Assembly: GCF_014195485.1 (NCBI RefSeq)
Contig: NZ_JACIBU010000001.1
Location: 2,046,001-2,110,000, forward strand
DNA from: Modestobacter versicolor
GTDB lineage: Bacteria; Actinomycetota; Actinomycetes; Mycobacteriales; Geodermatophilaceae
DNA: 64,000 nt
Direction: 5' to 3'
Shown here piece by piece: positions 1 to 64,000 of the stretch (positions within the stretch are counted from its first letter, which is position 1; each line of letters begins with the position of its first letter). The notes beneath the pieces were generated by a model. It had not been told where the DNA came from, ran no database searches, and saw nothing but the letters and a program-made list of their open reading frames with translations. A program made the translations under genes and the position numbers.

Positions 1-341
<341 letters not shown>

Positions 342-458
342 GCGGAGAGGCACCTCAGGAGATCGCGTGGGGGTCTGCGCGCAGCGGCGCGCGACACTGG
401 GTCAACGACCATCCGGGCCGAGACCTTCCCGGCCAGAGTACGGGACGTGCGCGGTCTC

Positions 459-836
459 TCAGGCCGGTTGTGACCGGTCCCCCACTCGGACGGACGACCC
501 GGGACGGTCCGCGACCACCCAGGACAGCACGGCCGCTGCGGCGGTGACCACGCCCACGGCCAGCCAGGACGGCCAGCCGACGCCGAGGGCCAGCACGTGG
601 GCGAGCACGAAGGCGACCACGTAGACGGCGCCGAGCACCGCGGCCACGGCCGCACCGCGACGGCGGTACCAGAGCCAGCCGGCGGCCAGCCCGCCCGCGG
701 CGAACACCACGCCGCCCAGCGCCCGGACGCCGGTGCCCTGCGCGACGCCGAAGCCGGCGGCCAGGCCGACGGCGACCGCCACGGCCGACGGGAAGCGGGT
801 CTGCACGCGGGCCAGGGTCGAGGCGGACATGCCCAC
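459..836 (-). CDS. small four-helix membrane protein, function unknown
   Basis: A 125-residue protein made of about four hydrophobic segments (near residues 15-33, 38-55, 62-82 and 87-108), with a basic WYRRRG loop between segments 2 and 3 and a polar C-terminus. I recognise no domain. The start is ambiguous: GTG at 836 or ATG at 830, neither with a clear ribosome binding site. It follows the thioredoxin-fold gene by 32 bases on the same strand, so it may be the last gene of the mauE-dsbA-like operon. The redox context hints at a cell-envelope role, but nothing in the sequence shows it. Confidence 0.7.
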
Positions 837-868
837 CAGTGTCCCAGCGCGCGGGCCGGGAGGGCGGG

Positions 869-1630
869 TCAGCCCTGGGCCGCGGCCACCGCGGCGGCGA
901 TCCCGTCGGGGGTGAGCTGGTCGCCGTCCAGCTGGTCGCCGTCGACGAACACGGTGGGCGTACCGGTGACGCCGTCCTCGCTGGCCCGGTCAGTGGCGGC
1001 GGCGACCCAGTCGGCGTACCGGCGGTCCTCGATGCCCTGCGCGACGTCGGCGCCGGTCGCTCCGGCCTGGGTGGCGTACTCGACGAGCTGGTCGTCGCTC
1101 AGCCCCGCGCTGCCCTCCTCGGGCTGGTTGGCGAACAGCAGCTCGTGGAAGGCGCGGAAGGCGTCGGTGCCGGACTCGGCGACGACCGCCGCGGCGTTCA
1201 GCGCGCGGGTGGAGTACTCGGTGCTCGAGGCCCGGTCGAGGAACGCCATGCCGTGGTAGCGCACCTGCACGGTGCCGTCGTCGACGAGCTCGGCGATGGT
1301 GCTGCCGGCGGTCGACTCCAGCTGGGCGCAGACCGGGCACTGGAAGTCCTCGTAGACGTCCATCGTCACCGGGGCGTCGGCCGAGCCGACGGCGAAGGCG
1401 TAGCCGCCGTCGGTGGTGTTCGGCGGTGCGGCCGCGTCGGCCGAGGTGGAGGTGCGCTGGGTCTGCACGACGATGACGACGATCAGCGCCACCACCAGGA
1501 CGGCGGCCGCCAGCACCCCGCCGGTCACCGCCCGTCGCCGGCGGGCAGCCGCCGCGTGGGCCGCGGCCTCGGCGGCGCGCTTGGCGGCGATCCGCTGCCG
1601 GGCGGCCTCCCGCTTGGTCTCACCGGACAT
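869..1630 (-). CDS. membrane-anchored DsbA/DsbG-like thioredoxin-fold protein
   Basis: 253 residues. A basic Arg/Ala-rich cytoplasmic N-terminus (1-34) is followed by one membrane segment (about 35-56) and an extracytoplasmic thioredoxin-fold domain. The active site is CPVC (C98, C101) in YEDFQCPVCAQ, and a cis-Pro candidate lies in GVTGTPTVFVDG. This is the layout of actinobacterial secreted disulfide oxidoreductases (thioredoxin_4 family), which form or isomerise disulfides outside the cell. The ATG at 1630 was chosen over the longer frame because GGAGGAG lies 9-15 bases upstream and the sequence before it is low-complexity. It overlaps the end of the MauE-like gene by 11 bases, so the pair is translationally coupled. 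MauE-like proteins are thought to supply reducing equivalents or help maturation of such partners. Confidence 0.9.
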   Translation of the reverse strand: MSGETKREAARQRIAAKRAAEAAAHAAAARRRRAVTGGVLAAAVLVVALIVVIVVQTQRTSTSADAAAPPNTTDGGYAFAVGSADAPVTMDVYEDFQCPVCAQLESTAGSTIAELVDDGTVQVRYHGMAFLDRASSTEYSTRALNAAAVVAESGTDAFRAFHELLFANQPEEGSAGLSDDQLVEYATQAGATGADVAQGIEDRRYADWVAAATDRASEDGVTGTPTVFVDGDQLDGDQLTPDGIAAAVAAAQG

Positions 1631-2096
1631 GTGCGAGCTCCTCCTCCGAGTGGCCGCCGAGGGCGAGCCGGGACGCGGGCCGGCGGGCCAGCGCGAGTGC
1701 GACGAGCAGCAGCCCGACGTCGCGGGCCACCTCGCCCGGGTAGGCGGTGCGGCCGGCGGCGACCTCGCCACCACCGCCGAAGCAGCCGCAGTCGATCTGC
1801 AGGCCGCGGGCCCAGGCCGAGCCGACGCCGACCAGGAAGACCACCATCAGCGCCGCGGCGGCGAGCGCCGCCGTGCGCACGAAGACCCCGGCGAGCAGGG
1901 CCAGCCCCACCGCGATCTCAAGGACCGGCAGGCCGAAGGCGACCGGCCCGACCAGCCCCTCGGGGAGCAGCCGGTAGGCGCGCACCGCCCGCACCGCGGC
2001 GGCCGGGTCGGGCACCTTCAGCGCGCCGGCGACGACGAGGACGCCGCCGAGCAGCAGCCGGGCAGCGGTGGCCACCCAGGGCCAGGTCGGTCTCAC
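1620..2096 (-). CDS. MauE/DoxX-family membrane protein
   Basis: 158 residues with four predicted membrane helices (near 8-26, 48-68, 73-93 and 122-140). The signature CGCFGGG after the third helix (IDCGCFGGGGE) is the Cys pair of the MauE/methylamine-utilisation family, a branch of DoxX. MauE proteins are linked to disulfide formation or to maturation of extracytoplasmic Cys proteins. The immediate coupling to a DsbA-like gene, which starts before this one stops, supports an electron-transfer partnership. The start is GTG at 2096 without an obvious ribosome binding site. Confidence 0.87.
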   Translation of the reverse strand: MRPTWPWVATAARLLLGGVLVVAGALKVPDPAAAVRAVRAYRLLPEGLVGPVAFGLPVLEIAVGLALLAGVFVRTAALAAAALMVVFLVGVGSAWARGLQIDCGCFGGGGEVAAGRTAYPGEVARDVGLLLVALALARRPASRLALGGHSEEELAHVR

Positions 2097-2175
2097 GACC
2101 GGACAGTCGCTCGCCGGGCTGGTGTGGTTCCCGGAGCGACCTGTGGGTCACCTGGCAGTCGCCCGGACATGCCGA

Positions 2176-2204
2176 GGGCCCCGGCGCGCGATGCGCCGGG
2201 GCCC
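2176..2204 (-). terminator. GC-rich hairpin between yceI-like gene and mauE-like gene
   Basis: A perfect 12-bp inverted repeat (arms 2176-2187 and 2193-2204) with a 5-base loop. There is no T-tract, as is common in high-GC actinobacteria. It lies downstream of the YceI gene and upstream of mauE, so it probably insulates the two units. Confidence 0.6.
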
Positions 2205-2223
2205 CGGTGAGGAACTGGAGCGG

Positions 2224-2274
2224 CCCCTCAGCAGGGTCCCGCCGCGAGCCTGCGAGCGGTGGGGGGCTGAGGGG
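2224..2274 (-). terminator. two-tier hairpin just after the yceI-like gene
   Basis: Arms CCCCTCAGC (2224-2232) and GCTGAGGGG (2266-2274) enclose a smaller CCGC/GCGG stem (2242-2245 with 2256-2259). It begins 8 bases past the YceI stop codon. On the minus strand the stem is preceded by AAAGGA. Likely the first terminator of that gene. Confidence 0.5.
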
Positions 2275-2281
2275 TCCTTTC

Positions 2282-2839
2282 TCAGGCGGCGCGGAGCACG
2301 GCCTCGATCTCGAGCTCGACGGAGATCTTGTCGCCGACGACGACGCCGCCGCCGTCCATCGGCATGTCGATGTCGACGCCGAACTCCTTGCGGGAGATCT
2401 CGGTCTTGCCGGAGAAGCCGGCGCGCGTGCCGCCGTAGGCGTCCGGGCCGAAGCCGTTGAGCTCCAGGGCCAGGGTGACGGGCTTGGTGATGCCCTTGAT
2501 CGTCAGGTTGCCCTCGACGACCCAGTCCTCGCCGTGGTTGCGCACGACGGTCGAGCGGAACTCCATGACGGTGTGGTTGCCGACGTCGAAGAAGTCAGCG
2601 GACTTGATGTGCGCGTCCCGCTGCTCCTGCCGGGTGTCGATCGAGTCCATGTCGATGGTGGCGTGCACCGTGGACTGCGCCGGGTCGGCGGCGGTGACGA
2701 TCTCGCCGGAGAACTCGCGGAAGTAGCCGCGGACCTTGCTGACCATCATGTGACGGACGCTGAAGCCCACCGTCGAGTGGGAGGCGTCGATGTCCCACGT
2801 GCCGACGACGTAACCGGGGATCTGGGTGGTGCTGGTCAT
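2282..2839 (-). CDS. YceI-family lipocalin-like isoprenoid-binding protein
   Basis: 185 residues with the full YceI pattern: an opening WDIDASHSTVGFSVRHMM, the HIKSADFFDV loop, the KPVTLALELNGFGPD strand and the C-terminal KTEISRKEFGVD. YceI proteins are beta-barrels that bind long isoprenoid quinones or other polyprenoids. This one has no signal peptide, as in most actinobacterial members, so it is probably cytoplasmic. The ATG at 2839 has GGAGGG 6 bases upstream; the longer open frame upstream was rejected because it overlaps the divergent regulator. It is transcribed away from a MarR gene and shares a 90-base promoter region with it, which suggests direct control. Confidence 0.93.
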   Translation of the reverse strand: MTSTTQIPGYVVGTWDIDASHSTVGFSVRHMMVSKVRGYFREFSGEIVTAADPAQSTVHATIDMDSIDTRQEQRDAHIKSADFFDVGNHTVMEFRSTVVRNHGEDWVVEGNLTIKGITKPVTLALELNGFGPDAYGGTRAGFSGKTEISRKEFGVDIDMPMDGGGVVVGDKISVELEIEAVLRAA

Positions 2840-2929
2840 GGTGACCCTCCATCTGGTTGAGCGTTTGACTGCTTTCGCTGGGCCGTAGCGTAGTTGAAGA
2901 CTTGAGTATTCCGCTAGTACCCTCGGGAC
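2840..2929. promoter_or_regulatory. divergent yceI/marR promoter region with TTGA repeats
   Basis: Only 90 bases separate the two divergent start codons. The region holds four TTGA elements in two pairs (2857 and 2865; 2894 and 2903), spaced 8 and 9 bases. TAGTAC at 2915-2920 lies 9 bases before the marR ATG and could be a -10 for a nearly leaderless transcript. The TTGA pairs are candidate MarR half-sites; this is inference. Confidence 0.4.
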
Positions 2930-3451
2930 ATGAGCACTGAGGTGTGTCCCGGCCCCCTGGGTGGCGCTGCCCCGCGGGAGTCGGCGACGGCGCACGGTAC
3001 GACCCGGTGGCTCGACGCCGAGGAACAGCGCGCCTGGCGGGCCTACATGTACAGCTGGATGCTGCTGGAGGACCGGCTGGACCGCGAGCTGACCCGGGAG
3101 ACGGGCATCAGCCACGCGTACTACGAGATCCTCGTGCAGCTCTCGGAGACCGAGGGCCGGCAGCTGCGGATGAGCGAGCTCGCCGACCGCTGCCTGTCCT
3201 CGCGCAGCCGGCTGTCCCACGCCGTCTCCCGGCTGGAGGAGCGCGGCTGGGTGCGCCGGCAGGTCTGCGCCGAGGACGGCCGCGGCCAGCTCGCCGTCCT
3301 CACCGACGAGGGCTTCGCCGCGCTGGAGCAGGCCGCCCCCGTGCACGTGGAGAGCGTGCGCAGCCACCTGTTCGACCAGCTGGACGCGGCTCAGCTCACC
3401 GCGATGCGCGACATCGGCGAGACGCTGCTGCGGCACCTGAACGAGGCGTAG
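2930..3451 (+). CDS. MarR-family winged-helix regulator
   Basis: 173 residues. A long N-terminal helix (AWRAYMYSWMLLEDRLDREL) leads into the winged-helix core: LVQLSETEGRQLRMSELADR, recognition-helix region SSRSRLSHAVSRLEERGWV, and the wing CAEDGRGQLAVLTDEGFAAL. MarR dimers repress nearby genes and are released by small phenolic or oxidised ligands. Its divergent neighbour is a YceI-type isoprenoid-binding protein, so a lipophilic ligand or envelope stress is plausible but unproven. The ATG at 2930 has no Shine-Dalgarno and sits close to a -10-like hexamer. A strong hairpin follows the stop codon immediately. Confidence 0.92.
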   Translation: MSTEVCPGPLGGAAPRESATAHGTTRWLDAEEQRAWRAYMYSWMLLEDRLDRELTRETGISHAYYEILVQLSETEGRQLRMSELADRCLSSRSRLSHAVSRLEERGWVRRQVCAEDGRGQLAVLTDEGFAALEQAAPVHVESVRSHLFDQLDAAQLTAMRDIGETLLRHLNEA

Positions 3452-3453
3452 GG

Positions 3454-3497
3454 CGCACCGCCCCGGCTGCCGGGAGCCCGGCAGCCGGGGCGGTGCG
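3454..3497. terminator. bidirectional terminator between marR and glycerophosphodiester phosphodiesterase gene
   Basis: A perfect 21-bp inverted repeat (arms 3454-3474 and 3477-3497) with a 2-base centre, lying exactly between two convergent stop codons. It can serve both genes. Confidence 0.85.
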
Positions 3498-3498
3498 G

Positions 3499-4698
3499 TC
3501 AGGCCGCCGGGGTCAGCGAGACACCGGACAGGAACAGCTCCCGGCTGAGCACGCCGGTGTCCGGGTTGTCGGTGAACAGCCCGTCGACGCCGGCGGCCCA
3601 GAACAGCAGCTGCTCCTCCAGCGCCGAGCCGTACGCCGCCGGGTCGGTGCCCTCGTCGAGGTCGGCGGGCAGGAAGGCGTTCTCGTTGCGGAACGTGTAG
3701 GGGTGCACCAGCAGGTCGACGGCGTGCGCGTCCGCGACGAACGAGGTCGGCTCCCCCAGCGTGCCGTCCGCCCGGAGCGGGATCACCTGGGCCTTCTCCG
3801 GACCGACACCGTCGGCGTAGCCGGCCACCTCGGCCAGGCCCGCGGCCGTGGAGAGGTCGGCGTAGGTGCGCGGGTCACCCGCGGCGACCAGGTCGGCGGG
3901 GGCGCCGGCCGCCGAGAGCAGCTGCACCAGCGGCACCCGCACGCCGGCCGCGTCGAGCTCCCGCAGGTTCGTCGTCTCGAACGACTGCAGGAAGACCGGC
4001 GAGCTGCGGCGGTCCAGCCGCGCCTCGCGCAGGTCGGCCAGCAGCGGCTCCTCGAGCGACAGGTCGATGCCGTCGAAGTACGTGGGGTGCTTGGTCTCGA
4101 TGTAGGCGCCCACGTCCCGGCGCAGCTCGCGGCTGAGGTCGGTGCGCAGCTGCAGGAACTCGTCCAGGGTGGGGACGCCGAAGATGCCGTCGTAGAGGGT
4201 GTTCTCCTCGCGCACCTCCGGCAGCCGCTCGACGGCGCGCAGCGTCTGCAGCTCGGCGAGGGTGAAGTCCTCGGTGAACCAGCCGGTGAGCGCGACGCCG
4301 TCGACGGTCTTGGTGGTCTGCCGGTCGGCGAACTCCGGGTGCTCGGCCACGTCGGTGGTCCCGGAGATCTCGTTCTCGTGCCGGCACACCAGGACCCGGT
4401 CGGCGGTGCTCACCACGTCGCACTCGATGTGGTCCGCCCCCATCCGCGCGGCCAGCTCGTAGGCGGCCAGCGTGTGCTCGGGCCGGTAGCCGGAGGCACC
4501 GCGGTGGCCGATGACCAGCAGGTCGCCGGCGGCGGCGTGCCCGCCACCGCCGTGACCGGCACCCGGGTGGCCGCCACCTCCGTGCCACCGGTCGGACGCG
4601 GCCGCCGGTGCCGCGGCCGAGGACGGCACCACGACCGACAGCAGGACGGCGAGCAGGGCGGTCAGCGCAGCGGCGCACCACCGGGACGCACGGCTCAT
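3499..4698 (-). CDS. secreted glycerophosphodiester phosphodiesterase (GlpQ-like)
   Basis: 399 residues. A Sec-type signal peptide (about 1-33, ending SSAAAPAAAS) is followed by a Gly/His-rich linker (about 38-58) and a GDPD TIM barrel. Visible catalytic parts are HRGASGYRPEHT (His 65), then ADHIECDVVST with the metal-binding Glu/Asp pair, and the second His in LVCRHENEISG. IETKHPTYF and the closing GVDGLFTDNPD are also typical. The enzyme hydrolyses deacylated phospholipids or teichoic-acid-like substrates to glycerol 3-phosphate outside the cell. The ATG at 4698 is preceded by GGGGAG; the longer frame has no ribosome binding site. The Gly/His linker is unusual and may bind metal. Confidence 0.92.
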   Translation of the reverse strand: MSRASRWCAAALTALLAVLLSVVVPSSAAAPAAASDRWHGGGGHPGAGHGGGGHAAAGDLLVIGHRGASGYRPEHTLAAYELAARMGADHIECDVVSTADRVLVCRHENEISGTTDVAEHPEFADRQTTKTVDGVALTGWFTEDFTLAELQTLRAVERLPEVREENTLYDGIFGVPTLDEFLQLRTDLSRELRRDVGAYIETKHPTYFDGIDLSLEEPLLADLREARLDRRSSPVFLQSFETTNLRELDAAGVRVPLVQLLSAAGAPADLVAAGDPRTYADLSTAAGLAEVAGYADGVGPEKAQVIPLRADGTLGEPTSFVADAHAVDLLVHPYTFRNENAFLPADLDEGTDPAAYGSALEEQLLFWAAGVDGLFTDNPDTGVLSRELFLSGVSLTPAA

Positions 4699-4812
4699 CG
4701 GAGCTCCCCCGGGCTCGGTCGGCGACCCTCGCCTGCGGCCCGCACCCAGCACAGTGCGCCCCCAGCCCGGGCACAGGCAATGGCCGGTGAACAGGCCGTG
4801 AACCCGGGTGGC

Positions 4813-5577
4813 CTACTCCCCGCGCCAGACGGGGGCACGCTTCTCGGCGAACGCCCGGGCGCCCTCCTGCGCGTCGGCCGAGGCGAACACCCGCTCGGCC
4901 ACCTCCCGCTGGGCGGCCAGCGCCTCGCGGTCGGTCCACCTCACCGACCCGGCGACCAGCTGCTTGCTGACGCGCACCGCGAGGGGCCCGTTGACCGCGA
5001 TCCGGGCAGCCAGCTCGCGGGCCCCGGCCAGCGCGCCGCCGGGCTCGGTGAGCACGTTGACCAGCCCGAACCGGTGCGCCTCCTCGGCGGGCAGCGGGTC
5101 ACCGGTCAGCGCCATCTCCATCGCCCGCTGGTAGGGCAGCGCCTTGGCCAGCCGCAGCACCCCGCCCCCCGCGGCGAACAGGCCGCGCTTGACCTCGGGG
5201 ATGCCGAACCGGGCGTCCCGGGCGGCGACGACGAGGTCCGCGCTCAGCGCCAGCTCGCAGCCGCCGGCCAGCGCCCAGCCCTCGACGGCGGCGATCAGCG
5301 GCTTGGCCGGCGGCGCCTCGGTCAGCCCGGCGAACCCGCGCCCCTCGATCCGCGGCCGCTCCCCGCGGGCGAAGGCCTTGAGGTCCATCCCCGCGCAGAA
5401 CGTGCCGCCGGCGCCGGTGAGCACCAGGACGGCGACGTCGTCCCGGGCGTCGAACTCGTCGAGGGCGGCGGCCAGCGCCTGCGTCGTCGCCAGGTCGACG
5501 GCGTTCTTCGCCTCCGGCCGGTTCAGGGTCAGCACCCCGACCCCGTCGGTCACCTCGGTCAGCACCGGTCCGGTCAT
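4813..5577 (-). CDS. enoyl-CoA hydratase/isomerase (crotonase) family protein
   Basis: 254 residues, the normal crotonase length. The CoA-binding loop NRPEAKNAVD and the first oxyanion-hole segment GTFCAGMDLKAFARG are present, as is the second, IAAVEGWALAGGCELALSADL. The first catalytic Glu of true hydratases would lie near PEVKRGLFAAGGG, where GIPEVKRGL carries one Glu; the second position is less clear, so the reaction could be hydration, isomerisation or another crotonase chemistry. Family members act in fatty-acid or aromatic-acid beta-oxidation in the cytoplasm. The ATG at 5577 has GAGGAG upstream. An acyl-CoA synthetase lies 2.4 kb away but is not in the same operon. Confidence 0.92.
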   Translation of the reverse strand: MTGPVLTEVTDGVGVLTLNRPEAKNAVDLATTQALAAALDEFDARDDVAVLVLTGAGGTFCAGMDLKAFARGERPRIEGRGFAGLTEAPPAKPLIAAVEGWALAGGCELALSADLVVAARDARFGIPEVKRGLFAAGGGVLRLAKALPYQRAMEMALTGDPLPAEEAHRFGLVNVLTEPGGALAGARELAARIAVNGPLAVRVSKQLVAGSVRWTDREALAAQREVAERVFASADAQEGARAFAEKRAPVWRGE

Positions 5578-5623
5578 CGCGCGTCTCCTCCTCGGCGTGC
5601 AGCGTGGCCGGCGGCGGTGCCGG

Positions 5624-6274
5624 TCACGGTCCCTCGACCCGCAGCACGGACCCGTCCAGCGCCAGCCAGACCCGCCGCGGCGTGACGCCGTAGCCGGCGT
5701 CCACGACGACCAGCGGGTCGCCGTAGACCGGGAACGGCCGCTCCACCAGCGCCGCCAGGTACTCCACGTCCTCGGGTTCGTCGCCCAGCGACCGGTTGGC
5801 CGTCCGGAGCGCCGCGAGCAGCGTCGCCGTCGGGACGGCGGCCAGGTCGAAGGCGGCCTCCGGCGGGGGCTGGCGCACCAGGTCGGTGACGTAGGGCGTC
5901 TCGGAGGAGCCCCCGGCGTACTGCTCGTGCCGTGCGTACAGCCCGGTGTCGGCGTCCAGCAGGTCGACGCTGAGCCGGTCGTCGTCGAAGGCCAGCTGGG
6001 TCACCTGGCTGGTGCCCGCATCGGCGACCATCGCGGCCAGCGACCGCTCGAGCCGGTCGCCGTCGAGGAAGCCGGGCTCGTCGACCAGCGTGTCCTCGAC
6101 GTCCTCGTCCGACGACCAGGAGAGCGGCTCGCCGGTCCGGTCGGCGACCACCACCCCGGCGGGCACGGCGAGGCCGACGACGAACGCGGCCACCGCGCCG
6201 CGCCACCGCCGCCGCCGCCGTGGCGCACCCGGCGCCTCGGGGAGCGGCACGGTGCTCGTGGGTGCCAGCGACAT
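5624..6274 (-). CDS. single-pass membrane protein of unknown function, second gene of a pair
   Basis: 216 residues. A short proline-rich N-terminus and a run of arginines precede one membrane helix (about 26-45). The rest is a predicted exported domain starting DRTGEPLSWSSDEDVE, with no family I recognise. Its ATG overlaps the stop of the upstream gene (TGATG), so the two are translationally coupled and probably make partners. Both have one N-terminal membrane stretch followed by an exported domain with a similar theme (strands, acidic patches, a motif ending in an Arg-rich strand), so they may be distant relatives or a complex. Confidence 0.75.
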   Translation of the reverse strand: MSLAPTSTVPLPEAPGAPRRRRRWRGAVAAFVVGLAVPAGVVVADRTGEPLSWSSDEDVEDTLVDEPGFLDGDRLERSLAAMVADAGTSQVTQLAFDDDRLSVDLLDADTGLYARHEQYAGGSSETPYVTDLVRQPPPEAAFDLAAVPTATLLAALRTANRSLGDEPEDVEYLAALVERPFPVYGDPLVVVDAGYGVTPRRVWLALDGSVLRVEGP

Positions 6275-6996
6275 CAGACCTCCGCCCGCTGGTCGACGAA
6301 GAGCAGCCGGCCGTCCGCGGTGCCCCACCAGGTGGCGGACACCCACTCGTCGTCGGCGGCGACGCGCACGGTGACGTCGGGGCGCAGGCCGCGCGGCCGG
6401 TCGATCACCGCGGTCAGGTCGGCGCCGTCCACGCGCGGCCGGGCGTCCTGCCGGCGGGCGTCGTCGAGCAGCCGGGACAGCACGTCGGGGGCGAGGTCGC
6501 CGGCGCGGAAGGCGTCGTCGGCGATCGCTGCGCCGGTGCCGAGGTCGACCTCGGCCGGCAGCGCGTCGACCCGACCCTGCCAGCCTCCGGGCACGGCGGT
6601 GACGACGAGGAAGCTGAGCGGGCCGCCCGGGAGCGCGCTGCCGAGCACGCCGACCTCCTGCTCGCCGACCGTGACCGAGTACAGGGTGGTGAGCCCGTGC
6701 TCGGCGGCCGCCCAGGCCAGCGCGTCGCCGAGCGCGCGGCCGGCGAACATGCCCCCGGGGCCGGGGCCGGGGCCGGGGCCGGGGCCGGCCGAGGGCGGGC
6801 GGGCGCCGGTCACCGGCGGCGCGACCGCGGTGGGCCGCGACGGGCCGCTGCGCACCGCCCACACCGCCCACAGCACGACGCTGGTCGCCAGGCAGACGCC
6901 CACGACCGTGCCGGAGAACCCGGGCACGACGTCCAGGCCCGCGGCGGCGGCGAAGCCGACGGCGAGCCCCAGCAGCAACCCCTGAACGACCCGCAC
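6274..6996 (-). CDS. membrane-anchored protein with Gly-Pro repeat linker, function unknown
   Basis: 240 residues. Two hydrophobic segments (about 4-23 and 28-47) are followed by a Pro-rich linker containing an alternating Gly-Pro run (about residues 70-80) and a C-terminal domain that ends VSATWWGTADGRLLFVDQ. I recognise no family. The Gly-Pro run is encoded by a perfect hexanucleotide repeat at 6757-6786, which may be length-variable. It is the first gene of a coupled pair: its TGA overlaps the ATG of the next gene. The start ATG at 6996 lacks a strong ribosome binding site. Confidence 0.75.
   Translation of the reverse strand: MRVVQGLLLGLAVGFAAAAGLDVVPGFSGTVVGVCLATSVVLWAVWAVRSGPSRPTAVAPPVTGARPPSAGPGPGPGPGPGGMFAGRALGDALAWAAAEHGLTTLYSVTVGEQEVGVLGSALPGGPLSFLVVTAVPGGWQGRVDALPAEVDLGTGAAIADDAFRAGDLAPDVLSRLLDDARRQDARPRVDGADLTAVIDRPRGLRPDVTVRVAADDEWVSATWWGTADGRLLFVDQRAEV
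6757..6786 (+). repeat. (GGGGCC)5 microsatellite inside a gene
   Basis: Five exact tandem copies of GGGGCC, followed by a partial unit. On the minus strand they encode alternating Gly and Pro in the linker of the 240-residue membrane protein. A hexamer repeat keeps frame when it gains or loses units, so it would change linker length rather than switch the gene off. Confidence 0.9.
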
Positions 6997-7040
6997 CGCT
7001 CCCCCGTCCTCCCGGTCAGCGGCAGCAGGCTAGCCGGACC

Positions 7041-7895
7041 TCAGCCCTGCCAGACCTCGCGGACACGGTCGGCCACCGCCGCGGCCTGGGCGCGGCCGGC
7101 CCGCGCGGCGGGCTCACGGGCGGCCGGGTCGAGCACGTTCTTGCCGATCGCGGCCAGGCTGGCCTGGTCCGGCGAGACGACGGCGACCCGGCTGACCAGC
7201 CCGGTGACCTGCGCGTCGACGCTGGTCATCGGCCCGGCACCGCGGGGCAGCGGGGCCACGACGACGATCCGGTCGTACTCGGCGGCCAGGTCGGCGTTCG
7301 CCGGGGAGCGCATCCCGCCGTCCACGTACCGGTGGCCGTCGATGGTGACCGGCGGGTAGACGCCCGGGACGGCGCAGCTCGCGCCGACCGCGGCCACCAG
7401 CTCGACGCCGGACTCCCGGGTGAAGGTGACGAACTCCCCGCTCTCCGCGTCGACCGCGGTGACCACCAGCGGCCGGTCGGACCACTCGGGGCTGGGCAGC
7501 CGGGAGGCGATCGCTGCGCGGCGCTCCGCCTCGGTCGGGGTCCTCCCGGTGTCGGCGGCGGTGCGGGCCAGCTCGCCGACCCGGCGGCGGAACGCCACGT
7601 CGTCGCGGCGGGCCAGCAGCATCGCCAGGCCGTAGCGGGCCAGCGTGCGTCGGCCGAGCCGGGCGGCGCGCTCGGTGCCGACGTGCGGCTCGAGCTGGCC
7701 TTCGTACAGCTGCTCGAGGTCGACCCCGCTGCGCAGCTGCGCCCCGACCACCGACCCGGCCGAGGTGCCGACGACGAGGTCGGCGGTGCCCAGGTCGACC
7801 CCGGCCTCGGCGAGCCCGGCGAGCACACCGACCTCCCAGGCGATGCCGGTGATGCCGCCGCCACCGAGGACCAGGGCCGTGCGCTGCTCGCTCAT
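7041..7895 (-). CDS. patatin-like phospholipase
   Basis: 284 residues. The N-terminus carries the glycine-rich oxyanion loop LVLGGGGITGIAWEVGVL, and the nucleophile elbow GTSAGS follows (Ser in VVGTSAGSVVGAQL). The catalytic Asp is in the YVDGGMRSPANADL motif (DGG). These complete the Ser-Asp dyad of patatins, which hydrolyse acyl esters of phospholipids or neutral lipids. There is no signal peptide, so it is cytoplasmic or membrane-associated. The ATG at 7895 is chosen because the longer open frame upstream lacks family similarity. It is divergent from the acyl-CoA synthetase gene with 91 bases between start codons, so a shared lipid-turnover role is possible. Confidence 0.93.
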   Translation of the reverse strand: MSEQRTALVLGGGGITGIAWEVGVLAGLAEAGVDLGTADLVVGTSAGSVVGAQLRSGVDLEQLYEGQLEPHVGTERAARLGRRTLARYGLAMLLARRDDVAFRRRVGELARTAADTGRTPTEAERRAAIASRLPSPEWSDRPLVVTAVDAESGEFVTFTRESGVELVAAVGASCAVPGVYPPVTIDGHRYVDGGMRSPANADLAAEYDRIVVVAPLPRGAGPMTSVDAQVTGLVSRVAVVSPDQASLAAIGKNVLDPAAREPAARAGRAQAAAVADRVREVWQG

Positions 7896-7986
7896 CCGGT
7901 CATCCTGACGCACCGCCCCGGCGTGACAGCCGAGGGTGACGTGCGCCACTCTGGGCAGTCCGACAACGACGCCGGAGGCAGCCCAG

Positions 7987-15877: not shown

Positions 15878-17236
15878 GTGAGCCAGCGAGCCGAGCAGCA
15901 GACCGTCCCCGACGGCACCACGCTCCGCCGGGCGGTCAGCGGCAAGCTGCTGTTCGTCTTCGTGCTCGGCGACGTGCTGGGGGCCGGCATCTACGCGCTG
16001 GTCGGCGAGATCGCCGGCGAGGTGGGCGGCGCGATCTGGGTGCCGATGCTGGTGGCCCTGCTGCTGTCGCTGCTGACCGCCGCCTCCTACGCCGAGCTGG
16101 TCACCAAGTACCCGCGGGCCGGCGGGTCGGCCGTCTTCGCCGAGCGGGCCTTCCGCCGTCCGCTGGTGTCCTTCCTGGTCGGCTTCTGCATGCTCGCCGC
16201 GGGCGTCACCAGCGCCGCGGGGCTCGCCCTCGCCTTCGCCGGCGACTACCTCTCGGTCTTCCTCGACGTGCCCGCCGTCCCGGCCGCCCTGGTGTTCCTG
16301 CTGGTGGTGGCGCTGGTCAACGCCCGCGGCATCAAGGAGTCGGTGCGGGCCAACGTGGTGATGACGGTGGTCGAGGTCTCCGGGCTGCTGCTGGTGGTGG
16401 TGCTCGGCGCGATCGTGCTCGGCCGCGGTGACGGCGACCCGGGCCGGGTGGTGGAGTTCCCCGAGGGCGTCTCCGCCGGCTCGGCGGTGCTGGCCGCGGC
16501 GATCCTGGCCTACTACTCCTTCGTCGGCTTCGAGACCTCGGCCAACGTCGCCGAGGAGGTCCAGGACGTGCGCCGGGTGTACCCGCGGGCGCTGTTCGGG
16601 GCGCTGCTCACGGCCGGCGTCGTCTACGTGGCCGTCGGGCTGACCGCCTCGATCGTGCTGCCGGCCGACGAGCTGTCGGGGTCCTCCGGCCCGCTGCTCG
16701 CCGTCGTCCAGGCCACCGGCATCGGCGTCCCGGACCGGCTGTTCAGCGCCGTCGCGCTGATCGCCGTCGCCAACGGCGCGCTGCTCACCATGATCATGGC
16801 CAGCCGGATGGTGTTCGGGCTGGCCGAGCAGCGGCTGCTGCCGCCGGCGCTCGGTGCGGTGCTGCCCGGCCGGCGCACCCCGTGGGTGGCGATCGTGGTG
16901 ACCACCGCGGTGGCCATGGCGCTCACCCTCGTCGGCGACCTGGGTGACCTGGCCAACATCGTGGTGCTGCTCCTGCTGCTGGTCTTCCTCAGCACCAACG
17001 TCTCGGTGCTGGTGCTCCGGCGCGACCGGGTCGAGGCCGACCACTTCACCGCGCCGGTCGTCGTCCCGGTGCTGGCGATCGGCTCGTGCCTGCTGCTGCT
17101 GTGGCAGCAGGAGGCGGCCACCTGGCTGCGCTCCGGGCTGATGCTGCTGGTCGGCGTCGCGCTGTACCTGCTGGCCCAGGCGCCTTGGTGGCGCGGCGAC
17201 CGGACCCGGCCCGGCGAGGTCCCCGCGGCGGGGTGA
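15878..17236 (+). CDS. APC-superfamily amino acid/polyamine permease
   Basis: 452 residues with about 12 membrane helices. The first helix contains the APC substrate-binding glycine motif (FVLGDVLGAGIYALVGE), and the second begins after AIWVPMLVALLL with the conserved SYAELVTKYPRAGGSAVF. AYYSFVGFETSANVAEEV is the helix 6 motif seen in amino acid permeases. It imports or exchanges an amino acid or amine across the membrane; the substrate is not readable. The GTG at 15878 is chosen because the first family-like residues follow directly. Its start lies 109 bases from that of the divergent cyclase and 115 bases separate its end from the GH63 gene start. Confidence 0.92.
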   Translation: MSQRAEQQTVPDGTTLRRAVSGKLLFVFVLGDVLGAGIYALVGEIAGEVGGAIWVPMLVALLLSLLTAASYAELVTKYPRAGGSAVFAERAFRRPLVSFLVGFCMLAAGVTSAAGLALAFAGDYLSVFLDVPAVPAALVFLLVVALVNARGIKESVRANVVMTVVEVSGLLLVVVLGAIVLGRGDGDPGRVVEFPEGVSAGSAVLAAAILAYYSFVGFETSANVAEEVQDVRRVYPRALFGALLTAGVVYVAVGLTASIVLPADELSGSSGPLLAVVQATGIGVPDRLFSAVALIAVANGALLTMIMASRMVFGLAEQRLLPPALGAVLPGRRTPWVAIVVTTAVAMALTLVGDLGDLANIVVLLLLLVFLSTNVSVLVLRRDRVEADHFTAPVVVPVLAIGSCLLLLWQQEAATWLRSGLMLLVGVALYLLAQAPWWRGDRTRPGEVPAAG

Positions 17237-17351
17237 GACTGGCGGGGGCGAGGCGTCAACGCGCCGCCGGTGACGTTTGGGTGAACTGCTGCCGGTTGCG
17301 GACCGCCGCGGGCGAGGATGCCTGCAGACGGCGAGAGGAGCGGACCCGCAG

Positions 17352-18881
17352 ATGACCGTGTCCCAACCGAGCGCGGTGGAGATCGGGCTGATGTCCGGCC
17401 GCGCCGGCTACGTGCTGCGCGCCAACGACCGGGGCGCGTTCACCGTCGCCTCACCGACGCTCTACCCGCACATGTGGAGCTGGGACGCCGGCTTCGTGGC
17501 CCTGGGCATCGCCACCGTGTCGGTGCCCCGGGCGCTCAACGAGCTGCGCAGCCTGCTGTCCGGGCAGTGGGCGACCGGGATGATCCCGCACATCCTGTTC
17601 CACCAGCCCAGCGACTACTTCCCCGGACCGGAGCGCTGGCGCACCCAGGTCGCCGCCGCGCGTCCGGCCGGCGTGCAGACCTCCGGCATCTGCCAGCCGC
17701 CGATCCACGTCATCGCGCTGTCCCGGATCCTGCACGACGCCCGGCGCCGCGGCGGCGCGGACCAGGAGCTGGCCGAGGAGTTCGTCCGGGAGACCTTCGA
17801 CCAGTGGCTGGCCTGGCACCAGTACCTGGCCACCGCGCGCGACCCGTACAACTACGGCCTGGTGGAGATCCACCACGGCTGGGAGTCCGGGATGGACGAC
17901 TCCCCGCGCTGGGACGAGCCGTACTCCAACGTGCACCCGCAGCCGGACATGCCGCCGTTCGTCCGGGCCGACCTCGCCCACGTCGCCGACCCCTCGCAGC
18001 GCCCGAGCGACGCGGAGTACGCGAAGTACCTGTGGCTGCTGGAGCAGAAGGTCCGGGCCCGCTACGACGACGCGGTCTATCGCTCGACCGGAGACTTCGT
18101 GATGGGCGACGTGCTGGTGTCCGCGCTGCTGGCCGCGGCCAGCGACCTGCTCGCCGACATGGGCGAGGAGCTGGGCATCGGCGGCGGCGCGGCGGGCGGC
18201 GTCGAGCAGTCGCGGGCGATCGCCCGCCGCTTCCGCACCGGCGTGCTGCGGTCGGTGAACCCGGAGACCGGGCTGGCCCGCGACCTGGACCTGCGCACCG
18301 GCCGGTGGCTGGACGTCGAGAGCGCCGCGGGGTTCGCCCCGCTGCTCTGCGGCGGCGACGACGCGCTCACCCGCCGGCAGCGCGACCTGCTGCTCGGCCC
18401 GCGCTGGTGCGGGCACTCGCGGCTGCGCTGGCCGGTGGTGCCCTCGGTGTCGCCCGCGTCGCCGGCCTTCCGGGAGCAGACCTACTGGCGCGGCCCGCAG
18501 TGGCCGGTGCTCAACTGGCTGATGGCCTGGGCGCTGAACCGCTCCGGCGAGCCCGAGGCGGCCAACCAGCTGCGGCTGGCCGGGCTCTCGCAGCTCATCG
18601 ACTGCGACTTCGCCGAGTACTACCAGCCGATGACCGGCGAGACCCTGGGCAGCCGCGACCAGTCCTGGACGGCGGCGATCGCGCTGGACTTCCTGGCCGC
18701 GCGCCGGCCGGCGCAGCGCCGCCCGGTGCGCTGGCTGACCAGCGAGCTGCCCCGGATCACCCCGGCCCAGGCGCACCGGGCCGCCGCGCACCCGACCCCG
18801 GTGCACCCCGGGCAGGTGGCCGGGCAGCGGCCGCCGCACGGCCGGGGCCCCTCGACCCGGCCGGACCTCCGCGCCCAGTGA
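17352..18881 (+). CDS. GH63-family glycoside hydrolase, mannosylglycerate/glucosylglycerate hydrolase-like
   Basis: 509 residues with an (alpha/alpha)6 barrel signature: YPHMWSWDAGFVALGIA near residue 40, then HHGWESGMDDSPRWDEPY near 180, and the closing EQTYWRGPQWPVLNWLM. WSWD, WESGMD-SPRWD and YWRGP are the hallmark motifs of the GH63 branch that includes Thermus and Mycobacterium mannosylglycerate and glucosylglycerate hydrolases. The Asp in GMDDSPRWD and a C-terminal Glu serve as acid/base in that family. No signal peptide is visible, so the substrate is intracellular, fitting recycling of a compatible solute after salt or drought stress. That substrate is inference. AGGAG lies 11 bases before the ATG. 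The last 50 residues are Pro/Arg-rich and probably disordered. Confidence 0.88.
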   Translation: MTVSQPSAVEIGLMSGRAGYVLRANDRGAFTVASPTLYPHMWSWDAGFVALGIATVSVPRALNELRSLLSGQWATGMIPHILFHQPSDYFPGPERWRTQVAAARPAGVQTSGICQPPIHVIALSRILHDARRRGGADQELAEEFVRETFDQWLAWHQYLATARDPYNYGLVEIHHGWESGMDDSPRWDEPYSNVHPQPDMPPFVRADLAHVADPSQRPSDAEYAKYLWLLEQKVRARYDDAVYRSTGDFVMGDVLVSALLAAASDLLADMGEELGIGGGAAGGVEQSRAIARRFRTGVLRSVNPETGLARDLDLRTGRWLDVESAAGFAPLLCGGDDALTRRQRDLLLGPRWCGHSRLRWPVVPSVSPASPAFREQTYWRGPQWPVLNWLMAWALNRSGEPEAANQLRLAGLSQLIDCDFAEYYQPMTGETLGSRDQSWTAAIALDFLAARRPAQRRPVRWLTSELPRITPAQAHRAAAHPTPVHPGQVAGQRPPHGRGPSTRPDLRAQ

Positions 18882-18887
18882 CGACGT

Positions 18888-18932
18888 CCCGTTGGTGGCG
18901 GTCTCCCGCGTCGGGAGACCGCCACCAGCGGG
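18888..18932. terminator. bidirectional terminator between GH63 and aldo/keto reductase genes
   Basis: A 20-bp stem (arms 18888-18907 and 18913-18932) with one G-T wobble and a 5-base loop, placed between two convergent stop codons (18881 and 18939). Confidence 0.85.
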
Positions 18933-18938
18933 AGGTGG

Positions 18939-19940
18939 TCACGGGCGGGGCTGCGGGCTCCGGGTCAGCGCCGGGTCGGTCTGCGCCACCGGGGCGAGCA
19001 CCTCGTCGATCCGCGCCCGGACGTCGTCGTCCAGCCGGACGCCGGAGGCCTTGACGTTGTCGGTGACCTGCTCGGGCCGGCTGGCGCCGATGATCGCCGC
19101 GGCGACGTTCTCCTCCTGCAGCACCCAGGCGACCGCGAGCGCCGCCATGGACAGCCCCAGGTCGTCGGCGATGGGCTTGAGCTGCTGCACCCGCTCCAGC
19201 ACGTCGTCCCGCATCCAGCGCGAGATGAACTGGGCGCCGCCGGCCTTCTCGTCGGTGGCCCGCGAGCCCTCCGGCGGCGGCTGGCCGGGCAGGTACTTGC
19301 CGGTCAGGATCCCCTGGGCGATCGGTGAGAAGACGACCTGGCTGATGCCGAGCTCCCGGGAGGTCGGGATGACCTCGGCCTCGGGCACCCGGTACAGCGC
19401 GGAGTACTGCGGCTGGTTGGAGACCAGCGGCACCTTCAGCTCGTCGGCCAGCGCCTTGGCCGCGCGCAGCTCCTCGGCGCGCCACTCGGAGACGCCGATG
19501 TAGAGCGCCTTGCCGCTGCGGACGACGTCGGCGAAGGCCTGCATCGTCTCCTCGAGCGGGGTCTCGTGGTCGTAGCGGTGCGCCTGGTAGAGGTCGAGGT
19601 GGTCGGTGCCCAGCCGGCGCAGCGAGCCCTCGATCGACTCCACGATGTGCTTCCGCGAGAGCCCCCGGTCGTTCGGCCCGCTCCCGGTCGGGAAGTAGAC
19701 CTTGCTGAAGATCTCGATGCTGCTGCGCGACTCCCCGGCCAGCGCCTTGCCCAGCACCTGCTCGGCGCGCCCGCCGGCGTAGGCGTCGGCGGTGTCGAAG
19801 GTGGTGATGCCGGCGTCGAGCGCGGCGCGCACGCACGCGGTCGCGGCGTCGGCCTCGACCTGGCCGCCGTGGGTGATCCAGTTCCCGTAGGTGATCTCGC
19901 TGATCTTCAGGCCGCTGCGGCCGAGGTGTCGGAACTCCAT
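18939..19940 (-). CDS. aldo/keto reductase
   Basis: 333 residues forming the AKR TIM barrel. The catalytic tetrad is visible as Asp and Tyr in TTFDTADAYAGGRAE, Lys in EIFSKVY and His in LDLYQAHRYD. The NADPH-binding end reads AAAIIGASRPEQVTDN. The sequence resembles the YghZ/Kv-beta branch, which reduces aldehydes such as glyceraldehyde 3-phosphate or methylglyoxal. The ATG at 19940 follows AGGAACAGGCC. It stands alone between a terminator and the divergent secreted serine hydrolase gene. Confidence 0.94.
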   Translation of the reverse strand: MEFRHLGRSGLKISEITYGNWITHGGQVEADAATACVRAALDAGITTFDTADAYAGGRAEQVLGKALAGESRSSIEIFSKVYFPTGSGPNDRGLSRKHIVESIEGSLRRLGTDHLDLYQAHRYDHETPLEETMQAFADVVRSGKALYIGVSEWRAEELRAAKALADELKVPLVSNQPQYSALYRVPEAEVIPTSRELGISQVVFSPIAQGILTGKYLPGQPPPEGSRATDEKAGGAQFISRWMRDDVLERVQQLKPIADDLGLSMAALAVAWVLQEENVAAAIIGASRPEQVTDNVKASGVRLDDDVRARIDEVLAPVAQTDPALTRSPQPRP

Positions 19941-20093
19941 GGCCTGTTCCTACCGCCTGGCGGTCGGGCGCACCCGAGCGGGCGGGGTACAGCCTGCGCC
20001 ACCGGCAGTGGGCCCTCAGCGGGATCGATCGGGCCGGGCGCCCGGCAGAGGCTGGAGCAGTCCGCACGACCCCCTGCCAGCGAGGAGCCACCC

Positions 20094-21260
20094 GTGACCG
20101 AGAACCTCCCCCGCCGCACCTGGGCCGCCCTGCTCGTCTCCGCCGCCGCCGTCGCCGGGCTGTCGACCACCACCCTGCTCGCCACCGACGCCGCCGCCGA
20201 CAGCCCGCGCCACCACCGCGCCGACGTCGCCCAGCAGCAGCTCGACGCGCTGGTCGAGGAGTCCGGCTTCCCCGCCGCGCTGGCCACCGTCCGGGACGAG
20301 CGCGGCCGCGAGCGCGACCTCACCGCCGGTGTCAGCGACCTGGCGACCGGCTCCCCGGTGCCCGTCGACGGCCAGGTGCGGATCGGCAGCAACACCAAGC
20401 CGTTCACCGCCGCCGTCGTGCTCCAGCTGGTCGACGAGGGGCTGGTCGACCTGGACGCGACGATCGAGACCTACCTGCCCGGCCTGGTCCGCGGCCCGGG
20501 CGGCGACGGCACCGCGATCACCGTGCGCCAGCTGCTGCAGCACACCAGCGGCCTGCCCGACTACGACCACGTCCTGGTCACCGACTACCTCGCCGTCCAG
20601 CACCGCTACATCGAGCCGCACCAGCTGCTGGACGTCGGCCTCGCCCAGCCCGCCCTGTTCGCCCCCGGTACCAGCTGGGAGTACAGCAACACCAACTACG
20701 TGCTCGCCGGGCTGCTCGTGCAGGAGGTCACCGGCCGGCCGATCGGCGAGGTGATCACCGACCGGGTCATCGAGCCGCTGGGCCTGGACGACACCTACTG
20801 GCCGCTCGAGGGCGAGCAGGAGATGCGCGGCGAGCACCCGCAGGGCTGGTTCGCGCCCGCGCCGGACGTCGCCTACACCGACGTGACCACCCAGGACCCG
20901 TCCTTCGGCTGGGCGGCCGGCCAGCTGGTCTCCACCCCCAGCGACCTGCTGGACTTCTTCACCGCGCTGGTCGACGGCGAGCTGCTGAGCCCGGAGATGC
21001 TGGCCGAGATGCAGGCCACCGTGCCGGCTCCGGGCGCGACCGTCCGCGGCGCCGAGGCCTACGGCCTGGGGCTGCAGACCTTCACCCTCAGCTGCGGCGG
21101 CACGGCGTGGACCCACGGCGGTGACATCCCCGGCTCCGAGACCCGCGGCGCGGTGACCCCGGACGGCGAGGGCGTGATGCTCGCAGTGACCGCGCTGCCC
21201 ACCAGCGACGAGCAGGCGCTGGCCGTCGAGCAGGCCGTCGACGCCGTCCTCTGCGCGTAG
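20094..21260 (+). CDS. secreted serine hydrolase of the beta-lactamase / D-Ala-D-Ala carboxypeptidase (R61) family
   Basis: 388 residues. A signal peptide (about 1-36, ending ATDAAADS) precedes a class C beta-lactamase fold: SxxK in GSNTKPFT (Ser99, Lys102), the Tyr motif WEYSNTNYVL, and HGG in WTHGGDIPGSE replacing KTG. RQLLQHTSGLPDY and GLDDTYWP are typical of the Streptomyces R61 DD-peptidase branch. It may be a D,D-carboxypeptidase, an esterase or a beta-lactamase; the motifs do not decide. The GTG at 20094 has GAGGAG 6 bases upstream. A strong hairpin follows the stop codon. Confidence 0.92.
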   Translation: MTENLPRRTWAALLVSAAAVAGLSTTTLLATDAAADSPRHHRADVAQQQLDALVEESGFPAALATVRDERGRERDLTAGVSDLATGSPVPVDGQVRIGSNTKPFTAAVVLQLVDEGLVDLDATIETYLPGLVRGPGGDGTAITVRQLLQHTSGLPDYDHVLVTDYLAVQHRYIEPHQLLDVGLAQPALFAPGTSWEYSNTNYVLAGLLVQEVTGRPIGEVITDRVIEPLGLDDTYWPLEGEQEMRGEHPQGWFAPAPDVAYTDVTTQDPSFGWAAGQLVSTPSDLLDFFTALVDGELLSPEMLAEMQATVPAPGATVRGAEAYGLGLQTFTLSCGGTAWTHGGDIPGSETRGAVTPDGEGVMLAVTALPTSDEQALAVEQAVDAVLCA

Positions 21261-21264
21261 CTCG

Positions 21265-21305
21265 ATGAGGAAGGCCCCCCGCGAGCCGCGGGGGGCCTTC
21301 CTCAT
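21265..21305. terminator. 19-bp stem terminator shared by convergent genes
   Basis: A perfect 19-bp inverted repeat (arms 21265-21283 and 21287-21305) with a 3-base loop. It starts 5 bases after the serine hydrolase stop. Its right arm contains the stop codon of the convergent response regulator. Confidence 0.85.
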
Positions 21306-21961
21306 GCCCGGCGGCGGACGTCGTCCAGGTAGCGCAGGACGGCGGTGACCCGGCGGTCGGCACGGTCGTCGGGGGGCAGGTCGAGCTTGGCGAAGATGCT
21401 GCGGATGTGCTTGTGCACCGCCCCGTCGGTGACCACCAGCCGCTCGCCGATCGCGGTGTTGCCCAGCCCCTCGGCCATCAGCCCGAGCACCTCGCGCTCC
21501 CGCGGGCTGAGCCGGTCCAGCCGGCTGTCCGGGCGGGTGCGGGCGAACAGCTGGGCGACCACCTCCGGGTCGATCGCCGTCCCGCCGTCGGCCACCCGGT
21601 GCAGGGCGCCGAGGAACTCCTCCACCCGGCCGACCCGCTCCTTGAGCAGGTAGCCCAGCCGGGCCGCGCCGCCGGCCAGCAGCTCGGTGGCGAAGGACTG
21701 CTCCACGTAGGCAGACAGCACCAGGACGGCGAGCTCCGGGCGGCGCCGGCGCGCCTCGACCGCGGCGACGATCCCCTCGTCGGTGTGCGTCGGCGGCATC
21801 CGGACGTCGACGATGGCGACGTCCGGCTGGTGCTCGTCGAGCGCGGCGAGCAGCTCGTCGGCGGTGCCGGCGGTGGCGACGACGTCCAGCTGCTCGGCGC
21901 GCAGCAGCAGCGCGAGGCCCTCCCGCAGCAACGGGTCGTCCTCGGCGATCACGATCCGCAC
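21302..21961 (-). CDS. NarL/FixJ-type response regulator (system 1)
   Basis: 219 residues. The receiver domain begins VRIVIAEDDPLLREG, with the phospho-acceptor Asp52 in VAIVDVRMPPTH. A LuxR-type helix-turn-helix ends the protein (LSPREREVLGLMAEGLGNTAIGERLVV and AVHKHIRSIFAKLDL). It is the partner of the upstream histidine kinase: its GTG at 21961 lies inside the last codons of the kinase gene (13-base overlap). The divergent small membrane protein and ABC exporter genes are the likely targets. It is a close paralogue of the regulator at 49.6-50.2 kb. Confidence 0.94.
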   Translation of the reverse strand: MRIVIAEDDPLLREGLALLLRAEQLDVVATAGTADELLAALDEHQPDVAIVDVRMPPTHTDEGIVAAVEARRRRPELAVLVLSAYVEQSFATELLAGGAARLGYLLKERVGRVEEFLGALHRVADGGTAIDPEVVAQLFARTRPDSRLDRLSPREREVLGLMAEGLGNTAIGERLVVTDGAVHKHIRSIFAKLDLPPDDRADRRVTAVLRYLDDVRRRA

Positions 21962-23196
21962 GGCAGCTCCGCGGTCAGGGTGGTGGGCCCGCCGGGCGGG
22001 CTGGTCAGGGTGAGCGTGCCGTCGTGCGCCTCGACCCGGCGGCGGATGCCGACCAGCCCGGAACCGGCGCCCTCGACCGCGCCGCCGGCGCCGTCGTCGG
22101 TGACGCTGACGCACAGCTGGCCGTCGCGGGTGTGCACGGCGACGGCCACCCGGGTCGCCCCGCTGTGCCGGGAGGCGTTGGTGAGCGCCTCGGCGACGAG
22201 GAAGTACGCGGTCGCCTCGACCGACGCCGCGCACCGCACCGGCACGTCGACGTCGACCTGGCAGGGCACCGCGGAAGTGGCGGCCAGCCCGCTGAGCGCG
22301 CCGGCCAGCCCGCGGTCGGCGAGCACCGGCGGCAGGATCCCGCGGGCCACCGACCGCAGCTCGGCCAGCGCCTGCTCGGCGGCCGACTGCGCCCGCTCCA
22401 GGATCTCCTCGGCCGCCGCCGGGTCGCGGGGCACGGCGCGGCGGGCGGCGCCGAGCAGCACGGTGACCGCGACCAGCCGGTTCTGCGTGCCGTCGTGCAG
22501 CGACCGCTCGATCCGGCGCAGCTCGGTGGCGTGCGCGTCGAGGGCGGCGGCCCGGGTGGCGGTGAGCTGGGCGACCCGCAGCGAGAGGTCGGTGTCCGCG
22601 GCGGCGTCCAGCAGCCGGCGGCCGCGCCAGGCCAGCAGCGTGGCGATCGGCCGGGTCAGCAGCAGGCTCAGCGTCGTCCAGGCCAGCCCGAGCAGCACCA
22701 CCAGGAGCACGCCGGACCAGTCGGTGACCTCCCAGAAGGTCAGCGAATCGGTGGCCTCCCCGGCCGGCACGGCGTACCACCACAGCGGGAAGCTCAGGTC
22801 GCGGACGGCGTAGATCGGCAGCAGGACGGCGACCATGCTGAGCAGCAGGCCGCCGGTCGCGTGCCCGGCCAGCCAGCGCAGCCCGCGCCGGGTGACCGGG
22901 TCGGCGGCGGCCTCGCGCAGCCGCACCGGCAGCGGGCCGGGCGGCACGACCTCCGCACCCCACCGGCCCAGCCGCCAGCGCTCCCGGTCGGCGACGGCGT
23001 GCACCCCGCGCAGCGCGGCCGGCACCGCGAGCAGCCCGACGCCGAGCAGGCTGGTGACCGCGACGACGAGCCCGAACAGCAGCACGCCGAGCGCCATCAG
23101 CGCCGTGCCCAGCGCGCCGGGGAGCTGCTCGAGGGCGACCAGCGCGGCGACGACCCTCGACCGGCCGGTCCGCTGCGCTGCCCTCCTCCGCTCCAC
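21949..23196 (-). CDS. NarL-family sensor histidine kinase (HisKA_3), system 1
   Basis: About 415 residues. Pairs of membrane helices occupy residues 25-62 and 105-190, with only short loops outside, so this is an intramembrane-sensing layout. The HisKA_3 motif ELRRIERSLHDGTQNRL holds the phospho-His, and the HATPase ends DDGAGGAVEGAGSGLVGI. The upstream frame is open, but GTG 23196 is favoured: a TAGCGT -10 hexamer lies 8 bases before it, as at other leaderless genes here. The kinase, its regulator, and the divergent ABC genes resemble antibiotic- or peptide-sensing export cassettes; the ligand is unknown. Confidence 0.9.
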   Translation of the reverse strand: MERRRAAQRTGRSRVVAALVALEQLPGALGTALMALGVLLFGLVVAVTSLLGVGLLAVPAALRGVHAVADRERWRLGRWGAEVVPPGPLPVRLREAAADPVTRRGLRWLAGHATGGLLLSMVAVLLPIYAVRDLSFPLWWYAVPAGEATDSLTFWEVTDWSGVLLVVLLGLAWTTLSLLLTRPIATLLAWRGRRLLDAAADTDLSLRVAQLTATRAAALDAHATELRRIERSLHDGTQNRLVAVTVLLGAARRAVPRDPAAAEEILERAQSAAEQALAELRSVARGILPPVLADRGLAGALSGLAATSAVPCQVDVDVPVRCAASVEATAYFLVAEALTNASRHSGATRVAVAVHTRDGQLCVSVTDDGAGGAVEGAGSGLVGIRRRVEAHDGTLTLTSPPGGPTTLTAELPCGS

Positions 23197-23204
23197 GGCT
23201 GCTG

Positions 23205-23265
23205 ACGCTAGGGCGCGCACGCGGTCAGGGACAGCGAAACGGCCCAGGAGTACAGCCTGCTGTAC
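23205..23265. promoter_or_regulatory. divergent control region of ABC/two-component cassette 1
   Basis: TAGCGT (23210-23205, minus strand) lies 8 bases before the kinase GTG. About 60 bases upstream of that start is a perfect palindrome GTACAGC-CT-GCTGTAC (23250-23265). It is also about 90 bases upstream of the divergent ABC operon. It is a good candidate binding site for the NarL-type regulator. Confidence 0.55.
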
Positions 23266-23353
23266 CCGGAGTGGGCAGGTCAGGGGCTCGAACGGCGGCC
23301 CGGGCGACGACAGGCTGGAGCCATCCCGATTGAGCCACCCCCGAGGAGCCCCC

Positions 23354-23542
23354 GTGCCCGACACCTCCACCCCCTCCCGCACCCTGCCCACCCTCAGCTG
23401 GGTGGTGCTGGTCGTCTGCGTGCTGGGCAACACCGTCGCCTCGCTGGCCGGAGCCCCGCTGGTCGTGCACCTCGCGCTGGGCGCGGGCGCCGCGGTCTGC
23501 GTCGCCGCGCTCACCGCCCTGTACCTGCGGACCCGGCGATGA
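23354..23542 (+). CDS. 62-residue two-helix membrane protein, first gene of ABC exporter operon 1
   Basis: Two hydrophobic segments (about 14-30 and 36-56) joined by a short loop, ending YLRTRR. I recognise no family. GTG 23354 has GAGGAG 6 bases upstream, and its stop overlaps the ATG of the ATPase gene (ATGA), so it is cotranslated with the ABC transporter. It could be an accessory subunit or a link to the membrane kinase encoded divergently. The corresponding small membrane protein in cassette 2 (85 residues) lies at the opposite end of its operon and is not clearly similar. Confidence 0.82.
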   Translation: MPDTSTPSRTLPTLSWVVLVVCVLGNTVASLAGAPLVVHLALGAGAAVCVAALTALYLRTRR

Positions 23543-24297
23543 GCGTCGCTGCGGGGGCGCTCCCGCAGACCACCGACCGCGCGCCGGCGATCGTGCTGAC
23601 CGACGTCACCAAGGTGCACCCCGGCGGCGTCCGGGCCCTGGACGGCGTCTCGCTGACCGTGCCCGCCGGTGAGTTCCTCGCCGTCATGGGTCCCTCGGGG
23701 TCGGGCAAGAGCACGCTGATGCACTGCGCCGCGGGGCTCGACACCCCCACCAGCGGCAGCATCCTGGTCGACGGCCGGGAGATCGCCGGGCTGGACGAGA
23801 CCCGCCGCACCGAGCTGCGCCGCGAGCGCATCGGCTTCGTCTTCCAGGCCTACAACCTGGTGCCCTCGCTGACCGTCGCCGACAACATCACGCTGCCGCT
23901 GCGACTGGCCGGCCAGGCGGTGGACACCGAGTGGCTGCACCAGCTGGTCGAGCGGGTCGGGCTGGCCGGGCGGCTGGACCACCGGCCCGCCGAGCTCTCC
24001 GGCGGTCAGCAGCAGCGGGCCGCGATCGCCCGCGCGCTCATCGCCCGCCCCGCGGTGGTCTTCGCCGACGAGCCGACCGGGGCGCTCGACCTGCGCAGCG
24101 CCCGCGCCGTCCTCGAGCTGCTCCGCGAGTCGGTCGACGAGCTCGGCCAGACCGTGGTGATGGTGACCCACGACCCGGGGGCCGCCGCGCACGCGCACCG
24201 CGCCGTGGTGATGGCCGACGGCTCGGTGGTCGACACCGTCGAGCAGCCCACCGCCGCCGAGCTCGCCCGCCGCCTCGTCACCCTCGGGCAGGGCTGA
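23539..24297 (+). CDS. ABC transporter ATPase, MacB/BceA type (system 1)
   Basis: 252 residues: Walker A GPSGSGKST, Q-loop FVFQAYNLVP, signature LSGGQQQRAAIARAL, Walker B VVFADEPTGALD, and switch His in VMVTHDPGAAA. The family (type VII / MacB-like) powers mechanotransmission or export of lipoproteins, peptides and antibiotics. It overlaps the small membrane protein gene by 4 bases and is 3 bases before the permease gene. It is paralogous to the ATPase at 52.8-53.6 kb. Confidence 0.95.
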   Translation: MSVAAGALPQTTDRAPAIVLTDVTKVHPGGVRALDGVSLTVPAGEFLAVMGPSGSGKSTLMHCAAGLDTPTSGSILVDGREIAGLDETRRTELRRERIGFVFQAYNLVPSLTVADNITLPLRLAGQAVDTEWLHQLVERVGLAGRLDHRPAELSGGQQQRAAIARALIARPAVVFADEPTGALDLRSARAVLELLRESVDELGQTVVMVTHDPGAAAHAHRAVVMADGSVVDTVEQPTAAELARRLVTLGQG

Positions 24298-24300
24298 GCC

Positions 24301-26826
24301 GTGGAGCACCTCGCGCTGCAGATGGCCCGCACCCGGCTGGTCGCGCTGCTGGCCGTGGCGTTCGCCGTGCTGGGCGGCGCCGCCCTGGTGACCGCCACCG
24401 GCGTGCTGGGCGAGTCCGGCCTGCGCTCGCACGTCGACGCCGGCCGGTTCGCCGGGGCCGACGTCGTCGTCTCCGCCGACCAGACGCTGCCCGTCGCCGA
24501 GGACCTGGACACCGCGCTGCCCGAGCGGGCCCGCATCCCCGCCGACCTGGTCGACGAGCTGGCCGACCTGCCCGGCGTCACCGCCGCGGTCGGCGACCTC
24601 AGCTTCCCCGCGGCGCTGGTCGGCGCGGACGGGCAGGTCGTGCCCACCGTCGACCCGGCCGCCGCCGGGCACGGCTGGTCGTCGGTCGAGCTGACCGGTG
24701 ACGCCGCCCTGGACGGCTCGGCCCCCACCGGCACCGGCGAGGTCGCGCTCGGCAGCGACGTGGCCCCCGCCGCGTCCGTCGGCGACACCGTCGACCTGGT
24801 GGTCGCCGGGCAGTCCGCGCGCTACCGGGTCTCCGGCCTGGTCGAGGCCACCGGCCTCTTCTTCGCCGACGCCACCGCCGCGGACCTGGCCGAGCAGGCC
24901 GGGGCCGCCACACCCGGCGACGTCGACCTGATCGGGCTGCGCACCGAGCCGGGCACGACCGACGTCGTCGCCGATGCGGCCCGCGACCTGGTGGCCGGCA
25001 GCAGCCTGACCGTGGCCACCGGGGGCGACCGGGGGGACGTCGCCGAGCCCGGTGCCGCGGCCGCCCGCCCGCTGCTGCTGCTCCTGGCCGGCTCGCTGTC
25101 GGGCATCCTGCTGCTCGTCGTCGGGTTCGCCGTCGCCGGCGCGCTGGCCGTCTCGATCGCCGGGCAGCGCCGCGAGCTGGCCCTGCTGCGCGCCATTGGG
25201 GCGACCCCGCGGCAGATCCGCCGGCTCGCCGCCGGCCAGGCGCTGGCGATCGCCGCGGTCGCCGTCGTCCCGGGGGTGGCGCTGGGGTTCCTGCTCGCCG
25301 GGCAGATGCGCCGGCTGCTGGTCGACATCGGCATGCTGCCCGCCGGGCTGCCGCTCACCGTGAGCCCGCTGCCCGGGGTGGCCGCGGTGCTGCTGCTCGG
25401 CCTGGTCGTCTGGGTGGCGGCCCGCTCCGCCGCGTGGCGCACCTCGCGGCTGCCGGCCACCGAGGCGGTCAACGAGTCGCGCACCGAGCCGCGGGCGCCG
25501 TCCCGGGTGCGCACCCTGGTCGGCGGGCTGCTGGTCGTCGCGGCGACCGTCCTGTCGGTCACGCCGCTGTTCGTGCGCAGCCAGCTCGGCGCCGCCGTCG
25601 TCCCGCTGGGCGGGCTGATCGGCGCCATCGGCTTCGCGCTCGCCGCACCGGCGCTGCTCCGCGGCCTCGGCGACGTCGTCGCGCGGCGACTGCCCGCGGG
25701 GCTCTCGGCACCGAGCTGGCTGGCCGTGGCGAACCTGCGCGGCTACACGCTGCGGGTCGCCGGCGTGGTCGCGAGCCTGGCGATGGTCGTCGTCTTCGCG
25801 CTCACCTACACGCTCAGCACCACCACCGTGCTCAGCGCCGGGACCCGCGACGTCCGGGACGGCACGCTGGCGCAGTACACCGTCGGCGCCGACGCGCTGG
25901 GCGGCGTCCCCGCCGGGCTGGCGGGCGACGTGGCGGCCGTCCCCGGCGTCACCGCGGCGGTGCCCACGGCGAGCACGACGGTGCTGTGGGAGTACTCCGA
26001 GCTCGGCGACCCGACGGTGGAGTCCGGCACGGCGCTGGTGCTCGACCCGGCCGCACCCGAGGTGCTCGACCTCGGCGTCCGCGACGGCGACCTGGCCGGC
26101 CTGACCGGGGCGACCGTGGCCGTCGGCGACGACGTGGCCGAGGCCCGCGACGCCGGGCTCGGCGCCACGGTGGAGCTGGTGCTCGGCGACGGGGCGCCGG
26201 TGCAGGCGGAGGTGGTGGCCGTCTACGACCGGGTGCTCGGCTTCGGGCCGGTGGTGCTCTCGGCCGACCTGGCCGCCGGGCACCGGGACACCGGGCTCGC
26301 CGAGCAGCTCCTGGTGCGCACCGACGGCAGCGCCGCGGCCCGGGACGGGCTGGCCGCGCTGGTCGCCGACCGGCCGGGGGTCACCCTCACCGACGCCGCG
26401 CCCCGGGAGAGCTCGCTGGCCGACGCACCGGCCGAGGTCTGGCTGAACCTGGCCACGATCAGCGTGCTGATGGGCTACCTGGTGCTCAGCATCGCCAACA
26501 AGCTGGTCGCGGTCACCGCCCAGCGCCGGGCGGAGATCGCCGTCCTGCGGCTGACCGGCACCACGCCCCGGCAGGTGCGGTCGATGATGCGGCGCGAGGC
26601 GACGGTCATCGCGGCGGTGGCCCTGGCCGCGGGGCTGGCGCTCTCCGCCGTCGGCGTCCTGTCGCTCGGTGTGGGGTTCCTCGGCCGGCCGTGGCCCGCC
26701 GGGCCGTGGTGGCTGACCCCGGCGGCGGCGCTGGCGGTCGCGGCCATCGCCTTCCTCACCACCGAGCTGCCCACCCGGCGGGCGCTGCGCACGGAGCCCG
26801 CGTCGGCGCTGTCGCACGCGGGGTGA
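24301..26826 (+). CDS. FtsX/MacB-type ABC permease with large extracytoplasmic domain (system 1)
   Basis: 841 residues. One N-terminal helix, a large exported domain (about 35-250), then FtsX-like helices (LLLLAGSLSGILLLVVGFAV and so on), a second exported domain (about 510-700), and a final helix set. The conserved cytosolic loop RRELALLRAIGATPRQIRRL and its repeat RRAEIAVLRLTGTTPRQVRSM mark two FtsX domains fused in one chain, unlike the 451-residue permease of cassette 2. The start GTG at 24301 lies 3 bases after the ATPase stop. It forms the membrane half of the exporter controlled by the divergent kinase/regulator. Confidence 0.93.
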   Translation: MEHLALQMARTRLVALLAVAFAVLGGAALVTATGVLGESGLRSHVDAGRFAGADVVVSADQTLPVAEDLDTALPERARIPADLVDELADLPGVTAAVGDLSFPAALVGADGQVVPTVDPAAAGHGWSSVELTGDAALDGSAPTGTGEVALGSDVAPAASVGDTVDLVVAGQSARYRVSGLVEATGLFFADATAADLAEQAGAATPGDVDLIGLRTEPGTTDVVADAARDLVAGSSLTVATGGDRGDVAEPGAAAARPLLLLLAGSLSGILLLVVGFAVAGALAVSIAGQRRELALLRAIGATPRQIRRLAAGQALAIAAVAVVPGVALGFLLAGQMRRLLVDIGMLPAGLPLTVSPLPGVAAVLLLGLVVWVAARSAAWRTSRLPATEAVNESRTEPRAPSRVRTLVGGLLVVAATVLSVTPLFVRSQLGAAVVPLGGLIGAIGFALAAPALLRGLGDVVARRLPAGLSAPSWLAVANLRGYTLRVAGVVASLAMVVVFALTYTLSTTTVLSAGTRDVRDGTLAQYTVGADALGGVPAGLAGDVAAVPGVTAAVPTASTTVLWEYSELGDPTVESGTALVLDPAAPEVLDLGVRDGDLAGLTGATVAVGDDVAEARDAGLGATVELVLGDGAPVQAEVVAVYDRVLGFGPVVLSADLAAGHRDTGLAEQLLVRTDGSAAARDGLAALVADRPGVTLTDAAPRESSLADAPAEVWLNLATISVLMGYLVLSIANKLVAVTAQRRAEIAVLRLTGTTPRQVRSMMRREATVIAAVALAAGLALSAVGVLSLGVGFLGRPWPAGPWWLTPAAALAVAAIAFLTTELPTRRALRTEPASALSHAG

Positions 26827-26860
26827 AGGATCGTGGTCCAGCGCTCTCCAGGAGGACTCG

Positions 26861-27895
26861 ATGGCACGCCCGCTCCCCCCGCTCCCCACCACGGTCGTCG
26901 GCAGCCTGCCCCAGCCCGACTGGCTGATCGACCGCGACCGGCTCGGCCACCAGTTCCCCCCGCGGGTGCGGGCCAAGGAGCTGTGGCGGGTGCCGGTGGA
27001 GTTCCTGCAGGAGGCCCAGGACGACGCCACGCTGGCGACCATCCGGGCGCAGGAGGTGGCCGGGCTGGACATCATCGGCGACGGCGAGATCCGCCGGGAG
27101 TCCTACTCCAACCACTTCGCCACGGCGCTCGAGGGGCTGGACCTCGACCACCCGGGCAGCGTGCGCAACCGGTCGGGCATCGACATCCCGGCGCCGCGGG
27201 TCGTCGGTGACATCCGGCGGCCCGCGGCGGTGCAGGTCGACGACGTCCGGTTCCTCCGCGCGGCCACCGACCGGGCGGTGAAGATCACCGTGCCGGGGCC
27301 GTTCACCATGGCGCAGCAGGCGCAGGACGACCACTACGGCGACGACCGCGCGCTGGCGCTGGCCTACGCCGAGGTGGTGCGGGCGGAGATCGCCGACCTG
27401 TTCGCCGCCGGGGCCGACATCGTGCAGCTCGACGAGCCGTGGCTGCAGGCCCGCCCCGAGGTGGCCCGCCGCTACGGCGTCGAGGTGCTGAGCGCGGCGC
27501 TCGAGGGCGCCCCCGGCCCGGTGCACGTGCACGTCTGCTTCGGCTACGCGGCGATGGTGGCCGACCGGCCCGAGGGCTACTCGGTGCTGCCCCAGCTCGC
27601 CGACGTGCCGGCCGCGGCGATCTCGATCGAGACGGCGCAGTCGCACCTGGACCCGGCCACGCTCGCGCCGCTGCGCGGCAAGGGCGTCGCGCTCGGCGTG
27701 CTCGACCTGTCGACGCCGGAGGTGGAGACCCCGGAGGTGATCGCCGACCGGGTGCGCCGGGCGCTGGACCACGTCGACGTCGACACCCTCGTGCTGTCCA
27801 GCGACTGCGGGCTGAAGTACCTGCCGCGCGAGTCGGCGGCGGGCAAGATGCGCGCGCTCGCCGAGGCGGCGGCCGTGCTGCGCACCGAGCTGTGA
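26861..27895 (+). CDS. MetE-like cobalamin-independent methionine synthase C-terminal-domain protein
   Basis: 344 residues, about half the length of MetE, so it is a stand-alone catalytic barrel. The N-terminus TTVVGSLPQPDWL and the GDGEIRRESYSNHF segment match this family. Zinc ligands are visible: His224 and Cys226 in VHVHVCFGY, Glu257 in SIETAQ, and Cys316 in SSDCGLKYLP. Such proteins transfer methyl groups to thiols; the true acceptor (homocysteine or another thiol) and donor are not shown by the sequence. AGGAGG lies 7 bases before the ATG. It begins 34 bases after the ABC permease stop and may be read from that promoter or its own. Confidence 0.9.
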   Translation: MARPLPPLPTTVVGSLPQPDWLIDRDRLGHQFPPRVRAKELWRVPVEFLQEAQDDATLATIRAQEVAGLDIIGDGEIRRESYSNHFATALEGLDLDHPGSVRNRSGIDIPAPRVVGDIRRPAAVQVDDVRFLRAATDRAVKITVPGPFTMAQQAQDDHYGDDRALALAYAEVVRAEIADLFAAGADIVQLDEPWLQARPEVARRYGVEVLSAALEGAPGPVHVHVCFGYAAMVADRPEGYSVLPQLADVPAAAISIETAQSHLDPATLAPLRGKGVALGVLDLSTPEVETPEVIADRVRRALDHVDVDTLVLSSDCGLKYLPRESAAGKMRALAEAAAVLRTEL

Positions 27896-27900
27896 TCCCC

Positions 27901-27928
27901 GCGCCGCCGGGAATGGCCCCGGCGGCGC
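27901..27928 (+). terminator. 11-bp hairpin after the MetE-like gene
   Basis: A perfect inverted repeat (27901-27911 and 27918-27928) with a 6-base loop, 5 bases after the stop codon and 16 bases before the next ATG. Confidence 0.65.
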
Positions 27929-27944
27929 GGCGATTGCCGCAGGC

Positions 27945-28637
27945 ATGACGACGATCGGACTCATCGGCAGCGGGAACATCGGCAGCACCGTCGCTCGGCT
28001 GGCGGTCGCCGCCGGCCACGACGTGGTGCTCAGCAACAGCCGCGGCCCCGAGACGCTCGGCGACCTGGTGGCCGAGCTGGGGCCGCGCGCCCGGGCGGCG
28101 ACGGCGGCCGAGGCGGCGGAGGCCGGCGACCTCGTGGTGGTCACCGTGCCGCTCAAGAACTACAAGGAGGTGCCGGTCGAGCCGCTGCGCGGCAAGGTCG
28201 TCATCGACACGAACAACTACTACCCCGACCGCGACGGGCACTTCCCCGAGCTCGACGACGAGTCGACGACGACCAGCGAGCTGCTGCAGGCGCACCTGCC
28301 CGAGTCGCACGTGGTGAAGGCGTTCAACTCCATCTTCGTCGACCAGCTCGGCACCCTGGACCGGCCCAGCGGCGACCCGGAGCGGTCCGTGCTCCCGATC
28401 GCCGGCGACGACGCAGCGGCCAAGCAGACGGTGGCGGAGTTCCTCGACCAGATCGGCTACGACGCCCACGACGTGGGTCCGCTGTCGGAGGGCTGGCGCT
28501 TCCAGCGCGACACCGCCGCCTACGTGATGCTCTACGCCGTGCCCGGCCCGGACGCTCCCAAGGGGCCCGGGCAGCAGGTCACCCGCGAGACGCTGACCGA
28601 GAAGCTGACCGCCGCGAAGCGCTACCGCGACATGTGA
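27945..28637 (+). CDS. NADPH-dependent F420 reductase-like / NAD(P)-binding protein (COG2085 type)
   Basis: 230 residues. The N-terminal Rossmann turn is IGLIGSGNIGSTVARLAVAAGH, followed by the SNSRGPE loop that in this family binds the NADP 2'-phosphate, then VVTVPLKNYKEVP, VIDTNNYYPDRDG and VKAFNSIFVDQL. These match the F420H2:NADP oxidoreductase-like family, which in actinobacteria reduces F420 or an unknown substrate with NADPH. The ATG at 27945 has no strong ribosome binding site. It is followed by a perfect terminator, one of two identical copies. Confidence 0.9.
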   Translation: MTTIGLIGSGNIGSTVARLAVAAGHDVVLSNSRGPETLGDLVAELGPRARAATAAEAAEAGDLVVVTVPLKNYKEVPVEPLRGKVVIDTNNYYPDRDGHFPELDDESTTTSELLQAHLPESHVVKAFNSIFVDQLGTLDRPSGDPERSVLPIAGDDAAAKQTVAEFLDQIGYDAHDVGPLSEGWRFQRDTAAYVMLYAVPGPDAPKGPGQQVTRETLTEKLTAAKRYRDM

Positions 28638-28682
28638 GGAACGCACGGAGGGCCCGGTCTCCAGACCGGGCCCTCCGTGGTG
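28638..28682 (+). repeat. 45-bp terminator repeat, copy 1
   Basis: A perfect 17-bp stem (arms 28644-28660 and 28663-28679, CC centre) starting right after a stop codon. The 45-base stretch 28638-28682 is identical, base for base, to 29385-29429. It lies in direct orientation on the other side of the acidic-protein gene. Confidence 0.92.
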
Positions 28683-28703
28683 CCAGCGGCGGGATGGCGC
28701 CCG

Positions 28704-28709
28704 TACGGT
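28704..28709 (+). promoter_or_regulatory. -10 hexamer (TACGGT) for the repeat-flanked acidic-protein gene
   Basis: TACGGT ends 6 bases before the GTG at 28716, the spacing expected for a transcript that begins at the start codon. Confidence 0.5.
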
Positions 28710-28715
28710 CGCGGC

Positions 28716-29345
28716 GTGGCTGATGACGATTTCACCCCATGGACCCCCGCAGGCGCGGCGCGGCTCCGAGCAGCTGCGGCCGAGCTGGGGGCGGCCATCA
28801 CCGCGCACGCGAGCGCAGTGACAGCGGTGACGACGAACGCCGGTATCTCCGACGTCTTCGCGGCGACCGACCGCCTGCTCCCGGCGGTGCTGGCCTACGC
28901 CGACGCGCAGTTCGAGTACACCGGGAACGGCTTCCCCTTCGGCGTCCTGCACCAGTTCGCTGAGCAGGACGACGCGGACGGCCCTGAGGACGAGCCGGAG
29001 CCCGCGCCCGGCATCTCCGTGCTCGAGCGGCACGACTACCAGGTCACCGACGAGGACGCCGTGCTGGCCGCCGGGCGTCGCGCCTACCGGGACGCATGGC
29101 CGGAGGACGACGAGGCCGCGGCAGCCGCGGACGTCACGCACCTCGGCCGCGCGCTGTACCAGATCGCGCACGTCGACGGCTGGAGTGCCCTGGACGAGGT
29201 GGAGGGCCTCAGCGTGACCGGCGGGGCCGTCGTCGTGGTGGCGCGCGACGAGGTCCTCGGCCCGGATCCGGACGAGTGGCCGGAGCAGCTCTTCGACGAT
29301 GGCGGCCAGCGCCTCTACGAGCAGAGGGACGTCTTCTCCGGCTAG
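28716..29345 (+). CDS. acidic cytosolic protein of unknown function, flanked by identical 45-bp terminators
   Basis: 209 residues with no signal or membrane helix. The N-terminal half is helical and Ala-rich (ARLRAAAAELGAAITAHASA), followed by AYADAQFEYTGNGFPFGV, then a run of acidic residues (about 88-103) and a second domain ending QRLYEQRDVFSG. I recognise no family. The layout (helical half, acidic hinge, small mixed domain) recalls immunity or SMI-like cytosolic proteins, but this is only an impression. The GTG start at 28716 lacks a ribosome binding site and follows a -10 element. Base usage matches its neighbours, so recent foreign origin is not evident despite the flanking repeats. 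Confidence 0.8.
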   Translation: MADDDFTPWTPAGAARLRAAAAELGAAITAHASAVTAVTTNAGISDVFAATDRLLPAVLAYADAQFEYTGNGFPFGVLHQFAEQDDADGPEDEPEPAPGISVLERHDYQVTDEDAVLAAGRRAYRDAWPEDDEAAAAADVTHLGRALYQIAHVDGWSALDEVEGLSVTGGAVVVVARDEVLGPDPDEWPEQLFDDGGQRLYEQRDVFSG

Positions 29346-29384
29346 GTCGTCGACGCGCCCGCCGCCCGCGCGCGGCCCGGGGGC

Positions 29385-29429
29385 GGAACGCACGGAGGGC
29401 CCGGTCTCCAGACCGGGCCCTCCGTGGTG
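29385..29429 (+). repeat. 45-bp terminator repeat, copy 2
   Basis: Identical to 28638-28682; the 17-bp stem has arms 29391-29407 and 29410-29426. Here it lies between convergent genes and can terminate both the acidic-protein mRNA and tmRNA, whose 3' end is 13 bases away. Confidence 0.92.
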
Positions 29430-29441
29430 GAACTAGGGGGG

Positions 29442-29814
29442 TGGAGGCGGCGGGAATCGAACCCGCGTCCTGCGACGCATCACCAGGGCTTCTCCGAGCG
29501 CAGTCCGCTCTGTCTCTGCTCGACCCCACCGATCCCGCGAACAAGTCGGTGTGACGGGCCCAGTCACTGTTTGGTGTCCCGCACGTACCCGCGACCGGTA
29601 CGTGCAGTGAGTCATCTAGCTGATGCCAGGATCCGGGTCGATGACGAACCCGGGCTGACAGACTCGCCTAGCTGCTGTTAGGCAGCGAGAGCGAAGTCGC
29701 GCTGACTGGAGTCGGCGCTTGTGTTTTTTGCAACGCGTGGTTAACGAGCTCATCGTTGCCTTCCTCGGCTCGCTTCCCCTGGTCACCCGACCGCAGTCGA
29801 GACCAATCGCCCCC
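29442..29814 (-). ncRNA. ssrA: transfer-messenger RNA (tmRNA)
   Basis: The RNA rescues stalled ribosomes with SmpB. Its 5' end GGGGGCG (from 29814) pairs with the 3' CGCCTCC (29449-29443), including one G-U, to form a 7-bp tRNA-like acceptor stem. GGTTCGATTCCC near the 3' end is the T-arm. The tag frame starts at GCA (29731) and reads AKNTSADSSQRDFALAA, then TAA (29680-29678). The ALAA end is the proteolysis degron. The genome does not encode a full CCA at the 3' end. A -10-like TAGGCT (29838-29833) implies a short leader cut by RNase P. Terminator copy 2 lies just downstream. Confidence 0.97.
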
Positions 29815-29879
29815 CTGTTGAGTTGTGCAGTGAGCCTAACGGCACGCCGCCGCCGGGTGTTCCCCGGCGTCCCGGCGCG

Positions 29880-30413
29880 TCACGACCGGCGCTCCCACCA
29901 GCGCACCTCGGCGATCGTGCCGTCCGCCCGCGGCGAGGTCTCGACGCCCAGGTCGGTGAAGCCGGCCCGGGCGGCGACCCGCGCGCTGGCCTCGTTGTCC
30001 GGCAGCATGCCCAGCCGCACGCACGGGTGCCCGGCGTCGAGCAGCCAGCCGGTCATCAGCCGCACCGCCGCGACCGCCATCCCCCGCCCGCGGCCGGCCG
30101 GCAGCAGCGCGTAGCCGACCGCGGGCTCTGGCGAGCGCTCCACGGTCAGCGCCGCCATGCCGAGCACCTCGCCGTCGGGTGAGCAGACCGCGTACCGCTG
30201 GCCGGTCCAGGTCCGCGCTCGCTCGGCGACCTCCGCCATCCGGAGCCGGGCGGCATCCTCGGTGAGGTGCGGCGGGTGGGTGGTCCACCGGATCACCTCG
30301 GGGTCGCGGGACAGCGCCTGCTCCAGCGTCCAGTCCTCCGCCGTCATCGCCCGCAGCACGACGCCATCGTCCGCGAGGGTCCCCGGCGGGGCGGCCAGCA
30401 GCGACCGGGGCAC
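29880..30413 (-). CDS. GNAT-family N-acetyltransferase (RimJ/RimL type)
   Basis: 177 residues. VVLRAMTAEDWTLEQAL opens the GNAT fold as in RimJ/RimL-like enzymes. The acetyl-CoA pyrophosphate loop is LLPAGRGRGMAVAAVRLMTGW, and the C-terminal RLGMLPDNEASARVAARAGF is the helix that caps the CoA. It transfers an acetyl group from acetyl-CoA to an amine, either a protein N-terminus or a small molecule. The ATG at 30413 begins 2 bases after the corA stop, so it is a likely operon partner. It ends 65 bases before the start of tmRNA, read on the same strand. Confidence 0.92.
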   Translation of the reverse strand: MPRSLLAAPPGTLADDGVVLRAMTAEDWTLEQALSRDPEVIRWTTHPPHLTEDAARLRMAEVAERARTWTGQRYAVCSPDGEVLGMAALTVERSPEPAVGYALLPAGRGRGMAVAAVRLMTGWLLDAGHPCVRLGMLPDNEASARVAARAGFTDLGVETSPRADGTIAEVRWWERRS

Positions 30414-30415
30414 GC

Positions 30416-31573
30416 TCAGATCCAGTCGCGGCGCTTGAACACGACGTACAGCACCACGCTGACGAGGCCCATCAGCACGACGGCCATCGGGTAGCCCAGC
30501 CGCCAGTCCAGCTCCGGCATGTGGGTGAAGTTCATCCCGTAGACCGTGCCGACCAGGGTGGGCGCGAACAGGATGGCCGCCCAGGCGGAGATCTTCTTGA
30601 CCTCCTCGCCCTGGGCCAGCGACGTCTCGGTGAGCTCGCGGATCTCCTCGTTCTGCCGCTGGGCGACCAGCGTGGCGTTCACGGTGAGGATGTCGCGCAG
30701 CTGCAGCCGGAAGCCCTCCACCCGCTCCACGACCTGGGTCACGTGGTCGGCGACGTCGCGCAGGTAGCTGCGCAGCTCCTCGTCGACGCCGTACTTCTCG
30801 AACCCGGCGGAGATGGCGGCGAGGATCCCGGTGAGCGGCTGGGCGGCCCGCTGGAAGTCCACGACCTCCTGGGACAGCTCGTAGATGCGCCGCGAGGCAC
30901 CGGGGTCGCCGCTGAAGACCTCGACCTCGATCTCGTCGATGTCGTTCTCCAGGCCGGCGACCACCGGGGCGTACCCGTCGACGACGGCGTCCAGGATCGC
31001 GTAGAGCACCGCCTCGCTCCCCCGGGCCAACAGGTCCGGCGAGCTCTCCAGCCGGCGGCGCACCCGGGACAGGTCCGGCGACTCGCTGTGCCGGACGGTG
31101 ATCGCGAAGTCCTTGCCGAGGAACAGGTGCAGCTCCCCGAACTCCACCTCCTCCTTGGCGTCGAGGTACCGGGCGGCCTTGAGGACGACGAACAGCGTGT
31201 CGCCGTACCGCTCGAACTTCGGCCGCTGGTGGGCCTGGATCGCGTCCTCGACGGCCAGGTCGGGCAGCCCGTACTGCTCGGCGAGCTCGCCCAGCTCCGC
31301 CGGGTCGGGCCGGTAGAGCCCCAGCCAGACCATCCGGTCATCGAAGCCGTCGGTCAGCCACTCGTGGCTCTCCGCCGGGGTGGCGGGGGTGGCGATCCGC
31401 CGGCCGCCGGCGTAGACGGCGTTGTCGACCACGCGCGACGGCCGCTCGGCGGCGGTCACGACCGGGGCGGGCCGGTCCGGCAGGCGCGCCGGGACGACGG
31501 CGCGCGGCCGGCGGGTGAGGGTGGACAGGGCGGCGCGCGGTGCGCTGCGCGCGAGGCGACGACGGTCGGACAC
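30416..31573 (-). CDS. corA: CorA-family Mg2+/Co2+ channel
   Basis: 385 residues. The N-terminal cytosolic domain (LYRPDPAELGELAEQYGLP to FGKDFAITVRH-like strand) leads to a long stalk helix and two C-terminal helices. The CorA signature YGMNFTHMPEL (GMN) sits between them, and the basic C-terminus is FKRRDWI. CorA pentamers admit Mg2+ and are gated by cytosolic Mg2+. The first 60 residues are a Pro/Arg-rich extension. The GTG start at 31573 has GGGAG upstream. The 259-base leader holds a well-formed small ORF with proline codons, suggesting Mg2+-responsive attenuation. Confidence 0.94.
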   Translation of the reverse strand: MSDRRRLARSAPRAALSTLTRRPRAVVPARLPDRPAPVVTAAERPSRVVDNAVYAGGRRIATPATPAESHEWLTDGFDDRMVWLGLYRPDPAELGELAEQYGLPDLAVEDAIQAHQRPKFERYGDTLFVVLKAARYLDAKEEVEFGELHLFLGKDFAITVRHSESPDLSRVRRRLESSPDLLARGSEAVLYAILDAVVDGYAPVVAGLENDIDEIEVEVFSGDPGASRRIYELSQEVVDFQRAAQPLTGILAAISAGFEKYGVDEELRSYLRDVADHVTQVVERVEGFRLQLRDILTVNATLVAQRQNEEIRELTETSLAQGEEVKKISAWAAILFAPTLVGTVYGMNFTHMPELDWRLGYPMAVVLMGLVSVVLYVVFKRRDWI

Positions 31574-31659
31574 GACGGACTCCCGGGAGGGCGCTGGGGC
31601 AGGGACGCCGGAGCGGTCCCCGCACGCCGCGCCGCCGGGTCAGGCGTCGACCGGGAGCG

Positions 31660-31707
31660 TCAGCAGGAGGGGACCTCGGGACTGTGACTGGGGGGCTCGG
31701 TGCGCAT
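31660..31707 (-). CDS. 15-codon proline-rich leader peptide ORF upstream of corA
   Basis: The frame reads MRTEPPSHSPEVPSC, with four prolines in fifteen residues, and stops at 31662-31660. Its ATG has a near-perfect ribosome binding site (GGAGGTGA, 31723-31716) 8 bases upstream, the best in this part of the window. It ends 86 bases before the corA GTG. The gap can fold a hairpin with the pairing GCGGGGAC to GTCCCTGC. In Salmonella, mgtA and corA have leader peptides (mgtL, corL) whose translation sets transcription of the channel gene; mgtL works through proline codons at low Mg2+. The same logic here is inference. Confidence 0.6.
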   Translation of the reverse strand: MRTEPPSHSPEVPSC

Positions 31708-31806
31708 CTGCCCGGTCACCTCCCGACGTCCTGGGTGCCCCGGCTGGTCCGCGGGCCGTCGTCCATCGTGACACGCCCGGCCGGACCCGGGCACCCCCGC
31801 CGCCCG

Positions 31807-31827
31807 ACCGGGTGGTGAACACCCGGT
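31807..31827 (-). terminator. short hairpin after the DASS carrier gene
   Basis: An 8-bp stem (ACCGGGTG at 31807-31814, CACCCGGT at 31820-31827) with a 5-base loop, beginning 5 bases past the carrier stop codon. Confidence 0.5.
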
Positions 31828-31832
31828 GCCGG

Positions 31833-33455
31833 TCAGCCGCCCGGCGTGCCCAGCACGAGGTCGATCATCACCGGCAGCAGGACCACGATGAGCAGCGCGC
31901 CCAGCACGTCGAAGGAGAAGCCGCTGCGGATCATCTTGGTGATCGGGACGACGCCCGAGCCGTAGACGATGGCGTTCTGCGGGGTCGAGACCGGCAGCAT
32001 GAACCCGAAGGACGCCGCGAAGGTGGCCGCGAGCGCGGGGACGAACGGGTTGACCCCGGCCGCCATCGCCACCGGGATGATGATCGGCACGACCACGGCG
32101 GCCGAGGCCGTGTTGCTCGTCGTCTCGGAGATCAGGATCGCCAGCAGCACCGCGAAGACGGTGATGGCGAGGGTGCTGGTCAGGCCGAGCAGGTCGGCGG
32201 ACCCCTCACCGATGGTCAGCGCCAGGCCGGTGTCGTCGAGCAGCGAGCCGAAGACGATGCCCGTGCCGAACAGCACCACGGTGCCCCAGTCGATCTTGGC
32301 GGCGTCGCTCCAGACCAGGGTGTACTCCCGGGCCTTCCAGTTCGTCGGGAGCACGAAGAGCAGGGAGGCACCGAGGACGGCGACGATCCCCTCGTTGAGC
32401 CGGCCGCTGACGGTCTCGTACAGGCTGGACTCGGTGCCCGCGGTCAGCGCGATGATGCCGGGGAAGATCCACAGGAAGACCGTGATCCCGAAGGCGATCA
32501 GGGTGTTCCGCTCGGCGGTGGAGAAGCGGCCGAGCTCGGCCCGCTCGGTGCGGACGTACTCGCTGACCCCCTCGATCCGCCGGATCTCCGGGCGGTTGAG
32601 CAGCAGCAGCACGAAGGCCAGCGCGCAGAACATCAGCAGGCAGATGGGCAGCGCCATGAGCATCCAGTCCAGGAAGCTGATCCGCTCCCCGGTCGCCTCC
32701 TCGATCAGCCCGCGGCCGATCAGGTTCGGCGGCGTGCCGACCGGCGTGAGCAGCCCGCCCACGCTCGCGCCGTAGGCGAGCATCAGCATCAAGGCCACGC
32801 CCACCCGGAGCCGGAGCGGGTCGAAGTCCTGCTCGACCAGGCCCTTGCTCTGCAGCAGCTTGGCGATCACCGAGAGGATGCCGATCGCGGTCGGCAGCAG
32901 CATCGCCACGGTCGCGGTGTTGGACACGAAGGCCGACAGCATCGCGGTGATCGCACCGAAGGCGATGACCACCCGGTAGGTCGACGTGCCGACCCACCGC
33001 AGCGACAGCACGAACATGGCGAACCGCCGGGCCAGACCGTGCTTCAGCATCGCCTGGGCCAGGATGAAGGCGCCGATGAACGTGAACACGGTCGTCGAGC
33101 CGAACGGCGCCACGGCCTCGTCGGCCGGGACGACGCCGAGCACGACGATCGCCCCGATCCCGATCAGGCCGCCGATCGGGATCGGCACCGGCTCGGTGAT
33201 CCACAGGACGATGACGCCGAGCAGGATCGCGGCGAGCAGGTGCTGCTGCCGCGGCAGGTCCAGCGGCACCAGCGCCACCACCAAGGTCACGGCCGGGGCG
33301 AGGAACAGCCCGATGGTGCGGCGGCCCTTCTCGAACCGCTCCTCCGCCGGGCTGAGGGTCTGCTCGCCGAGGCTGCGGTAGGTCGCCGATCCGAGGAAGG
33401 CCGCGTCGACGTCCGTCCGGGCCGGCTGCTGGGGACCGCGCTCGGTGGTGGTCAT
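31833..33455 (-). CDS. DASS/SLC13-family anion:Na+ symporter
   Basis: 540 residues with about 12 membrane helices. Both substrate/Na+ hairpin motifs are present: GGLLTPVGTPPNLIG (SNT-like first clamshell) and SETTSNTASAAVVVPI (second SNT). These define DASS carriers for C4-dicarboxylates, citrate, sulfate or related anions. The N-terminal 50 residues are hydrophilic. The ATG at 33455 has GGAGGG upstream. It is transcribed toward corA but separated from it by a hairpin, so the two are probably independent units. Confidence 0.93.
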   Translation of the reverse strand: MTTTERGPQQPARTDVDAAFLGSATYRSLGEQTLSPAEERFEKGRRTIGLFLAPAVTLVVALVPLDLPRQQHLLAAILLGVIVLWITEPVPIPIGGLIGIGAIVVLGVVPADEAVAPFGSTTVFTFIGAFILAQAMLKHGLARRFAMFVLSLRWVGTSTYRVVIAFGAITAMLSAFVSNTATVAMLLPTAIGILSVIAKLLQSKGLVEQDFDPLRLRVGVALMLMLAYGASVGGLLTPVGTPPNLIGRGLIEEATGERISFLDWMLMALPICLLMFCALAFVLLLLNRPEIRRIEGVSEYVRTERAELGRFSTAERNTLIAFGITVFLWIFPGIIALTAGTESSLYETVSGRLNEGIVAVLGASLLFVLPTNWKAREYTLVWSDAAKIDWGTVVLFGTGIVFGSLLDDTGLALTIGEGSADLLGLTSTLAITVFAVLLAILISETTSNTASAAVVVPIIIPVAMAAGVNPFVPALAATFAASFGFMLPVSTPQNAIVYGSGVVPITKMIRSGFSFDVLGALLIVVLLPVMIDLVLGTPGG

Positions 33456-33551
33456 CGCCCCTCCACGGCTGGGATGTGACTCAGACCATAGGGACGGACG
33501 CCGTCGTCGTCGAGCGTCCGGCCCAGCTCAGTGCCCGGCTCAGCGGCTGGC

Positions 33552-34421
33552 TCAGCGGGTCGCGAGGACCCCGGGCGGGAAGGCGCCGGCGGCGAGCAGC
33601 CTCCCGGCGAGCGCGCCGGCGAGCTCGGCGACCCGCTCGGTGCGCTCGGCACCCAGCTGCGCGAACGGTGCCGCGGACAGCTCGTCGGTCTCCTGCTCCA
33701 CGGCCGCCCGCAGCGCCACGCCGTCCGCGGTCAGCGCTCCGTCGGCCACCAGGCCCCGGTCGGCGAGCGCGGCCGTGGCCGCCGCCCACTCGTGGTCGGA
33801 CCAGCCGCGGGACAGCTGGGCGGACTCCCGGGTGAAGCCGCGGCCGGTCAGCGTGTGGCTGACCAGCGCCTCGAGGCCGGACAGCCGGTACCGCACCAGG
33901 ACGGCGACGTGCCCGTCGCCGCGGTGCTCGCGCAGCAGCCCGGTGCCGTGCCACACCTGCAGCACCGGGTCGGCGGGCCAGGGCAGCTCGGCGTGGGCGG
34001 CGTAGAGCGGGCGGCCCTCCGGGGTGAGCGCCGTGCAGGCCTCCCGGAGCAGCTCGGCGAGCTCGGCGACCTCGGCCTCCGGGGTGTCGCCCAGCAGCCG
34101 GGTGAGCGAGGCGCGGGCGGCGTCGTGCCGGGCGGCCAGCACCTGCTCGGGGGTGGCCAGGGTCCAGGCCCGGGGCAGGTGCCGGGCCACCACCGCCGGG
34201 GCGAAGTTGTAGAAGGTCGCCGCCACCACACCGGGGCCGACCGCCCCCATGGCCGCAGCCCGACCGGCGAAGTAGCCCATCCGGCCCGGTCGTAGGCCCG
34301 CCGCGGTGAGCCGCTCCTCGGTCTCCGGGGCGAAGTAGACGTGCGAGTGCAGGGGCTCCAGCCGCCTGTGGGTGCGGGCCACGAGACGCGGGTCCAGACT
34401 GGGCTGATCGACGCTGACCAT
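33552..34421 (-). CDS. SCO6745-family protein (actinobacterial, predicted helical/HTH-like)
   Basis: 289 residues. The opening DPRLVARTHRRLEPLHSHVYFAPETEE and the GYFAGRAAAMGAVGPGVVAATFYNF stretch are the conserved face of a family annotated only after Streptomyces SCO6745. RGWSDHEWAAATAALADRGLV with the following ALTADG looks like a winged-helix segment. The function of the family is unknown to me. A -10 element TACGGT (34434-34429) lies 7 bases before its ATG, so it may be leaderless. It is divergent from a TetR gene, with a palindrome between them. Confidence 0.85.
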   Translation of the reverse strand: MVSVDQPSLDPRLVARTHRRLEPLHSHVYFAPETEERLTAAGLRPGRMGYFAGRAAAMGAVGPGVVAATFYNFAPAVVARHLPRAWTLATPEQVLAARHDAARASLTRLLGDTPEAEVAELAELLREACTALTPEGRPLYAAHAELPWPADPVLQVWHGTGLLREHRGDGHVAVLVRYRLSGLEALVSHTLTGRGFTRESAQLSRGWSDHEWAAATAALADRGLVADGALTADGVALRAAVEQETDELSAAPFAQLGAERTERVAELAGALAGRLLAAGAFPPGVLATR

Positions 34422-34428
34422 GGGGCTG

Positions 34429-34510
34429 ACCGTAGCCGCCAGGTGAACGTCGAGAAACTTGACGCAGTAAGAACTTGTACTCAGTTCAGGTTTCCGGCTA
34501 CGGTGAGGGC
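34429..34510. promoter_or_regulatory. divergent promoters and TetR operator candidate
   Basis: On the plus strand TTGTAC (34475-34480) and TACGGT (34499-34504), spaced 18 bases, form a promoter that starts 6 bases before the tetR GTG. GAACT (34471-34475) and AGTTC (34483-34487), 7 bases apart, form an inverted repeat over the -35. On the other strand TACGGT (34434-34429) faces the SCO6745-type gene. Confidence 0.65.
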
Positions 34511-35146
34511 GTGATGGGGAAGACGGTCAAGGCGGCGAGCAGTCCGCGCTGTCCCGTCGACGCCGTCATGGGGCTCCGGGAGCGCAAGAAGCTCGAGGCC
34601 TGGCGCACCATCCGCGCCACCGCACTCCGCCTGATCAGCGAGCGCGGCTACGACGCGGTCAGTGTCGAGGACATCGCCAAGGAGGCCGGTGTCTCGCGCA
34701 CGACGTTCTTCAGCTACTTCCCCAGCAAGGAAGCAGTGGCCTTCGAGCTCGACCCGCAGGAACTCCAGCAGTGGCGCCAGCTCCTGGCCGCCGACGCCGA
34801 CGACCGGCCGCTGTGGGACGCACTGACCGACCTGTTCGTCGACATCACCAAGCTGATGCCGGAGTGGTTGCCGGTGCAGAAGCGGCTGCTGCAGGACTGC
34901 CCCTGGCTCACCCAGTCCGCCCGGGGCACCTGTGACAGCTTCGCCCCCGACCTGAAGGCCTGGATCGTCCGCCGCCTCCCCGACGGCGACGACCTGAGGG
35001 CGACGCTCCTGCTCAACACCGCCATGGCCGCGTTCATCACCGCGGTCGAGGCGTGGGACCCCGACGACTCCTTCGACGCGCTCGTGGACACCGTGCGCGA
35101 CTGCCTGCGCTGGGCCGGCGCAGGACTCGCACAGCCCGTGAGCTGA
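34511..35146 (+). CDS. TetR/AcrR-family regulator, probable repressor of the downstream exporter
   Basis: 211 residues. The HTH lies at about 24-70 (RKKLEAWRTIRATALRLISE, then VEDIAKEAGVSRTTFFSYFPSKEAV), typical of TetR with a 20-residue extension before it. The C-terminal helical domain binds an unknown ligand. GTG 34511 is chosen because the -10 element ends 6 bases before it; ATG 34514 is the alternative. The next gene, 135 bases on, is a DHA2 drug exporter, so this is likely its repressor and its own through the GAACT palindrome. Confidence 0.92.
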   Translation: MMGKTVKAASSPRCPVDAVMGLRERKKLEAWRTIRATALRLISERGYDAVSVEDIAKEAGVSRTTFFSYFPSKEAVAFELDPQELQQWRQLLAADADDRPLWDALTDLFVDITKLMPEWLPVQKRLLQDCPWLTQSARGTCDSFAPDLKAWIVRRLPDGDDLRATLLLNTAMAAFITAVEAWDPDDSFDALVDTVRDCLRWAGAGLAQPVS

Positions 35147-35163
35147 CCCGCACCACCCTCTCC

Positions 35164-35183
35164 GGCCGGCGCTGACGCCGGCC
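35164..35183 (+). terminator. 8-bp hairpin between tetR and exporter gene
   Basis: GGCCGGCG (35164-35171) pairs with CGCCGGCC (35176-35183), loop CTGA. It lies 17 bases past the TetR stop and may partly separate the exporter gene from it. Confidence 0.5.
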
Positions 35184-35281
35184 CACCGCTCAGGACGACG
35201 ACCGCGCACCGCCGCCGGCCGTCCCTGGACTCCTGCCCTCACCCCATGCACTGCGCGATGCGCAGGAAGGACGGCTCTGCC

Positions 35282-36790
35282 ATGGCTGCAGACAGCCTCA
35301 CCACCCCACCAGGGACGTCGGGCTCCGGCACGACCTCCCACGACGTCGCGGGCACCCAGCCCGACCCGCGCCGCTGGGCGGCCCTGGCGGTCATCGCCAT
35401 CGCCCAGCTGATGGTCGTGCTCGACGCCTCCATCGTGAACATCGCCCTCCCCGACGCCGGCGCCGACCTGGGCATCACCGCCGCGAACATCCAGTGGGTC
35501 GTGACCGCCTACACGCTGGCCTTCGGTGGTCTGCTGCTGCTCGGTGGCCGGATCGCGGACTTCATCGGCCGCAAGCGCGCCTTCCTGATCGGCCTGGCCG
35601 GGTTCGCCGGCGCCTCCGCCCTCGGTGGCATCGCGGCCAACCAGGAGCTGCTGTTCGCCGCCCGCGGCCTGCAGGGTGCCTTCGCCGCACTGCTGGCCCC
35701 CGCGGCGCTGTCGCTGCTCGCGGTCACCTTCACCGACCCCAAGGAGCGCGCCCGCGCGTTCGGTGTCTTCGGTGCCATCTCCGGCGGCGGCGCGGCCATC
35801 GGCCTGATCCTCGGCGGCGTCCTCACCGAGTACGCCTCCTGGCGCTGGACGCTGGGCGTCAACGTCCCGATCGCCGCGGTCACCGCGGTCTTCGCCGTCG
35901 TGCTGGTGACCGAGAGCCGGGCGACCGGTGACCGGCGCTACGACGTCCCGGGCGTGCTGCTGTCCACCCTGGGCCTGGTCAGCCTGGTCTACGGCTTCAG
36001 CAAGGCCGCCGAGGAGGGTGTCGGCTGGACCGACCCGCTGACGCTCACCCTGCTGGCCGCCTCGGTCGTGCTGCTCGTGTCGTTCGTGCTCTACGAGCGC
36101 CGCGCCAGCCACCCGCTGCTGCCGCTGCGCGTGGTCCTCGACCGCAACCGGGGTGGCTCGTACCTGATCTTCCTGCTGGTCGGCGCCGGGATCTTCGCGA
36201 TCTTCCTGTTCCTGACCTTCTACTTCCAGCAGACGCTGGGCTACAGCCCGCTGGAGTCCGGGTTCGCGTTCCTGCCCTTCAGCGGCGGGATCATCGTGGG
36301 CGCCGGGATCGTCTCCCAGCTGCTCCCCCGGGTCGGGCCGCGGCCGCTGATCCTGGCCGGTCTCGCCCTGGGCGTGCTCGGGATGCTGTGGCTGACCCAG
36401 ATCGAGTCGACCAGCTCCTACGTCACCGAGGTGCTGCCGGCCGAGCTGGCGATCAGCTTCGGCATGGCGGCGGTCTTCGTCCCGGCGTCCAGCACCGCGC
36501 TGGTCGGCGTCGAGGAGCACGACGCCGGCATTGCCTCCGCGGTGTTGAACACCTCGCAGCAGGTCGGTGGCTCGCTGGGCCTGGCCCTGCTGAGCACGTT
36601 CTACGCCTCGGCGGTCTCCGGTCACCTGGCCGACAACCCCGGCGAGAACCCGGGTGAGGCGTTCGTCCACGGGTACCACGTGGCCTTCATCTGGGCCGGC
36701 GTGTTCCTCGCCGTCGCCCTGGTGATCGCGGCGGTGCTGATCTCGGCGAAGAAGGACGACCTGCCGACCGAGGGCGCGCTCGCGGTCTGA
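35282..36790 (+). CDS. DHA2 (EmrB/QacA) family MFS drug:H+ antiporter, 14 helices
   Basis: 502 residues with about 14 membrane helices. Motifs are VVLDASIVNIALPDAG in helix 1 (motif D1), QWVVTAYTLAFGGLLLLGGRIADFIGRKR (motif A), and the helix 5 motif around GGGAAIGLILGGVL (motif C, antiporter). These define the DHA2 exporters of drugs, dyes and antibiotics. The ATG at 35282 follows AGGAAGG (35264-35270); ATG 35258 is an alternative without a ribosome binding site. The TetR gene upstream and the strong hairpin downstream mark a two-gene regulon. Confidence 0.94.
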   Translation: MAADSLTTPPGTSGSGTTSHDVAGTQPDPRRWAALAVIAIAQLMVVLDASIVNIALPDAGADLGITAANIQWVVTAYTLAFGGLLLLGGRIADFIGRKRAFLIGLAGFAGASALGGIAANQELLFAARGLQGAFAALLAPAALSLLAVTFTDPKERARAFGVFGAISGGGAAIGLILGGVLTEYASWRWTLGVNVPIAAVTAVFAVVLVTESRATGDRRYDVPGVLLSTLGLVSLVYGFSKAAEEGVGWTDPLTLTLLAASVVLLVSFVLYERRASHPLLPLRVVLDRNRGGSYLIFLLVGAGIFAIFLFLTFYFQQTLGYSPLESGFAFLPFSGGIIVGAGIVSQLLPRVGPRPLILAGLALGVLGMLWLTQIESTSSYVTEVLPAELAISFGMAAVFVPASSTALVGVEEHDAGIASAVLNTSQQVGGSLGLALLSTFYASAVSGHLADNPGENPGEAFVHGYHVAFIWAGVFLAVALVIAAVLISAKKDDLPTEGALAV

Positions 36791-36807
36791 GCCCGCCCTC
36801 CGCACCA

Positions 36808-36859
36808 CGAAGATGGCCATCTCCGGCCCCCTGATGGGGGCCGGAGATGGCCATCTTCG
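36808..36859. terminator. 24-bp stem terminator with nested palindromes
   Basis: Perfect arms 36808-36831 and 36836-36859 with loop TGAT. Each arm contains AGATGGCCATCT, itself a 12-bp palindrome, so either strand can also fold a four-way structure. It lies between the exporter stop and the convergent acetyltransferase stop. Confidence 0.9.
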
Positions 36860-36882
36860 GGTGTGGGGTGGGTCGCGCCGGG

Positions 36883-37866
36883 TCAGCGCAGCGGGTCCAG
36901 GTGCCGGGACCACGACACCTCGGTGCGCGAGGTGCTGAAGCCCAGGCTCTCGTACAGCCCGAGCGCGCCGCTGACGTTGCCGCTGTCGACCTGCAGCCCG
37001 GCCGTCTGGCAGTCGTTCTCCGCGGCCACCAGCAGCGCCTGCACGATCACCGCCTTGGCCAGCCCCCGGCCGCGCGCCTCCGGCACCACCCCGATCTGGC
37101 CGAAGTAGGTCTCCCGCTCCCCGGTCACCGCGGCGCTGGCCTCGGAGACGTAGGACAGCGCGTACGCGACGACGGCACCGTCGGACAGCGCGAGCACCGA
37201 GAGGTCCGGGCGGAACTGCGACTGCCCGGTGAACATGACCTGCCACGAGGTGGTGTCGCGCTCGCTGGAGCCGTAGTGCTCGGTGAACGCGGCGTTGTGC
37301 GCGCGGCGCACCTCGTCGTCCCGGTCCCAGCTGAACGGCACCAGCTGCACGCCCTCGACCTCCCGCGGCTCGGGCAGGTCGGTCAGCGGCCGGGCCATGT
37401 GGAAGAACCAGCGGGCCTCGACCAGCCCGGCCCGGCGCAGCATCGCCGTGACGTCGGGCATCGAGGTGTAGGCGGTGACGGTCAGCCGCGCGGGCGCCTC
37501 GGGGTGCCGCTCGGCGTGCACCTGCGTGCCCCGCTCCAGCTGCCAGGCCAGCAGCGCGCGGCCGATACCGCGGCCACGCCAGCCCGGGTGCACGCGACCC
37601 TCCAGGTGCACGCCGTAGGCGTCCCGGAAGGTGGGCGGGGCGATCGCGGTGGCGTAGCCGACGAGCTCGCCGTCTGCGGTGGCGACGACCTGGCTGTCGC
37701 GCTCGAGGTCGACCAGCTCGTTGACCCACCAGCCGGTGAGGTCCTCGACCGACTCGTGGACGCCGGTGTCGTCGACGGCCTCGGCCGCGCTGAGCAGCTC
37801 GGCCAGGGCCGGGACGTCGTCCGGGCGCATCGGGCGGGCGGAGAGACCGTCGGGGAGCGTGATCAC
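36883..37866 (-). CDS. tandem GNAT acetyltransferase (mycothiol-synthase-like fold)
   Basis: 327 residues, two GNAT domains. The first has VHPGWRGRGIGRALLAWQ as CoA loop; the second has GVVPEARGRGLAKAVIVQALLVA and ends GALGLYESLGFSTSRTEVSW. Double-GNAT proteins of this length include MshD (mycothiol synthase) and related enzymes, but this one lacks clear MshD identity, so the substrate is open. The GTG at 37866 is preceded at 8 bases by TAGGCT (37880-37875), a -10 within the last codon of the upstream amidohydrolase gene, so it can be expressed as a leaderless mRNA of its own. Confidence 0.9.
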   Translation of the reverse strand: MITLPDGLSARPMRPDDVPALAELLSAAEAVDDTGVHESVEDLTGWWVNELVDLERDSQVVATADGELVGYATAIAPPTFRDAYGVHLEGRVHPGWRGRGIGRALLAWQLERGTQVHAERHPEAPARLTVTAYTSMPDVTAMLRRAGLVEARWFFHMARPLTDLPEPREVEGVQLVPFSWDRDDEVRRAHNAAFTEHYGSSERDTTSWQVMFTGQSQFRPDLSVLALSDGAVVAYALSYVSEASAAVTGERETYFGQIGVVPEARGRGLAKAVIVQALLVAAENDCQTAGLQVDSGNVSGALGLYESLGFSTSRTEVSWSRHLDPLR

Positions 37867-37874
37867 GTTGCCCG

Positions 37875-37880
37875 AGCCTA
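37875..37880 (-). promoter_or_regulatory. -10 hexamer (TAGGCT) of the tandem GNAT gene
   Basis: TAGGCT ends 8 bases before GTG 37866 and overlaps the end of the amidohydrolase gene. Confidence 0.45.
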
Positions 37881-38771
37881 CGGAGTCACCCCGAACAGCC
37901 GCGCCCCGTTGCCCCAGAGCACGTCCCGCAGCCACTCCTCCCCCAGCCCCAGCCGGTGCAGCGCGGCCAGCTGGTGGGCGTACGGGTACGGGATGGCCGG
38001 GAAGTCGCTGCCCAGCACGACCTTGTCGCGCAGCGCCGCCAGCCGCGGCAGCAGCGCCCGGTCGAAGGGCATCAACCGCTCGGTGAAGTCGGTGGCGAAC
38101 ATCGTGGTGTCCAGGTGCACCCGCTCGTACCGCTCGGCCAGCTCCAGGAAGGCGGCGTACTCGGGCATGCCCAGGTGGGCGATCACCAGCTGCAGCCGGG
38201 GGAACACCTCCAGCAGGCCGGCCATCGGGGCGGGGCCGGTGTGCTCGCCGCGCAGCGGTCCCGACCCGCAGTGGATGACCACCGGCGTGCCGGTCTCCTC
38301 CAGGCGGGCCCAGACCGGCAGCAGCAGCTCGTCCCGCGGGTCGAAGCCGCCGACCTGAACGTGCACCTTGAACACCCGGGCGCCGGCGTCCAGCGCCTCG
38401 GCGACGTAGGCCGGCGCCTCGGGCTCCGGGTAGAACGTCGCCGACTGCAGCACCTGCGGGTGCTCCCGGGCGAACGCCGCGGCCTCGTCGTTGAGCCAGG
38501 CGGCCATGCCCGGCTTGTGCGGGTACGGCAGCGTCGGGAACGCCCGGACGCCGAGGCCGGCCAGGACGGCGAGCCGCTCGTCGACCGGCAGGGCGTACGT
38601 CACCGGCCACGGCGCCCCGTAGTGCGTCTCGGCCTCGGCGAAGTACCGCCACACCTTGGCCTGCACCCGCTCGGGCAGGAAGTGCACGTGCACGTCGACC
38701 AGCCCGGGCAGCCCCAGCTCCCGCCAGTACCGCGGGACGTCGGCGTCGTCGACCGGCGGGGCTGCGACCAC
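37878..38771 (-). CDS. amidohydrolase-2 family metal-dependent hydrolase/decarboxylase
   Basis: 297 residues. VDVHVHFLPE carries the first HxH metal pair, VVIHCGSGP and LVIAHLGMPEY the next His residues, and LGSDFPAIPY the Asp. These are the motifs of the TIM-barrel amidohydrolase_2 family, which includes ACMSD-like decarboxylases and dihydroxybenzoate decarboxylases. The substrate is unknown. The GTG at 38771 has no ribosome binding site and follows TAGGGT (38783-38778) by 6 bases. It is divergent from a small membrane protein. Confidence 0.9.
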   Translation of the reverse strand: MVAAPPVDDADVPRYWRELGLPGLVDVHVHFLPERVQAKVWRYFAEAETHYGAPWPVTYALPVDERLAVLAGLGVRAFPTLPYPHKPGMAAWLNDEAAAFAREHPQVLQSATFYPEPEAPAYVAEALDAGARVFKVHVQVGGFDPRDELLLPVWARLEETGTPVVIHCGSGPLRGEHTGPAPMAGLLEVFPRLQLVIAHLGMPEYAAFLELAERYERVHLDTTMFATDFTERLMPFDRALLPRLAALRDKVVLGSDFPAIPYPYAHQLAALHRLGLGEEWLRDVLWGNGARLFGVTP

Positions 38772-38777
38772 GGGCCG

Positions 38778-38783
38778 ACCCTA
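38778..38783 (-). promoter_or_regulatory. -10 hexamer (TAGGGT) of the amidohydrolase gene
   Basis: TAGGGT ends 6 bases before GTG 38771, the leaderless spacing. Confidence 0.5.
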
Positions 38784-38813
38784 GCGGCGCCGCCGGTCTG
38801 CCAGGGTGGTCCG

Positions 38814-39248
38814 GTGACGGACCCGACGCCTGCCCAGGTGCGCTGGCAGCAGCTGACCCGACCCCAGCAGGACGCCGTGGTGCGACTCGCCCTTCTGGCG
38901 GTCTCCGCTGGCCCTGACCTGGTGGTCACCCTGGCCCGCCGGCTGCTCGGCCGCCGCGGGGTGCAGCTGGGTCCGGCTATCGCCGCCATCGGTGTCGCGG
39001 CGGTCGCACCACCGGTCGGCCGGTGGGCGTTCGACCACCAGAGCCGGGTGGGCGGAGCCGCGCTGCTGGGGGTCGGTGCGGCCGTCGTCGCGGCTCCGGT
39101 CTTGGGGGCGATCGCGCCGGTCACCGTGGTCGGCCGGGCGAGTCCGCTGTGGGCCCTGGCCGTCTCGGCTGCCGCCCGCGGCGGGCTGGCCGGGGCGTTG
39201 GCCGCCTCCGTCGTCCGGGCGGGACGGCGCGACGTCAGTCGATCGTGA
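38814..39248 (+). CDS. small membrane protein of unknown function
   Basis: 144 residues. A hydrophilic N-terminus (VTDPTPAQVRWQQLTR) precedes hydrophobic segments at about 25-42, 50-64, 78-100 and 106-134. No family recognised. GTG 38814 is preceded at 6 bases by CAGGGT, a weaker version of the leaderless -10. Its end overlaps the convergent oxidoreductase gene by 14 bases. Confidence 0.7.
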   Translation: MTDPTPAQVRWQQLTRPQQDAVVRLALLAVSAGPDLVVTLARRLLGRRGVQLGPAIAAIGVAAVAPPVGRWAFDHQSRVGGAALLGVGAAVVAAPVLGAIAPVTVVGRASPLWALAVSAAARGGLAGALAASVVRAGRRDVSRS

Positions 39249-40158
39249 CGACGACCTTGCCCCGCACGTGCCCCTCGGCCACCAGCCGCTGGGCGTCGGC
39301 GGTCCGCTCCAGCGGGAACGCCTTGGCGATCGCCACCCGCAGCTGCCCGGCGTCGGCCATCCGGCCCAGCTCCTCCAGGTCGTGCTGGTCGGGGCGGACG
39401 AACACGTACCGCCCGCCCAGGTCGCGCACCACCGGGTCGACGACGCTGGCGATCCGCGCCGGGTCGCGCACCTGGTCGGGGGCGTCGCCGAGCGCGGGGC
39501 CGCCGATCAGGTCGAGCACCGCGTCGACCTTGTCCGACAGCTGCTCGCTGATCGGGCCGGCGCTGTAGTCGAGCACCTCGGCCGCCCCGGCGTCCCGCAG
39601 GAAACCGTGGTTGCGCGGGCTCGCCGTGCCGATGACGTGGGCGCCGAGCGCGGCGGCGATCTGGACGGCGAAGAAGCCGACCCCACCCGCGGCCCGGTGC
39701 ACCAGCACCCGGTCGCCCTCGCCGACGTCGAGCGCCTCGGTGAGCGCCTGGTAGGCGGTCAGCCCGGCCAGCGGCAGCGCGGCGGCCTCGGTGAAGCCCA
39801 GCGACTCGGGCTTGTGCGCGATGCAGCGCTGCGGTGCCGGCACGAGCTCGGCCGCCGTCCCCCACTGCACCTCGTCGCGGCGCAGGTAGCCGAACACCTC
39901 GTCACCGGGGGCGAAGTCGACCACCGCGGGGCCGACCTGCTCGACGACGCCGGCGAGGTCCCAGCCCGGCACGATCGGGAAGTGGTGCGGGAAGGCCCCG
40001 GCCAGGTGACCCTCGCGGATGCCCATGTCGACCGGGTTGACCCCGGCGGCGCGCACCCGCACCAGCACGGCGTCGGGTCCGACGGGCGGCTCGGGCAGGT
40101 CGTCGCGCAGCTGCAGGACCGACTCGTCACCGAACCGGTCGTAGGCGATGCCCCTCAC
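39235..40158 (-). CDS. NADPH:quinone reductase-like medium-chain dehydrogenase, coupled to smpB
   Basis: 307 residues. The N-terminal GroES-like half contains [18 protein letters not shown] and [12 protein letters not shown]. The Rossmann half contains [30 protein letters not shown] with the AxxGVG NADPH turn. There are no zinc ligands, so this is the zeta-crystallin/quinone oxidoreductase type. Its GTG overlaps the smpB stop (GTGA, 40158-40155), so it is translated in step with SmpB. That coupling is unusual for a metabolic enzyme and may be conserved only in close relatives. The function in trans-translation, if any, is unknown. Confidence 0.91.
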
Positions 40159-40631
40159 CGGCGGCCCTTCACGTAGCGGCCGAAGGCGCGTTCCATCTCC
40201 CGGCGCGAGTCGCGCTCGGCGAGGTCCTGCCGCTTGTCGTAGGTCTTCTTGCCCTTGGCGAGGGCGAGCGTGGCCTTGACCTTGCCGTCCTTGAAGTACA
40301 GGTCCAGCGGGACGAGCGTGAGCCCGCCCTCCTTGGTCTTCCCGATCAGCTTCTCGATCTCGGCGCGGTGCATGAGGATCTTCCGCTTGCGCCGGGGGGT
40401 GTGGTTGTTCCACGTGCCCTCGGTGTACTCCGGGATGTGCACGTGCTGCAGCCAGACCTCGCCGTCGTCCACGGTGGCGAACCCGTCGACGAGCGAGGCA
40501 CGCCCGGCCCGCAGGCTCTTCACCTCGGTGCCGGTGAGCACCAGGCCCACCTCGTAGGTGTCGAGGATCGAGTAGTCGTGCCGCGCCTTCTTGTTCTGGG
40601 CGATGAACTTGCGCCCCTGTTCCCGCGGCAT
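40155..40631 (-). CDS. smpB: SsrA-binding protein SmpB
   Basis: 158 residues with the whole SmpB barrel: [42 protein letters not shown], then VHIPEY and [14 protein letters not shown], and the basic tail [26 protein letters not shown] that enters the mRNA channel. It binds the tRNA-like part of tmRNA and loads it onto stalled ribosomes. The ATG at 40631 is preceded by TAACCT (40643-40638) at 6 bases, so it is likely leaderless and independent of ftsX upstream, from which a large hairpin separates it. ssrA itself lies 10 kb away. Confidence 0.98.
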
Positions 40632-40637
40632 GCCCCC

Positions 40638-40643
40638 AGGTTA
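40638..40643 (-). promoter_or_regulatory. -10 hexamer (TAACCT) of smpB
   Basis: TAACCT ends 6 bases before the smpB ATG. The G-run between could also act as a weak ribosome binding site. Confidence 0.5.
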
Positions 40644-40674
40644 CCGGGCGCCCGCCAGCGACGGCCTCCCAGAA

Positions 40675-40744
40675 ACGATCATGGAGCTGCGGCAGCGGCA
40701 CACGGACCTCCGTCGGCGTGCCGTCGCCGCAGCTCCATGATCGT
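40675..40744 (-). terminator. 70-base nested inverted repeat between ftsX and smpB
   Basis: Perfect 19-bp outer arms (40675-40693 and 40726-40744) enclose 32 bases that fold further: CGGCAC with GTGCCG, and inside it ACGGA with TCCGT. It lies 30 bases past the ftsX stop and 44 bases before smpB. Terminator for the ftsE-ftsX unit, or a dispersed palindromic element. Confidence 0.75.
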
Positions 40745-40773
40745 CGCAGGAGGGCGCGGGCTCGAGCGGTGAG

Positions 40774-41658
40774 CTACAGGCGGACGTACAGCCGCAGCGT
40801 CACGTAGGCCGCGACGGCGGCCAGCCCCACCCCGGCCGCGGCGATGACCGGGCTGATCGCCGCGATCGCCGACCAGTCGACCGGCGGGATGATGCCGGAC
40901 TTGATCGGCCCGGCCAGGGTCTTGTCGACGAACAGCACCTTGGTGAGCACCAGCCCGCCGATGGCCAGCAGCGCACCGATCAGGCCGGCGAGCGCCGCCT
41001 CGAGGATGAACGGCAGCTGGGTGTACCAGCGCGAGGCGCCGACCAGCCGCATGATGTTGGTCTCGTTGCGCCGGTTGAAGGCCGCGAGCTGGATCGTGTT
41101 GGAGATCAGCAGCAACGCGGCCAGGGCTTGCACGATGGCCACCGCGATCGTCCCGTTGCGAGCTCCGTTCAGCAGGCTGAACAGGCGGTCCAGGAAGTCG
41201 CCCTCGTCGCGGACCTCGTCCACGCCGTTCTGCCCGTTCGGGAACTGCTCGGCGATCACCTCGTACCGCTGGGCGTTCACCAGCTCGACCCGGAAGCTCT
41301 CCGGGAGCGCGTCCTCGGGGGTGTTGGCGATCAGCGCGGGCTGTTCCTGGAACTGCTGGGTGAAGCGGGCGTAGGCGTCGGCCTTGGACTCGTAGATGTA
41401 GTCCTTGACCTCCGACGAGGCGTCCAGCTGCGCGGCGATGGCGTCGCGCTGCTGGTCGGTGACGTCGTCGGCGAGGTAGATCGAGACCTGGATCTTGTCG
41501 TAGTAGATCTCCCGCATGTCGCCGATCATGTTGGCGATCAGCAGACCGGTGCCCATGAGGCCCAGCGAGATCCCGGTGGTCAGGATCATCGCGACCGTCA
41601 TGGTCAGGTTCCGACGCAGCCCGGCGGCCACCTCGGAGAGGACGAAGTTGACGCGCAT
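40774..41658 (-). CDS. ftsX: cell-division ABC permease FtsX
   Basis: 294 residues. A cytosolic N-terminus and first helix (TMTVAMILTTGISLGLMGTGLLIAN) precede the exported domain (about 45-165) and three further helices, the FtsX layout. The cytosolic loop RRNETNIMRLVGASRWY contacts FtsE. FtsX relays FtsE ATPase state to peptidoglycan hydrolases (RipC-type) outside during division. It follows ftsE by 36 bases. A third FtsX-like permease pair in the window belongs to the two export cassettes, which are different branches. Confidence 0.97.
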   Translation of the reverse strand: MRVNFVLSEVAAGLRRNLTMTVAMILTTGISLGLMGTGLLIANMIGDMREIYYDKIQVSIYLADDVTDQQRDAIAAQLDASSEVKDYIYESKADAYARFTQQFQEQPALIANTPEDALPESFRVELVNAQRYEVIAEQFPNGQNGVDEVRDEGDFLDRLFSLLNGARNGTIAVAIVQALAALLLISNTIQLAAFNRRNETNIMRLVGASRWYTQLPFILEAALAGLIGALLAIGGLVLTKVLFVDKTLAGPIKSGIIPPVDWSAIAAISPVIAAAGVGLAAVAAYVTLRLYVRL

Positions 41659-41694
41659 CAGTTCCCTGTCGTGTGGTTCAGCGGGCGGCCCATC

Positions 41695-42384
41695 TCAGCG
41701 GCCGAGCCCGTAGACACCACGGCTCTGGTCGCGGCTGAGGATGCCGTCGTTCAGCTCGATCACGCGCCGCCGCATCGAGTCGACGATGTGGTAGTCGTGC
41801 GTGGCCATGACCACGGTCGTGCCGGTGCGGTTGATCCGCTCCAGCAGCAGCATGATGTCCTGGCTCGTCTCCGGGTCCAGGTTGCCGGTCGGCTCGTCGG
41901 CGAGCAGCACCAGCGGGCGGTTGACGAACGCGCGGGCGATCGCCACGCGCTGCTGCTCGCCACCGGAGAGCTCGCCGGGCAGGCGGTTCTCCTTGCCGTC
42001 GAGGCCGACCATCTCCAGCACCTCGGGGACGACGCGCTTGATGGTCCGCTGCGGCTTGTTGATCACCTCGAGGGCGAACGCGACGTTCTCGGCCACCGTC
42101 TTGTTGCGCAGCAGCCGGAAGTCCTGGAAGACGCAGCCCATGGTGCGGCGGAGCTTGGGCACCTGCCACTTGCTCATGGTGTTCAGGTTCTTGTCGTTGA
42201 CCTTGATGACGCCCTTGGTCGGGCTGTCCTCCTTGAGGAGCAGCCGGAGGAACGTCGACTTGCCCGACCCGGAGGAGCCGATGAGGAAGACGAACTCCCC
42301 CTTGTCGATCTGCATCGAGACGTCATCCAGGGCCGGCCGAGGGCTGGTCGGATAGATCTTGGTGACGTGTTGCAATTCGATCAC
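41695..42384 (-). CDS. ftsE: cell-division ABC ATPase FtsE
   Basis: 229 residues. Walker [11 protein letters not shown]-loop [13 protein letters not shown] (diagnostic FRLL of FtsE), signature [15 protein letters not shown], Walker [12 protein letters not shown] and switch His in [10 protein letters not shown]. Together with FtsX it couples septum assembly to wall hydrolysis. The GTG at 42384 is preceded at 8 bases by TACCGT (42398-42393), a leaderless promoter; it does not require read-through from prfB, whose stop is 154 bases upstream. Confidence 0.98.
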
Positions 42385-42392
42385 GAGGGACG

Positions 42393-42398
42393 ACGGTA
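42393..42398 (-). promoter_or_regulatory. -10 hexamer (TACCGT) of ftsE
   Basis: TACCGT ends 8 bases before GTG 42384. Confidence 0.5.
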
Positions 42399-42537
42399 CC
42401 TGCCCCGGGCCTCATCATGGTCCGTCTGCCCGGCGCGCCCCAGAAGTCTGTGCGCGCAGCGTGACGATCCCCGGCGGACCCAGTGGACCCCGGTCACCGA
42501 GCGTGGGCGGCCCCCGCCGCTGTGGCGGGTGTCTCCC

Positions 42538-43650
42538 CTAGTTGGACTCGACGTGCTCCTGCTGCCGGCGCCAACGGATGCCCGCCTCGATGAAGCCGTC
42601 GATGTCGCCGTCCAGCACGCTGGAGGGGTTGCCCGACTCCAGCTCGGTGCGCAGGTCCTTGACCATCTGGTACGGGTGCAGCACGTAGGAGCGCATCTGG
42701 TTGCCCCAGCTGCTCCCCTCCCCCTTGAGCGCGTCCATCTCGGCGCGCTGCTCGGCCTGCCGGACGACGAGGAGCCGGGCCTGCAGCACCCGCAGCGCGG
42801 CGGCGCGGTTCTGGATCTGCGACTTCTCGTTCTGGCAGGAGACGACGATGCCGGTGGGGATGTGGGTCATCCGGACGGCGGAGTCGGTGGTGTTGACGCT
42901 CTGCCCGCCGGGTCCCGAGGAGCGGAAGACGTCGACCCGGATCTCGTTCTCCGGGATGTCGACGTGGTCGGTCTGCTCGACGACCGGCAGCACCTCGACG
43001 CCGGCGAACGACGTCTGCCGGCGGCCCTGGTTGTCGAACGGCGAGATCCGCACCAGCCGGTGGGTGCCCTGCTCGACCGAGAGGGTGCCGTAGGCGTAGG
43101 GCTGCTTGACCGCGAAGGTGGCCGACTTGATCCCGGCCTCCTCGGCGTAGGAGACGTCGTAGACCTCGGTCGGGTACTTGTGCCGCTCGGCCCAGCGCAG
43201 GTACATCCGCATCAGCATCTCGGCGAAGTCGGCGGCGTCCACGCCCCCGGCCTCGGAGCGGATGGTCACCAGCGCCTCGCGGGAGTCGTACTCGCCGGAG
43301 AGCAAGGTGCGCACCTCGAGCTCGTCGAGGACCGTGCGGATGCTGGCCAGCTCGCGCTCGGTCTCGGCGGTGGTGGCCTCGTCGCCCTCCTCGGCGGCCA
43401 TCTCGTGCAGCAGCCCGACGTCGTCGAGCCGGCTGCGCAGCTCCTCGACGCGGCGCAGGTCGCCCTGCAGGTAGGAGAGCCGGGAGGTGAGCGCCTGGGC
43501 GGCCTCGACGTCGTTCCAGAGGTCCGGCGCGGCGGCCTTCTGCTCGAGTTCGGCGACCTCGCGACGCAGGTCGTCGACCCGCATCACGGCCTCGATGGAC
43601 TTCAAGGTCGTGTCGAGTTCGTCCAGGACGACGGAGAAGTCAGCAGCCAC
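42538..43650 (-). CDS. prfB: peptide chain release factor 2
   Basis: 370 residues. The catalytic GGQ is in [17 protein letters not shown], and the SPF anticodon-like tripeptide that reads UGA/UAA is in [12 protein letters not shown]. The N-terminal helical domain is complete. The reading frame is continuous, so the programmed +1 frameshift that controls prfB in many bacteria is absent, as in other actinobacteria. The GTG at 43650 lies 8 bases after TACCCT (43664-43659), so it is probably leaderless. It ends 154 bases before ftsE on the same strand. Confidence 0.98.
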
Positions 43651-43658
43651 GGCTGTCC

Positions 43659-43664
43659 AGGGTA
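43659..43664 (-). promoter_or_regulatory. -10 hexamer (TACCCT) of prfB
   Basis: TACCCT ends 8 bases before GTG 43650. Confidence 0.5.
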
Positions 43665-43695
43665 GTGCGCTCCACCCACGGGTACCTCCGGCGGC

Positions 43696-44010
43696 ATGAG
43701 CACGTCACCGCCGGACGACCGACGCAGGCCCGACGACCTGACCGAGTACGAGCGCGACGACTTCCCGCGCGGCATCCCGGCGTCCCAGCCCACGGCGCCG
43801 GAGGGGGGCGCCGGCGCCGCCCGCAGCGCGCTGACCCTGCGGCTGGTGCTGGCCGCCTTCGGGCTGGTGCTGTGCACCGTGCTCGCCGTCGTGGCCTACG
43901 ACGACGACGTCCCGCGGGTCTTCCCGGTCGTGCTGGCCGTGCTGGCGGTGGTCGCCCTGGTCGACCTGGTGGTCGTGGCCCGGCGCAAGCTCCGCGGCGA
44001 GCCGGGCTGA
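43696..44010 (+). CDS. small two-helix membrane protein (DUF6343-like)
   Basis: 104 residues. A charged N-terminus ([16 protein letters not shown]) precedes two helices (about 47-66 and 74-92) and a basic tail [26 protein letters not shown] resembles the ARSAL-LRL motif of actinobacterial DUF6343 proteins; this match is from memory and moderate. It is divergent from prfB with 45 bases between starts. Function unknown. Confidence 0.72.
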
Positions 44011-44014
44011 CCGC

Positions 44015-44989
44015 TCACTCGTAGAGCACGTACTCCGGCTGCGGCAGCAGGGCGAGCACCTCGGCGGGCTCCATCAGCGGGCCCGAGCGGGTGTCCTCCT
44101 CGTAGAAGAGCTTGAAGCCGGCGTGCACGAACGGCGGGGTCCCGGCCATCACCCGCTGGTAGGTGCCCACCTTGTCCGCGGCCGCCCCGATGCCGTCGAC
44201 GCTCTTGACCACGGCGATGCCCGGCCGGTCGACCATGACCTCCTGGCCGGTCACGATCTGCGCGTGCAGCTGGTGGTAGAGCATCACCTTCTGCGGCAGC
44301 CGGTGGGTGGTGACCAGCCCGTCGAGGTAGGCCGAGACGCTGTTCAGCTCGGCGCCGGTGGTCGACCCGAACACGTCGCCGGGCACCTCGCCGGGGTCGA
44401 CCGCCCACTCCGGGTCCAGCGCCACCCCGACGTCGGGCTCGGTCAGCCACCGCTCGTACTGCTGAACGGCGGGCAGGAAGTCGCCGGTGCCGGGCTGGAT
44501 GCCCAGCAGCAGGATGCCGCCGGCGGCCCGGGCGGCGTCCAGGTACTGCTGGACGACGGCGTCGTCGGCGGCGGTCGCGTACAGGCCGGTCGGCGTCGGG
44601 AACGGGTGCGCCGTGGTGGCGATCAGCTCGATGACCGGCAGCACCGTCCGGTCGGCGCCGTAGGGCGCGGCCTGCTGGCGCAGCCGCTCGGTGGCGGCGG
44701 CCAGGTCACCGGTCATCGGCCCGAGGGCGGGTGAGCCGGGCCCGCCGGAGAACCCGACCAGCCGGTGCTCGGGGAAGACCCGGGTGCCGCCGCCGGGCAG
44801 CTCCTGCTGGGTCGGGGTCGGCGGAGCCGTCGTCGAGGGCGCCGCGGAGCTGGACCGGGTCGACGACGTCGGGCTCGCGCTCGCGTCGGCCTCGGACGCG
44901 GCCGAGCCCCCGCCGCAACCGGTCAGCAGCAGGAGGGCCGCCAGGGCCGCGGGCAGGGCGGCCGTCAGCCGGGAGCTCGGGGAACGCAC
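44015..44989 (-). CDS. secreted lipoprotein, function unknown
   Basis: About 324 residues. A type II signal (ALPAALAALLLLTGCGGG, lipobox LTGC) and a Ser/Thr-rich linker lead to a folded domain. Motifs such as RVFPEHRLVGFSGGPGSPALG, LLGIQPGTGDF, VGVALDPEWAVDPGE and KVMLYHQLHAQIV look like a TIM-barrel glycosidase-like fold seen in actinobacterial lipoproteins, perhaps lacking activity. The start is GTG 44989, which has GAGGG 9 bases upstream; TTG 44998 is an alternative. It stands alone between a convergent small gene and the terminator of the GGDEF/EAL gene. Confidence 0.82.
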   Translation of the reverse strand: MRSPSSRLTAALPAALAALLLLTGCGGGSAASEADASASPTSSTRSSSAAPSTTAPPTPTQQELPGGGTRVFPEHRLVGFSGGPGSPALGPMTGDLAAATERLRQQAAPYGADRTVLPVIELIATTAHPFPTPTGLYATAADDAVVQQYLDAARAAGGILLLGIQPGTGDFLPAVQQYERWLTEPDVGVALDPEWAVDPGEVPGDVFGSTTGAELNSVSAYLDGLVTTHRLPQKVMLYHQLHAQIVTGQEVMVDRPGIAVVKSVDGIGAAADKVGTYQRVMAGTPPFVHAGFKLFYEEDTRSGPLMEPAEVLALLPQPEYVLYE

Positions 44990-45013
44990 GTCGAGCAACC
45001 CTCGTCGCCCGGG

Positions 45014-45035
45014 CCGCCCGGGGCAAACCGGGCGG
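45014..45035 (-). terminator. 8-bp hairpin after the GGDEF/EAL gene
   Basis: CCGCCCGG (45014-45021) and CCGGGCGG (45028-45035) with a 6-base loop, directly abutting the stop codon at 45036. It is followed by the lipoprotein start within 25 bases. Confidence 0.6.
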
Positions 45036-46817
45036 TCAGGCGCTCCGCAGCCGCGCGGACCCCACCGAGTGGCGCACCCCGCCGTGCTCGGCCAGCCACT
45101 GCGGCAGCTGGGCCGCCGGCATCGGCCGGGCGATGAAGTAGCCCTGGGCCAGGGTGCAGCCCAGCTCGCGCACGAGCGCGAGCTGGTCGGCGGTCTCCAC
45201 GCCCTCCACCAGGCTGCGCATCCCGCACGCCTTGGCCAGGCCCACGACCGCGGCGATGGCAGCGGCGGACTCGCTGCGGCGGGTCTCGGTGCCGGCGATG
45301 AGGCTGCGGTCGAGCTTGAGCACCCCCGCCGGGATGGAGACCAGCTGGCTGAGCGAGGAGAAGCCGCTGCCGAAGTCGTCGATGGCCACCTCGACGCCGG
45401 CGATCCGCAGCTGGGCGAACTGCGCGGCGGCCCGCAGCGGGTCCTCCGCGACGCTGGTCTCGGTCAGCTCCAGCACGAGCCGCTCCGGGGCGAGGTCGGC
45501 CGCCTCCAGCGCGTCGTGCACGTCGGCGACCAGCGACCCGGTGCCGAAGTGGGCGGCGCTGATGTTGACCCCGGTGACCAGCGGCATCCCGGCCCGCTCC
45601 CACTCGGCGGTCTGCCGGGCGGCCTCGCCGAGCACCCACCGGGTGAGCGGCACGACCATGCCGTTCTGCTCGGCGAGCGGGATGAAGTCGCACGGCGCGA
45701 GGAGCCCGCGCTGGGGGTGCTGCCAGCGCACCAGCGCCTCGACGCCGGTGACGTCACCGGTGGGGAGGTGCAGCACCGGCTGGTAGTGCAGCACCAGCTG
45801 GCCGTCGTCGATGGCCTCCTGCAGCTCGGCGGCGACCAGCACCTTCTGCTCGACGGCCGACCGCAGGTCGGGGCTGAAGACCCGGACGCGGTTCCGGCCG
45901 GCGCCCTTGGCGGCGTACATCGCCAGGTCGGCGTCGCGCACCAGGTCGGTCGAGCGGACGGCGGAGTCCCGGGCGGCGGTGGCCACGCCGATGCTCACGG
46001 TCAGCCGGGTGCTGCGCTCGCCGAGCTGGAACGGCTCGTCGAAGGTGCTCTGGAAGCGCTCGGCAAGGGCGAGGGCGCCGTCGACGTCGCAGTCCCGGCA
46101 GAGCACGACGAACTCGTCGCCGCCCAGCCGGCCGACGGTGTCCTCGCTGCGGGTGCGCGCCGACAGCCGGTGCGCCAGCTCGCGCAGCAGGTGGTCGCCG
46201 ACCTCGTGGCCGAGGGTGTCGTTGACGTCCTTGAAGCCGTCGACGTCCAGGAACAGCACGGCCACCGCGCCCCGGTCGGGGCGCCGCAGCTCGGTGGTGA
46301 TCAGGTCGTGCAGGTGTGCCCTGTTGGGGAGGTCGGTGAGGTGGTCGTGCCGGGCCTGCCAGGCCGACGCCTGCTCGGCCTCGACCCGGGAGGTGACGTC
46401 GGTGTGGGTGACGACGACCCGGCCGGACTGGTCGGCGCGGGAGGCCTGCAGGTGGAACCAGCGCAGGCCGACGACGGTGGACAGCGCGTAGTCCGCGGAC
46501 ACCGACCGGCGGTGGCCGGCGGCGAGCTCGCGCAGCGCGGCGATCCGCCCGTGGTTCACCGGGTCCTCGGACAGGCTGAGCATCACCGCGAAGTAGTTGC
46601 CGCCCACGCCGACCCGGAGCCGGTCGTCGTCCAGCAGGTCACCGGAGGCGGTCCAGGCGGAGTTGACCAGCAGCATCGTGCCGTCGGCGTCGATCAGCAC
46701 GGTCGGCGAGGGGAGCGCGTCGAGCACGCCCGCGACGAGGTCGGCGTGCGAGGCACCGGCGCCGTCCCGGTGGCTGACGTCGAGGGGCAGCTGCGGCGTG
46801 GGCGTCGAGCTCGGCAC
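45036..46817 (-). CDS. PAS-GGDEF-EAL cyclic di-GMP synthase/phosphodiesterase
   Basis: 593 residues. A PAS-like sensor (about 27-150) is followed by a GGDEF domain whose active site reads RLGGDEFVVL (intact) and an EAL domain whose motif reads GVEALVRW. The EAL metal and base residues look present (NISAAHF, ELTETSV, IDDFGSGFSS, LKLDRSLI, EGVET). Both activities could therefore exist, one probably dominating on sensing. No membrane segment, so it is cytosolic. GTG 46817 is chosen because GGGAGGG lies 5 bases upstream; ATG codons at 46886 and 46880 lie further out. It is the only c-di-GMP gene in the window. Confidence 0.93.
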   Translation of the reverse strand: MPSSTPTPQLPLDVSHRDGAGASHADLVAGVLDALPSPTVLIDADGTMLLVNSAWTASGDLLDDDRLRVGVGGNYFAVMLSLSEDPVNHGRIAALRELAAGHRRSVSADYALSTVVGLRWFHLQASRADQSGRVVVTHTDVTSRVEAEQASAWQARHDHLTDLPNRAHLHDLITTELRRPDRGAVAVLFLDVDGFKDVNDTLGHEVGDHLLRELAHRLSARTRSEDTVGRLGGDEFVVLCRDCDVDGALALAERFQSTFDEPFQLGERSTRLTVSIGVATAARDSAVRSTDLVRDADLAMYAAKGAGRNRVRVFSPDLRSAVEQKVLVAAELQEAIDDGQLVLHYQPVLHLPTGDVTGVEALVRWQHPQRGLLAPCDFIPLAEQNGMVVPLTRWVLGEAARQTAEWERAGMPLVTGVNISAAHFGTGSLVADVHDALEAADLAPERLVLELTETSVAEDPLRAAAQFAQLRIAGVEVAIDDFGSGFSSLSQLVSIPAGVLKLDRSLIAGTETRRSESAAAIAAVVGLAKACGMRSLVEGVETADQLALVRELGCTLAQGYFIARPMPAAQLPQWLAEHGGVRHSVGSARLRSA

Positions 46818-46996
46818 GCGGGCCCTCCCGTCTGTTCTCGTCGGGACGCCGGCTGTTCGACGTCCCTGCCCGGTGACCATCGGCACCGGCGGCCGGAGCT
46901 ACACACCCGCTGCGGCGGTTCGCCCGGAAAGAGTGAGGAGTCGCGACCACCGGCGCGCGGGTGTTGACCGGGAGCGACCGCGGGTAGGGGCCGGTC

Positions 46997-47233
46997 ATGG
47001 GCGAATCGACGACGATCGAGCTCGGTGGCGAGCAGTACCTGGTGCAGCGCGAGGGTGGTGCGCTGCGGCTGGGCCGGCAGGTCGGTGGCGACACCGTCTG
47101 GCTGGACGACATCGAGGTGAGCCGGCTGCCCGGCCCCGCGCAGGAGGCGCTGGAGCGCGGCGAGCACTCCGACACCACGCTGCAGACCGCCCTGCTGGGG
47201 GTCGTGCGCGCCGAGGTCGACCGCGGCGCCTAG
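46997..47233 (+). CDS. 78-residue protein, function unknown
   Basis: A small soluble acidic protein (opening MGESTTIELGGEQYLVQREG, then GGDTVWLDDIEVSRLPGPAQEALERG). It looks like a compact beta-rich fold with a helical end. No family recognised. TAGGGG lies 6 bases before the ATG, a variant of the leaderless -10 seen elsewhere. It is divergent from the c-di-GMP gene and heads a run of three small genes. Confidence 0.65.
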   Translation: MGESTTIELGGEQYLVQREGGALRLGRQVGGDTVWLDDIEVSRLPGPAQEALERGEHSDTTLQTALLGVVRAEVDRGA

Positions 47234-47296
47234 ACCTTGCGGATCCCTTGCGGGTAGCTGGAGCCGGGCGTGCGGGAGCCGCCCGAGGCTCGGGTC

Positions 47297-47410
47297 ATGG
47301 ACATCGACGACGCCTTCGCCCTGCTCGCCCAGCTGGAGCTGCACGAGGTCGAGGAGCTGGACGGCGAGTACTTCGAGGCCGAGCTGCGGGACCTGCTCGA
47401 GCTGGCCTGA
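47297..47410 (+). CDS. 37-residue acidic small protein
   Basis: The frame opens MDIDDAFALLAQ and ends LRDLLELA, with about a third of residues Asp/Glu and a Leu-rich helical pattern. All 37 sense codons end in G or C, as in the coding genes around it. GAGG lies 11 bases upstream of the ATG, and a 9-bp hairpin follows. It is too short for domain calls. It could be a small regulator, antitoxin-like peptide or partner of the zinc-ribbon protein 80 bases on; none is shown by the sequence. Confidence 0.5.
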   Translation: MDIDDAFALLAQLELHEVEELDGEYFEAELRDLLELA

Positions 47411-47432
47411 CCCGCTGCGGGGACGCCGCCGG

Positions 47433-47452
47433 AGGAGCACCCTGGTGCTCCT
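47433..47452 (+). terminator. 9-bp hairpin between small genes
   Basis: AGGAGCACC (47433-47441) pairs with GGTGCTCCT (47444-47452), leaving a 2-base centre. It lies 22 bases after the 37-codon gene. Confidence 0.5.
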
Positions 47453-47490
47453 GGGGACCGACGACGTTCCTCGACCGGGAGGCATGGGCG

Positions 47491-47724
47491 ATGAGCGAGC
47501 TCTACCGCTGCGACGAGTGCGCCGAGGTGTCCGACGCCGGGTCCGCCGTCGGCTGGGTGGAGGTGCGCGAGCTGGGCGGCCGCCCGCTGCTGCCGCCCGC
47601 CCCGCACCACCTGTGCCGGCTGTGCTGGGCGCGCACCACCGCCGCGGTGCACGCCGGCCGGGTCGAGGTGCTGGAGTTCCCGCAGCTCAGCGAGCACGCC
47701 CAGAACCGCGACACCGTGCAGTGA
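47491..47724 (+). CDS. 77-residue zinc-ribbon protein
   Basis: Two CxxC knuckles: YRCDECAEV near the N-terminus and HLCRLCWAR near residue 45, about 35 residues apart, likely binding one zinc ion. Between them is VGWVEVRELGGRPLLPPAP. It ends SEHAQNRDTVQ. Small zinc ribbons of this kind act as nucleic-acid or protein adaptors; no family was recognised. The ATG at 47491 has GGGAGG 8 bases upstream. It is convergent with the M1 peptidase gene, 25 bases apart. Confidence 0.75.
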   Translation: MSELYRCDECAEVSDAGSAVGWVEVRELGGRPLLPPAPHHLCRLCWARTTAAVHAGRVEVLEFPQLSEHAQNRDTVQ

Positions 47725-47749
47725 GCCGCCCCGCCTGACCTCCCCCGGG

Positions 47750-49162
47750 TCACCAGCTGGTCGGCTTCTCCGGGGTGTAGATCCAGACCTGGAAGAAGTC
47801 GTCCAGCTGCTGCCCGCTGACCTGCTCGGCGAGGGCGACCAGGTCGGCGGTGGTGACGTTGCCGTTGCGGTTCGTCGTCGCCCAGGCCTCGAGGAGGGCG
47901 AAGAAGTCGGCGTCACCGATCTCCACCCGCAGCGCCTGCAGGGCCGCTGCGCCGCGGTCGTAGGTGGCGTCGGCGAAGAGCGTCTCCGCGCCCGGGTCGC
48001 CGGGCGGGGTGGCCCAGAACTCGTCGTCCGCCGGGATCGCGTGGACGGCGTCGAACTGCTCCTGCACCGTGCCCTGGCCGCGGGACTCCGACCACAGCCA
48101 CTGCGAGTAGGTGGCGAAGCCCTCGTTCAGCCAGATGTCGCGCCACTGCTCGGGCGTGACGCTGTTGCCGACCCACTGGTGGGCCAGCTCGTGCGCCACC
48201 GTGCTCTCCGACGCGACCTGCGAGTAGACCGGCCGGGTCTGGGTCTCCAGCGCGTAGCCGACGCTGTCGTCGTCGACGATCGCGCCGAAGGAGGTGAACG
48301 GGTACGGGCCGTAGACGCCCTCGAAGAACGCGATCATCTCCGGCTGCAGCGCCAGGCTGGCCTGGGTGGTGGCCAGCCGATCGGGGGTCAGCCCGGTCTC
48401 GACGAAGTTCAGGATCGGCAGCCCCCGCGGGCCGGTCTGGGTGCTGGCCACGTAGTCGCCGATCGACGCCGTGGTCAGGTAGCTGGCCATCGGGTCCTTC
48501 GCGCGCCAGACGAAGGTGGTCCAGCCGTACCGGGTGAACGGCGTGCCGAGCAGCTCGCCGTTGGCGATCGCGGTCTTGCCCTCCGGCACCACGATCGCGA
48601 AGTCGTAGGTGGCCTTGTCGGTCGGGACGTCGTTGACCGGGTACCAGGTGGAGGCGCCCTCGGGCTCGTTGGCGACCAGCGCCCCGTCGGGGAAGCTGAC
48701 GAACCCGTAGGGCGCGCCCTCGATGTCGGTCGGCTGCCCGGGCACCCCGGTGTAGACGACGGTGACCCGGTACTTCTTGCCCGGCGCGAGCGCCTTCGCG
48801 GGCCGGACGACGAGCTCGCCGCCGCGGCCGGTCACCGGGTCGACGCCCTGCTGGGAGAACCTCGCCGGCGTGGTGCCGACCAGCACGTACTTCGCGGTGA
48901 GCCCGCGCAGGTCCAGGTTGAGGGTGGTCAGGGTGGTCGTCGCGGTCAGCGAGATCACCGCGGTGCCGTCGAGCCGCCCGGTGGCCGGGTCGTACTTCAG
49001 GCCCAGGTCGTAGTGCTGCACGTCGTAGCCGCCGTTGCCGGCCAGCGGGAAGTACGGGTCGCCGCCGCCCGCGGCGCCGGGTGCGGCGGACGCCGTGGTG
49101 GTGGCCAGCAGCGGGATGGTCAACGCCAGCGCGACCGCGGTCGCGACCCGGGGCAGTCTCAT
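47750..49162 (-). CDS. secreted M1-family aminopeptidase-like metalloprotease
   Basis: 470 residues. A signal peptide (about 1-27, TTTASAAPG) leads to an N-terminal beta domain (YDVQHYDLGLKYDPATGRL) and the zinc-peptidase domain. The HELAHQW zinc site is H324, E325, H328, with the third ligand Glu347 in WLNEGFATY. At 470 residues it is shorter than classic PepN and lacks the C-terminal helical superdomain, as in many secreted actinobacterial M1 enzymes. The substrate-binding GxMEN motif is not obvious and is replaced by DDSVGYALE. The ATG lies 6 bases after TAGCGT (49174-49169), a leaderless start. Confidence 0.92.
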   Translation of the reverse strand: MRLPRVATAVALALTIPLLATTTASAAPGAAGGGDPYFPLAGNGGYDVQHYDLGLKYDPATGRLDGTAVISLTATTTLTTLNLDLRGLTAKYVLVGTTPARFSQQGVDPVTGRGGELVVRPAKALAPGKKYRVTVVYTGVPGQPTDIEGAPYGFVSFPDGALVANEPEGASTWYPVNDVPTDKATYDFAIVVPEGKTAIANGELLGTPFTRYGWTTFVWRAKDPMASYLTTASIGDYVASTQTGPRGLPILNFVETGLTPDRLATTQASLALQPEMIAFFEGVYGPYPFTSFGAIVDDDSVGYALETQTRPVYSQVASESTVAHELAHQWVGNSVTPEQWRDIWLNEGFATYSQWLWSESRGQGTVQEQFDAVHAIPADDEFWATPPGDPGAETLFADATYDRGAAALQALRVEIGDADFFALLEAWATTNRNGNVTTADLVALAEQVSGQQLDDFFQVWIYTPEKPTSW

Positions 49163-49168
49163 GCGCCG

Positions 49169-49174
49169 ACGCTA
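49169..49174 (-). promoter_or_regulatory. -10 hexamer (TAGCGT) of the M1 peptidase gene
   Basis: TAGCGT ends 6 bases before ATG 49162. Confidence 0.5.
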
Positions 49175-49213
49175 GGAGCCGGCTGTTCCCGGCGCATCAC
49201 GATCTCGTGCCGC

Positions 49214-49471
49214 TCAGTCGAACGGCGTCCCGCCGCCTGCGATCCAGGTCAGCAGGATCATCGAGACGAAGACGGCGATCGTGCTGGCCACGCCCAGGGC
49301 CGGGATCAGCCAGGCGTGCCGGCCGAACATGCCCAGCGGCTCGCTCTCCGAGGTCTGCCGGTTGCCCGAGCGGTGGCTGGCGTCGTCGACCGGTGGGTCG
49401 GCCGCCTTCCGCGGGGCCGGGACGACCGCGGTGGTGCGTGCGCGGTCGGTGTCGTGGGTCGGAGTGCTCAT
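49214..49471 (-). CDS. 85-residue tail-anchored-like membrane protein near cassette 2
   Basis: A hydrophilic N-terminus (about 50 residues, charged and Pro-rich) is followed by one helix (HAWLIPALGVASTIAVFVSMILLTWIAGG) and GTPFD. AGGAGG lies 9 bases before the ATG at 49471. It is the last gene on the strand of cassette 2, 89 bases after the response regulator, and may be its accessory protein. No family recognised. Confidence 0.72.
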   Translation of the reverse strand: MSTPTHDTDRARTTAVVPAPRKAADPPVDDASHRSGNRQTSESEPLGMFGRHAWLIPALGVASTIAVFVSMILLTWIAGGGTPFD

Positions 49472-49560
49472 CGCGTGCCTCCTGCGGAGGCGGCCGGGAC
49501 CAGGGCCCGTGCTCGGCTCCGGGGCGGACGCTACTCGCGATCGGCCCCGCCGCGGGCCGT

Positions 49561-50211
49561 TCAGTCGCGGCTCTGCAACCACCTCAGGACGGCGAGCACC
49601 CGTCGGTTGTCGACGGCGTCCATCGGCAGCCCGAGCTTGCTGAAGATGTTGTTGATGTGCTTCCCGACCGCCTTCTCGGTGACCACCAGCGCGGCGGCGA
49701 TGCCGGCGTTGGACCGCCCCTCCGCCATCAGCTGCAGCACCTCCTTCTCCCGCGGGGTGAGCACGTCGGTGGCGGCCCGCCGGGAGGTGGAGGCGAGCAC
49801 GGCGGAGACGACCTGCGGGTCGAGCACGGTGCCGCCGGCGGCCACCTGCCGGACGGCGTCGAGGAACGAGCGGACGTCGGCGACCCGGTCCTTGAGCAGG
49901 TAGCCGACCGCGCCCTCCCCGGACTGCATGAGCTCGCGGGCGTACAGCTGCTCGACGTACTGGCTGAGCACGAGCACCGGGAACGCCGGGCGCTGCCGCC
50001 GCAGCTCGACGGCGGCGACCAGCCCCTCGGTGGTGTGCGTCGGGGGCAGCCGGACGTCGAGCACGACGATGTCCGGCTGGTGCTGCTCGACGGTCTCCCC
50101 GAACCGCACCGCGTCGTCCAGCGCGGCGACGACCGTGCAGCCGTGGGCCTCGAGGATCCGGGTCAGGCCGTCCCGGAGGAGGGCGGAGTCCTCGACGACG
50201 ACAACGCGCAC
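49561..50211 (-). CDS. NarL/FixJ-type response regulator (system 2)
   Basis: 216 residues. VRVVVVEDSALLRDGL starts the receiver; Asp52 in DIVVLDVRLPP takes the phosphate. The LuxR HTH reads LTPREKEVLQLMAEGRSNAGIAAALVV and KHINNIFSKLGL. It overlaps the histidine kinase gene by 49 bases, giving tight coupling. It is a paralogue of the regulator at 21.3-22.0 kb. Confidence 0.94.
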   Translation of the reverse strand: MRVVVVEDSALLRDGLTRILEAHGCTVVAALDDAVRFGETVEQHQPDIVVLDVRLPPTHTTEGLVAAVELRRQRPAFPVLVLSQYVEQLYARELMQSGEGAVGYLLKDRVADVRSFLDAVRQVAAGGTVLDPQVVSAVLASTSRRAATDVLTPREKEVLQLMAEGRSNAGIAAALVVTEKAVGKHINNIFSKLGLPMDAVDNRRVLAVLRWLQSRD

Positions 50212-51419
50212 GGCACCTCCATCCGCAGGGTCGTCGGCCCACCGGCCGGGCTGACGAGCTGCAGGGTGCCGTCGAAGGCACCGAGCCGGCGGGTGATGCC
50301 GGCCAGCCCGGTGCCGCGGCCGGGGTCGGCGCCGCCCTGCCCGTCGTCCCCGACGAGCGCGGTGAGCACGCCGTCGCGGTGGGCCAGCTGCACCCAGGCG
50401 CGGGTGGCGCCGCTGTGCTTGACCACGTTGGCCAGCGCCTCGGCGACGGCGAAGTAGACCGCGCTCTCCACCGGCGCGGGTGCCCGGCCGGGCAGCGCGG
50501 TGGCGACGGTGACCGGCACGGCGACGTCCAGGGCGAGCGCCTGCACCGCGCCGTCCAGCCCGCGGTCGGCGAGCACCGGCGGGTGCATCCCGCGGACGAC
50601 GGTGCGCAGGTCCTCGAGCACCGACGTGGTCGCCCGGCGGGCCTCGGTGACCAGCTCCTCGGCGGCGGCCGGGTCCTCGCGCATCAGCACCTCGGCCAGC
50701 CCGAGGTTCATGCCGAGCGAGGCGATCCGGGCCTGGACACCGTCGTGCAGGTCGCGCTCGATCCGGCGCAGCTCGGCGGCCGCGGAGTCGACCGTCTCGG
50801 CCCGCGAGGCGGCCACCCGGCTGACCTCCTGCTCCAGCGCCGCGACCGGTGACCAGCCCAGGACAGCCGCACCCGCGGTGAACCGGGCGCGCAGCAGGAT
50901 CGGGGTGAGCAGCCACCACAGCCCGGCGGCGAGCCCGGCCACCGGCAGCAGCCACCACCAGATGGGGTCGCCCAGGGTCAGCGGTGCGGTCAGGTAGAAG
51001 AACGGCGCCCCGGCCAGCACGACGACGATCCCGGACATCACCAGCCCACCGGTGCCGTCGAAGGCCAGGTAGGAGAAGTCGCGCCAGCGGGTGTTGTCCC
51101 GCGCCCACCGGCCCAGCCGCCGCACCGGGTCGGCCTCCCGCGCCCGGTCGTAGCTGGCGGTGAGGTCGGCCTGCAGCAGCCGGCCGGTGAGCCGCCGGTG
51201 CAGCCCGGTCAGCCGCGCGGCCAGCGGCACCAGCCCGAGCAGCGCCACTCCCCCGGCCACCACCGGCAGCAGCGCGAGCGCCACGGTGAGCACGACGAAG
51301 CAGACCAGCGAGACGACGGCGGCCAGCCCCGAGGCCAGCGCGGTGGCGGTCAGCGCGAGCCGCCGGCGGAACCCGGCACGGTCCACCGGCAGCACGCCGG
51401 GGAAGGGCACCGCGCTCAC
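50163..51419 (-). CDS. NarL-family sensor histidine kinase (HisKA_3), system 2
   Basis: 418 residues with membrane helix pairs (about 22-65 and 120-180) and few exposed loops. ELRRIERDLHDGVQARI holds the phospho-His, and the HATPase reads DDGQGGADPGRGTGLAGI. GTG 51419 has GGGAGGG 7 bases upstream. It reads away from the permease gene 53 bases upstream in the same operon. The last 12 residues are encoded by the overlap with the response regulator gene. It resembles the kinase at 21.9-23.2 kb closely in motifs and layout. Confidence 0.92.
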   Translation of the reverse strand: MSAVPFPGVLPVDRAGFRRRLALTATALASGLAAVVSLVCFVVLTVALALLPVVAGGVALLGLVPLAARLTGLHRRLTGRLLQADLTASYDRAREADPVRRLGRWARDNTRWRDFSYLAFDGTGGLVMSGIVVVLAGAPFFYLTAPLTLGDPIWWWLLPVAGLAAGLWWLLTPILLRARFTAGAAVLGWSPVAALEQEVSRVAASRAETVDSAAAELRRIERDLHDGVQARIASLGMNLGLAEVLMREDPAAAEELVTEARRATTSVLEDLRTVVRGMHPPVLADRGLDGAVQALALDVAVPVTVATALPGRAPAPVESAVYFAVAEALANVVKHSGATRAWVQLAHRDGVLTALVGDDGQGGADPGRGTGLAGITRRLGAFDGTLQLVSPAGGPTTLRMEVPCALSSSRTPPSSGTA

Positions 51420-51472
51420 GGTCAGACCCTCCCACCGCCGGGGCGGCTGCGGGAGGGCCTGGGCCTGCGGGT

Positions 51473-52828
51473 TCACCCCAGCTGCGGACGCAGCGCCGGG
51501 CCCGCGGTGGCGCGGCGGGTGCCGAGCGCCGCCGTCCCCACCGTGACCACCAGCGCCACCGCCGCGACCCCGAGGAACCAGCCCGGGCCGGAGCCGGACA
51601 GCCAGCCGTCCGTCTTGGCGACGCTGAACGGCACCACCGTGCCGAGCGAGGCGAGCCCGCCGAACACCAGCGCCGCGACCAGGAGCACCAGCGCCTCGAT
51701 GGACACGGTCGCGGTGAGCTCGGACCGGGTCGCGCCGGCCAGCCGCTGCTGGGCGAACTCGCGGCGCCGGTCGGCGATCGCGGCGACCGTGCCGTTGACC
51801 ACCATGATCGCGGCGAAGACGGTGATCATGCCGACGACCAGGTAGTTGAGCAGCTCGATGGCGTCGGCCTCGACGTCGTCCGGGCGGGTGGCGGTCAGGT
51901 TCTCGATCTGCATCAGGTAGAGCGTCCCGGTGCCCGCCCCGACCAGGACGAGCACCGGCGACAGCACCCCGCCGAGGTCGTGCGACCGCCGCCGGGCGTG
52001 CGCCAGCGCCAGGTGCACCGGGGCGCCGGAGGAGAGGCGGCGGGCCACCGGCGCGACCACGGCGGCGGTCACCCGCAGCAGCACCGGGGCGAACACCGCG
52101 AGCCCGACCGACCAGAACACCGACGCGGGGCCGGCCATGCTCATCACCTCGTAGGGCTGGTCCGGGTCGGCGACGACCAGCGCCAGCACCGAGTAGTTCG
52201 CGCCGGCGGCGAGCAGCACCAGCCCGCCGGCGATCCGCCACCGGCCCATCCGACCGCGCCTGCCCCGGCTGGCGGTGAGCCCGTCCTGGGCGGAGCCGCG
52301 GGTGGCGGCCCGGGCGGCGAGCAGCCCGGCGAGCACGGCGGACAGCAGCATCGCGCCCAGCGCCGAGCCCAGCGACAGCGCGCCGATCCGGTGGCCGACG
52401 TCCGGGGCGACCATCCCGGCCTCGCGGACCAGCGCCAGCACGCCGCGGCCGAGCAGCCAGCCGGGCACGACGCCGGCGGCGGTGGCCAGCACGGCCAGCG
52501 CGACCGCCTCGCCGAGCACCAGCCGGCGCACCTGCGCGCGGGTGCTGCCCAGCGTGCGGAGCAGCGCGAACTCCTCGGCCCGCCGGCGCACGCCCAGGCC
52601 GAGCATCGAGGCGACGGAGAAGACGACGATCACCACGGCCCAGCCGCCGACGACGCCGGCCATGGTCACCAGCGTCTCCCGGTCGATGGCGGAGACGTCG
52701 TCGGCCAGGCCGGTCTCCAGCAGGGTGAGGAAGGCCAGCAGCACCGCGGTGCCGAGCAGCACCGAGAGCGCGGTGGCGAGGAAGGCGGCCGGCCGGGTGC
52801 GCAGCGACCGCCAGGCCAGCGCGGTCAC
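51473..52828 (-). CDS. FtsX/MacB-type ABC permease (system 2)
   Basis: 451 residues, eight or so helices arranged as two short FtsX-like halves without the large exported domains of the cassette 1 permease. Loops RRRAEEFALLRTLGSTRAQVRRLVLGE and ADRRREFAQQRLAGATRSE are the typical cytosolic coupling helices. It is coupled to its ATPase by a 4-base GTGA overlap. The short form resembles BceB-less or VraG-like half arrangements; the transported molecule is unknown. Confidence 0.92.
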   Translation of the reverse strand: MTALAWRSLRTRPAAFLATALSVLLGTAVLLAFLTLLETGLADDVSAIDRETLVTMAGVVGGWAVVIVVFSVASMLGLGVRRRAEEFALLRTLGSTRAQVRRLVLGEAVALAVLATAAGVVPGWLLGRGVLALVREAGMVAPDVGHRIGALSLGSALGAMLLSAVLAGLLAARAATRGSAQDGLTASRGRRGRMGRWRIAGGLVLLAAGANYSVLALVVADPDQPYEVMSMAGPASVFWSVGLAVFAPVLLRVTAAVVAPVARRLSSGAPVHLALAHARRRSHDLGGVLSPVLVLVGAGTGTLYLMQIENLTATRPDDVEADAIELLNYLVVGMITVFAAIMVVNGTVAAIADRRREFAQQRLAGATRSELTATVSIEALVLLVAALVFGGLASLGTVVPFSVAKTDGWLSGSGPGWFLGVAAVALVVTVGTAALGTRRATAGPALRPQLG

Positions 52829-53586
52829 CGGGACACCGCCGTCAGCTCGCCGAGGTGGGCCAGCTGCCCGGCGACGGCGTCGGCGGTCGGTGCGGCCATG
52901 GTGCCGACGAGCCGGCCGTCGGCGAGGAAGACGACGGAGTCGGCACGGGCGGCGGCGACCGGGTCGTGGGTGACCATCACGATGGTCTGGCCGCGCCGGT
53001 CGGCCGCCTGCCGGAGCAGGTCGAGCACCGCGCGGGCGGCCACGGAGTCCAGGGCGCCGGTGGGCTCGTCGGCGAAGAGGACGGCGGGGCGGGCGACCAT
53101 CGCCCGGGCGACGGCGACCCGCTGCTGCTGCCCGCCGGACAGCTCGGCGGGCAGGTGGTGCGCGCGGCCGTCGATCGACACCTCAGCCAGCGCCTCGACG
53201 ACGGCGCGGCGGTCGACGCGACGCCCGGCGAGCCGCAGCGGCAGCTCGACGTTCTGGTACGCGGTCAGGTACGGCAGCAGGTTGAACGCCTGGAAGACGA
53301 AGCCCAGGTGCGCGCGGCGGAAGCGGGTGAGCTGGTCGTCGCTCAGGCCGGCGAGCGAGCGGCCCTGCACGGTCACCGAGCCCTCGGTCGGGCGGTCGAG
53401 GCCGGCGGCGCAGTTGAGCAGCGTCGACTTCCCCGAGCCCGACGGGCCCATCACCGCGGTGAAGCTGCCGGGCGGCAGCCGGAGGGTGACGCCGTCGAGC
53501 GCGCGCACCTCCGTGCCGGTGGAGCCGTAGACCCGGGTCACCCCCTCGAGCTCCAGGGCGCTGCCGGGGTGTGCGGAGTCGGTCAT
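52825..53586 (-). CDS. ABC transporter ATPase (system 2)
   Basis: 253 residues: Walker [46 protein letters not shown] and MVTHDPVAAA. MacB-type, paralogous to the ATPase at 23.5-24.3 kb. It is the first gene of the ATPase-permease-kinase-regulator-small protein operon, so one promoter upstream likely drives the whole cassette. GGGGAGGA precedes the ATG. TAGCGT about 50 bases upstream could be the -10. Confidence 0.95.
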   Translation of the reverse strand: MTDSAHPGSALELEGVTRVYGSTGTEVRALDGVTLRLPPGSFTAVMGPSGSGKSTLLNCAAGLDRPTEGSVTVQGRSLAGLSDDQLTRFRRAHLGFVFQAFNLLPYLTAYQNVELPLRLAGRRVDRRAVVEALAEVSIDGRAHHLPAELSGGQQQRVAVARAMVARPAVLFADEPTGALDSVAARAVLDLLRQAADRRGQTIVMVTHDPVAAARADSVVFLADGRLVGTMAAPTADAVAGQLAHLGELTAVSR

Positions 53587-53682
53587 GGCGGGTCCTCCCC
53601 TGTCGGCCGGCGCGGCTCGCCGTCCCGGTCGACGCTAGGGAGGTGCCGGGCGCCCGGACAGGGCGCTGAGCTGCGTCTTCAG

Positions 53683-53700
53683 GGTGGGGAAAAGCCCACC
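53683..53700 (-). terminator. small hairpin after the 122-residue lipoprotein gene
   Basis: GGTGGG (53683-53688) and CCCACC (53695-53700) flank GAAAAG; on the minus strand the loop reads CTTTTC. It is 7 bases past the lipoprotein stop. Weak. Confidence 0.35.
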
Positions 53701-53707
53701 ACCGGGG

Positions 53708-54076
53708 TCAGCCGAGGTCGGTGACCGGGCTGCCGTCCAGGTCGACGCCGGACCGGTCGACCAGGGTGCGCACGGCGCCGGCCGTCGGGGCCGCCTCGAT
53801 GGCGGCGGCGAGGTCGCGGTAGGTGGCGAGGGCGGCCTCGACGTCGGCGACCGGGGTGCCGGCCAGCTCGGCGCGCTGCTCGGCCCGCTGCAGCAGCTCG
53901 AGCTGGGCGGCGACCGGGACGAGAGTGGCCTGCCGGGCTTCGGCGAGCTGCTGCGCGGCGTCGTTGCGCTGGGCCTGCGCCGACGGCGCGGCGCTGCCGC
54001 CCGAGCAGCCGGCCAGGCCGAGCGAGAGAGCGAGGGCGGTGCCGGCCAGGGTGACGCGGACGAGGGTGGTGCGCAT
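53708..54076 (-). CDS. small lipoprotein, function unknown
   Basis: 122 residues. Type II signal with lipobox LAGC (ALSLGLAGCSGG), then a helical domain rich in Ala and Gln (RNDAAQQLAEARQATLVPVAAQLELLQRAEQRA), perhaps a coiled coil. No family recognised. The ATG at 54076 has GGAGG upstream. It lies between the subtilase gene and cassette 2. Confidence 0.8.
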   Translation of the reverse strand: MRTTLVRVTLAGTALALSLGLAGCSGGSAAPSAQAQRNDAAQQLAEARQATLVPVAAQLELLQRAEQRAELAGTPVADVEAALATYRDLAAAIEAAPTAGAVRTLVDRSGVDLDGSPVTDLG

Positions 54077-54198
54077 GAGGGCCTCCGTGGGGTGACGACG
54101 TACGTCCTTCGCCGTCACTGTCCGGAACGGACTGCTCACAACCTGATTGCGCGCCATCCTCACCCCGCCGAGGGAGGCAGCTGCCCCCGTCGACGCGG

Positions 54199-55920
54199 TC
54201 AGCGACCTCCCACCGCGGCCGCGGCGTCGACGATCCCCTCGCCGTACAGGCCGTTGACGTCGGTCGTGCCCTCGCAGACGGCGTTGAAGACGGCGGGGTC
54301 GCGTTCCTCGTCGGTGTAGTCCTCGACCCCACCGGCCGGGCAGGGGTGGTCCTCCGCCGTCCGGGCGAGCACCTGCGCCACGATCGCGGGGGCGAGGGCA
54401 CGTCCGCCGTGCCGGGTGGGCCGGCCGAACTCGTCGATGACCAGCGCTGCGACACCGGCCACGTGCGGTGCGGCCATCGACGTCCCCTGCAGGTAGCTGT
54501 AGAAGCCGCAGACCCCTGCCGCGTCGCAGTACCGCACCGACATGTCGTCGACCGGCTGCCCGTCCGGCGTGGCCAGGCCCTGCTCGATCGCCGCCCGCAG
54601 CGGGTAGGAGGACAGGACCAGGTTGCCCGCCGTCATGTAGGCCGGCGTACCGACGAGGTCGCGGTACCAGCCGCCGGGGGCGGCGATCTCGACGTCGCCC
54701 AGGCCGTAGTTGGAGTAGTCGGCCTTGGTGGTCGACGGCCCGACCGCGGACACCGAGATCACGTTCGGCCCCTCGCTGGGCAGGTTCATGCAGGTGTTCG
54801 CGACCACCCGCGGCTGAGCGGCGTCCGGCGGGTAGTCCGGGCTGGTCTCGTCGGTGCGGGTGGGTGCGGCGAGGTTGGTGCTCTCGTTGCCGGCCGAGCC
54901 GACGAGCGTGACCCCGCGCGCGCTCGCGTAGCCGAGCGCTCCGGTCAGGAGCTCGCGCACGAGCCGCTGCTCGGCGAGCTCGTCGTCGGTGACGGTGCCC
55001 TCCAGGTACTCGTCCCGAGAGGTGCAGTTGTAGAGCCAGGGGTCGGTGTAGAAGCTCATGTTCACGACGTCGAGCCGGATCTCGGCCGAGTACACCAGCG
55101 CGGCGACCGTCTCGTAGAGGAAGAAGTAGCCGGAGTCCTGGCCGGCCCGCACGTTGACCAGCGTGGCGTCCGGGGCCACCCCGCCGATGCCGAAGCCGTT
55201 GTCGTCGGCGGCGACGATCCCGGCGACGTGGGTGCCGTGCCCCTCGTCGTCCACGTCCGCCGGGTCCACGCAGCTCGGCGCCACCTCGCAGGGGCCGTCG
55301 ATGTCGGGGATGTCGGTGGTGAAGTTCCGCGAGCGGGCGGCGTCGACGTTCCGCGCCAGGTCCGGGTGGCCGGCGTCGATCCCGGTGTCCATGATCCCGA
55401 CGTCGACGCCCTTGCCGGTGGCCCGGCGGTGCGCTGCGTCCGGCGTGGCCCCGATCATCTCCATGTTCCACTGCAGCTCGGCCAGGGGCTCGCTGGCCGG
55501 GCCGTGCCCCCAGGGGTGGCCCCCGTGGCCCCGTCCGCCGCCGCCCGCGCGGTCGGCCGCCGAGGGGCGCTCGTCGGCGTAGCGGTGCGGCATGCCGGGG
55601 TCGCTCGTGCCGACCGCGTGGTTGCGTGCGGCACCGGCGACCCCGTCGCGTGCCCGGACGTCGGCCAGGAAGGAGGCGCTGTCCGAGGTCACCAGCGCGA
55701 CGCCGACCTGCTCGGTCACGTCCTGGACCGTGCCGCCGGCGGCCTGCACGGAGGCTGCTGCCGCTTCCGGGCTGCCGGTGAAGGCGACGACGTACTCGGC
55801 GGTCGGTACGCGTTCGTCCGCGGTCGCGGCGGGCGCCGAGGCGACCACCGCCGTCGCCGCGACGGCGAGGACCCCGATGGTCCTCCGGGAGCTGCTGCGT
55901 CCGGCACGGTGAGACCACAT
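54199..55920 (-). CDS. secreted S8 subtilisin-like serine protease
   Basis: 573 residues. A signal peptide (about 1-34), an I9-like propeptide region (YVVAFTGSPEAAAASVQAAG), then a Gly/His-rich insert (about 125-141) and the catalytic domain. The triad is Asp178 in IMDTGIDAGH, His228 in GHGTHVAGI and Ser481 in GTSMAAPHVAG. It is a secreted broad protease. The Gly/His insert recalls the linker of the secreted phosphodiesterase at 3.5-4.7 kb and may bind metal. GGAGGGGAAG precedes the ATG at 55920. Confidence 0.95.
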   Translation of the reverse strand: MWSHRAGRSSSRRTIGVLAVAATAVVASAPAATADERVPTAEYVVAFTGSPEAAAASVQAAGGTVQDVTEQVGVALVTSDSASFLADVRARDGVAGAARNHAVGTSDPGMPHRYADERPSAADRAGGGGRGHGGHPWGHGPASEPLAELQWNMEMIGATPDAAHRRATGKGVDVGIMDTGIDAGHPDLARNVDAARSRNFTTDIPDIDGPCEVAPSCVDPADVDDEGHGTHVAGIVAADDNGFGIGGVAPDATLVNVRAGQDSGYFFLYETVAALVYSAEIRLDVVNMSFYTDPWLYNCTSRDEYLEGTVTDDELAEQRLVRELLTGALGYASARGVTLVGSAGNESTNLAAPTRTDETSPDYPPDAAQPRVVANTCMNLPSEGPNVISVSAVGPSTTKADYSNYGLGDVEIAAPGGWYRDLVGTPAYMTAGNLVLSSYPLRAAIEQGLATPDGQPVDDMSVRYCDAAGVCGFYSYLQGTSMAAPHVAGVAALVIDEFGRPTRHGGRALAPAIVAQVLARTAEDHPCPAGGVEDYTDEERDPAVFNAVCEGTTDVNGLYGEGIVDAAAAVGGR

Positions 55921-56006
55921 GGCGCTTCCCCTCCCCCGGGGCGCGCCCGGTGGGGTGCGAGCGGCCTGGTCACGGCCGCGGTCCTACGAGTGAAGCCCTC
56001 TCGAGG

Positions 56007-57266
56007 TCACCTGTGAAGGTCTCCCGGGCGTGCCTTCTGCTGTCCCTGCGTGTCGCGGGTGGGCGCAGGTCGGACGGCGGTCTCCCGTCCGGCCCTGAGG
56101 ACGGCCCGGGCGACGAGCCCGGCGACGAGTGCCCAGAACGCGGCGCTCACCCCCGCGACCGCGATGCCGGACGCCGCGGTGGCGAAGGTGACGACGGCCG
56201 GGATGCGCTCGTCGTCCCGGGCGAGCGCTGCCTGCAGCGAGGCGGCGAGCGTGCCGAGCAGGGCGAGCCCAGCGACGGCCGCCACGACGCCGGCCGGGGC
56301 CAGCAGCACGAGCGACCCGACCGCCGAGGAGGCGATGCCGAGCAGCACGAGGACGCTCCCGGCGGTCACGCTGGCGATCCACCGCCGCGAGCGGTCCTCG
56401 CCGGCCTCCGGGCCCGCCGCCAGCGCCGCGCTGATCGCGGCCAGGTTGATCGCGTGCCCGCCGGCCGGCGCGCCGAGCACGGTGCCGACGCCGGTGACCA
56501 GCATCGACCGCCGCCAGGGCACCTCGTAGCCGAGGCCCTTCATCACGGCGACGCCGGGCACGTTCTGCGCGGCCATGGTCACCAGGTACAGCGGCAGCGC
56601 GATGCCGACCACCGCCGCGACGGTGAACACCGGGGCGGTCAGCTCGACCCGCGGCACGAGGTCGGCTCGGTCGATCGTGGCGCCCGACGTCACGACGTGG
56701 ACGCCGATGACGACGGCGGCGGCGAGGAAGGCCAGCGGTGCTGCCCAGCGCGGCATCAGGCGGAGGGCCAGCAGCCAGACGGCCACGACCGGTGCCACCG
56801 CCAGCGGGTTCTCGGCCAGCCCGGTGACCGGCCCGAGGCAGAGCTGGAAGAGCACCCCGGCGAGCATCGCCTGGGCGACGGACGCCGGGATCCGGGTGAT
56901 GAGCGCGCCGAGCTGGGGCACCAGCCCGGTGAGCACGACCAGCGCGCCGGTGACGAGGAAGGCGCCGACCGCGGCGGGCCACCCGCCCTCGACCGCCCCC
57001 GTCGAGGCCAGCAGCGCGGCACCGGGCGTCGACCAGGCCGCGGTGATCGGCATCCGGGTCCACACGGCGAGCAGGACGCAGGCCAGGCCCATCGTGACGC
57101 TGACGGCGAGCAGCCCGCTCGCGGCCTGGTCGGGGCTCGCCCCGACACCGGCCAGCCCGCTGAGCACCACGACGAACGCGCTGGTGAAGCCGACGAGCGC
57201 GGAGACCACGCCGGCCGACACCGGGCGGGAGACGCCGTCCGGGGACGGGGCACGGACAGCGGCCAC
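56007..57266 (-). CDS. benE: BenE-family benzoate/aromatic acid:H+ symporter-like transporter
   Basis: 419 residues with about 12 helices. AWSTPGAALLASTG, GLVPQLGALITRIPASVAQAMLAGVLFQLCLG and LPLYLVTMAAQNVPGVAVMKGLGY match BenE, a benzoate carrier related to the SulP/xanthine transporter fold. No aromatic-acid catabolic genes lie near, so benzoate is not proven. GTG 57266 has GGAGGAG 7 bases upstream. Its C-terminus is basic and polar. Confidence 0.9.
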   Translation of the reverse strand: MAAVRAPSPDGVSRPVSAGVVSALVGFTSAFVVVLSGLAGVGASPDQAASGLLAVSVTMGLACVLLAVWTRMPITAAWSTPGAALLASTGAVEGGWPAAVGAFLVTGALVVLTGLVPQLGALITRIPASVAQAMLAGVLFQLCLGPVTGLAENPLAVAPVVAVWLLALRLMPRWAAPLAFLAAAVVIGVHVVTSGATIDRADLVPRVELTAPVFTVAAVVGIALPLYLVTMAAQNVPGVAVMKGLGYEVPWRRSMLVTGVGTVLGAPAGGHAINLAAISAALAAGPEAGEDRSRRWIASVTAGSVLVLLGIASSAVGSLVLLAPAGVVAAVAGLALLGTLAASLQAALARDDERIPAVVTFATAASGIAVAGVSAAFWALVAGLVARAVLRAGRETAVRPAPTRDTQGQQKARPGDLHR

Positions 57267-57419
57267 GCGCGGGCTCCTCCGGTCGGTCGGAGCCCAGGCG
57301 CGCGGCAGTCGTCGGCCGACGGGTATCGGTCCACGGGGCCGCTCCCCGGTGGTGACCCACCTGCAGCGCCAGTCACGGCCCGTCCCGAGGCTAGGGCCGC
57401 GACCGGGCCGGCGTCGAGG

Positions 57420-59723
57420 TCAGGAGGCTGTCGCCCCGGACGGTTCCCTGCCGCTCACCGGCTGCGCGACCTGCGGTCGGGCATCGACGTAGTGGCCGGT
57501 CGTCACGAACCCGCCGTCCACCCGCTCCAGCACCTGGGCGACCAGCAGCACCTGGCCGCTCGGACCCGCGCCGTCCACCTCCCCGGCGGGCGCCTGCTCC
57601 CACCGGCTCTCCAGCAGGACCCGGTCGCCGTCGGCCAGCACGCGCGTCGCCGTCCCGTGGAAGGGCGGCAGCTGCTCCCGCCACGGAGCCGGGATGCTCA
57701 GCAGGGCCGCCCAGCGTGCGGGGTCGTGCTGGTCCGTCGGGACGGCGGAAGGGACGGATGTCGGGGACGCCGACCGGGCGGCGTCCCAGTTGCTGGTGAC
57801 CTCCCGGTCCTGCCGGGTCCGGGCCGGCCAGAGCGTGTAGCCGCTCGCCACCGCGCAGGCGACGACGACTGCCCCCGAGACGCCCCAGAACCACCCGTCG
57901 TCCAGGCGCTGCCACTCCCACGCCGCGGTCGAGACGCGCGACGGCACCACGTACTGCAGCAGCACGGTGACCCCGCTGAGGACGACGAGCAGGGCGAGCC
58001 AGGCGGCGACGAAGCGGGCACGGGAGCGGATCCGGGGTGCGGCGGGGCCGCCCGCTCGGTGCTCGAGGTACTGGCGCGAGGCCTGCCGGTCCCAGGACTG
58101 CCAGAGCGACCGGGCCCCCGACCAGAGCAGGAACAGCGCGAGCGCGATGGCTGCCAGCCCCACCAGCTTCGCCCGGCTGCTGGTGTCGGTCGGGGACGCC
58201 GACACCCCGAACAGCGACTTGGTCCAGCTGGCCGGCAGCCGGTTGACCAGCCAGGTCCCGACGGTCATCGCCCGCGACCGGTCGGCGGCGGTCGACCCGT
58301 CGGACCACGCGGCCACGGTGAGCAGCCACGCCCCGCACGCCAGCACGGTCGCCCGTGCGGTGCTCAGCCAGCGGGTCCGCCCGCGCCGTGCCACCCAGGC
58401 GTCCTGCGCCTCGGCCTGCGCGCCGACCGGCTCGGGGTGACCGGCCGCCCGCAGCAGGTCGCGGGCGACGCTGTCGAGGAAGACGTCCTGGTTGGCCGCG
58501 TAGGTGTTGTGGTCGCTGAGCACCGACCGCTGGTTGTGGACCCGCACGCCCTCGTAGCTGCGCGGTTCGGAGCGTCCCTCCTCGTTGACCAGGTCCGCGG
58601 GCATCAGGCCGTTGGGCACCGGGTCGGTGGAGGCGACGTAGTCGCGCCAGCGGCGAGGGGCTGCCAGGCCCAACCCGGTCGTGGCCGCCGCTGCGGCCGC
58701 CCGGCTCACCAGCCAGAAGGCGCACCCGCACAGCGCGAGGCAGAGCACCGCGGCGGCGCCGACCCATCCCGGTGGCAGGTCGGTCACGGCCAGCCAGACG
58801 GCGGCCACACCGCTCGCGAGCGCCCCGGCGCTGGCCACGACCGCGATCGTGCGGCGCCCACCACCCGCCTCCAGCTTGCGCACCGCGTGCACCCGCCAGA
58901 CTGCCTGGCCGTAGGTGACCAGCAGCGGGACCCGGGCGGGGTCGGGCGCGTCGACGGCCCGGTTGAGCAGGCAGTGGGTCAGGTAGGAGCCCGCCGAGTG
59001 GGCGACGACCGCCACCCGCTCGCAGCGGGCGAGCAGGTAGTCCAGGTCGCGCTGGAGCCGCTGGTCGACCGCGCGGCGGTCCAGCGACTCCGAGGCAAGC
59101 ATGTACACGTCGCCGAGGGAGGCCGACAGCACCCGGATCACCGCCTGGGCGGGTGTCCGGAGGACCGCGATCGGGATCCGGGACAGCGGTACGGCCAGCA
59201 GCAGCACCAGGGCGAGCAGGGCGGCCACGAGCGGCCCGAGCAGCAACGCGCCGAGCAGGGCCGCGACGGTGAGGACCGCGTCGCGGCCGCGGCGCAGCCG
59301 GTCGGCGGCCCCGGTGCCCGGCCCGCGGGGAGCGGTGGTGAAGTGCTCGAACTTGGTCAGGAAGTAGCCGATCACGGTCCAGGGCAGCACCAGCACGATC
59401 CAGGTGACGACGTCGCGGTAGCCCGGGGGCCGGAACGTGCCGCCCCAGTGGCACTCGGCGATGCACCACGTCCGGGCTGCGTCGTTCCTGCCCTCGGGCC
59501 AGACGTCGAAGTCGACGTGGGCCGGCCGCTCGTCGTCCCCGTCGAGCACGACCGCGGTCGGGTTGCCGACCTGCACTCCCGCCGCGCGGGCGGGCCGGCG
59601 CCCGAGGACGTCGAGCAGCGGCCCGCCGACGCCGCGCAGGGTGTCGCCGGGCTCAGCGCTGCCCATCCCGTGGACCAGGAGGACACCCAGGCCGACGGGC
59701 GGCGTGCGCGGGCTCTCGTCCAT
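57420..59723 (-). CDS. large multi-helix membrane protein with an alpha/beta-hydrolase nucleophile elbow, function unknown
   Basis: 767 residues. The N-terminus LGVLLVHGMGSAEPGDTL has the HG oxyanion motif. After two or three helices (about 105-185) comes VAVVAHSAGSYLTHCLLN, a nucleophile elbow (AHSAG). Two further helix groups (about 280-330 and 560-610) frame a DHNTYAANQDVFLD segment that may bear the acid and His. This order of HG-motif, elbow and helices is like actinobacterial membrane lipase-like proteins, but I recognise no named family. Active-site loops probably face the cytosol. The ATG has GGAGGTG upstream. It lies 90 bases past the tad operon and may be read with it. Confidence 0.78.
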   Translation of the reverse strand: MDESPRTPPVGLGVLLVHGMGSAEPGDTLRGVGGPLLDVLGRRPARAAGVQVGNPTAVVLDGDDERPAHVDFDVWPEGRNDAARTWCIAECHWGGTFRPPGYRDVVTWIVLVLPWTVIGYFLTKFEHFTTAPRGPGTGAADRLRRGRDAVLTVAALLGALLLGPLVAALLALVLLLAVPLSRIPIAVLRTPAQAVIRVLSASLGDVYMLASESLDRRAVDQRLQRDLDYLLARCERVAVVAHSAGSYLTHCLLNRAVDAPDPARVPLLVTYGQAVWRVHAVRKLEAGGGRRTIAVVASAGALASGVAAVWLAVTDLPPGWVGAAAVLCLALCGCAFWLVSRAAAAAATTGLGLAAPRRWRDYVASTDPVPNGLMPADLVNEEGRSEPRSYEGVRVHNQRSVLSDHNTYAANQDVFLDSVARDLLRAAGHPEPVGAQAEAQDAWVARRGRTRWLSTARATVLACGAWLLTVAAWSDGSTAADRSRAMTVGTWLVNRLPASWTKSLFGVSASPTDTSSRAKLVGLAAIALALFLLWSGARSLWQSWDRQASRQYLEHRAGGPAAPRIRSRARFVAAWLALLVVLSGVTVLLQYVVPSRVSTAAWEWQRLDDGWFWGVSGAVVVACAVASGYTLWPARTRQDREVTSNWDAARSASPTSVPSAVPTDQHDPARWAALLSIPAPWREQLPPFHGTATRVLADGDRVLLESRWEQAPAGEVDGAGPSGQVLLVAQVLERVDGGFVTTGHYVDARPQVAQPVSGREPSGATAS

Positions 59724-59813
59724 CCAGCACCTCCGGCGGCGCGGCGTCCCTGGTGACCCGGGAGGGAGCGTGGCACCGCGGATGCCCGCCGTACAGCCCT
59801 TCCGGTGCGGCGG

Positions 59814-60272
59814 TCAGCCGTCGACGTAGCGGTCGCGCTCGACGACGAACTGCCCGGTCGCGGTGTTGGCGTCGATGAAGTCCGGCAGCAGCGAGACCCG
59901 CACGGTCACCGTCACGCACACGGTGAACTCCTCCCCCGGCGCCAGGCTCGGGGAGTAGCTCCCCGCCGCATCGCAGCCGGCACCGGCCGGCGCGTACGCC
60001 AGCACCACGTCGGTCGCCTCCACCGACTGGTCCTCCACCGCGATCGCCACCGCCGCCTCGGCCCGTGCCTGCCCGCTCACCGGGTCCGGCGCGGTGCCCA
60101 TCGCCCGCCCGGCCTCCCGCGCGGCCTCGGTCGCGGCGAACACCCCGCGCTGCACCGCCGAGAAGCCGGCCACCACGTAGACCAGCGGCAGGAACACCAC
60201 CAGCGCGATGAACACGAACTCGACGATCGCCGAGCCGCGCTCGCCCGCCAGCCGGGCCCGCAGCCACCTCAC
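59814..60272 (-). CDS. TadE-like pseudopilin, second copy
   Basis: 152 residues. The conserved ERGSAIVEFVFIALVVFLPLVYVVAG N-terminus has the Glu-5-type position of TadE/TadF pseudopilins, cleaved by a prepilin peptidase. The rest is an exported domain with two cysteines (AGAGCDAAGSY and FTVCVTV) that could form a disulfide. GTG 60272 has GGAGGAGG upstream and overlaps the stop of the first tadE gene (GTGA). It is the last gene of the tad run. Confidence 0.88.
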   Translation of the reverse strand: MRWLRARLAGERGSAIVEFVFIALVVFLPLVYVVAGFSAVQRGVFAATEAAREAGRAMGTAPDPVSGQARAEAAVAIAVEDQSVEATDVVLAYAPAGAGCDAAGSYSPSLAPGEEFTVCVTVTVRVSLLPDFIDANTATGQFVVERDRYVDG

Positions 60273-60682
60273 GGCCCCTCCTCCACCGCGCGACCGGTCG
60301 CCTCCAACGGCAGCAGCGCTCCGAGCGCGGCGAACAGGCTGGGCACCGCGCCGGTGCACCGGACGACGACCAGCGTCAGCCCGCTGCCGTCGGTCTCCTG
60401 CTCCGAGGTGCAGTCCAGGCCCGCCGCCGTCCCCGCCGACGTGGCCCGCCCGACCACCTCCAGCGTCCGCGCGGCGCCGGCCTCCGCGGGCACGTCGGCG
60501 TTGGCCGCGTACCGGGCCCCCTCCTGGGCGCTGGCCACGACCACGTTGCGCACGTGCACGTAGACCGCCACCTGCAGCACCGCCAGCAGCAGCGCGACCA
60601 CCAGCACCCCGACCAGCACGAAGTCGACGACCGCACTGCCCCGCTCGCGGTCGCCCGCGGAGGTCAGCCGCTCAGGGCGCAC
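60269..60682 (-). CDS. TadE-like pseudopilin, first copy
   Basis: 137 residues. RERGSAVVDFVLVGVLVVALLLAVLQVAV is the pseudopilin leader region with Asp where most have Glu. Two Cys residues (GLDCTSEQ and VVRCTGA) probably bridge. It overlaps the Flp-like gene by 11 bases. TadE proteins seed or modify the Flp pilus outside the membrane. Confidence 0.88.
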   Translation of the reverse strand: MRPERLTSAGDRERGSAVVDFVLVGVLVVALLLAVLQVAVYVHVRNVVVASAQEGARYAANADVPAEAGAARTLEVVGRATSAGTAAGLDCTSEQETDGSGLTLVVVRCTGAVPSLFAALGALLPLEATGRAVEEGP

Positions 60683-60878
60683 TCGTGACGGAGTCCAGGG
60701 CGTTCGACACCGCCTCCACGATCGCCTCGCGGAACGGCACCAGGATGGCCAGCACCAGGGCCGCCGTCATCACGGTGATCATCACCCAGCCGGGCACGTC
60801 ACCCTGCTCGGGGTCGCCCTCCCGCAGCCGGGCGGCGAGCGCGGCGAGCGCTGCCAGCAGGAACGCGTACGCGCGCAT
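60672..60878 (-). CDS. Flp-type pilin-like small membrane protein
   Basis: 68 residues with two hydrophobic segments (about 5-15 and 28-48). DVPGWVMITVMTAALVLAILVPFREAIVEAV resembles the helix of actinobacterial Flp-like pilins, but the usual Gly/Glu cleavage site is not clear, and the segment before it (RLREGDPEQGD) is charged. GAGGAGG lies upstream of the ATG at 60878. It lies between tadC and tadE, where the pilin gene is expected. Confidence 0.72.
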   Translation of the reverse strand: MRAYAFLLAALAALAARLREGDPEQGDVPGWVMITVMTAALVLAILVPFREAIVEAVSNALDSVTSAP

Positions 60879-60907
60879 CTGTCGTCCTCCTCGGTCGGTC
60901 ACCGGCG

Positions 60908-61849
60908 TCACTGCGCCAGCGAGACGATGCTGATCAGCCCCGGGAACAGGGCGAACAAGACGGTGACCGGCAGCACCAGGAACACGACCGGCACCATCAT
61001 GGCGATCTCCTTGCGGCCGCCTGCCTCCAGCAACCGGCGCTTGCCGGCCTCCCGGACGTCGGCGGCCTGGGCCCGCAGCACCTCGGCCAGCGGCGTCCCG
61101 CGCTCGATCGCGACGACCAGGCCGTCGACGAACCGGGCCAGCGCGTCCAGCGACGTCCGGTCGGCCAGCTGCTGCAGCGCCTCGACCAAGGGCACCCCGG
61201 CCCGGGCGCGGGCCAGCGTGGCGCCGAGTTCGCGGGCCAGCTCACCGCCGGACAGCCGGGTGACCCGGGCGATCGCCGCGGTCGGGCTCTCGCCGGCGGT
61301 CACCGCCAGCGCCAGCAGCTCGGCGATCACCGGGAACTCGGCCAGCAGCAGCTCCTCGCGGCGCTGCACCTGCTGGGTGAGCCACCAGTCCCGGCCGAGC
61401 ACACCGCCGACCAGCCCGGCCACGCACAGCAGGACGACCGACAGCAGGTTCACCGACCCGGCCATCGCCGCCCCGGCCGTCGCGAGCACCGCTGCGCCCA
61501 GCAGCCCGAGCCCGCCCCACACGACCTGCTCGACCCGGAAGTCCTCGACGGTGGTGTCGGTACCCAGCGCGTCCAGCCGCCGCCGGACGGCGACCCGGCC
61601 GCCCAGGAGCCGGTCGACGTACCGCGCGCCGTCGGACAGCAGCGGACCGAAGACCCGCCGGGCGGCGCTGAGCAGGCCGGGCTGGGTCGCGGTGCCGAGC
61701 AGCCGGGACGGTGCCGGGCTGTCGTGCACGTAGGGCGCGAGCCGGTCGACCAGCCGCACCTGCCGGACCGGCGGCGAGAACGAGACGACGAGCAGCACGC
61801 CGACCGCCGCGCCCAGCCCGAGCAGCATCCCGACCACACCGGCGCTCAC
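60908..61849 (-). CDS. tadC: TadC-like inner-membrane pilus assembly protein (T2SSF)
   Basis: 313 residues. Helices near 5-20 and 105-150, then the T2SSF domain (LAEFPVIAELLALAVTAGES, IERGTPLAEVLRAQAADVREAGKRRLLE), then a final helix (VVFLVLPVTVLFALFPGLISIVSL). It works with TadB as the membrane platform for the TadA ATPase. GTG 61849 overlaps the tadB stop (GTGA). Confidence 0.92.
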   Translation of the reverse strand: MSAGVVGMLLGLGAAVGVLLVVSFSPPVRQVRLVDRLAPYVHDSPAPSRLLGTATQPGLLSAARRVFGPLLSDGARYVDRLLGGRVAVRRRLDALGTDTTVEDFRVEQVVWGGLGLLGAAVLATAGAAMAGSVNLLSVVLLCVAGLVGGVLGRDWWLTQQVQRREELLLAEFPVIAELLALAVTAGESPTAAIARVTRLSGGELARELGATLARARAGVPLVEALQQLADRTSLDALARFVDGLVVAIERGTPLAEVLRAQAADVREAGKRRLLEAGGRKEIAMMVPVVFLVLPVTVLFALFPGLISIVSLAQ

Positions 61850-62709
61850 TGGAGCACCCGGACGTCCTGGGGCAGCCGCCCGATCCGCAGCATCAGCCGG
61901 TAGGCGACGACGCAGACGGCGCCCCCACCGACGAGCAGCGCCGTCCCGACCGGGCTGTCGTAGGCGGTGAGCGTCTGCTGCTGGGTGGCGAGCAGGAGCA
62001 GCACGACCCACGGGGCGCCGACGGCCAGCCGGGCGGCCTGGACCACCCAGCCCTGCCGGGTCTCCAGCTCGGCCCGGGCGCGGGCGTCCTCACGGAGGAA
62101 GGCGGCCAGCGTCCGGAGCACCCGGCCGAGGTCGCTCCCGCCGACCTCGCGGGCCACCCGCAGCGTCTCCACGATGCGGTCGCCCACCGGGTCGGCGAGG
62201 TCGTCCTTGAGCCGGTCGAGCGAGTCGCTGAACCGACCGCTGCTGCGGTGGTCGGCGGCGAAGCGGGCGAAGGCCGGGCGCAGCACCTCGGGCCCGCGGA
62301 CGGCCAGGGCGGAGAGCCCCTCGGGCAGCGACAGCCCGGCGCGGATGGCGGAGGCGAGGTTGTCGACCACCTCCGGCCACACCTCGCGCAGGTCGGCCCG
62401 GCGCTTGGCCGCCAGCCGGCGCACCAGCAGGTACGGGACCGCGGCGCCGAACACCCCGAAGACCAGGCTGATGGTCACCGTCTGCGTGGTCAGCAGCACC
62501 AGCACCGTGGCGGCGAGCCCGAGGGCGACCTGCAGGGCGAGCAGCTGGGCGGAGTTGATCCCGGTGAGCCCGGCCGCGGCGAGCAGTTGCTGGCGGCGCC
62601 CCGGCCGAGCGCCGGCCGCCCGGCGTGCCGGGGCCCGCGAGCCGCTGCGCCAGATGAGCAGCAGCCCGATGCCCAGCCCCAGACCGAGCACCCCGCCGGA
62701 GAAGGTCAC
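61846..62709 (-). CDS. tadB: TadB-like inner-membrane pilus assembly protein (T2SSF)
   Basis: 287 residues. Two N-terminal helix groups (about 5-20 and 50-95) are followed by the T2SSF motif (VWPEVVDNLASAIRAGLSLPEGL; VAREVGGSDLGRVLRTLAAFLREDARAR) and a last helix group. GTG 62709 overlaps the tadA stop (GTGA). Confidence 0.92.
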   Translation of the reverse strand: MTFSGGVLGLGLGIGLLLIWRSGSRAPARRAAGARPGRRQQLLAAAGLTGINSAQLLALQVALGLAATVLVLLTTQTVTISLVFGVFGAAVPYLLVRRLAAKRRADLREVWPEVVDNLASAIRAGLSLPEGLSALAVRGPEVLRPAFARFAADHRSSGRFSDSLDRLKDDLADPVGDRIVETLRVAREVGGSDLGRVLRTLAAFLREDARARAELETRQGWVVQAARLAVGAPWVVLLLLATQQQTLTAYDSPVGTALLVGGGAVCVVAYRLMLRIGRLPQDVRVLQ

Positions 62710-63944
62710 GACCGGTCGCCCAGGAGCGCCGCGAGGTCGAACCCGTGGGCGGCGTACCGGTCGGCGTGCGGCGGGTAGCCGTCGGCGCGCACCAGCCGGC
62801 CGTCCCGGGTGGTGAAGACGTCGGCGGTCTCCACGACGCTGCCCTCGGTGCGCCCCGGCAGGGCGACCACCTCGCGCAGCCGGCGCTGGCCGCTCGGGTC
62901 GGTGCCGACGTGCACCACCAGGTCGACGCTGGCCGCGACGGTGGGGACGACGAACGCGTGCCCGATGTTCTCCCCGGCCAGCAGCGGCAGGGTGCACATC
63001 TTCACCACGGCCTCCCGGGCGCTGTTGGCGTGCAGGGTGCACATGCCGGGCAGGCCGGAGTTCAGCGCGATCAGCAGGTCGAGGCACTCCTCCTGGCGCA
63101 CCTCGCCCACGACCAGCCGGGAAGGACGCATCCGCAGCGCCTCCTTGACCAGCCGGCGCAGCGGGATCTCCCCGGCGCCCTCGAGGTTGGGCTGGCGGGT
63201 CTGCATCGCCACGACGTCGGGCAGCGGCACCCGCAGCTCGAAGACCTCCTCGCAGGTGACCACGCGCTCGCGGGCCGGGATGGCCGAGCACAGGCAGTTG
63301 AGCAGCGTCGTCTTGCCGGCCTGCGTGCCCCCGGAGACCAGGATGTTGAGCCCCGCCGCGACCGAGGCCTCCAGGAAGCGGGCCACCTGTGAGGTGAGGG
63401 TGCCCAGCGCGACCAGCTCGTCCAGGCTGTGCGCCGAGAGCACGAACTTGCGGATGTTGACCGCCATGTGGCGCCGGGTGACGTCCGGGATGACGACGTG
63501 CAACCGCGACCCGTCGGGCAGCATCGCGTCGACGAAGGGCGTGGACATGTCGATGCGGCGACCCGACGAACGCAGCATCCGCTCGACCAGGTCGGCCAGC
63601 TGCCCGGCGCCCAGGATCGTCGTGGTCAGCTCGCTGCGACCCCGGCGGGCGACGAAGACCCGGCCCGGCTCGTTGACCCAGATCTCCTCGACCTCCGGGT
63701 CGTCCAGCCAGCGCTGCAACGGCCCGTACCCGGCGACCCGGTCCAGCACGTCGCGGACGACGCCGTCCGGGTCACCGATCGGCGGCAGCGCCGAGGACAG
63801 CGACCGCTCGGAGTAGTCGGCCACCACGTCGCGCACGAGCACCCGCACCGGCGTCGGGTCGGTGAACGGGTCGAGCCCGCGGCGGCGGATCAGCTCGCGG
63901 ACCTCGCCGTCGACGAGGTCCACAGCAGTGTTCCCAGCCGGCAC
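62706..63944 (-). CDS. tadA: TadA/CpaF secretion ATPase
   Basis: 412 residues. The N-terminal domain has WLDDPEVEEIWVNEPGRVFV, and the ATPase has Walker A GGTQAGKTTLLN, the Asp box VTCEEVFELRVP, Walker B LVVGEVRQEE, and the His box GMCTLHANSARE. This hexamer drives Flp pilus assembly. GTG 63944 has GGGGGTG upstream. The next genes tadB, tadC, flp, tadE, tadE follow in one overlapping operon. The upstream cpaE/tadZ-type partner would be outside the window. Confidence 0.95.
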   Translation of the reverse strand: MPAGNTAVDLVDGEVRELIRRRGLDPFTDPTPVRVLVRDVVADYSERSLSSALPPIGDPDGVVRDVLDRVAGYGPLQRWLDDPEVEEIWVNEPGRVFVARRGRSELTTTILGAGQLADLVERMLRSSGRRIDMSTPFVDAMLPDGSRLHVVIPDVTRRHMAVNIRKFVLSAHSLDELVALGTLTSQVARFLEASVAAGLNILVSGGTQAGKTTLLNCLCSAIPARERVVTCEEVFELRVPLPDVVAMQTRQPNLEGAGEIPLRRLVKEALRMRPSRLVVGEVRQEECLDLLIALNSGLPGMCTLHANSAREAVVKMCTLPLLAGENIGHAFVVPTVAASVDLVVHVGTDPSGQRRLREVVALPGRTEGSVVETADVFTTRDGRLVRADGYPPHADRYAAHGFDLAALLGDRS

Positions 63945-64000
63945 GACACCCCCGTTGAGCAGCCACTTGGTCGTCTGAGTCCAGTGACTGTAAGGGGACG

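Follow-up and report, generated by a model that had tools for sequence, protein, structure and literature searches.

A Conserved Glu-Pro-Pro-Ser Leader Peptide Upstream of corA in Geodermatophilaceae, Probably a Ribosome-Based Magnesium Sensor Separate in Origin from That of Salmonella

Does the short ORF in the corA leader of Modestobacter versicolor encode a leader peptide through which the ribosome controls a magnesium channel gene? The question was raised by an initial annotation of the window, by which we mean the whole stretch of 64,000 nucleotides that was analyzed, and the features on which it was based were all read again in the sequence: a 15-codon ORF, MRTEPPSHSPEVPSC, with a strong ribosome binding site and four prolines, two of them adjacent, whose start lies 134 bases 5′ of the corA start and whose end is separated from corA by a gap of 86 bases (Table 1). 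The identity of the downstream gene was established by a match to the Pfam family CorA (PF01544, E 1.2e-60) and by the YGMNF motif present in its translation, while the upstream neighbour is a sodium:sulfate symporter-family transporter gene ending at 31833. Simple consensus scans of positions 31300–32100 yielded neither a sigma-70 promoter nor an intrinsic terminator (a G+C hairpin with a run of U after it, ahead of corA), and the block TGTCACGAT may, from its sequence, represent an extended −10 element. An M-box or any other Rfam RNA was ruled out as the identity of the leader, with no Rfam match up to E 1 within 31000–32400, M-box / ykoK (RF00380) included.

Table 1. Features of the corA leader and their positions in the window.
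Feature	Position	Strand	Basis or remark
Leader ORF MRTEPPSHSPEVPSC with stop TGA	31660–31707	minus	Sequence; start ATG 31707–31705, stop TGA 31662–31660; kept in 87/90 family corA leaders
Leader ORF ribosome binding site GGGAGGTGA	31716–31724	minus	Sequence; 8 bases before ATG
Glu-Pro-Pro-Ser core GAG CCC CCC AGT, proposed pause/abort site	31687–31698	minus	AGT = 31689–31687
P1 5′ strand GGTCCCC, within leader ORF	31669–31675	minus	Pairs with 31621–31615; covariation, 64 leaders
P1 3′ strand GGGGACC	31615–31621	minus	First six bases double as P2 5′ strand
P2 3′ strand GTCCCT	31601–31606	minus	Support weaker than that of P1
corA ribosome binding site GGGAG	31580–31584	minus	Sequence
corA, 385 aa, GTG start at 31573, CorA-family Mg2+ channel	30416–31573	minus	ORF and Pfam
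Block TGTCACGAT, possible extended −10 promoter element	31765–31773	minus	Kept across 19 aligned genus leaders

The absence of a small ORF from related corA leaders had been named as evidence against the idea, and the ORF proved to be present: an in-frame start followed by Glu-Pro-Pro-(Ser/Gly/His) was observed in 87 of 90 corA leaders of the host family Geodermatophilaceae, a sample made up of 19 genus loci, 11 further loci and 60 fetched stretches. In two of the three misses the contig breaks off (146 and 162 bases), and each of these genomes has a start with EPPS close to the terminus of a different contig. The third, L169, has N near the corA start and an intact leader, MRSEPPSHSPEVPAA, ~1 Mb off on the same contig, so that an assembly (scaffold) join is likely there; the distance of ~1 Mb between corA and its leader within one assembly (L169 and L272, G106) probably reflects such a join. 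When the fixed pattern of a start plus EPPS was searched in 112 family genomes, 71 of them gave a total of 73 matches, against a single match for the reversed control pattern, and two stray matches (G003, G008) have no ribosome binding site. A chance ORF is ruled out by the 87 of 90 leaders and by the 73 matches against one. The only match of the pattern in the host genome is the leader studied, and the leader of the second corA paralogue of that genome (L002) has no visible EPPS ORF.

Substantial variation around the core was observed among the 87 motif-bearing leaders, which contain 82 distinct ORFs. Their starts are ATG (46) or GTG (41), their stops TGA (70), TAG (15) or TAA (2), and their lengths range from 9 to 25 aa, with 15 aa in 51 of them and with a variable C-terminus. 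The sequence GGAGG precedes 82 of these ORFs, and GAGG or GGAG precedes three more. The Glu of the motif is the fourth codon in 78 leaders, while nine carry extra codons ahead of EPPS and three (L008, L170 and L171) lack one codon after it. The expectation of the initial annotation that the ORF, its prolines and its ribosome binding site are kept while bases drift thus holds for the ORF, the Pro-Pro pair and the ribosome binding site, but not for the other two prolines of MRTEPPSHSPEVPSC, which vary within the family; the conserved part is Glu-Pro-Pro-Ser.

The codons of the core are as distinctive as its residues. The motif Glu is encoded by GAG in 40 leaders and by GAA in 47, the first Pro by CCC (24), CCT (36), CCG (26) or CCA (1), and the second Pro by CCC (77) or CCG (10). 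The third positions of the Glu-Pro-Pro codons vary freely, which indicates that it is the leader peptide that is under selection. The fourth codon is AGT in 85 leaders, GGT in one and CAT in one, in a search that permitted these three codons only, a choice made once L018 and L159 had been inspected visually; Ser is always encoded by AGT (85/85), and no AGC was found as the fourth codon in an earlier scan of the family leaders that permitted AGC too. In the 30 corA genes of the same loci that served as a reference, AGT accounts for only 1 of 508 Ser codons, GAA for 14 of 1056 Glu codons (47/87 at the motif) and CCT for 10 of 657 Pro codons (36/87 at the motif), and NNT codons make up 1.5% of all codons. 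Codons of this kind are generally slow and read by G:U wobble. Both EPPG variants found, L018 of the family and L172 at the class level, use GGT, and the EPPH leader L159 has an AGT two codons further on, so that AGT itself may still have a specific role. Overall, a fixed peptide core is written in unusually rare codons, and T is the last base of the codon that follows Pro-Pro.

The RNA around the ORF was then considered in an alignment of 64 of the 87 leaders, those with a gap of ≤100 nt, which excludes most leaders with inserted repeat elements. Consensus folding of the 19 genus leaders and of the 45 others, carried out separately, gave in both cases a stem, P1, between the tail of the ORF and a downstream strand. 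Over the 64 leaders, 82.5% of the P1 cells are paired, compared with 78.9 ± 0.7 after shuffling and with ≤60.8% in slid versions. Cells changed on both sides number 45 against 19.5 ± 7.0 in shuffles (0/500), counted, as for P2 below, as sequences and not as independent events; two other measures are less extreme, with 7 double-change pairs against 4.5 (16/500) and 18 further pair types against 15.4 (49/500). Across all 87 family leaders, the complementarity of the P1 strands has a mean z of −1.72 relative to shuffles, with 45% of the leaders at p ≤ 0.05. Both P1 strands are swapped in L111, which lies outside the alignment, AAGGACCTC being matched with GAGGTCCTT, and L114 has a variant in which CCG is paired with CGG.

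The 3′ strand of P1 can instead pair with a strand nearer corA, giving a second stem, P2, that is paired in 79.9% of cells over the 64 leaders (slid versions ≤68.3%), with 21 cells changed on both sides against 13.9 ± 2.5 in shuffles (2/500) and with a mean z of −1.03 for the local folds of 61 of the 64 leaders. Since both stems use alignment columns 94, 95 and 101–104, P1 and P2 are mutually exclusive. Measured from an anchor chosen by the script, the common strand is 45–47 nt away from the corA start, on its 5′ side, in 44 of the 61 leaders. In 64 of the 87 leaders, 10–11 nt separate the EPPS codons from a GGTCC-like start of P1. These comprise 60 of the 78 leaders whose N-terminus is standard and 4 of the 9 in which it is extended; in the other five of these nine, the simple pattern matches at 3–4 nt (four) or at 8 nt (one). 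A constant EPPS-to-P1 spacing regardless of N-terminal length was therefore borne out in part. Repeat-like hairpins were seen right after the leader ORF in the family corA leaders L119, L126, L131, L138, L142 and L147, and in L128, L133 and L154; these elements, GGACCCCGTCC or its like and AAGGACCACCCTT...GAAGGGTGGCC, apparently take the place of P1 or lengthen it.

In a wider survey that reached other actinobacterial orders, a short ORF with [ED]PPS was found ≤600 bases upstream of a corA match in 19 of 80 named actinobacterial corA loci, the carriers including Modestobacter, Goekera, Klenkia, Blastococcus, Micromonospora and Streptomyces, together with Arthrobacter, Luteimicrobium, Nocardioides, Myceligenerans and two MAGs. 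The corA leaders of Kribbella have a related ORF with ...SEPSR... or ...SDPSR..., and many of the 80 named leaders have no EPPS ORF. In a class draw of 344 genomes, 44 contained the start plus EPPS pattern, 46 times in all, whereas its reversed form matched 12 times. Judged by coordinates and downstream ORFs, 19 of the 46 stand before corA (our own included) and five before mgtE, while neither gene was recognized downstream of 22. As 90 genomes of the draw have a corA match at E 1e-90 and only 19 pattern matches precede corA, most corA leaders in the draw do not fit the pattern.

The five matches before mgtE lie in five genomes, three belonging to a single genus (f2/g14) and two to f19/g35; they represent five of the 30 mgtE loci read, and their ORFs are MRSEPPSRRPRGAAPSHTR, MRSEPPSRRPRGAVLPRFR, MRSEPPSRRPRGATPSYCR, MRSEPPSPAPRGNALSLR and MRSEPPSHHPPRRAGPPPR. 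The downstream gene of one of them (L224) was identified as MgtE by Pfam (PF01769, PF03448 and CBS), and those of the other four by similarity to it. One of these mgtE leaders, MRSEPPSRRPRGAAPSHTR, is very similar to MDGEPPSRMPRGAAPARTR, which precedes corA in Streptomyces samsunensis. CorA and MgtE have unrelated folds, and the function common to them is Mg2+ transport. The leader therefore tracks Mg2+, and its presence before a second, unrelated Mg2+ channel gene strengthens the magnesium link. The initial annotation had proposed Mg2+ attenuation through proline codons; the competing stems and the mgtE leaders speak for the attenuation, but conservation centres on Glu-Pro-Pro-Ser, in which the Ser codon is rare.

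The stems were also compared outside the family. In 34 such leaders, P1 has a mean z of −0.47, not clearly above shuffles, and seven leaders fall below −1.65, these being the three f2/g14 mgtE leaders (z −3.0, −3.4 and −2.3) and the corA leaders L031, L044, L098 and L174. Micromonosporaceae-type and Streptomyces leaders fold into a stem equivalent to P1; among 13 Micromonosporaceae-type leaders no compensatory change in P1 was found, and the number of P2 cells with a change on each side is four, compared with 1.3 ± 0.9 in shuffles (5/500). With the outside-family tests being weak, P1 is well supported only within the family and, from three sequences, in the f2/g14 mgtE leaders.

Other conserved ORFs were noticed in the leaders of these channel genes. 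Five mgtE leaders of f20 (L239, L242, L243, L247 and L253) contain an ORF of the form ~MR.RS...D[AS][ED]P.HS with CAT AGT codons, and in L239 and L243, among 18 sources scanned, an Rfam M-box lies beside this ORF in the same leader; this ORF is a candidate for a second Mg2+ leader of the acidic/proline type, combined in these two with a riboswitch. Three mgtE leaders of f17 (L237, L252 and L255) carry, ~350–395 nt upstream, a short conserved ORF with an acidic pair, ..KNDD.ALV..WR, possibly a third leader type. The Frankia corA leaders L052 and L058 share a conserved ORF without EPPS, MSPGHS..LSW.GSATPAA.

We favor the reading, with a probability of roughly 60%, that the EPPS leader belongs to a ribosome-mediated, Mg2+-sensing attenuator controlling corA. 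The leading edge of a ribosome lies ~15–16 nt beyond the first base of the P site, and with this footprint a ribosome positioned with its P site at Pro6 and its A site at Ser7 would stop short of P1. At low Mg2+, ribosomes would pause or drop off at Glu-Pro-Pro before Ser, and a ribosome held there would let P1 form and P2 be broken, so that corA would be expressed (P1 = ON). At high Mg2+, ribosomes would reach the stop codon and cover the 5′ strand of P1, upon which P2 would form and corA would be turned down (P2 = OFF). Since a ribosome at the stop codon covers P1, pausing or drop-off at EPP would favor P1 and full translation P2, and the assignment of ON and OFF would follow if low Mg2+ makes ribosomes pause or drop off here as it does at the EPDP of MgtL and at the acidic codons of mgtQ; the direction and the output of the switch are inferred. 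A point against the attenuator reading is that the EPDP of MgtL contains more acidic residues than the core, which has only one.

The output might be transcription termination, possibly by Rho, or reduced initiation at corA. The 30 nt before the corA ribosome binding site are C-rich (C 0.56, G 0.21 in 64 leaders), a composition that would suit Rho. Sequestration of the corA ribosome binding site was tried as the output and set aside, as its opening energies with the ribosome at EPP|S and at the stop codon showed no consistent trend, differing in one direction in 34 leaders and in the other in 30. For the broader proposal the odds seem about even: class-wide "EPPS leaders" would form a portable module before CorA and MgtE, with Glu-Pro-Pro and a wobble-read NNU codon as the sensor, codon choice and nascent peptide would together set the Mg2+ sensitivity of the ribosome, and the origin would be independent of the enterobacterial mgtL.

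Translation itself could be what the leader senses, whether through charged tRNA-Pro or tRNA-Ser, an EF-P or EttA-like factor or the state of the ribosome, the channel being merely regulated in turn as ribosomes bind much of the cellular Mg2+. Pro-Pro with rare codons is a generic pause signal, and mgtP responds to charged tRNA-Pro according to the available text of PMC8092293; tRNA sensing, however, explains neither the strict Glu before Pro-Pro nor the association with Mg2+ channel genes of two families, and just one Pro-Pro is conserved, which makes this reading unlikely. That the ORF only boosts corA translation by delivering ribosomes, through reinitiation or unfolding and with no sensing, would agree with its strong ribosome binding site and the 86 nt gap, and leader-peptide reinitiation has been proposed in bacteria (PMC4833913, as far as its text was available). 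A conserved core of rare codons would be needless for such a role and should, we infer, cut the flow of ribosomes, and we accordingly hold delivery to be quite improbable.

There is a slim chance that the leader is an RNA element, a riboswitch or a protein site, in which the ORF is incidental and the conservation of AGT and the P1 strands serves the RNA. AGT is indeed nearly invariant as nucleotides and P1 covaries, but the free third positions of Glu-Pro-Pro, the alternating start codons, the codon-sized insertions and deletions and the kept stop codons count against it, as does the lack of any Rfam match up to E 1. A functional micropeptide, for instance a partner of CorA, would account for the conserved N-terminus; the spread from 9 to 25 aa within the family, the variable C-terminus and the occurrence of the same core before the unrelated channel gene mgtE leave it with hardly any likelihood.

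Among the papers listed in our literature searches, for which the coverage of subscription journals was partial, none describes an actinobacterial corA or mgtE leader peptide of the EPPS kind. Two papers on leader peptides that cover Actinobacteria (PMC4833913 and PMC1262725) contain no corA, mgtE or magnesium in the main text as available, and corA and magnesium are unmentioned in the accessible portion of a reannotation of S. lividans (PMC8079986). A survey of 50 genomes from 2024 gives, in the part at hand, eight uORF candidates and nothing on corA, with an mgtE motif confined to Thioalkalivibrio (PMC11109978), and an mgtQ-like ORF has been noted in Brucella too (PMC8092293, available text). 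In the literature found, ribosome-based control by Mg2+ through a nascent leader peptide is known from enterobacteria. If the attenuator reading is true, the EPPS leader would be a second and probably independent case, in a distant phylum and before two unrelated channels, which would suggest that bacteria make general use of the ribosome's Mg2+ requirement as a sensor. A sharp test would then be possible with the four-codon core, the extreme codon choice and the natural variants (EPPG, EPPH, one-codon deletions and N-terminal extensions).

The layout known from mgtL, corL and mgtQ, that is, a conserved ORF with its own ribosome binding site, an early acidic/proline motif and mutually exclusive stems, was found in the EPPS leader. 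Like mgtL, which has EPDP, it is a short ORF with an early acidic/proline motif before an Mg2+ transporter gene, as far as the sources at hand describe mgtL. In Salmonella and E. coli, aborted or inefficient translation of mgtL switches mgtA on (PMC11282234 and PMC11552253, in the parts available), and low Mg2+ leads to pausing or drop-off at the EPDP of MgtL (PMC11282234, same limit). The two differ in that mgtL is enterobacterial, precedes the P-type ATPase gene mgtA and encodes another peptide, while the EPPS leader is actinobacterial, has one Glu and a rare-codon Pro-Pro, and precedes corA or mgtE, its Mg2+ role being a predicted one. The corL of Salmonella and E. coli is likewise a small ORF within the leader of corA, where alternative stems can form, and its translation opposes corA expression; unlike the EPPS leader, it starts with UUG (in E. 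coli) and its conserved N-terminus contains only one proline, and it is set apart here by this description (PMC11552253, accessible text).

An actinobacterial leader linked to Mg2+, with a conserved small ORF, is also found at pe20 of M. tuberculosis, where an RNA aptamer, the M-box, senses Mg2+ and controls the ORF (PMC12810186, as available), whereas the EPPS corA leader has no M-box. The closest architecture is that of mgtQ before mgtB in Salmonella, a very short ORF that carries a destabilising motif early on and is accompanied by mutually exclusive stems close to the ribosome binding site of the transporter gene; acidic codons in mgtQ cause pausing or drop-off at low Mg2+. It differs in lying inside an operon, in encoding 8 aa and in relying on Asp2 and Glu5 rather than on its Pro codon (PMC8092293, in the text at hand). 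The resemblance of the EPPS leader to mgtL, corL and mgtQ is one of layout, a likeness of mechanism, drawn by analogy, that would not imply kinship. The initial annotation had left the choice between a convergent and an ancestral case, and convergence with Salmonella is likelier than common ancestry given that peptide, gene partner and phylum all differ, so that the leader is probably a ribosome-based magnesium sensor separate in origin from that of Salmonella.
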